DNA of 25,842 nt, taken from a virus. Below are positions 1 through 25,842 of the stretch, in pieces (the stretch's first letter is position 1; the number at the start of each line of letters is the position of its first letter). The notes under the pieces were generated by a model, which searched no databases, had not been told where the DNA came from, and worked only from the letters and a program-made list of their open reading frames with translations. The position numbers were made by a program, and so were the translations under genes. The stretch spans positions 1-25,842 of IMG/VR virus record IMGVR_UViG_3300007735_000536; one strand, 5' to 3'.

Positions 1-459
1 ACTTTCATCATTGCGCCTAGACACTAATCCTTTGAGTACCTTGCCGCCAGCCTTTGTCCAATCCAAAAAGGCTTCAGCGGCATCGTCATATTCCCCTCGG
101 TTGTGTTTCATTCTCAGCGTTGAGCGCTGGAGATTACCCAATCCCACATTAAAGGCAAAGCTGGTGAGTGCGCCAAGGCGGCCAGCAGTAAGCCCATCAG
201 GACATAGTCTGCGTACCCCCGCCTCAAAGCTGACCAAATCTTTAGCAAGTATCTCATCTACCTCACTCATGGATAGGGTTCTATCCCAGCCATTTGGGAT
301 AGGCAAAGCCTTACGCTCTGCTAATGGGATTTTAATATGAGACTGATCTATTACATGGCCAACACCAATAGTCCATATGAGTGCCGGGCATTGGTATGGC
401 TTTACTCGCACCCCCTCATGGTGCTTAATCATCTCAATTACTTTGTGGCTTAGACTCAT
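1..459 (-). CDS. GH24 (T4/P22-type) lysozyme, endolysin, 3' end cut by window edge
   Basis: Peptidoglycan muramidase that would degrade the host wall at lysis. The reverse strand from ATG at 459 is open for 153 codons to the window edge with no stop. Residues 14-36 carry the family's active-site stretch (HEGVRVKPY then TIGVGH) with Glu15, Cys24 and Thr30 in the E-8aa-(D/C)-5aa-T spacing. Downstream segments (NVGLGNL at 104-110, GLVSRRNDE at 144-152) match the C-terminal lobe, so only some 10-20 residues should be missing. There is no N-terminal hydrophobic segment, so it is not a signal-arrest-release enzyme and should depend on the holin encoded just upstream, whose stop overlaps this start (ATGA at 456-459). 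Cys in place of the usual Asp is seen in some family members such as P1 Lyz. Family assignment is firm; the length is unknown. Confidence 0.9.
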   Translation of the reverse strand, partial: MSLSHKVIEMIKHHEGVRVKPYQCPALIWTIGVGHVIDQSHIKIPLAERKALPIPNGWDRTLSMSEVDEILAKDLVSFEAGVRRLCPDGLTAGRLGALTSFAFNVGLGNLQRSTLRMKHNRGEYDDAAEAFLDWTKAGGKVLKGLVSRRNDES

Positions 460-941
460 TTCTTAGCGAATGCTTGGGTACCAAACCAGAATGCAATGAT
501 GGATGCAAGGATCTGCATTTCGTCTGCATCAAAAATCATTGTGACCGACTCAGCAAACGCTGCGCCAGTTGACCAAGCCCACCAGATCGAGGCAATGTCA
601 ACCACGATTAGCAAGAATACAAATAGGTAGGTAACCATTGGCCGTACTGATGCTCGTAGGTTAATGACCCATTGGCTTGCACCTTGACCGATAGCGATGT
701 CGTGGGCATACAAAGCCTCACGCTCTTTCTCTGCTGACTGTATAGCAATCTGCTCTGTGCGGATCTCTTCGACTCTGGCTTGAGCTGCGTATCCACGTTC
801 TAGCATCTGTAGCTCACGCTCAGTCTGCATACGAGCCAGCTCTAGCTCATGTGACTTGTCTGATTTATCTTGAAAAAAATCTAAGAGCTTTGGTAGCCCA
901 CCCATCAGAAACGATAGAGCGGTTGATATTAAAGTTAACAT
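456..941 (-). CDS. Putative holin, 3TM gene-transfer-agent type
   Basis: 161 aa, likely inner-membrane pore former that triggers lysis. Residues 1-20 are hydrophobic/amphipathic. Residues 30-80 form a charged coiled coil rich in Glu, Arg and Gln. A strong membrane segment lies at about 102-124 (TYLFVFLLIVVDIASIWWAW), and a second at about 143-156 ends in IIAFWFG just before a basic C-terminus (AFAKK). The combination LRASVRPMVTYLF plus a terminal FWFG resembles the family known as 'holin of 3TMs' (Pfam GTA_holin_3TM). It sits directly upstream of the lysozyme with an ATGA overlap and follows another membrane protein with a TAATG overlap. The assignment rests on recalled sequence resemblance and context, not on an alignment. 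Confidence 0.75.
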   Translation of the reverse strand: MLTLISTALSFLMGGLPKLLDFFQDKSDKSHELELARMQTERELQMLERGYAAQARVEEIRTEQIAIQSAEKEREALYAHDIAIGQGASQWVINLRASVRPMVTYLFVFLLIVVDIASIWWAWSTGAAFAESVTMIFDADEMQILASIIAFWFGTQAFAKK

Positions 942-1387
942 TATTTATTCCCCCATACAATAAAATAAGCGATCCAAGCAGCGACTGCAAAGCACCAGAA
1001 CTGCGCCCACTTAGCCTTGGCTAGATCGGAGTCAAATGCTTTCTGCAAATCTTTCTCCTGTTTCTCTAGCTTGACCTTGAGAGCCTCAACTTCTGCCCAC
1101 CTCTTGCCATACTTCTTTAAGAAGTCAGCTCGCAGTCTTGCCTCTTCTCTGCGTACTTGCTCTTCGTGTTCCCACGCTATCAGTACACGCTTGAGAAATA
1201 ACTCTTTGCGTACTTCATTCTCTCGCAACTCTCTACGTCTATCGAGGTTGCGTTGCTGGGCTACATCTGATGCCTCTTTCTGTGTATCCGCAATGCTCTT
1301 GGACAGCTCTTTGCTGACCTCACGACTAGCGTTTAGAGAACTGCTGACACCCTTTGCGCCATCAAGAAACCCGAACTGATCTGCCAC
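941..1387 (-). CDS. Coiled-coil protein with C-terminal membrane anchor (lysis region, function unknown)
   Basis: No family recognised. From a GTG start at 1387 it is 148 aa. The middle (about residues 25-120) is a long, highly charged helical region rich in Glu, Lys and Arg, expected to form a coiled coil. The last 22 residues (WAQFWCFAVAAWIAYFIV, then WGNK) are one clear membrane segment. The frame also extends upstream to TTG at 1423, but that would overlap the preceding gene by 35 nt. GTG at 1387 lies one base after the preceding TAA, so I prefer it; neither start has a strong SD. The neighbours are membrane/lysis genes, suggesting a lysis accessory role. A classical i-spanin has its anchor at the N-terminus, so this protein has the opposite layout. 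A virion or membrane-remodelling role is equally possible. Confidence 0.65.
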   Translation of the reverse strand: MADQFGFLDGAKGVSSSLNASREVSKELSKSIADTQKEASDVAQQRNLDRRRELRENEVRKELFLKRVLIAWEHEEQVRREEARLRADFLKKYGKRWAEVEALKVKLEKQEKDLQKAFDSDLAKAKWAQFWCFAVAAWIAYFIVWGNK

Positions 1388-1388
1388 A

Positions 1389-1574
1389 TTAGTTGCCGAT
1401 CTTAATGTGACCCATCCCAGCAAGGAATGTAACTAAGCCAACTGCGCCAACTCCGACAATCCAAAAGAACTTCGTGACTACAGACTTACCAATATTGGTA
1501 TAGACCTTCTCAATAACACGCTCGGTCACCTTCTCAACAATCTCTTCAATCTCTTTTTCGGTAAGCTGTGTCAT
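1389..1574 (-). CDS. Small single-span membrane protein in lysis region
   Basis: 61 aa from ATG at 1574; a GTG nine bases earlier in frame would add three residues. Residues 5-32 are an amphipathic Glu/Lys/Val-rich helix (EEIVEKVTERVIEKV), and residues 36-56 form one membrane segment (FFWIVGVGAVGLVTFLAG). This amphipathic helix followed by one span resembles small membrane proteins that often sit beside phage holins, so an accessory or antiholin-like role is plausible (inference). It starts five bases after the stop of the preceding small gene and is followed by the coiled-coil/membrane-anchor gene. Confidence 0.7.
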   Translation of the reverse strand: MTQLTEKEIEEIVEKVTERVIEKVYTNIGKSVVTKFFWIVGVGAVGLVTFLAGMGHIKIGN

Positions 1575-1579
1575 AGTAA

Positions 1580-1726
1580 TCACGCTTTCTTTCGTACTGT
1601 TTTGCGTACTACTTTCTTAGCAGCCTTGCGAGCTGGCTTAACTGTTACTGGTTTAGCAATAGGAAACTCAATGGTTGCCTTTTGCACAAAGCCAAACTTG
1701 TCCATAACCCAATCGATAATAAACAT
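1580..1726 (-). CDS. Small protein with Lys/Arg-rich histone-like tail, function unknown
   Basis: 48-aa gene. ATG at 1726 is preceded by AAGGAAAG at a good distance, and the SD overlaps the stop of the upstream gene; the stop is at 1580-1582. The N-terminal half (MFIIDWVMDKFGFV) is hydrophobic/amphipathic. The C-terminal half (about residues 28-48) has the pattern KPARKAAKKVVRK and is strongly basic, like histone H1-type or AlgP-type tails. Such a peptide could bind nucleic acid or act on membranes, but nothing in the sequence settles this. The open frame, SD and tight packing between two genes support that it is real. Confidence 0.6.
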   Translation of the reverse strand: MFIIDWVMDKFGFVQKATIEFPIAKPVTVKPARKAAKKVVRKTVRKKA

Positions 1727-1736
1727 TATGCTTTCC

Positions 1737-1997
1737 TTATGGCTTTGGATATTTTAATTTGATGGCATTAATCTGTGCCTTCCAAGCATCTAAGCCTTCG
1801 TGGAAGATTGTGTCAAACTGGTCGGCATAGGAGGGGTACTCGGCTGCTCTCTGATACTTATATGTGTCTGGGTCAACCCAAGCGTTTACTGCGGCTAAAT
1901 CAATTTCAACCTTGTTGCCGTCTTTATCAAAAGCACCAGCCGTATCATCAATAGAAACGACTTGTGGATATAGTGCGTATATAGCGTTATGATTCAT
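1737..1997 (-). CDS. Tail-fibre accessory / assembly chaperone-like protein, copy 2
   Basis: 86 aa, soluble. It starts with a YALYPQVV stretch, has a central acidic loop (DKDGNKVEID), and ends with a helical RAAEYPS plus a final KLKYPKP. It is a clear paralogue of the 88-aa gene at 3453-3719: both share YPQVV near the start, an (F/Y)DxDGNxV motif, AAVxAxVD, the identical RAAEYPS, and a closing K(L/A)KYPK. Proteins of this size and ending often follow fibre genes in environmental phages and are annotated as tail assembly chaperones or as XkdW-like. It follows its paired tip-like gene by an ATGA overlap at 1994-1997, which supports a role in folding or capping that fibre (inference). Confidence 0.6.
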   Translation of the reverse strand: MNHNAIYALYPQVVSIDDTAGAFDKDGNKVEIDLAAVNAWVDPDTYKYQRAAEYPSYADQFDTIFHEGLDAWKAQINAIKLKYPKP

Positions 1998-2548
1998 GCC
2001 GCAATCTCCATAACTGTAATTGATGATGCCGTTAGACCATCTCTGTTGGTTTCGTTAATATTGTCACCAGTTCTATTTACATACTGTATGCCAGCACCAT
2101 AATTTGCAGTTTGTAATTTATATGTTGTAGCTGATGTTGTTGCTGGACTATCTAAAAATGTTGCAGTTACTGGTATTAATTGATTTCCATTTGAATTACC
2201 AAAAGTATTTGAATACAACCCGCACCGAGTTAAGCCACCATCACCAGCATATATTTTTGTTGAACCACGCAAAAGATGAACAATTCCAGCGTAAATAGAA
2301 AAACCAATATGCAAGTCAACAAGTACAAGTATTTTATTGCTTGATGATGCTGGTGTAATAGTTACAGATAATCCAGTAATATCGGCTAATGTAGATGAAG
2401 ATGTGGAAAAAGTATCAGTTTTTACGGCTTGAACCACTTGCAACACGCTACCAACAGGTAAATTTGCTCTACCTACATTTTGTACAGCACTAATACCAGT
2501 ATTGGTTAATCCTGATATTGAGCCATCTCCATTTAGTGTAATAGGCAT
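1994..2548 (-). CDS. Fibre-tip-like structural protein, copy 2
   Basis: 184 aa, Ser/Thr/Gly-rich and predicted all-beta with no membrane segment. Residues 1-30 are a short leader (MPITLNGDGSISGL). From about residue 32 there is a conserved core, VLQVVQAVKTDTFST, then ADITGLSVTITP and SNKILVLV, and the protein ends in TVMEIAA. The same core and ending occur in the 198-aa gene at 3719-4315, so the two are paralogues. This core is common at the ends of fibre-like proteins in aquatic phages and may be a trimeric beta-sandwich tip. TAATG overlap with the upstream S74 fibre gene and ATGA overlap with the accessory gene place it in the fibre operon. Receptor binding is a reasonable but unproven role. 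Confidence 0.6.
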   Translation of the reverse strand: MPITLNGDGSISGLTNTGISAVQNVGRANLPVGSVLQVVQAVKTDTFSTSSSTLADITGLSVTITPASSSNKILVLVDLHIGFSIYAGIVHLLRGSTKIYAGDGGLTRCGLYSNTFGNSNGNQLIPVTATFLDSPATTSATTYKLQTANYGAGIQYVNRTGDNINETNRDGLTASSITVMEIAA

Positions 2549-3453
2549 TATGCTACTCCTTTTAAGGCTTGAACTTCTGCTTTAGTTGCGTCTAGTTCTG
2601 CTTTTACTTCGTTTAACTCAGCTTTGAGTTCTTGGATTGCGGCTGTTAGTGTTGCGACTAAGAATGAAGTATCAATGCCCTGTGGATTAATTGAGCCATC
2701 TTCGTTTACTGCGTCTTTTTCGCCAACAACAGCGTCAGGCACAACAGCTTGAAGTTCGTGAGCAATAAAGCCTTGCCCAGCATCGCCAGTTGCTTTCCAT
2801 GTATAAGTGCATGGTTTTAATTGAGCGACTTTAGCTAAAGCACCTGTCATTGGTGCAATGTTTTCTTTTAAACGGTAATCAGATGATGTGTTGTATGCAA
2901 CATTTGAACCGCTTTTTGATATGCTTCCAACAACCGTATTTCCTGAATCAAAAAAACCAACCATTCCTTGACCTGATGAAAGTCCTTTAACACCTAAAGG
3001 GTATGGACTACTTGAATCAGCAGTAAAAACACCGTAAGCATTTGCACCAGTAGATGATGTTGTTCCAACTTGTAACTGTCCTGTATTACCAGCACCGCTT
3101 CGACTTGAAAAAACTAAATTACCACTAGAATCAAAACGACCATATTCTGCTGTATAACCTTCAAAAGCAAGATAACCATTAGCGTTTAAAGCTGAGTTAT
3201 ATGCACTTAATTTAACACCGCCAGCAGTATTGCCATTTTGAATTTCAAAAATACCATTACTTCCTGTATTTCTAATTGTGCCACCAGAAACATTTAATTT
3301 TGTTTGAGGACTTGTAGTGCCAATACCAACATTCTGACTTGTATCAATCGTTACAGCAGTCGTTCCGTTATTGGTTGCTAGTTGTAATGAGCCTGAGTTA
3401 TCCGCAGAGGTAACTAAGCCACTTGTAGTTGTTGCGTTCAGAATACTTGGCAT
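2548..3453 (-). CDS. Tail fibre/spike with C-terminal Peptidase S74 self-cleaving chaperone
   Basis: 301 aa. Residues 1-60 resemble a common fibre leader (TAVTIDTSQNVGIGTTSP). Residues 60-185 are Gly/Ser-rich beta structure. From about 188 the intramolecular chaperone begins with SSDYRLKENI. Ser191 and Lys196 have the +5 spacing of the catalytic pair in endosialidase-type S74 domains, so cleavage before Ser191 would release a 111-residue chaperone from a 190-residue fibre. Further S74 features are the GFIAHELQAVVPDAV stretch (228-242), the FLVATLTAAIQEL helix and a C-terminal coiled coil (270-298). It lies between the two paralogous tip/accessory cassettes, with TAATG overlaps at both ends. 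Domain call firm; the target of the fibre unknown. Confidence 0.85.
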   Translation of the reverse strand: MPSILNATTTSGLVTSADNSGSLQLATNNGTTAVTIDTSQNVGIGTTSPQTKLNVSGGTIRNTGSNGIFEIQNGNTAGGVKLSAYNSALNANGYLAFEGYTAEYGRFDSSGNLVFSSRSGAGNTGQLQVGTTSSTGANAYGVFTADSSSPYPLGVKGLSSGQGMVGFFDSGNTVVGSISKSGSNVAYNTSSDYRLKENIAPMTGALAKVAQLKPCTYTWKATGDAGQGFIAHELQAVVPDAVVGEKDAVNEDGSINPQGIDTSFLVATLTAAIQELKAELNEVKAELDATKAEVQALKGVA

Positions 3454-3719
3454 TATGCTACTCCCTTCGGATACTTAGCTTTGACTGCTAAACAGTCAGC
3501 AATGTATTTATCAATCTGTGCTTGGTCACCTTTTACGATTCCATCCAAATATTCTGTAACGCTTGGATATTCTGCTGCTCGTTTAGCAATATAAGCATGA
3601 GCATCAACATAAGCCTGTACTGCGGCTTTATCGTATGCGACTTCGTTACCATCGGCATCGTAGGCTGTGTCATTATTAATAGTAACGACTTGTGGGTAGA
3701 GTTTATAAATAGCGTACAT
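3453..3719 (-). CDS. Tail-fibre accessory / assembly chaperone-like protein, copy 1
   Basis: 88-aa paralogue of the gene at 1737-1997, with YPQVV near the start, YDADGNEV, AAVQAYVD, RAAEYPS, and an ending in VKAKYPK. The last residues, KGVA, are the same as the end of the S74 fibre encoded immediately downstream. No membrane segment or known catalytic motif is present. The ATG at 3719 overlaps the stop of the 198-aa tip-like gene (TAATG), so it is paired with that protein exactly as copy 2 is paired with its own. A fibre-folding or attachment accessory role is inferred from this repeated pairing. Confidence 0.6.
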   Translation of the reverse strand: MYAIYKLYPQVVTINNDTAYDADGNEVAYDKAAVQAYVDAHAYIAKRAAEYPSVTEYLDGIVKGDQAQIDKYIADCLAVKAKYPKGVA

Positions 3720-4315
3720 TATGCAGCAATCTCCATAACAATAATTGATGAAGCACCTGTGGCAACAGTATTTGTTCCACCACCACCAATAGAATAGTTA
3801 ATTTGAACTGGATTTCCTGTACTTCCACCTACTGTGCATTGAACAGAATAAGTTGTTGAAGAAGTAGTTGCTGGCGAATCTAAATAAATTAAACTTTGTG
3901 ATACAAGTAAATTAGTTAAATTTTGTTGCCATCCACCACCAACTACTGACCTAATTGCACTACCAGATGCGTTTCCAATATATGATGATGTATTACCGCC
4001 AGCTAATTTAAACATTGCTGAATTACCGTTCATTCCTGAACTAGAAACTTGTGCAATAACTAATATTTTACTAGTTGCAGAAGTTGGTGTAATGCTTACA
4101 GTAAGTCCTGTAATATCAACAAAAGAACTACTCGTTGTAGAAAAAGTATCGGTTTTAGCCGTTTGAACCACCTGAATCACATTACCAGCTTTAGGCGATG
4201 TGGTTGTAAGAATTGTTCCGCTAGTGGTCGGCAAAGTTAAAACAGTAGACCCAGCAACGGCTGGTTCTTGTAGTGTGATACTTCCGCTAGTTGAGCCTAC
4301 TAAAACAATACTCAT
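3719..4315 (-). CDS. Fibre-tip-like structural protein, copy 1
   Basis: 198 aa from ATG at 4315, which overlaps the stop of the long tail fibre (ATGA). A GTG at 4327 is in frame but would overlap more, and an AGGTG motif lies at a usable distance from the ATG. Residues 1-45 form a leader (SIVLVGSTSGSITLQEP, then a LPTTSGTIL stretch). The core, VIQVVQTAKTDTFST, VDITGLTVSITP and TSKILVIA, parallels copy 2 at 1994-2548. The middle diverges and is very rich in Gly, Asn and Ser, and the end is IIVMEIAA. Divergence in the middle with conserved ends is what one expects if the middle contacts different receptors (inference). Confidence 0.6.
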   Translation of the reverse strand: MSIVLVGSTSGSITLQEPAVAGSTVLTLPTTSGTILTTTSPKAGNVIQVVQTAKTDTFSTTSSSFVDITGLTVSITPTSATSKILVIAQVSSSGMNGNSAMFKLAGGNTSSYIGNASGSAIRSVVGGGWQQNLTNLLVSQSLIYLDSPATTSSTTYSVQCTVGGSTGNPVQINYSIGGGGTNTVATGASSIIVMEIAA

Positions 4316-5934
4316 AATATTACCCACCTTTGTCCTGATGCAACTGTTACTGAGAATCCGCTAGAGATTGTGATTGGCCCAACTGACAGACAATTGTTGC
4401 CTGATGTCGTTGTGATATTTTCAGCAATCGTGGTGCTGTTATAAGCAATTGCTTTAGTAGCAGCTGATCCAAAGTATTGACCGCCAGCTACGGCTGACGT
4501 TGTAACCGATGTTACTAATCCCTTGCCGTTAACTGTAACTACAGGAATAGAACTAGATGAGCCAAAGGTTCCAGTAGTTGAGTTGACTGTGGCCAATGTC
4601 AGAGCAGACGATCCAGCAGAGCTAGTCGCATCACCAGTAAACGCTGGCAGTCTGGCTGCACCGAGTGTGCCACTAGAGATATTGCTTGCGTTAGTGGTGT
4701 CAGTTGTTGCCGATGCAACCAAGCCAAGATTAGTACGAGCTGTAGATACCGAGGTTAGATCAGATAGGTTGTTTGCTTTAGCCAAGTAATCTGTGCCTGA
4801 TACATAAGCAGCTACCCAAGCAGATCCTGTGTAAACTTTCATTGCTCCAGATACAGAGTTGAAGTACAGAGAGCCAGCAACTAAAGCGTTGCCGTCATTA
4901 TCTAATGTTGGATCACTTGTTTTGCTACCGAGATATCTGTCATCAAAGTTATCGTATGCGGTTAGCGTTGCATCACGAGCTGCCTCGGCTGCTGTCTGTG
5001 CGTTGCCAGCTGCTGTTGCGCTATTGGCTGCATTGGTTGCATTGGTTGATGCATTTTGAATAGCAACGATATTGGTAGCGTTTGTATTAACCGCTGCAAT
5101 ATTTGTAGCTACAGTTGATACGTTTGTATTATTTGTAGCAACAGTCGATACGGCAGAGCTGATACCAGCAACTGTGGTTACGTTAGCCGAGATGCCAGCA
5201 ACTGTCGTTACGTTACCAGAAACACCGGCAACTGTAGAAATGTTTGCATTGTTACCAGCGACTGTATTAATGTTGCTTGAGTTGCCAGCCACCGATGTGA
5301 CGTTAGCACTAATTCCGGCAACAGTTGTGACGTTGCTTGATATACCAGCTACTGTGTTGATGTTTGTATTATTACCAGCAACAGTATTAACCGATGCAAT
5401 ATTGGTAGCCACAGTATTGATGTTGGCTGACTGAGCTGCAACTGTGGTTACAGCGCCAATGCTTGGGCCAGCCTCTGGGTTACCAGTTGTTGCGTTAAAT
5501 GCTAGGACTGTACCAGCACGAGATGCTTTAGCTGGCAGAGTCATGTTGATGTCAGTTGGATCTACTACTGGAGCCTTGAGTCCACGCTCTGCGGTCTCAG
5601 CGACTTGCTGTGCGTAGATGGTCTGGCTGTCTAGATCGGTATTCAATGTGCTGGCAAAGAGGTCTCCACCAGTTGTGTAGTCGCTAGTACGTTGGATTGC
5701 TCTAGCGCCCACAATCGTAATGTTGCCTGTGCCAGCGGTTACTAGGGTAACTGAGCCTGTGCCGTTAGCGTTAATCGTTACGCTGTAGTCTGTGGTCAGA
5801 GTGAGCAACGTGCTACCCCGATATACAGCGATATCGGTATTAGCAAGAATTTCAAACGTAAAGGCATATGGCCCGACACCAGTATTGGTGTAGACCACAC
5901 GTCTTGCTACGTTAGATATCGCATAATCAGCCAT
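4312..5934 (-). CDS. T7-type tail fibre with decapeptide-repeat shaft
   Basis: 540 aa. Residues 1-120 resemble the T7 gp17 N-terminal virion-attachment domain: PYAFTFEILANTDIAVY, TTDYSV, then an AIQRTSDYTTGG segment and a YAQQVAETAERGL helix. Residues about 161-290 are thirteen near-perfect ten-residue repeats of the form NVxTVAGxxx. An Ala-rich helical stretch follows (291-325, AANSATAAGNAQTAAEAARD). Residues 330-540 are a Ser/Thr/Gly-rich distal part with typical fibre motifs (NNLSDLTSVSTARTNLGL and ARLPAFTGD). No chaperone domain is present at its C-terminus. It follows the ejection proteins after 37 bases and has an AGGGAAA SD. It probably forms the adhesin trimer that anchors the downstream tip proteins. 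Confidence 0.85.
   Translation of the reverse strand: MADYAISNVARRVVYTNTGVGPYAFTFEILANTDIAVYRGSTLLTLTTDYSVTINANGTGSVTLVTAGTGNITIVGARAIQRTSDYTTGGDLFASTLNTDLDSQTIYAQQVAETAERGLKAPVVDPTDINMTLPAKASRAGTVLAFNATTGNPEAGPSIGAVTTVAAQSANINTVATNIASVNTVAGNNTNINTVAGISSNVTTVAGISANVTSVAGNSSNINTVAGNNANISTVAGVSGNVTTVAGISANVTTVAGISSAVSTVATNNTNVSTVATNIAAVNTNATNIVAIQNASTNATNAANSATAAGNAQTAAEAARDATLTAYDNFDDRYLGSKTSDPTLDNDGNALVAGSLYFNSVSGAMKVYTGSAWVAAYVSGTDYLAKANNLSDLTSVSTARTNLGLVASATTDTTNASNISSGTLGAARLPAFTGDATSSAGSSALTLATVNSTTGTFGSSSSIPVVTVNGKGLVTSVTTSAVAGGQYFGSAATKAIAYNSTTIAENITTTSGNNCLSVGPITISSGFSVTVASGQRWVIL
5065..5454 (-). repeat. In-frame tandem repeat, about 13 units of 30 bp, inside tail fibre
   Basis: Encodes residues 161-290 of the fibre, with register constant at exactly ten residues and consensus NVxTVAG followed by NNx, ISx or similar. 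The unit sequences differ at synonymous and third-variable positions, so this is an old coding repeat and not a recent slippage array. Repeat number may vary between relatives and change shaft length. Confidence 0.9.
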
Positions 5935-5971
5935 AATATTTCCCTAATCTAGTTGATTTTTTCATAAAAGT

Positions 5972-8857
5972 CTATCGCTTGTATTTGCCGTAATCTCGCT
6001 TGGCTTGCTCTACATCTCGGAGTGCCTCGGCTAAGTCTGAATCCTCTGCAATCAATATCTTTTTAGCATTGCTATATCTATCCGATATCTCTTTGCTAAT
6101 AATTGATTGCGCCTTGCCTAAGTCCACAGATGCCAACTCTTGCAAGTTCTGGCCAAGGCTCTCAACTGCCGTTGCCATTGTGCCATCTTGAGTTGCTATC
6201 TCAATCCAGCGGTTGTACTGACTAGCCGATAACTTAATACCCTCAATGCTTTGGTTTGGTATATACATTGGAATGCCATACTCAACCAATACAGCATGGG
6301 CTGGACTGAACTTACCATCCGATAGCTTTAGTGGATTAAACATCTCATAAAGGTTACCTTTTCCAACCTTTTGTACATCACCAGTAATTGGGTCAAGCTG
6401 ACGTGGCAAGCTATCTGAAGTTAATGGATTGCGAGACTTGTAATAATTGACCGCCTCATAGAACCCACGCACAGCTGGCTCAATTAAGTCTTGCTTAAAG
6501 CCCATCTCACCCGGCATTGTGTTGGATCTTGTTGGATCAACAAGTCGCTCAACGGCTGCTACAAAAGAACTATGGGTTCCCAATGGAGATCCGCCAATAG
6601 CAAACTCTGATACTTGCTTAGATGCTTTCTTGATTAAGTCATAGAAAATAGATGGCGCATCTTTAGAGCCTGATGTAAACACCTTGCTGATTTCGCTAAA
6701 GCCTTGGAGCATTGGCTGCTCTGATAGATATTGGTATATACCAATGGTAGCACCCATAGCCATCTTCTCTAGGTCTGTGCCACCATGAGTCATCTGTGCA
6801 TACTCACCAGCCGTAGCACCGATTCCAAGCAATGTAGCAATTGGCTCTAGGCCAGCATAAGAAATGTATACCTTGTCTGGGCCATACTTAACTGAAGTAA
6901 TCTTTTCAAATTCAGCAAGCAAGCTAGGATCTACGTCAGCCTTATTAAACATGATGGAATATTGTTGCCATCCTGTACCCTCTAAAGCCTTCTTGTCATC
7001 CATCCGCATTGGGCCATAGCCTGTCAGCTTGCCCTCAAATACGCCAGCGCTTACTGAATAAATCATTGCACCACCAAGAGTTACACGAGCCATTGCTTGG
7101 TCTCTGCGGATACCGCCAGCATTAAAGTCACCCCAGAATCGTGGGCTTGCAAAGTTCAAGCCTGGTGTTCTAGCCAAAGCCTCAAGAGCAATATTGGTTG
7201 GGGTCTTAACGAATGGTACGAATATCTTGATTAATGGGTTTTGAGCTGCTGATTGTAAGCCTTGTAAAGATTGCTCTAACTCTCGTGTAAATGTAACTGT
7301 ACGAGATACTGCTTTGGCAGCCTCATCAATATCTGGTGTTGGATTGGCAAGCAAACTAGCAGTTAAATCAGATGCCTGTTTGGCTGCCTCATCTGGAGTT
7401 AGGCCAGACTGTATTAACTTCTTATACATTCTGTCACCTTCTCTGGCTGTTATAGCATTTAATTCCATGCGATAGCCAAGACCCTTAAAAAACTCATCCT
7501 CTGCCATAAGCGCTCTGCCCGGCAAGGTAACGAACTTACCCCAATAACGTAATGCATTGCTTATTGCTTTGCCTGTTTCTGAATCGCCAAAGTCAATGTC
7601 AAACGCATCTCGCCCAACTCGGCCAGTTTCAATTTTTGTAAATGGATCTGTTGGAGTATTTTTAAGAAATGCGGTTCCAGATATTTCGCCACCTTCTCTA
7701 AGGCCATACAAAAACCCAACAGCCTGTGCATACAATTCATTTGTTGAGATAGCTTCTTCGCCACCCTTAAACAATAGGTTTCTGCCTTTACCGATAAAGG
7801 ATGCAACTGCTCGTTCTGGCATCTGTAATGCGCCAAAGAATAAGTTACCAGCAATGTTCTTTGCATGGGTTACTGGGCTAGACAATAGACCATTAATCCA
7901 AGTAGAGAACCACACATCTTTTAAAGTTCCTGAGATTGATTTATCAGCAAGATTTGCCATAGCAGATTTGCTTGATAGGGCTGTGTACTTGTTAGCTAAA
8001 TCAAATGCAGACTCAATACCGCCAGCCTCTGTCATTAGACCGGCAAGCATCTCACCTCTGTTAACTGATGACTGCCTTGCTTGAGAGAAGATACCAAGGG
8101 ATCTAGCAATATCAACTTGCCTACCCTTAACAGCCTTGGCAACAACACCCTCATAAGCAATGGCTTGCAAGAACTCAGAAGACAGCTCGTCTGTTAACGT
8201 GCCATTGGCTTTTGCCTCTTTAACCTTTAAGCCTAAGTCATATGTTCTTTTGCTTGCATCAGACTGAACTAATAGCATCTTGTATGCTTTGCCGTAGTCA
8301 GCCTCTGTGGCTACATTTGGGTCTATCAATCTAGCAACGAATGCCTCATCGTATCCTTCAGCGGATGCCTTGGCAGCAAAATCTGTATAGCTAATTCTTT
8401 CAAACTTATCTGCGCCAACTGACCTAGCAACAGCCTCAATGTGCTGTTTAAAAGTGTCTGGCCCATCAATCAAGTCTAGGTTAAATACAGTCTCCGGCAC
8501 ACCAGTTGCAACCTCTGCTGATGTGGGTGAGGGTTTACCCGTAGTCGGCATGGCTGGGGTAGCCTTTTCAATCGCCTCTGCTTGTGCTGGCTTGGCCTCT
8601 TTAATAACGCTGTAAGGCCCTATTTTCCCTGTCTCTGTACCTTCTGGTAGGATCGGTCTTTCTGTGCGCTTGGGAGCCTTTTTAACTGCCCTCCTAATCA
8701 TTGATTCAAACCCAGCTACTTGGGTTGGCTCAAACTCAGGATTCTGATCTGTTAGCGCAACTGGGTCTACTGGCTCGGATTCTGGTGGCAGCGCAGCAAC
8801 ATCTTGCTCTACTGTAGAGAGTTCATCTAAGCGCTCGTTTAATGGCTTTATAGACAT
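5972..8857 (-). CDS. Large internal virion / ejection-type protein
   Basis: 961 aa. Residues 1-120 are Pro/Glu/Ala-rich and probably disordered. Residues 120-310 are helical. Residues 312-360 contain an aromatic, partly hydrophobic segment (VWFSTWINGLLSSPVTHAKN, then NLFFGALQMPERAV) that I recognise from very large phage 'polyvalent' or ejection proteins. The rest is mostly amphipathic helix with several hydrophobic patches (for example near PLIKIFVPFVKTPTNIAL). Size, composition and position between the gp14-like/internal genes and the tail fibre match T7 gp15/gp16, which leave the capsid to build a trans-envelope channel. No lysozyme or transglycosylase motif was seen. The start ATG overlaps the preceding stop (TAATG). 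Role inferred from context and partial motif recognition. Confidence 0.65.
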   Translation of the reverse strand: MSIKPLNERLDELSTVEQDVAALPPESEPVDPVALTDQNPEFEPTQVAGFESMIRRAVKKAPKRTERPILPEGTETGKIGPYSVIKEAKPAQAEAIEKATPAMPTTGKPSPTSAEVATGVPETVFNLDLIDGPDTFKQHIEAVARSVGADKFERISYTDFAAKASAEGYDEAFVARLIDPNVATEADYGKAYKMLLVQSDASKRTYDLGLKVKEAKANGTLTDELSSEFLQAIAYEGVVAKAVKGRQVDIARSLGIFSQARQSSVNRGEMLAGLMTEAGGIESAFDLANKYTALSSKSAMANLADKSISGTLKDVWFSTWINGLLSSPVTHAKNIAGNLFFGALQMPERAVASFIGKGRNLLFKGGEEAISTNELYAQAVGFLYGLREGGEISGTAFLKNTPTDPFTKIETGRVGRDAFDIDFGDSETGKAISNALRYWGKFVTLPGRALMAEDEFFKGLGYRMELNAITAREGDRMYKKLIQSGLTPDEAAKQASDLTASLLANPTPDIDEAAKAVSRTVTFTRELEQSLQGLQSAAQNPLIKIFVPFVKTPTNIALEALARTPGLNFASPRFWGDFNAGGIRRDQAMARVTLGGAMIYSVSAGVFEGKLTGYGPMRMDDKKALEGTGWQQYSIMFNKADVDPSLLAEFEKITSVKYGPDKVYISYAGLEPIATLLGIGATAGEYAQMTHGGTDLEKMAMGATIGIYQYLSEQPMLQGFSEISKVFTSGSKDAPSIFYDLIKKASKQVSEFAIGGSPLGTHSSFVAAVERLVDPTRSNTMPGEMGFKQDLIEPAVRGFYEAVNYYKSRNPLTSDSLPRQLDPITGDVQKVGKGNLYEMFNPLKLSDGKFSPAHAVLVEYGIPMYIPNQSIEGIKLSASQYNRWIEIATQDGTMATAVESLGQNLQELASVDLGKAQSIISKEISDRYSNAKKILIAEDSDLAEALRDVEQAKRDYGKYKR

Positions 8858-11067
8858 TATTGATTATCCTCTTGTTGCACAGCAGCACCACCAGCGCCAA
8901 TGGCAAATAATGGTTGACCTTTAGTTAATACTGATTCTTTCATTTTAGGGGTAACGTCAATATATTGAACAGATGGATTATCGCCAGCTAGAGCCTTAAT
9001 TGCATCAACCTTAGTTGCATATGAGTTGTAATTTATTCCATCACCAGAATCAACAAGGTATTTTCCATTTTCAAATATGATTTGATTTTCAATGTTTACA
9101 TTGCTTGTTGGTATGTTGGTCATGCCAGTTTTAGCATCCCACTTTTTAGCGTACTTATCTAGGAATTTAGGTAGGATTTGGTCATAAAAACCTTTCATGC
9201 CCTCACCTCCAACTTGTAGATCAACATTTTCAAGTTTTCTAATTAAAGAATTTTTGTTTCCACCAGTTCCTTTTTGCGCTTTTTGTGCAATTAACTTTTC
9301 AGCAACATCTTTGCCAACCAATTCAATAAGCTCATCTTCGTTATTAATTAAACGATTAACAACTTCATTGCTATCTTTTCTGTATCCATTAAAAATAGAA
9401 CCTTCAATATTATTTTTGTTTGGACTAACAAGCTGAACACTTTCTAAACTTTTACTCAAATCATATCTCTCAGCCTGAGTTTTTCCAGTAGTAAATGCTA
9501 CTCGGTCATAGCCACCTTCTGCGGCTAACTGAATAGCACGTTTCATAGATAGCTCATGCCATGTAGTTTTAAATGGTGCGTCTGGTACGCCAGAGCCAGT
9601 AGCAAGCTGGTTAGCTATTGGCGCATATTCTCTTTGAAGATTATTCAAGCGATTAGCAGTCATATTCCATTTATCAAGAATGTCGTCAGGAGCATCCTTG
9701 CCTTGATTTGTAAATGGTTTAGCTAATTCCTCTAGCCGCACTTTTTCTGCTTCAAGTGTTTTGCGTTCGGCATCAAGAGCATCCAATTTTTTCTGGTTTG
9801 CGGCTCGCTGCTCTAAAGTGTTATACCCCTTCTTGCGCCCAGCTTGATGCCAATCAGATTGCACCTCTTCTACAAATAGCACCTTCTTGCCATCAGCATC
9901 TACTCGGTCATTGACTCGGAGATGGGCTAGGATATTAGGTTGGTCAAAGTGTTGAGATTTAAACTCATCAGCTTTCTTTCTGCTTGCAAAAGATATATCA
10001 GCCGCAGACAGCTTTGCGTCAGGCTTGGCATTTAAGATAACTCTAGCCTCATCCTCGCTAACCATTTTGGTTGGCAAAGTCAACAATATCTCTCGATAGT
10101 TCTCACCGCCTGGTAGTGTGTATTTAGAGAACTTGGTAAGTGATCTGTCAATTAAGTAATCAGCGTCATCTTCTGGGCCAGTAAATACAACCTTGCCTTG
10201 CTTGTCTATAACATCATAAAAATCTTGATCTTCTGGGCTATTTACTGAAAACTTCTTTTTTAAACCGCCATCTGCAAGACTTACTTCTTTAACCTCAACT
10301 CGGTTCTTATCTAAGTACTCTTGCACTTCAGCTTTAGTAACAGACTTCTTGGATTTCAAGAAATCATCTAACCCAGTCCATTTAATCTCTTCTGGCTTTA
10401 CTCCGGGTGTCTTCTCAATCTGTTTTAAGAACTGCTCACCAGTTCCTTTGGGTTGTTGGATGGAATTAACTGCCTTTTTAGCGGCTGAGTAAAAGCCAAG
10501 CTCGCTAACACCCTCGCCAACCATCTGCGTACTCATGCCAACTGGCCTACCTTTGGTAGCCTGTACAGCCTTGGTAGCGCCTTTAACTACCTTTGGCACA
10601 TCTAGCAGTCCTGGTGCTGGTAAGAACTCTCCAACACCCTGTGCTATGTCAACTGTCTTTTGGCGCTCTGCTGCATTTGGTGCGCCAGCTGGTACAACTT
10701 GTGGCAAGGTGTTGCTTTGCAAAACCTCTTCAGAGGTTGGGAACATACGCTTTCCCATTACAGCCTCTGCGCCTTCTTGATTAATCAAGTCAACGATAGA
10801 ACGGATATCTCCAGGCAATCCAATCGCAGCGCCTGTAGCACCACGCATAGCACCAGCCAAAGTATCTAATAAAGCAATTAATGGCTTATCTAAACCGCCA
10901 GCCTTTGCTGACTGTTGAGGAGTAACACCAGCTCTACCAAGACGAACCCCAGTTTGTGGAACGTCAGACGTTACTGGCCCAGCCGCAAGCATGGTATCTT
11001 CTTCTGGCTTTTCTGTTGGCAAGACAAAGTCTTTAGCCAAATCATCCATGAATCGTTGGTCAATCAT
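8857..11067 (-). CDS. Polyvalent-type internal virion protein of unknown activity
   Basis: 736 aa. Residues 60-105 include a Gly/Ala-rich hydrophobic helix (GAMRGATGAAIGLPGDIRS). Residues 205-270 are a small domain (GTGEQFLKQIEKTPG, then KWTGLDDFL). The main domain spans about 320-550, with the conserved segments NYREILLTLP, HFDQPNILAHLRVNDR, VEEVQSDWHQAGRKKGY (399-415), a charged coiled-coil insertion (417-485), and WHELSMKRAIQLAAEGGYD, followed by TTGKTQAERYDLSK. A C-terminal part has GMKGFYDQILPKFL and ends at KMKESVLTKGQPLF. These blocks recur in large phage/prophage polyvalent proteins, whose biochemical activity I do not know. The gene sits in the ejection-protein block and overlaps its upstream neighbour by ATGA. 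It may be a co-injected effector rather than a channel part. Confidence 0.6.
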   Translation of the reverse strand: MIDQRFMDDLAKDFVLPTEKPEEDTMLAAGPVTSDVPQTGVRLGRAGVTPQQSAKAGGLDKPLIALLDTLAGAMRGATGAAIGLPGDIRSIVDLINQEGAEAVMGKRMFPTSEEVLQSNTLPQVVPAGAPNAAERQKTVDIAQGVGEFLPAPGLLDVPKVVKGATKAVQATKGRPVGMSTQMVGEGVSELGFYSAAKKAVNSIQQPKGTGEQFLKQIEKTPGVKPEEIKWTGLDDFLKSKKSVTKAEVQEYLDKNRVEVKEVSLADGGLKKKFSVNSPEDQDFYDVIDKQGKVVFTGPEDDADYLIDRSLTKFSKYTLPGGENYREILLTLPTKMVSEDEARVILNAKPDAKLSAADISFASRKKADEFKSQHFDQPNILAHLRVNDRVDADGKKVLFVEEVQSDWHQAGRKKGYNTLEQRAANQKKLDALDAERKTLEAEKVRLEELAKPFTNQGKDAPDDILDKWNMTANRLNNLQREYAPIANQLATGSGVPDAPFKTTWHELSMKRAIQLAAEGGYDRVAFTTGKTQAERYDLSKSLESVQLVSPNKNNIEGSIFNGYRKDSNEVVNRLINNEDELIELVGKDVAEKLIAQKAQKGTGGNKNSLIRKLENVDLQVGGEGMKGFYDQILPKFLDKYAKKWDAKTGMTNIPTSNVNIENQIIFENGKYLVDSGDGINYNSYATKVDAIKALAGDNPSVQYIDVTPKMKESVLTKGQPLFAIGAGGAAVQQEDNQ

Positions 11068-12683
11068 TTTTGAATAATCCCCACTTGTCTCATAATCTTT
11101 TTACGGACATCTTCGTTTTTAATACCGGCTCGTTTTAAATCTGCATCAGTCCATTTTTCGTTATATTCAATTTTATTATCTTCTGATACTCTTTTAAGTT
11201 CTGCTCTAGCTGTTGTTTTTGCGGTAACTACATCAGATATCTCTTTTTGTTTAACAAGTGTTTGAGCTACTTCCATAGCATTGAATGGCAAGCCAGCATT
11301 TAAGGCATCCTGTTTCTGTTGGGCTAATGTTGCTTTGGCTCTAGATGATTTTGCTTTGGAATCCTCTAAGCCTGGAGATAATGGATCATTAATTCCAAGG
11401 GTGTTATCAATAAACTGTCTAGCAGCGCCCATGTCTTTCTCGTTACCACGAGCAATCTTCTTGAGGGTGTTTGCTTGTTTCCAAGATATCTGACCATTTT
11501 TAGCAAGGCCATCTATATCAGACTCTCCAAGTTTGCCTCTATCTGCTAATGACTCAAAGTTGCCATAGTTCTGCGGATTTGCACCAGCCAAATCACCATT
11601 GAGCCAAGCCTTGCGCTTTTCGTCTGGCAAAGTAACACCCAATGCTTTAGTTTGTCTATATGCTTCTGATCCGCTAATTTTTCCAGCATATAAATTATCT
11701 TCAATAATATTTACTTCATCAATATTTTTAGATGCGTTTAATTCACTAGCTCTTTTATACATTGTGGCTTCTTCACCAATCCTATCAATGTATGCTTTTT
11801 TAAGTTTGTTTCTATCAACAGTTTTCATAACTTCTGATAACTTGCCAAAGTCACCAGACTCAATTAATTTAATTGCTTGTGATGGAGTGTCTGCAAATGT
11901 AGGGCTTATTGTGTAATCAACAATAGCATTAAGAACTTTTTTGTTGAAGTCTTCCATAGATGACTTTACAAATTCTGCTTTACCAGTTTGTATAGCGGCA
12001 TCATAAACTCTGCTTCTTTCTGATTTAATTCTGTTAGAAAGCATTGTTGGATCATTTTCAGACTTTAATGTATCAGCAATAATGGTTGATGTAGCAGCCA
12101 ATGCATCATTCGCTAAAACAACTTTTCCTTCTGCAACAATCTTTGCAAAGTTCTCGGTTGCTTTTACATATACAGCATTACCAGCAGTTGCCATTGAGCT
12201 TCTGAACTTGAGACCTTCTTCGGCATCTACAGAACTAATTGCTCTAGCATATCCAGCGGTTAATGATTTAATTGTTGTTTGTACTTCTTTTAAATCAAAT
12301 GTTCCTGTTTCTACAGTAGCGCTTAACTTAGCCAACTCTTGACGGCCAAGAACCTCTAACTCACTACGCAATTGGCCAGCTTGAACTTTTCTAGCGGCAT
12401 CACCAAATACTGTGCCGGGCTTTGCAAATAACTCAGATGGGCTTTTGCCTTCTTGCATAGCAGTCATTACTTGTTCTGCCGTTGGTTGATTTTCAGCACC
12501 ATATTGCAAACCTTCACGTTGTGCTTTTTCTGCTGCCTCTTTAAATGCAAATCCAGCCAATCGATCTAAGGCAGAATTAATGCCTTGAGTCATGGCTACA
12601 GCTTCTTTAAGATTAGCAAAGTCTAAACGTGGAACGTCTGCTGGCAGATAGCCAGTTGGTTGGTAGCGTGGAAGTTCAGCCAT
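11064..12683 (-). CDS. Helical internal virion protein
   Basis: 539 aa, almost entirely helical and rich in Ala, Lys, Glu and Asp, with no membrane segment and no enzyme motif that I can see. The opening (ELPRYQPTGYLPADVPRLD) followed by a long helical body is typical of the 'internal core' proteins encoded after gp14 homologues in T7-like podoviruses, corresponding in position to T7 gp15. It follows the gp14-like gene after two bases and ends in an ATGA overlap with the polyvalent-type gene. The ATG is at 12683. Function is assigned by position and composition only. Confidence 0.6.
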   Translation of the reverse strand: MAELPRYQPTGYLPADVPRLDFANLKEAVAMTQGINSALDRLAGFAFKEAAEKAQREGLQYGAENQPTAEQVMTAMQEGKSPSELFAKPGTVFGDAARKVQAGQLRSELEVLGRQELAKLSATVETGTFDLKEVQTTIKSLTAGYARAISSVDAEEGLKFRSSMATAGNAVYVKATENFAKIVAEGKVVLANDALAATSTIIADTLKSENDPTMLSNRIKSERSRVYDAAIQTGKAEFVKSSMEDFNKKVLNAIVDYTISPTFADTPSQAIKLIESGDFGKLSEVMKTVDRNKLKKAYIDRIGEEATMYKRASELNASKNIDEVNIIEDNLYAGKISGSEAYRQTKALGVTLPDEKRKAWLNGDLAGANPQNYGNFESLADRGKLGESDIDGLAKNGQISWKQANTLKKIARGNEKDMGAARQFIDNTLGINDPLSPGLEDSKAKSSRAKATLAQQKQDALNAGLPFNAMEVAQTLVKQKEISDVVTAKTTARAELKRVSEDNKIEYNEKWTDADLKRAGIKNEDVRKKIMRQVGIIQK

Positions 12684-12685
12684 GA

Positions 12686-13270
12686 TTAACCTATAAATGT
12701 ACTTTTATCTGTTACAGGAGCTGGCGCACTACCCATTTTTGCATACATAAATCCAGCAGAACCGAGCTTACCAGCGGCATCAAAGTAGCCAGCCTGTTCA
12801 GCAATTTGACCAGCGCCTTCGTATAGGCTTGCTTGAATCAAACCGCTACGTTTTGCCATATCTGCATTTTGCAAAGCAAACGTAAATTCTTTACCGCCTT
12901 TAGTATTGTTAATCGCTTGGATTAATCCAGCGGATCCCTCAAAACCTTGTGTGCCACCAGCAAAGCCACGAGCCACCACAGCTGCGTTAGCCTCATTGGT
13001 GCGCCTAAGAATTTGGTTAGCTTGTAACTCATACTGTACAGCTCTGCGGTCAGACTCAACCTCGGCTTGCCTAGCTTGCATCTGATACATCTTGTTTCTA
13101 GCTTGGCCAGCTTGAATTGATCCAACTGCACTAACAGCGGTAAGAGTAATAGCAATAGCTGTAACTGGATCCTGATATTTTTGACCAAAATGCTTGTTTA
13201 CTGCTGGGCCATTAAATGGATCACCAATTGGGCCATCAAAGTTTTTAAGGTCTTGTCTAGAAAATCTCAT
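12686..13270 (-). CDS. T7 gp14-like internal virion protein B
   Basis: 194 aa. A short N-terminal region (NFDGPIGDPFNGPAVNKHFG) is followed by a hydrophobic stretch at about 36-56 (VTAIAITLTAVSAVGSIQAG). A Gln/Arg/Glu-rich helix (60-100, MQARQAEVESDRR) and a Gly-rich part with ARGFAGGTQG come next. This layout of one hydrophobic helix, an 'RNKMYQMQARQAE' type helix and a GGT patch matches gp14 homologues, which insert in the outer membrane during ejection. It lies one base after the tail tubular protein B gene, where T7-like phages also begin their internal protein genes. Confidence 0.75.
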   Translation of the reverse strand: MRFSRQDLKNFDGPIGDPFNGPAVNKHFGQKYQDPVTAIAITLTAVSAVGSIQAGQARNKMYQMQARQAEVESDRRAVQYELQANQILRRTNEANAAVVARGFAGGTQGFEGSAGLIQAINNTKGGKEFTFALQNADMAKRSGLIQASLYEGAGQIAEQAGYFDAAGKLGSAGFMYAKMGSAPAPVTDKSTFIG

Positions 13271-13271
13271 A

Positions 13272-15266
13272 TTAAGTTCCCTGATGTGTTGCTACTTTGT
13301 ACTCTAAACCAAGCAATGTCATCTTTAATGGCACGTCTTGCTCAATTGTAATCTTGCCCTCAGTCGTATAGCCCAAGAGTCCATGTATTGTTTTGGTGCC
13401 TGTGTACTCGTCAACTGCCTCATCAAGAATGTCACCAAACGCTCTAAATGGAACTTGAATGGTATTAATCTTCATGTGTTGGGTATTGGCCACTAATGCG
13501 TTAACCTCAACAATCCGTTTCTTAAATCCAATGCGTGTGCCTGTCTGTAACTTTAGGTCTACCGGCATGGTTACAGCTCGTACTGTAATTGGCAATCCAA
13601 CTTCGTATTTTGTAGCCGATGAGCGTGGGAATGTTACTGTGCCACCGCCTGGTACTACTTGGTCTGCTTGTACAGATCCATCAAGAATGACGTTAACTGT
13701 TTCTGTAGCTACATGGCTCATTGAGACAGATGCAGCAGCTCCACCAGTTTTAGATGAGTCTGTCAGCAAGTCGTTATCAAAAGCCTCTACAAAGTATTGG
13801 AATGTGCCGTTTACATTGCGCTTGGCTACTACATAAATGGTTGAGATGTCTACACCAACATCAACAAAAGATCCGTCTACAGTAATGAACTCGGATGGAG
13901 CAATGACGTTTTGTGCTCTCAATAGCGAGAACACAGCCATCGTGCCATCGTCAGCATTCGTAATTAGCAGTAAGTCGTTCTCATCAGTAGCCACAGACCT
14001 ACGCAAAGCCATGCGAGATGGAGTCCGTAAGAGATGGCCAGCAAGTAGCGATATCTTTTGTGTGACGTATGTAAGTTGCGTATCAGTATAAGCAAACTCA
14101 TTTAATGATTTCCCTTGTCGCTGTACAAATATAGTGCCAGACTCTAATTGCTGAACCCGCACACCTTCTTTAATGCCGTTACGGCTCGCTGTTTTAACAA
14201 AGAAATTTGTTGGAGTAATTGGGTCAAGGCCGTTTTGGGGAACATAGAACTCACCTCCTGTTGTAAATACTTGTAAGTCTCTACCAGAGATAATGTCAAC
14301 AATAGCGTTGAATGTGTTGGTGTCTAATGTAGCCTCAACCGCATCGTCATCCAATCCCTCTGTCGCATCAAAGTCAAAGAATAGTCCAACCTTAGAACCC
14401 CATATGGTAGATGGGCGAGACTTAGAGCCACCAAAATATAGACGGCCTTCATGGAAAGTTACCGAGCGTGGCCAGCCTTTACCGCTTGACCAAACAGCCT
14501 CATAGCCTGATTCGTATTCCCACGATCCGTTAGCAATAGCAGAAGTGTTAAAGAATGGGAACTCAGTAATCGCATCAACTGATGTGCCAGAGTTGTATCT
14601 AACAATCTTAGCCCTACCTTGTGGGGTTGCGTTGACGTATTGACCAACACTTCCAGAAGTAAACACCGATGAGCTGGCAGTTAATGTAACCTTACCCGAT
14701 ACAGCCGATGGTGTTAGCGTACCGGCTGGATTAGAAAAAGCAGCGGTGAAAGCATACTTTGGAATAGAATCAAAGGTAATAGCAGTAGCAGTCCAGGTAG
14801 CATCTGTACCTCCTCGTACAATTTTGATTGGATTGATATCAGGATGTACTACGATTAAGGTGTCTGCTGACTGAGTCCACACAATGTTAGCCAATCGTGC
14901 GCCAGTTAAGCCAACTCCAGACGTATCTAGGTAAGCGTTAGCGCCACCATTGATGGCTGTAATTAAAGTCTTATTCTTAAAGACGTGCATCCGATTATGC
15001 GTAAAGCAAAGCATATAGGAATCCGATGTAGAGAACTCAAACTCTACTAAGCGGGTTCCGTTGCCAGCAGACTCTGTGCTAGTGTTTGGCAAGGATGAAA
15101 TGTACTTGGTGCCGGGTCTACGTCTAATGCCACCCTGTGGCTGACACACCACGTTGGTAGCCTCTTCTAATGCGTTCTGATAGGCAGTTAAATCAACCCT
15201 TGCTCTAAGCAATGGGTCTAACTCGCCTGTAGAAAAGTTTGTCTGAATGGAGACAAAGCGAGCCAT
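13272..15266 (-). CDS. Tail tubular protein B (T7 gp12-like nozzle)
   Basis: 664 aa, mostly beta structure. The N-terminus shows the family hallmark: NFSTGELDPLLRARVDLTAY, then NVVCQPQGGIRRRPGT (about residues 10-53). Typical later blocks are RLVEFEFSTSDSYMLCFTHN, then GRLYFGGSKSRPSTIWGSKVG and EFYVPQNGLDPITPTN. The protein forms the distal tail nozzle and holds the fibres. The ATG at 15266 overlaps the stop of tail tubular protein A (TAATG), the usual A-then-B order. Length is within the family's range (T7 gp12 is near 800; environmental homologues are often shorter). Confidence 0.9.
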   Translation of the reverse strand: MARFVSIQTNFSTGELDPLLRARVDLTAYQNALEEATNVVCQPQGGIRRRPGTKYISSLPNTSTESAGNGTRLVEFEFSTSDSYMLCFTHNRMHVFKNKTLITAINGGANAYLDTSGVGLTGARLANIVWTQSADTLIVVHPDINPIKIVRGGTDATWTATAITFDSIPKYAFTAAFSNPAGTLTPSAVSGKVTLTASSSVFTSGSVGQYVNATPQGRAKIVRYNSGTSVDAITEFPFFNTSAIANGSWEYESGYEAVWSSGKGWPRSVTFHEGRLYFGGSKSRPSTIWGSKVGLFFDFDATEGLDDDAVEATLDTNTFNAIVDIISGRDLQVFTTGGEFYVPQNGLDPITPTNFFVKTASRNGIKEGVRVQQLESGTIFVQRQGKSLNEFAYTDTQLTYVTQKISLLAGHLLRTPSRMALRRSVATDENDLLLITNADDGTMAVFSLLRAQNVIAPSEFITVDGSFVDVGVDISTIYVVAKRNVNGTFQYFVEAFDNDLLTDSSKTGGAAASVSMSHVATETVNVILDGSVQADQVVPGGGTVTFPRSSATKYEVGLPITVRAVTMPVDLKLQTGTRIGFKKRIVEVNALVANTQHMKINTIQVPFRAFGDILDEAVDEYTGTKTIHGLLGYTTEGKITIEQDVPLKMTLLGLEYKVATHQGT

Positions 15267-15880
15267 TAATACCTCACAGCAATAAGTGAGAAATCGTTAA
15301 TAGCGTTGGTTGGTTGGTTAAGGCCATCAATATTCATAGCCTGTCTTAAATAACCGCCTCTGCCATTCTCGCTTGGTGACCCAACAGCAACAGATTGCCA
15401 ATACTGGCTCTTTTCTGTTTGGTCTGTAATCGGTAACGCAAGGTGCCAAGTCATCATGTACTTGAGCAATTGCACAAAATAGCTGGGCATATCGTACTCA
15501 GGCACAGCGTATTGGTAGTCAATGTAAACCGACTCATAGTCAGTCAATAGCTTGCTGCCCATGATTCTGTATTCTTTGCGTGGCGGGATGCCAGTAGCGT
15601 TTGTGTCATATACCGCTCTGGGTGAGCCTAATCGGTCTCCAGGCAGTTGATATTCGTAGCGGTACTCGTTGGTAGGAGTTGTCACCAATCGAGCGATAGA
15701 GGTCTTTTTAAAGCTAAATGACCAAGGGTATAGCATTAGGGCTTGATTGCGAATATCCGCATACAAGCGGTCAGCAATTGATGCCTCATCAGTTCCCTCG
15801 TTAAATGAGGAGATAGGCTTTGCGCCTAACATCACGCAAGCATCAGAACATATTGATAATGCGGTATCGCCAGCTGCCAT
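15266..15880 (-). CDS. Tail tubular protein A (T7 gp11-like adaptor)
   Basis: 204 aa, the ring that joins portal to nozzle. Family features are visible: an N-terminal helix (ALSICSDACVMLGAKPISSF), ADRLYADIRNQALMLYPWSF at about 36-55, YRYEYQLPGDRLGSPRAVYD at about 73-92, and a C-terminal YDMPSYFVQLLKYMMTWHLA helix. The SD GGAGAT precedes ATG at 15880. It opens the tail module after a hairpin that follows the capsid unit, and its stop overlaps the start of the nozzle gene. Confidence 0.88.
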   Translation of the reverse strand: MAAGDTALSICSDACVMLGAKPISSFNEGTDEASIADRLYADIRNQALMLYPWSFSFKKTSIARLVTTPTNEYRYEYQLPGDRLGSPRAVYDTNATGIPPRKEYRIMGSKLLTDYESVYIDYQYAVPEYDMPSYFVQLLKYMMTWHLALPITDQTEKSQYWQSVAVGSPSENGRGGYLRQAMNIDGLNQPTNAINDFSLIAVRY

Positions 15881-15901
15881 CTAAATCTCCAATGTAAGAA
15901 T

Positions 15902-15932
15902 GGGCTATCGCTAGTTTTGCCAGCAATAGCCC
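15902..15932 (-). terminator. Hairpin after the capsid unit, possible weak terminator or processing site
   Basis: A 7-bp perfect stem pairs 15902-15908 (GGGCTAT on plus) with 15926-15932 (ATAGCCC), and two further GC pairs follow beyond one mismatch. On the minus strand it is followed by ATTCTTAC rather than a U-run, so it is not a canonical rho-independent terminator. It lies in the 71-bp gap between the putative decoration gene and tail tubular A, the position where T7 has its Tphi attenuating terminator after the capsid gene. Confidence 0.4.
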
Positions 15933-15951
15933 ACCTTGTTACTAGATACTA

Positions 15952-16230
15952 TTAGTCGCTATCTGTAGCTGCCAAAGTAGTACCATTATCGATGTCTACT
16001 ACAGTACCAGTATTGGAACGAACAACTGCCAAAGTAGCAACAGCGGTTGAGCCAGTAGAGGTTACACAGTAAATCAAATCGCCAACTTTTAACACACTAG
16101 CTAGGGCATTGAAATAGCCCTCTGTGTTAACGTCAGCAATAGCATCAGTTGTTGAGTAGCCATACAAAGATGGTGCATTACCAGCTTTAGAGGCTCCGTA
16201 GGTTACAAACCCAGTTGCAGAATATGCCAT
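15952..16230 (-). CDS. Putative capsid decoration / head protein
   Basis: 92 aa, beta-rich and rich in Thr, Ala, Val and Gly, with no membrane segment or catalytic motif. A recognisable run is LYGYSTTDAIADVNTEGYFN (about 22-41), followed by LKVGDLIYCV. Small proteins with this 'TTDAIADV..GYFN' pattern commonly sit immediately after the capsid gene in environmental phages. A strong AAGGAGAG SD precedes ATG at 16230. The gene follows the capsid gene by 17 bases and should be highly expressed with it. Decoration, head-fibre or head-stabilising protein is inferred from position, size and composition. Confidence 0.55.
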   Translation of the reverse strand: MAYSATGFVTYGASKAGNAPSLYGYSTTDAIADVNTEGYFNALASVLKVGDLIYCVTSTGSTAVATLAVVRSNTGTVVDIDNGTTLAATDSD

Positions 16231-16247
16231 ATCAGTCTCTCCTTAGA

Positions 16248-17090
16248 TTAAGATTCACGAGCGGTGATTTGGACAATACCTTCAGCATCGATAGTAATTG
16301 CACCAGCAGAGAAAATGCTGTTCACGAGGAACGAGGTCTTCTCAGGGATGTAATTAATTTCGGTGCGTGGGGCGATACCTTCTGCATAGCCGATGGCATC
16401 TTTGTGGAAAGCAAAGCAAGTGCGGTCTAAAGAACCATCAACTGCTAGGCCACCCTCAGAGCGGTCACCAAGGATATGGAAAGTAAAGCCTAAGAACGTA
16501 TTGATTTCACCAGCAACAAGTGCTTTAACAGTATTGAAGTCAGAGCTGGTTACTGCTGTCTCAGACAACAACGATGCCAAACCATTTGCGTGGAGGATAA
16601 TATGACGGCCCTCTGGAGGTACGTTGTTTTTATCCAACAACTTCTTAGCTTCACGCAACTTGGCTACGTTCATATTGGTATCGGCACCACCGATATCGTT
16701 AGAAACAGTCAAGCTGGTGCTAGATGTTGAAAGTGCATCAAGAATCAACTGGTCTTGTCTACGGCCAATAGCGTTAGACAATACTTGAACCAACTCTTGG
16801 CGCTCGTCAAAGTTAACTTTAGCTTGTGCAAAGATATCGCTATATTCAGCAGCGTTCCAATCTTGCAAAGTACAAGTTACATTTGAAAATGCTACGTTTA
16901 ATGGAGTTACGTCAGATTGAGTAATGCGTGGGGTTGCCACACCTTTGCCAACCTTTGGAAACTTAACAGTAGAGCCTTCAACTCCTCTACGCTGACGAAC
17001 AGCACCAACCAGCATTGCCTTGCCCTGGAAAGCCTGTTTTACCTCAGCATCAAAGAGGGTAACAAAGGCATTAGATAATGAAATGCTCAT
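16248..17090 (-). CDS. Major capsid protein
   Basis: 280 aa, short for a T7-type capsid. The sequence resembles the PF19821-type phage capsid family rather than T7 gp10: an N-terminal helix with FVTLFDAEVKQAFQG, then AVRQRRGVEGSTVKFPKVG, and a beta segment LNVAFSNVTCTLQDWNAAEY. Later features are RRQDQLILDAL in the spine-helix region, a GRHIILHANGLASLL segment and a closing GAITIDAEGIVQI. The SD AGGAGA lies six bases before ATG at 17090. It is preceded by a long leader and a terminator, so it probably has its own promoter, as expected for the most abundant virion protein. Neighbours (scaffold upstream, decoration downstream) agree. Confidence 0.85.
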   Translation of the reverse strand: MSISLSNAFVTLFDAEVKQAFQGKAMLVGAVRQRRGVEGSTVKFPKVGKGVATPRITQSDVTPLNVAFSNVTCTLQDWNAAEYSDIFAQAKVNFDERQELVQVLSNAIGRRQDQLILDALSTSSTSLTVSNDIGGADTNMNVAKLREAKKLLDKNNVPPEGRHIILHANGLASLLSETAVTSSDFNTVKALVAGEINTFLGFTFHILGDRSEGGLAVDGSLDRTCFAFHKDAIGYAEGIAPRTEINYIPEKTSFLVNSIFSAGAITIDAEGIVQITARES

Positions 17091-17299
17091 GTGTTTCTCC
17101 TAAATAGGTAAAAAAATAAATGGGTTTTTGCTTTGGTGTGCCTGTTGCCAGGGCCTACGCTTGCTACTTGCGGTAGCCAATCGTCAGATTCGTCTGCATC
17201 AAGGGCCAACTAAATGGTATGCCTTAATGAGTTTCTAGCAGAGATGTAGAAAAAATACAACATCTAGTTGCATATTTTTAATTTTTACTAAATGTGGAT
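17091..17299 (-). promoter_or_regulatory. Long structured leader of the capsid gene, probably including its promoter
   Basis: A 209-nt non-coding gap lies between the scaffold terminator and the capsid start. On the minus strand it contains a hairpin with stem 17163-17167/17173-17177 and loop CGCAA, extendable to 7 bp with one bulge at 17178. A second hairpin has a GCAA tetraloop (stem 17141-17144/17149-17152), and a third, weaker one sits upstream (17242-17247/17260-17265). The upstream part (17225-17299) is very AT-rich and is the most likely promoter area; a weak sigma-70-like pair TTGTAT - 17 nt - TAGAAA can be drawn there, but I do not trust it. An SD (AGGAGA) lies just before the capsid ATG. 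Confidence 0.5.
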
Positions 17300-17329
17300 A
17301 AAAAAACCTCCGGCAAACTGCACCGGAGG
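17300..17329 (-). terminator. Rho-independent terminator after the scaffold gene
   Basis: Perfect 7-bp GC-rich stem (CCTCCGG/CCGGAGG, 17307-17313 with 17323-17329) with a 9-nt loop, followed on the minus strand by seven Ts (17306-17300). It ends the terminase-to-scaffold transcript 32 bases after the scaffold stop and isolates the capsid gene transcriptionally. Confidence 0.9.
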
Positions 17330-17360
17330 GAGGGTCACTCTCGTGAGGAGATTCCTTATT

Positions 17361-18137
17361 TTAGCCGAAATTCTGAGCAAACATTCGCTCAACTTTGGCT
17401 CGATATGCTGGATCCGTCTTGTACTTAGGATCTCCAACCATTTGGTACAGTTCGTCTTTAGAGGGCGCACCTTCAATGGGTACAGACTCTGTTGGGATAC
17501 GAGATCCCTCATAGGTCTCACGCAGTTTCATCAAAGCCTTTAAGCCTTTGGCAGTACCGCCCATATACTTAAACTCTTCAAAGTCATCTTTACCCCATAC
17601 ACCCTTATTGACCAAACCTCTAGCCCAATCTGTCATTCCTTTAATAATGACATCTGCGTTAGGGCCAAGAGCTGCTTTTTCTTCTGCAAGTGATCTGGTA
17701 ACAGACTCTACTTTCTCTGCTCCCATACCAACTACTTTGCCAACCAAACTATCTAAAGCGAGTTGCGATATCCCATTCTCTTGCGCCCAGCTCATAACGT
17801 GACTACGAACTGGATCATTTTCTGGGATAGCACCAAATGCTGATGTATCGTACTTACCATCTGCTGGTGCCTTGTGCTTGCCTTGCGATATCTGTTTTCT
17901 GAGATCCATCCAAGACTTAGCAATTCCCTCTAAATCAGGAGCTGCATCGTCTTTCTTCCAAAAGTTCTCAGGCCACCAATCAGGTCTGTCTAGCGGAGTA
18001 TCGTCTTCTTGCTCTGCTAAATGAGATATCTGTGTTGCTTGTGGATTTTGTTGCTCGGTACCTTGGCTGTCCTCAGTTGTAACTGAGTCCAGTAGGCCAC
18101 CTTCTTCTGTGGGCTGGACTGCTTCGGTATTTTCCAT
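17361..18137 (-). CDS. Capsid scaffolding protein
   Basis: 258 aa, acidic at the N-terminus and helical. Residues 1-48 are Glu/Gln/Thr-rich and probably disordered. The stretch RPDWWPENFWKKDD followed by LEGIAKSWMDLRKQI (about 51-84) is the typical scaffold pattern 'RP.W.PE.FW....D.E.LAKSW..L'. The centre is helical, and the C-terminal part ends in DPAYRAKVERMFAQNFG, a helix of the kind that contacts the capsid protein. It lies between the portal/Bbp19-like genes and the capsid gene, the canonical place. An AGGAAA SD precedes ATG at 18137. Confidence 0.82.
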   Translation of the reverse strand: MENTEAVQPTEEGGLLDSVTTEDSQGTEQQNPQATQISHLAEQEDDTPLDRPDWWPENFWKKDDAAPDLEGIAKSWMDLRKQISQGKHKAPADGKYDTSAFGAIPENDPVRSHVMSWAQENGISQLALDSLVGKVVGMGAEKVESVTRSLAEEKAALGPNADVIIKGMTDWARGLVNKGVWGKDDFEEFKYMGGTAKGLKALMKLRETYEGSRIPTESVPIEGAPSKDELYQMVGDPKYKTDPAYRAKVERMFAQNFG

Positions 18138-18140
18138 TTT

Positions 18141-18407
18141 TTACATTTTCCTCGCTTTATTAATCCTTGCTTCCAAATCCCGCACTACAGAGTTCTGTCC
18201 TTCTCGATAGAACGCATAGCTGGGATCAGCACCAGGCAAGGCAACTGGTTGCTCTAACAAAGTGGCTCTTAACCACTTCATTAGTTTTTCGCCATCCTCA
18301 GAGCTAAGAACTCTAAGGCATAGTTTGTTGAGGTCTTCTACAGATTGGTCAACGTCTCGGATATCGGTTACTACGCTTTCTAACCCAGCCCATCCGTCTA
18401 CGTTCAT
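18141..18407 (-). CDS. Bbp19-like small phage protein
   Basis: 88 aa, helical and soluble. The sequence LSSEDGEKLMKWLRATLLEQP, then DPSYAFYREGQNSVVRDLE, matches the Bbp19-type domain first noted in Bordetella phage BPP-1 and common beside portal genes. Its function is not established; a head-assembly role is inferred from its fixed place between portal and scaffold. The ATG at 18407 overlaps the portal stop (ATGA). Confidence 0.75.
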   Translation of the reverse strand: MNVDGWAGLESVVTDIRDVDQSVEDLNKLCLRVLSSEDGEKLMKWLRATLLEQPVALPGADPSYAFYREGQNSVVRDLEARINKARKM

Positions 18408-19981
18408 ACTTTAGCCCCAGCCATCTTTAGCATCTCTGGCACAGCCTCTGGGTTCTGTTCTGCAACCTGAGAGGCTTGCTGTGCGATTTGCTGGAGATTG
18501 TATTGGCGCTCTGCGGAGTCATTGCGTAGTCTTGATGGGATGCCCAACTTGTCTGCAATGTAATCTGTAATCTCGCCCATCTTCGGTGTGGCTTGACCCT
18601 CTGGCCCAAAGCCTTGAGCCATCTGTACGAATTGCATAACGCTTGTTACGTCTTCCATGTTCTGAGCCATCGCTAATGGGGCAACTGGTGCCACCTTAAC
18701 TTCTAGTCCATTGACACGCAAAGGCATATCGATAATGCCTCTGTCATCCATCACTTGCAGTATTTTTGCAACAAGAGGAATCATGGTTTCGTTAATCAAT
18801 CGCCCAAACGCAGATCCAAGGTTCTGACTCAACTCTTTCATGCGCTCTACGACTTCTGTTGCGGAGCGAGCAGACATATTATCGGGAGGCAAACTCTCGT
18901 CTAGCAGTATGCGCTTAATGTTTCCACGCAAATCACCCATGATAATTTGAGCTACGTTAAAGTCACCGGCTCTTGGCAATGGCTTGAGTGACTCACCTTG
19001 TGGGCCACCATTACGAGCCACAGGAATAATTGCGCCCGGCACAATCTTGACTGTTGCTGGGTTTAGAACTCCATCATCAGCTGCGGTATACACACCGGAT
19101 ATAGCAAGAGATGCGTTTTTTAATACTAACTCTAGGGTTTTGTTTAATGTCTTAATGTCTGGCAATGCGGTGATTAATGGGCCTCTGCCATAAATCTCAC
19201 CAGCCACCTTCATATAGCGACTGACAACCCAAGGACTAGATTTTAATCTGCGATAGACCAACTCTTGCTTAGATTCTTTGTGGATAACGTGATAGCAAAA
19301 GTCTCCACGTTTTGGATCAAATACTGTAGCCTCAATCAACTCAAAGTCTTCTGTTGGCTTTTGGTCAATTTTTTGCTGTAGGTCTGTAGGAATATTGGCA
19401 TCTCTCCATTGCTGAATAATTGCCTCACCCTTGATACGCATCCGTCTGTATACATTGTCTACCTGACCATTGGCACCCTCTTCAAAGGCAACCAAGAACT
19501 GTGGCACAGGAATGAAGTTAATTGGAGATGTGTCATCTCCAGGCTGAACCATCATTACTGCTGTACCAACTGCTAGGTCAAGTAAGAACTCGCCCATCGC
19601 AATGTCAAAGTTAGACTGCTTGAGCGTTGCAAACATCTTATCTGCATAGATATCAAGCGCTGCGGATGCCTCAGACTTGCGGTCTTCTGGAATGTCTGGG
19701 CCAGTTTCCAATCTGCACCACTTACGTTGTGGCGGGAAAATGCCTGACTGTAGACGATTAGCAAAGCGCTGAGTTGAGTTGATTGCGGTAGCATCAAACA
19801 CTCGGTTCATTTTCTTAGCACCACCAACCTTGCCATCATAGTAGCCGTCATAGAGGTTACGTTGTGGCAGAGCAAACTCATATGCCTCATCGTATAGGTC
19901 TCTAAAGTCTTCTTTCTTACGCAACGCTATATCGTGGCGCTTGAGGATGTCCTCTGGTTTTAGTCTCATCATTTCAGCCAT
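18404..19981 (-). CDS. Portal protein (T7 gp8-type head-tail connector)
   Basis: 525 aa dodecameric DNA gate. Family blocks visible: YEFALPQRNLYDG (about 33-45), RVFDATAINSTQRFANRLQSG at about 60-80, then PPQRKWCRLE. Further blocks are YGRGPLITALPDIKTLNK at about 273-290 and the LRGNIKRILLDESLPPDN segment with SARSATEVVERMKELSQNLG at about 365-390. The C-terminus is Gln-rich, like many podoviral portals. TAATG overlap with the upstream gene and ATGA overlap with the Bbp19-like gene. Length is typical of the family. Confidence 0.93.
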   Translation of the reverse strand: MAEMMRLKPEDILKRHDIALRKKEDFRDLYDEAYEFALPQRNLYDGYYDGKVGGAKKMNRVFDATAINSTQRFANRLQSGIFPPQRKWCRLETGPDIPEDRKSEASAALDIYADKMFATLKQSNFDIAMGEFLLDLAVGTAVMMVQPGDDTSPINFIPVPQFLVAFEEGANGQVDNVYRRMRIKGEAIIQQWRDANIPTDLQQKIDQKPTEDFELIEATVFDPKRGDFCYHVIHKESKQELVYRRLKSSPWVVSRYMKVAGEIYGRGPLITALPDIKTLNKTLELVLKNASLAISGVYTAADDGVLNPATVKIVPGAIIPVARNGGPQGESLKPLPRAGDFNVAQIIMGDLRGNIKRILLDESLPPDNMSARSATEVVERMKELSQNLGSAFGRLINETMIPLVAKILQVMDDRGIIDMPLRVNGLEVKVAPVAPLAMAQNMEDVTSVMQFVQMAQGFGPEGQATPKMGEITDYIADKLGIPSRLRNDSAERQYNLQQIAQQASQVAEQNPEAVPEMLKMAGAKV

Positions 19982-20370
19982 TATTCAATCTCCGAATCCA
20001 TTAACATTGTTCTGCCTTTTAATCGGCCAGCCTTTTCTAATCTTTCATAATCTTCTTTTGTTATACCAACTTCATCTGGGTTTCTCCCAGTAGCTTTCAT
20101 GAAGTATTCTTTCCAAGCTGTTGGATGGCTTTCTGATTTAAGCATTTTTCCAGACTCATCAGATGATGGCCAATGAAACTTATTTTTATCGTATGGATCT
20201 CTTTCTGGTCTAATGCCAGCTTTCCATGCTGCTCGATAATCGTAATCGCTTGTGTCTAAATCAGGGGCCTCATCGTATTCATTAACATATTCTTTGTACC
20301 ACTCTGTGCCTTTGATCCAAGACAGAAATGATTTTTCTTCGGCTGGTGAAAGTTCAACAGTTTCTGCCAT
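19981..20370 (-). CDS. Portal-adjacent conserved phage protein, function unknown
   Basis: 129 aa from ATG at 20370, chosen because AAGGAT lies seven bases upstream and the preceding stop ends two bases before; longer in-frame starts lack support. It is acidic at the N-terminus. The central part has YDYRAAWKAGIRP, then FHWPSSDESGKMLKSESHPT, a pattern ('YDYRGAWKAG ... HPT') that I have seen in many phage proteins beside portals but whose role I do not know. The C-terminus is helical and basic. It ends in a TAATG overlap with the portal gene, so its product is probably made with the portal. Confidence 0.6.
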   Translation of the reverse strand: MAETVELSPAEEKSFLSWIKGTEWYKEYVNEYDEAPDLDTSDYDYRAAWKAGIRPERDPYDKNKFHWPSSDESGKMLKSESHPTAWKEYFMKATGRNPDEVGITKEDYERLEKAGRLKGRTMLMDSEIE

Positions 20371-20371
20371 A

Positions 20372-20644
20372 TCAATCCTTTTTGTGTCTATTTGCAAAGT
20401 TGCGAGCTGCCTCTTTGCTACCAAAGCCCCACGCTTGCAATGCTTTCTTTAATCGGGTTGGTCTACCTTTCTCATCCACTAGTGGCCCAGCCATACCACC
20501 AAACCGAGCAGCAAACGATACTCTGCGTGGATTTGTTCCAGCCTTAACTGGAGCCTGTAGGTTGCCACCTTCTTTGCGCTCAAAGTATTTACGGCCAGCC
20601 TCGTTTAGACCACCGCTTGGATTCTGATGTTTTTTAAGTGTCAT
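20372..20644 (-). CDS. Small basic phage protein resembling DUF6321
   Basis: 90 aa from ATG at 20644 (ATGA overlap with the upstream stop; a GTG nine bases earlier is less likely). Very basic, with the run LNEAGRKYFERKEGGNLQAP, then NPRRVSFAARFGGMAGPL, DEKGRPTRL and WGFGSKEAARNF. This combination is the DUF6321-type pattern found in many aquatic phages. The function is unknown, but the basic charge and the conserved Arg/Gly motifs would fit nucleic-acid binding. It is part of the small-gene cluster between terminase and portal. Confidence 0.65.
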   Translation of the reverse strand: MTLKKHQNPSGGLNEAGRKYFERKEGGNLQAPVKAGTNPRRVSFAARFGGMAGPLVDEKGRPTRLKKALQAWGFGSKEAARNFANRHKKD

Positions 20645-21225
20645 TCGTACCACTCAATCTGCAAAAATGCCATATGGCTTGTTGAGTTGACGTTGGTAAG
20701 CCTAAACAAATATGTTGTTAGTGGACTTAGAACGTGCTGAAAAGAAAACGCTGCGGCACCACCAGATTTTTTCCCTGTGCCTCCAGTAATCATTTCTGCG
20801 TGTAATTCTGTTCCAACGCTAGTAACTGTTGGATTAATTAATGTTGCACTTTGACTGACGTTGGCTGATGGTCTATATCTATTAATTGCAGTAAAAGGTG
20901 TGCCACCAGTAACAACTGCATTTTCATAAATATAAAATTCTGCATCGCCTCCGCAGTTACAATCAAACACTAAGTGTGGTGTCTTTCCAGTTGCCCAAGC
21001 AATCGCTAAATTAATGCTTGATCCAGCTGCTAATGGGCTTGCGTGTGGGTTTAATTTATAAACATAAAATGCTCTACCCTCATGCAATCTGGTGTGATTA
21101 ACATCAGCAGTAACAAATGGCTTTTCTGATCCGGCAACAAGTTGATTGCCGTCTTTATCAATAAATGTTGGTGTAACAAATATTGATTTTGTATTATCAG
21201 ATTCCCGCTGGACAGTAATAGCCAT
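20641..21225 (-). CDS. Putative virion structural beta-protein
   Basis: 194 aa with no membrane segments. Rich in Thr, Ser, Gly and aromatic residues, with a predicted jelly-roll-like character. Visible blocks: PFVTADVNHTRLHEGRAF (about 40-57), VFDCNCGGDAEFYIYENAVV and PFTAINRYRPSANVSQS. The pattern 'GDAEFYIYENA..G..FTAINR.R' followed by 'GTELHAEMITGG' is familiar from structural proteins of other tailed phages, but I cannot assign a precise location in the virion. The TAATG and ATGA junctions tie it to its neighbours. Confidence 0.5.
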   Translation of the reverse strand: MAITVQRESDNTKSIFVTPTFIDKDGNQLVAGSEKPFVTADVNHTRLHEGRAFYVYKLNPHASPLAAGSSINLAIAWATGKTPHLVFDCNCGGDAEFYIYENAVVTGGTPFTAINRYRPSANVSQSATLINPTVTSVGTELHAEMITGGTGKKSGGAAAFSFQHVLSPLTTYLFRLTNVNSTSHMAFLQIEWYE

Positions 21226-21413
21226 TAATCTTCTTCATCCTCTAGTTCGGATGCTTTATACATATCTTCTTCGTTTGGCTTAGAACGGCCAGCCTTTTGA
21301 GCCAGCATCTTAGCCACCTTCTTTTGGAATGGTGTCAACTCCATGGGCTTCTTCTCTTCCTCGCCCATGCCTTTGTGGTCTTCGCCAAATTCAAACGATA
21401 GTTCTACTTTCAT
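21225..21413 (-). CDS. Small acidic/basic protein, paralogue of the 50-aa neighbour
   Basis: 62 aa. Residues 24-47 (ELTPFQKKVAKMLAQKAGR, then PNEEDM) align with residues 19-43 of the next gene upstream (KLSPMQKAAAKAMAKKAGR, then PN). The remainder is strongly acidic at both ends. The two probably arose by duplication. No function recognised. ATG at 21413 overlaps the neighbour's stop (ATGA). Confidence 0.6.
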   Translation of the reverse strand: MKVELSFEFGEDHKGMGEEEKKPMELTPFQKKVAKMLAQKAGRSKPNEEDMYKASELEDEED

Positions 21414-21562
21414 TTCTTAGCAGCCCTCATGTTGTCAACTAAGTTAGGGTAAGGTCTACCAGCTTTCTTGGCCATTGCTTTAGCAGCAGCCTTTTGCATT
21501 GGAGACAGTTTCTGTGGCTTGCCTAAATCTTTAGGCCGTTCTTTATCCCAGACTTCTTTCAT
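21410..21562 (-). CDS. 50-aa basic phage protein
   Basis: ATG at 21562 and stop at 21410-21412, with ATGA overlaps at both ends. The body is KLSPMQKAAAKAMAKKAGRP followed by YPNLVDNM, a motif ('KAGRPYPNLVDNM') common in small phage proteins of unknown role. Lys/Ala-rich and probably helical. Confidence 0.65.
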   Translation of the reverse strand: MKEVWDKERPKDLGKPQKLSPMQKAAAKAMAKKAGRPYPNLVDNMRAAKK

Positions 21563-21717
21563 TTTTTCTTAGCCATTCCAGCCTCGCTCATTGCAATTGC
21601 AACGGCTTGCTTTTGAGATTTAACAACTGGGCCACCTTTACCGGAATGTAGACCGCCAGCCTTGTATTCACGCATGACTTTGGCTACTTTCTTTTGCATC
21701 TTTGCTTTATTATCCAA
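21559..21717 (-). CDS. 52-aa DUF6496-like protein with TTG start
   Basis: The sequence contains KKVAKVMREYKAGGLHSGKG, then PVVKSQKQAVAIAMSEAGMAK, the DUF6496-type pattern, which is widespread in phages and bacteria and of unknown function. I chose TTG at 21717 because a perfect GGAGGT lies seven bases upstream; the first in-frame ATG (residue 7) has no comparable SD. It overlaps the end of the upstream gene by eight bases and the start of the next by ATGA. Confidence 0.72.
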   Translation of the reverse strand: MDNKAKMQKKVAKVMREYKAGGLHSGKGGPVVKSQKQAVAIAMSEAGMAKKK

Positions 21718-21931
21718 GGCTATTACCTCCACCTAAAGTCTCTTGCATACCCATCTCTGGATTTAAACGTGCATCAGACAGGAGTTGACGGCCTCTGCGC
21801 TTTGCTCCACGCATACGAGCGCCAGCCTCTTCTTGTGTTTGTGTTGGTTTTTGAACTACTGGTTCTGGTTTTGGCTCTGGGGCTTTTGGACTACCGCCAC
21901 CGCCACCACCACCTCCGAATACTCCACCCAT
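21710..21931 (-). CDS. Small Gly-rich protein, paralogue B of a tandem pair
   Basis: 73 aa: MGGVFGG, a run of Gly, then a Pro/Lys/Glu linker and a basic C-terminal block (GAKRRGRQLLSDARLNPEMG). The opening MGG(V/L)FGG and the closing RG..R.LLSD(A/T)RL.PE.G are shared with the gene just upstream (21934-22179), so the two are tandem duplicates. Low-complexity N-terminus and basic end suggest a flexible virion or nucleic-acid-associated peptide, but no function is known to me. It starts two bases after its paralogue's stop. Confidence 0.6.
   Translation of the reverse strand: MGGVFGGGGGGGGSPKAPEPKPEPVVQKPTQTQEEAGARMRGAKRRGRQLLSDARLNPEMGMQETLGGGNSLG
21725..21730 (-). promoter_or_regulatory. Consensus Shine-Dalgarno (GGAGGT) for the TTG-started gene
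   Basis: GGAGGT on the minus strand ends seven bases before TTG at 21717. It lies inside the Gly codons at the end of the upstream gene, so the same bases encode a Gly-Gly pair. It decides the start of the DUF6496-like gene. Confidence 0.6.
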
Positions 21932-21933
21932 GA

Positions 21934-22179
21934 TTAGCTCACTTTCATTTCGTTAGAGCCAAGCGTTTGGATGCCTGTCTCTGGTGTTAAACGTGTATCG
22001 GATAGCAACATACGGCTGCCACCACGAACTCTAGCTCTAGCACGAGCTGCATTCTGCTCGGCTAGTTGGCGCTTTTCTTCTTCAGCTTGCGCCCTAATCT
22101 TTTCGTTCTCTGCTTTAGTCTCAGCAGCTGCTCGTTCAGCACCGCTGGTATCTGGAGATCCACCAAATAGTCCACCCAT
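21934..22179 (-). CDS. Small MGGLFGG-type protein, paralogue A of a tandem pair
   Basis: 81 aa: MGGLFGG, then an Ala/Glu/Lys coiled-coil (AERAAAETKAENEKIRAQAE), an Ala/Arg stretch and the shared C-terminal block GSRMLLSDTRLTPETGIQTL. It differs from paralogue B mainly in the middle, which is a coiled coil here and a Pro-rich linker there. No known function. It starts just below the stop of the GNAT-like gene (22180). Confidence 0.62.
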   Translation of the reverse strand: MGGLFGGSPDTSGAERAAAETKAENEKIRAQAEEEKRQLAEQNAARARARVRGGSRMLLSDTRLTPETGIQTLGSNEMKVS

Positions 22180-22674
22180 TTAATACCTCGTCATTAGTAA
22201 GTAATCCACCTTATCAGGGCCATACATCTTTAAAACTGTTTCGGTCTCAAACAATAATGCTTTTGCATAACGTATTGCCCGAATATCGTCAGTTCTAACA
22301 GTTATTTGCAATCTATGCAAGTTGAGATATCGGGTTGCGATATCTACAAAGGATCTGCCACATCTAAGCATGGATGCTGGGTGTTCTCTCGCTTGATTGT
22401 CAAAGATGCTCCACATCTCGCCAACTCCACCCCAGAATAGGACAACTCCAAATATCGCTATCGGTTTGTTTCTGTAGAAAGCAGTTACCGCAGCACCGAG
22501 CATAGCTTGGCTAGATATCATGGATCTGAGGTCATATCCCCTAGCTACCGCTAACAACTCTGGCTGTGTGGTATCGAGCTGGTCAAAGTGGTCGATAACG
22601 AATGGCAGATAGAAAACCCCTCTCTTGGGATGCATCTGCTCATTCAATACCTCATAAGGTATAGTTATTTTCAT
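22180..22674 (-). CDS. GNAT-fold protein resembling T7 gp13-type acetyltransferase-like proteins
   Basis: 164 aa. The middle and end show a GNAT-like order: AFYRNKPIAIFGVVLFWGGV (about 65-84, beta strands), MWSIFDN, a helix RCGRSFVDIATRYLNLHRLQ, TVRTDDIRAIRYAKALLFE and a final strand YLLMTRY. A usable acetyl-CoA loop (R/QxxGxG/A) is not obvious, so catalytic activity is doubtful. T7 gp13 and relatives (DUF2833) have this fold and are needed for virion assembly. It overlaps the terminase stop by ATGA rather than sitting with the internal proteins as in T7. Confidence 0.55.
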   Translation of the reverse strand: MKITIPYEVLNEQMHPKRGVFYLPFVIDHFDQLDTTQPELLAVARGYDLRSMISSQAMLGAAVTAFYRNKPIAIFGVVLFWGGVGEMWSIFDNQAREHPASMLRCGRSFVDIATRYLNLHRLQITVRTDDIRAIRYAKALLFETETVLKMYGPDKVDYLLMTRY

Positions 22675-24230
22675 CTGGCAAAGATATCGAAATCGCTATT
22701 GGCTACAGTTTGGGCTACAAAAGTCTTTGATGCTCCATCCCCCGGACGAGTCATGCGCTTGTATTCACCACCACCTAACAAGAGATATCCAAAGGCATCA
22801 CCAACGTGGGAATGTTCGTTTTTGTTTGGGGTATCCCTAAACCGCTCCTGACCAGATCCTACCGATACCCGCTTGAAGTGGTACCCACCAGCCAAGGATT
22901 TGCGTAGTAGCTTGCATTTGCTGTCAACCATGAGTCCCGGCTTGCCGTTTATTAAGCGTTGCATGGGTGCGGCAGCTGATTCTCTACGAACCTTAAAATC
23001 ATTCGAGGGTGTCGGCTGTGCCTTGAGACCTAAAGTTCTGAGGAAGTCAAAAGCTGTGACCTCATAGATGGCATCCCTCGCCATACCAGCGGGATCGCCC
23101 CATACCAACACTTGCATACCTGGGTACTTTGCGTTGATTTCAGCAATGAGTTGGTGGCCAAAGCGCTCCAAGCCCATATCAAAGGTAACTATCTCCTCAA
23201 TGACTTGCCACCTACCGCTAGGCAACCTCTGCCCAATCACCGCAGCGGGTGTTAAACCAAAGTCAAGACCGATCTGAATCGGCACAGAGTTGTCTAAAAT
23301 AGTCTCTCCAGACATGATGTTATCGTCATATTCTGGCCAAACCGACTTGCCCTCTTGGACGTAGGTATATTTGCCCTCAGCGTAGCACCTGATCCAATCA
23401 ATGTTCTTACCTAGTAGCATCTGCTGGTAGTAGCCTGGTGGTAGGTTGGCTACGTTCTCAGCCTTGTTATTAAGTTGCCACCACTTGCCAGCCGAGAAGA
23501 TGCAGTCATTAGCCTCTGGGTTTTCTGGGAGGTCATCTTTTGCAACCTCGATAATCCCGCCTGGCTGTTTAAAGAACTTCCAAGCGTATGGGCCTGTCAT
23601 CTTTTCTTTCTCTGCCATCCTAAACCACCAATGGTCATCATCCATGGGGTTGGTATCCATCCAAATCCCATGCCAGCTGGCACCACCATCTCGCTTAGTA
23701 GGGTATCTACCTACTCGGTGTGTAAGGCCATCGATTACAGCCTTGGGTAACTCTCGTGCCTCATTAACCCATGCCCCTGTTAGCTCTAAGGATAATAGCT
23801 TTCGCACGTCCTTTGGCTGGTCAAGAGCTAGGAAGATTACCTCGCAATCAATACCAGCTGCATCATCTTTAGCCGGTAGTCGGATGTGGTGGGTAATCGG
23901 TGGGGTATAGAGCATTGGCCCAAAGGTATTCTCTGGGAAAAGGTCTTGCCAAGTCTTTATGGTCGTTGTCTTGAGTTCGGGGTAGCTATTGCGTACAATG
24001 ACAAAACGGGTATATCGGACACCATCGATAGGGGAGGGCTTTTGCTGAATGGCTCTGATAAACACCTCGGCAGCGCAAGCATATGACTTGCCCGATCCTA
24101 CTGGCCCCATCATCCCACGCACGAATGCATTACTCGTTAAGAACTTATAAACCTCTGGGGATTTGGAGAAATCAAGGCTAATACCAGTTGATGGTATTTG
24201 TTTGCTTGACATTTCTTTTGTTTTAGCCAT
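22671..24230 (-). CDS. terL: Terminase large subunit
   Basis: 519-aa packaging ATPase/nuclease. Walker A is at 42-49 (GPVGSGKS), and the Walker B/catalytic Glu region at 152-159 (GAWVNEAR). A coupling-type segment, WMDTNPMDDDHWW, is at 190-202. The nuclease domain shows acidic positions in IQIGLDFGLTPAA (Asp323), VLVWGDPAGMARD (Asp379), and the late HSHVGDAFGYLL. Length and architecture are complete. ATG at 24230 is the first gene of the minus-strand late operon. No recognisable small terminase lies next to it in the window, which is unusual. Confidence 0.95.
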   Translation of the reverse strand: MAKTKEMSSKQIPSTGISLDFSKSPEVYKFLTSNAFVRGMMGPVGSGKSYACAAEVFIRAIQQKPSPIDGVRYTRFVIVRNSYPELKTTTIKTWQDLFPENTFGPMLYTPPITHHIRLPAKDDAAGIDCEVIFLALDQPKDVRKLLSLELTGAWVNEARELPKAVIDGLTHRVGRYPTKRDGGASWHGIWMDTNPMDDDHWWFRMAEKEKMTGPYAWKFFKQPGGIIEVAKDDLPENPEANDCIFSAGKWWQLNNKAENVANLPPGYYQQMLLGKNIDWIRCYAEGKYTYVQEGKSVWPEYDDNIMSGETILDNSVPIQIGLDFGLTPAAVIGQRLPSGRWQVIEEIVTFDMGLERFGHQLIAEINAKYPGMQVLVWGDPAGMARDAIYEVTAFDFLRTLGLKAQPTPSNDFKVRRESAAAPMQRLINGKPGLMVDSKCKLLRKSLAGGYHFKRVSVGSGQERFRDTPNKNEHSHVGDAFGYLLLGGGEYKRMTRPGDGASKTFVAQTVANSDFDIFAR

Positions 24231-24286
24231 TGATTTTTAACGCTTTTCAGTTAATATTAGCTAACTTTAACATTATAAGGTATGTC
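24231..24286. promoter_or_regulatory. Divergent promoter region between terminase and phosphoesterase genes
   Basis: A 56-bp AT-rich gap between divergent genes. For the minus strand, a perfect TATAAT lies at 24277-24272; its -35 would fall in the start of the phosphoesterase gene and is poor. For the plus strand, TTGATT (24230-24235), 16 bases and TAATAT (24252-24257) make a weak sigma-70-like promoter, with an AAGG SD before ATG at 24287. An inverted repeat AGTTA-8 nt-TAACT (24249-24266) spans the middle and could be a regulator site. Sites were found by eye. Confidence 0.45.
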
Positions 24287-25246
24287 ATGGTTAAAAAAGT
24301 GTGTACCGATGAAGAGTTTATTTCCGTTTGGAAGAGACTGCAATCCCCAGAAAAGGTTGCCCAAGTTATTGGTCTTAGCGCCCGCAATGTAATGAAAAGG
24401 CGCAGAACGATAGAGAACAAATATGACATTGTCTTGGATGCTCTATCTCCCTCTGGACAGCCTAAGATTTACATTCCAGACGAGCAGATGCAAGCTAACG
24501 TCACCATCGATAATGGCACAATCCTAGTTGGCTCAGATTGCCACTACAACCCAGAATACGTTACAACAGCTCACCGAGGCTTTGTCGAATTTGTAAAGTA
24601 TCTGAAACCAAAGATTGTCATTCTCAATGGGGATATAGCAGACTTCGCTAGTATTTCACAGCATCACCGCATTGGCTGGCAGAAAGGCCCCACAGTCAAA
24701 GAGGAGTTAGATGAGATCCAAGAACGATTAGGGGATATTGAAAGGGTAAGACCGGCTGGGTGCAAGTTGATGATTTCGATCGGGAACCACGATTTGAGAT
24801 TCTCAGGCAAACTTAGTAACGTACTCCCAATGTACGAGGGCATCAAGGGTTTTGATATTGCTGACCACACCCCGCATTGGAAGTGGTACTGGTCTATCAT
24901 GGTCAACCAGACTTGCATGATTAAACATCGTTGGCATAACGGCATCCATGCGGTTTATAACAATACGATGAAATCAGGCACCAGCTTTGTCTCTGGGCAT
25001 CTGCATTCTCTCAAGGTAACCCCTTGGACAGACTACACCGGCACCCGATATGGGGTAGATACTGGAACGATGGCCTGTATTAAGGACAACCAGTTTGCGT
25101 ACACAGAAAATAATCCTGTCAACTGGAGGGCTGGATTTGCAGTCTTGACCTTTATCAACGGCAAACTCATGCCACCAGAGCTGGCAGAGGTTATCAATGA
25201 GGATGAGGGTCTAATCTACTTCCGAGGCAAGCTCATCAAGGTATGA
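24287..25246 (+). CDS. Helix-turn-helix plus calcineurin-like metallophosphoesterase
   Basis: 319 aa from ATG at 24287 (AAGG SD; the upstream in-frame TTG would overlap the terminase start). Residues 8-45 form a helix-turn-helix (SPEKVAQVIGLSARNVMKRR). Residues 78-265 are a calcineurin-like phosphoesterase with all metal motifs: D84-x-H86, GD at 115-116 (LNGDIADF), GNHD at 166-169, a His in MIKHRWHNG (214) and GHLH at 237-240. This superfamily cleaves phosphoester bonds in nucleic acids, nucleotides or proteins; the substrate here is unknown. The HTH suggests DNA as target. It is divergent from terminase and overlaps the SprT-like gene by ATGA. It could be a DNA nuclease/repair factor or a packaging accessory. 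Confidence 0.88.
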   Translation: MVKKVCTDEEFISVWKRLQSPEKVAQVIGLSARNVMKRRRTIENKYDIVLDALSPSGQPKIYIPDEQMQANVTIDNGTILVGSDCHYNPEYVTTAHRGFVEFVKYLKPKIVILNGDIADFASISQHHRIGWQKGPTVKEELDEIQERLGDIERVRPAGCKLMISIGNHDLRFSGKLSNVLPMYEGIKGFDIADHTPHWKWYWSIMVNQTCMIKHRWHNGIHAVYNNTMKSGTSFVSGHLHSLKVTPWTDYTGTRYGVDTGTMACIKDNQFAYTENNPVNWRAGFAVLTFINGKLMPPELAEVINEDEGLIYFRGKLIKV

Positions 25247-25599
25247 TCCAGCTGACATCCACGATTCTCAAGAATATGTACACCATGCTTGTGGTGTGTA
25301 AGCCTTTTGATAAGTGGGATATGCCTCTCCCAGAGCAGATCAAGTTCATCGTTGACCACGATCCCGATACGATGGGAACCTATCTTTATGATGATGGGGG
25401 CAAGCATGAACACGTTATTACCATCTCAGCAGCTCGCTGTGGGTTCTTAGATACAGTTATTCGGACAATGGCGCATGAAATGATCCACGCTAGTCGGTGG
25501 AACACCTCAACCGCAGCATGGCAAAAGCATGATAAAACCTTTCGGCATCGAGCCAAACTGGTAGCGGATGAACTGGGCTTTGATCCGCTAGAGCTTTAA
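25243..25599 (+). CDS. SprT-like zinc metallopeptidase
   Basis: 118 aa. The zinc site is AHEMIHASR at 77-85 (HExxH: His78, Glu79, His82), followed by HDKTFRHRA at 96-104, which supplies the third His as in SprT/Spartan-type proteases. The short N-terminal part has a WDMPLPEQIKF stretch and a strand-rich segment (HVITISAARC). At 118 aa it is the minimal protease domain without the C-terminal zinc ribbon of cellular SprT. ATG at 25243 overlaps the phosphoesterase stop (ATGA), so the two are co-translated. Cellular relatives remove proteins crosslinked to DNA; the phage substrate is unknown. Confidence 0.85.
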   Translation: MIQLTSTILKNMYTMLVVCKPFDKWDMPLPEQIKFIVDHDPDTMGTYLYDDGGKHEHVITISAARCGFLDTVIRTMAHEMIHASRWNTSTAAWQKHDKTFRHRAKLVADELGFDPLEL

Positions 25600-25650
25600 T
25601 GATTCATATTTGATACATAAAGTCGGTTAATGATTGCTTTATGATACAAA
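25596..25650. repeat. Direct and inverted repeats between convergent genes
   Basis: TTAATGATT occurs at 25596-25604 and 25627-25635, each followed by an AT-rich run ending in TGATACA (about 18 of 22 positions equal, period 31). The same region has an inverted repeat: CATAAAG (25616-25622) pairs with CTTTATG (25637-25643), with outer TTTG/CAAA arms (25609-25612/25647-25650). There are no strong U-runs, so terminator activity is uncertain; a regulator site is an alternative. Confidence 0.45.
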
Positions 25651-25653
25651 TTG

Positions 25654-25842
25654 TTACTTTGTGGCCAGAATATAAAGCCCTACATTACTAAACGCATACC
25701 CGCTATATACCACCGCCATAGGCACGTTACCCTTTAGTCCTTGCTCTACAGCTATGTAGCCATAGATCAGACCTGTAACGATAATCAGCCAGGCGCTCAC
25801 TTGTTGGCTTTTCTCAACGCAATATGCTTTTGGAGGATGTGC
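25654..25842 (-). CDS. Small membrane protein, 5' end cut by window edge
   Basis: The reverse strand is open from the window edge to TAA at 25654-25656, giving 62 residues. It has one hydrophobic segment (AWLIIVTGLIYGYIAV), a short polar loop (EQGLKGNVP) and a second hydrophobic segment (MAVVYSGYAFSNVGLYIL). This is a two-span hairpin, possibly of holin or superinfection-type size. GTG at 25800 is a possible internal start, but the frame continues beyond the edge, so the true start is unknown. It is convergent with the SprT-like gene. No family recognised. Confidence 0.55.
   Translation of the reverse strand, partial: AHPPKAYCVEKSQQVSAWLIIVTGLIYGYIAVEQGLKGNVPMAVVYSGYAFSNVGLYILATK

Follow-up and report, generated by a model that had tools for sequence, protein, structure and literature searches.

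A conserved metallophosphoesterase–SprT gene pair in phages and the exchange of its phosphoesterase for a DEDD exonuclease

Introduction

Proteases of the SprT type clear proteins from DNA in eukaryotes, and the Spartan-type removal of proteins from DNA has been studied mainly in these organisms. SPRTN and Wss1 are built around a zincin HExxH...H core. According to the available part of one account, SPRTN adds to this core a zinc-binding subdomain and a basic DNA-binding region as well as PCNA, ubiquitin and p97 motifs, and MRN is also listed there as acting in crosslink repair (PMC9240642). On mobile elements, a Spartan-like protease domain is found in ArdC of plasmid R388, which, in the sections of the paper at hand, carries its own ssDNA-binding domain, uses a Glu as third ligand and does not need its protease activity for its known effect (PMC7213743). 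Among phages, the excerpts at hand place the SprT gp24 of Acinetobacter phage Loki inside a replication module with clamp and helicase genes close by (PMC5313236) and describe SprT-like proteins as widespread in mycobacteriophages (PMC12363180); no coupling of the Loki, mycobacteriophage or jumbo-phage SprTs to a metallophosphoesterase (MPE) or an exonuclease is described in the accessible parts of the respective papers (PMC12363180, PMC7824862, PMC11373665, PMC5313236). With regard to nucleases, Mre11/SbcD and PolD DP1 share the MPE fold and its metal ligands, and the DnaQ-like phage exonucleases of the phrog_403 type have an unrelated fold with DEDD motifs and a zinc ribbon.

Here, we analysed the virus record IMGVR_UViG_3300007735_000536, a linear stretch of 25,842 bases from a podovirus-like phage that is called the window throughout, and focused on an MPE gene that overlaps a gene for a minimal SprT-like protease. 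The protease shares the zincin core of SPRTN and Wss1 and, unlike these enzymes, is encoded together with a nuclease-like partner; compared with SPRTN, it is devoid of the zinc-binding subdomain and the basic DNA-binding region and not long enough to hold the PCNA, ubiquitin and p97 motifs (SPRTN layout from the available part of PMC9240642). As a 118-aa single domain it also lacks an ArdC-type N-terminal ssDNA-binding domain. The MPE corresponds in fold and metal ligands to Mre11/SbcD and PolD DP1, and differs from Mre11/SbcD by an HTH-like N-terminal region, by the absence of an SbcC/Rad50 ATPase above the cut-off in 10 records and by a negligible sequence match. In other phages, its slot before SprT is occupied by a phrog_403/DnaQ-like exonuclease. 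No description of the MPE-SprT pair was found in the literature searched, a search with subscription papers and preprints outside its scope, in keeping with an earlier sequence-only reading that knew of no report of the pair as a unit.

Results

Genomic context of the two genes

From the left end, the window encodes lysis, tail, internal virion, head and connector proteins and the large terminase, all on the minus strand, and Methylophilales phage MEP301 is its closest annotated (cultured) relative, with 77% identity in the terminase and 83% in the capsid. The sequence-only reading had placed two genes coupled by ATGA at 24287-25599 and called them the only complete genes of the plus strand. 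Both ORFs and their shared ATGA are present in the sequence, and this description is justified because the remaining plus-strand ORFs overlap convincing minus-strand genes. The features of the region are as follows.

22671-24230, minus strand: large terminase, divergent from the MPE-SprT pair
24231-24286, no strand assigned: intergenic region separating the divergent terminase and MPE genes, with almost no variation across 10 aligned loci
24249-24266, within the intergenic region: AGTTA-N8-TAACT palindrome
24273-24282, within the intergenic region: TTATAAGGTA
24287-25246, plus strand: MPE, 319 aa, ATG at 24287 to TGA at 25246 (PF00149, phrog_221, AlphaFold2 model, dN/dS)
24308-24424, plus strand: predicted helix-turn-helix-like region, MPE residues 8-46, with three model helices (8-18, 21-28, 32-46)
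24536-25006, plus strand: putative metal-site residues D84, H86, D116, N167, H168, H214, H238 and H240 of the MPE (conservation)
25243-25246, plus strand: ATGA overlap coupling MPE and SprT (sequence; 4-nt overlap in related loci)
25243-25599, plus strand: minimal SprT-like zinc metalloprotease, 118 aa, ATG at 25243 to TAA at 25599 (PF10263, model, SPRTN match)
25474-25488, plus strand: HEMIH catalytic motif, SprT residues 78-82, with the third ligand H96 at 25528-25530

When related loci with both genes were compared with the window MPE and SprT, the exact 4-nt overlap was observed in 77 of 79 (counted from loci L001-L081, with L030 and L034 left out), the exceptions being a 556-nt gap in L055 and a 10-nt overlap in L065. 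Both proteins are under strong purifying selection: dN/dS ranges over 0.03-0.07 for the MPE, where 9 of 10 pairs were usable, and over 0.007-0.12 for SprT, where 6 of 10 were usable and the remainder saturated.

Several observations concern the surroundings of the pair and the remainder of the window. Directly after SprT and convergent with it, a small membrane-like protein is encoded on the minus strand (25654-25842, open at the window edge), whose family was counted 70 times around 160 SprT loci; its best Pfam match has an E value of only 0.11, and PHROGs gave none. In the tail-fibre region, also on the minus strand, a two-gene cassette is present twice (1737-2548 and 3453-4327), with identities of 42% (E 3e-18) and of 49% (E 1e-21) between the duplicated proteins, which flank a tail-fibre protein whose C-terminus resembles, by eye, an S74-type chaperone. 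Furthermore, a 736-aa virion-region protein (8857-11067, minus strand) aligns with one part of phrog_7348, a very long PHROG that bears the name endolysin (E 4.7e-20).

The protease and the phosphoesterase

The SprT-like protein matches PF10263 above the cut-off (E 9.3e-7, 29.1 bits against 25.6) and Spartan in a profile comparison with an E value of 0.013. Its structural model (pLDDT 91.7) is most similar to human SPRTN (6mdx, Z 11.3, rmsd 2.6, 104 residues aligned), which was ranked top by the second aligner and was absent from the first 50 Foldseek matches, followed by selecase and related minigluzincins and then by Wss1 (5xbn, Z 7.9). Together with the HExxH...H motif, these matches agree with the Spartan/SprT-type identity that had been read from the sequence. 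The residues H78, E79, H82 and H96 are invariant in 327 of 327 proteins, some of which were found by HExxH-containing patterns, while the sets found via MPE or exonuclease were not; a degradation of HExxH in close homologues, which the earlier reading had named as evidence against itself, was thus not observed. The protein ends at residue 118, directly after the protease core. Its last five residues read DPLEL in 243 of the 327 SprTs, with both MPE and exonuclease partners, and this tail could serve as a docking site.

The window MPE stays just below the Pfam cut-off for PF00149 (E 8.5e-4, 20.2 bits against 21.5) and matches the metallo-phosphoesterase family phrog_221 with an E value of 1.7e-30; its AlphaFold2 model (pLDDT 82.5) shows an MPE fold. 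The eight metal-site positions, which we assign to the motifs of the MPE superfamily, are invariant in all 192 SprT-linked MPE1 sequences, and MPE folds fill the list of structural matches, placing the protein among the calcineurin-like metallophosphoesterases. The matches are tied at Z 13-14 and comprise LpxH (14.3), YfcE (13.9), PolD DP1 (13.8, 210 residues), Vps29 and Mre11 (13.2). LpxH and YfcE are not known to be nucleases, and the modelled fold alone does not separate a nuclease from another phosphodiesterase. The closest sequence-profile match in the PDB was SbcD with an E value of only 0.19, no match was obtained when the PDB was searched by sequence with the MPE and SprT singly, and an NCBIfam search returned no matches. 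A weak match was found to phrog_1745 (DNA transfer protein, E 3e-5), which we take to be of the T5 A1 type. The SbcC-type ATPase PF13476 was found above the cut-off in none of 10 related records, with one weak match below it, and in 14 of 14 control genomes, by which an SbcCD-like complex was rejected; a PPP-type protein phosphatase similar to lambda NinI was set aside as well, since the motifs of that family do not suit the MPE.

The N-terminal part of the MPE had been read as a DNA-binding-type domain. The model contains a three-helix region at this position, in agreement with that reading, but none of the HTH profiles in Pfam matched the window MPE, so the assignment is kept as HTH-like. 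Weak HTH-profile matches were obtained for the MPEs that accompany SprT in L085 and L277; the HTH-like region is kept in MPEs without SprT, and the MPE in L100 begins directly at the catalytic domain. The protein at 4291-5529 of the annotated record L085 (MW202713) bears the deposited name archeal DNA polymerase II and clusters with an HTH-MPE; its start is overlapped by a SprT gene that is missing from the annotation. A relative of that HTH-MPE, L099, matches the exonuclease family phrog_284.

Linkage of the two genes

Viral loci were collected with several queries, and neighbours were assigned by HMM. An adjoining same-strand MPE was found in 79 of the 80 loci detected with the window SprT, the remaining one being cut by a contig end, as well as in 6/6 and 4/4 loci detected with the L081 and L085 proteases, respectively. 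With a distant SprT profile, the MPE adjoined in 67 of 79 loci, four were cut off on one side and eight had none by HMM despite sufficient room; in this set, 68 MPE matches lay beside SprT and a single one elsewhere. Conversely, SprT adjoined in 75 of the 80 loci found with the window MPE, and the other five had no room for it. These counts are not independent, as many contigs are closely related, and must not be summed, since the sets share contigs (e.g., L004/L181 and L011/L192). Three MPE subfamilies pair with SprT, each in both orders, MPE-SprT and SprT-MPE, and no protein fusion was detected among the loci examined. The two genes are a conserved unit. In the clade of the window they adjoin each other almost without exception, so that a rare neighbourhood in other phages, which would have contradicted the sequence-only reading, was not observed there.

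Most of the eight loci with room but no MPE by HMM agree with a DNA-enzyme partner. In L277, a 670-aa HTH-MPE abuts SprT (PF00149 E 0.0045, below the cut-off; phrog_7339, DNA repair exonuclease, E 1.1e-38), and in L261 a likely MPE was recognised by eye, with no Pfam or PHROG match. A family-A DNA polymerase overlaps SprT in L265 (PF00476 E 8e-12), a weak RuvC-like match lies next to it in L279, where a family-A polymerase follows at a greater distance, L257 has genes for a primase-polymerase and an SNF2 helicase near it, and a DEDD exonuclease lies beside it in L307. L305 has SprT beside a GTA-type holin, and L297 showed no recognised DNA enzyme partner beside SprT.

Both genes also occur apart. 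Among MPE relatives of ~43% identity, SprT was nearby in 0 of 76 loci with room, and none was found in 14 whole records of such relatives, the latter being a weak result from a search without a positive. In annotated phages, MPE relatives without SprT adjoin holin, peptidase or lysin genes. MEP301 has a shorter MPE beside its lysis genes and gave no SprT match; its phosphoesterase has no known function in the part of the genome description at hand (PMC8024684). A search of GTDB contigs with the SprT profile yielded 20 loci, of which four were paired (L331, L333, L334 and L335), two were cut off and 14, mostly alphaproteobacterial, were unpaired. From the MPEs without SprT and the bacterial SprTs without MPE it follows that neither gene needs the other. 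A related stand-alone SprT with neither MPE nor exonuclease adjoining is found in L336-L350, mostly from alphaproteobacteria.

In the clade of the window, the pair has terminase or VRR-NUC-like genes on one side and recombination genes on the other. A role in lysis was rejected on these grounds, though some single members adjoin lysis genes; SprTs by lysis genes are those of L305 and, with genes between, of L084. A reading as a defence system was likewise dismissed, as a search of PADLOC-DB with five proteins matched 0 families at E 0.01.

Exchange of the phosphoesterase for an exonuclease

The main new point is that the MPE slot is exchangeable for an unrelated DEDD (DnaQ-like) 3'-5' exonuclease. 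The exonuclease of L307 matches PF13482 (E 1.4e-14), a zinc ribbon weakly and phrog_403, the DNA polymerase exonuclease subunit, with an E value of 1.6e-88. When loci were collected with this protein, SprT abutted it in 74 of 80 at a gap of -4 to +13, mostly -4; in one of the others SprT was 486 nt away, three had no SprT and two had no room. The catalytic DEDD motifs DxE, NxxxxD and YxxxD and the zinc-ribbon cysteines were intact in all 82 exonucleases. VRR-NUC (below the cut-off) and a RecA-dependent nuclease flank the L307 locus. Phage records matching the phrog_403-type exonuclease number 1230, as opposed to three for SprT of the window kind, so most of these exonucleases must be without SprT.

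The exchange is also evident from the proteases themselves. Two SprTs that are 95.7% identical (DNA 87-89%) were found, one behind an MPE and the other behind an exonuclease, with unrelated upstream genes. In a tree of 76 thinned SprTs, the partner label changed between MPE and exonuclease at least 11 times; this tree has few columns and weak forks, its starred branches force four changes for the exonuclease group, and its label for no partner takes in L261 (likely MPE) and L265 (DNA polymerase). The exonuclease was absent from 8/8 MPE-type and the MPE from 12/12 exonuclease-type records among 20 long ones, which had been picked by the partner carried, so that only the mutual exclusion counts as a result. 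Furthermore, other SprT-linked MPEs match PHROGs named exonuclease. As its slot is exchanged for a DEDD exonuclease, a nuclease role for the MPE is likely.

The upstream region

The terminase-MPE intergenic region is near-identical in 10 aligned loci while the MPE itself varies. A related GTTA..TAACTT element is present upstream of 96/174 MPE and 33/71 exonuclease loci (8/23 and 8/20 after thinning) and had no matches elsewhere in 3.23 Mb on both strands; the element was defined from the same upstream regions in which it was counted, so its absence elsewhere is the informative part. Its occurrence upstream of both kinds of operon indicates what seems to be a common regulatory region with a different gene behind it. 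A simple scan for sigma-70 promoters gave no plus-strand match upstream of the MPE, and its counts were not above those of shuffled sequences.

Discussion

We propose, giving this reading an even chance, that the two genes form a protease-nuclease module with which the phage processes its own DNA where proteins are bound to it. SprT would cleave proteins stuck on the phage DNA or bound tightly to it, the co-translated partner, the MPE here and the DEDD exonuclease elsewhere, would trim or resect the DNA at the same block, and the cleared block would let replication, recombination or packaging proceed. The proposal is based on the clearing of DNA-bound proteins by SprT types in eukaryotes, on a partner that, across the exchanges, is an enzyme processing DNA ends or strands or is likely to be one, and on neighbouring genes for recombination nucleases and packaging. 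We infer three things: nuclease activity of the MPE, a DNA site common to both proteins, and protein-blocked phage DNA as the substrate. The nucleoprotein-removal system suggested by the sequence-only reading gains from the pairing in both orders and from the MPE/exonuclease exchange; it stays conditional, the MPE fold fits a non-nuclease too, and covalent DNA-protein crosslinks are only a putative substrate beside tightly bound proteins, host proteins or defence proteins. Counted against the module are the ~43% identical MPE relatives without SprT, the holin next to SprT in L305, L297 without a DNA enzyme and MEP301 without SprT, as well as the fold ties with LpxH and YfcE, the SbcD match at an E value of only 0.19, the missing SbcC ATPase and a SprT without the DNA-binding regions of SPRTN.

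Other readings of the pair were weighed against the same evidence. The MPE might be a phosphodiesterase of nucleotide signals or small molecules, with an anti-signalling or lysis-related role and a separate function of SprT in the same operon. LpxH as top fold match, the holin, peptidase or lysin neighbours of relatives without SprT in annotated phages and the weak phrog_1745 match would fit, as would the T5 A1 orthologs predicted, in the available part of a jumbo-phage study, to act on cyclic nucleotides (PMC7824862); the repeated occupation of the slot by a DEDD exonuclease and the exonuclease-named PHROGs matched by other SprT-linked MPEs make this reading improbable. Host take-over, with SprT degrading host proteins (e.g., of the nucleoid or transcription) and the nuclease degrading host DNA to feed replication, we consider unlikely to a similar degree. 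The same comparative study proposes, in the sections at hand, that patchy SprT-like peptidases of jumbo phages target host proteins (PMC7824862), and a nuclease partner would suit chromosome breakdown, but within the present clade SprT is not patchy and is tied to one partner slot, and the SprT gp75 of mycobacteriophage Adephagia is listed, in the excerpt available, as not toxic when expressed in the host (PMC11373665). If the pair instead served to shield incoming phage DNA against restriction or a different defence protein that sits on DNA, its precedent would be ArdC, whose Spartan-like metalloprotease domain belongs to a mobile-element protein that works against restriction by HsdRMS. In the available sections, the protease activity of ArdC is dispensable (PMC7213743), whereas all catalytic residues are invariant here; in addition, the genes observed nearby belong to recombination and replication and neither protein has a match in PADLOC, which covers defence rather than counter-defence, and we regard counter-defence as quite unlikely.

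Two further readings concern the relation of the proteins to each other. Proteases of the ImmA/IrrE type cut neighbouring HTH repressors, and SprT could similarly cut its partner as a switch, e.g., at a point that separates the HTH-like region from the MPE domain; confidence in the model is lowest in the linker at residues 57-66. Although IrrE is noted as a structural relative of such proteases in the part of the ArdC paper at hand (PMC7213743), such proteolytic control appears very unlikely given an exonuclease partner with a zinc ribbon and no HTH match, the MPE of L100 that begins at its catalytic domain and the retention of the HTH-like region in MPEs without SprT. Under hitch-hiking, two small genes that are each useful but have no functional relation would be passed on jointly because one promoter serves both, which would accommodate the occurrence of each gene without the other. 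This is hard to reconcile with SprT having been paired anew several times, in either order and with a number of DNA-processing partners that are distant or unrelated, and with 68 adjoining MPE matches against one distant, and we judge it highly improbable.

A more specific form of the proposed protease-nuclease module appears possible, though doubtful: a two-gene system dedicated to the repair of protein-blocked DNA, in which a minimal Spartan protease works with a nuclease arm that can be swapped, the whole being kept under a common regulatory element and exchanged as a cassette. If this is true, the cassette would guard phage DNA against protein adducts while it replicates or once it is packaged, and we speculate that these may include formaldehyde crosslinks in methylotrophic hosts, such as the host of the sister phage MEP301. 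A minimal phage protease with its nuclease would show to what size such a system can shrink and provide a simple in vitro model of the coupling, and a likely function would be assigned to part of phrog_221, a common but unexplained family of phage phosphoesterases. The exchange of MPE and DEDD exonuclease in one slot makes this function directly testable, as both partners are expected to do the same job. The presence of the two-gene unit in many uncultured freshwater phages hints at a means by which viruses free DNA that is blocked by proteins.
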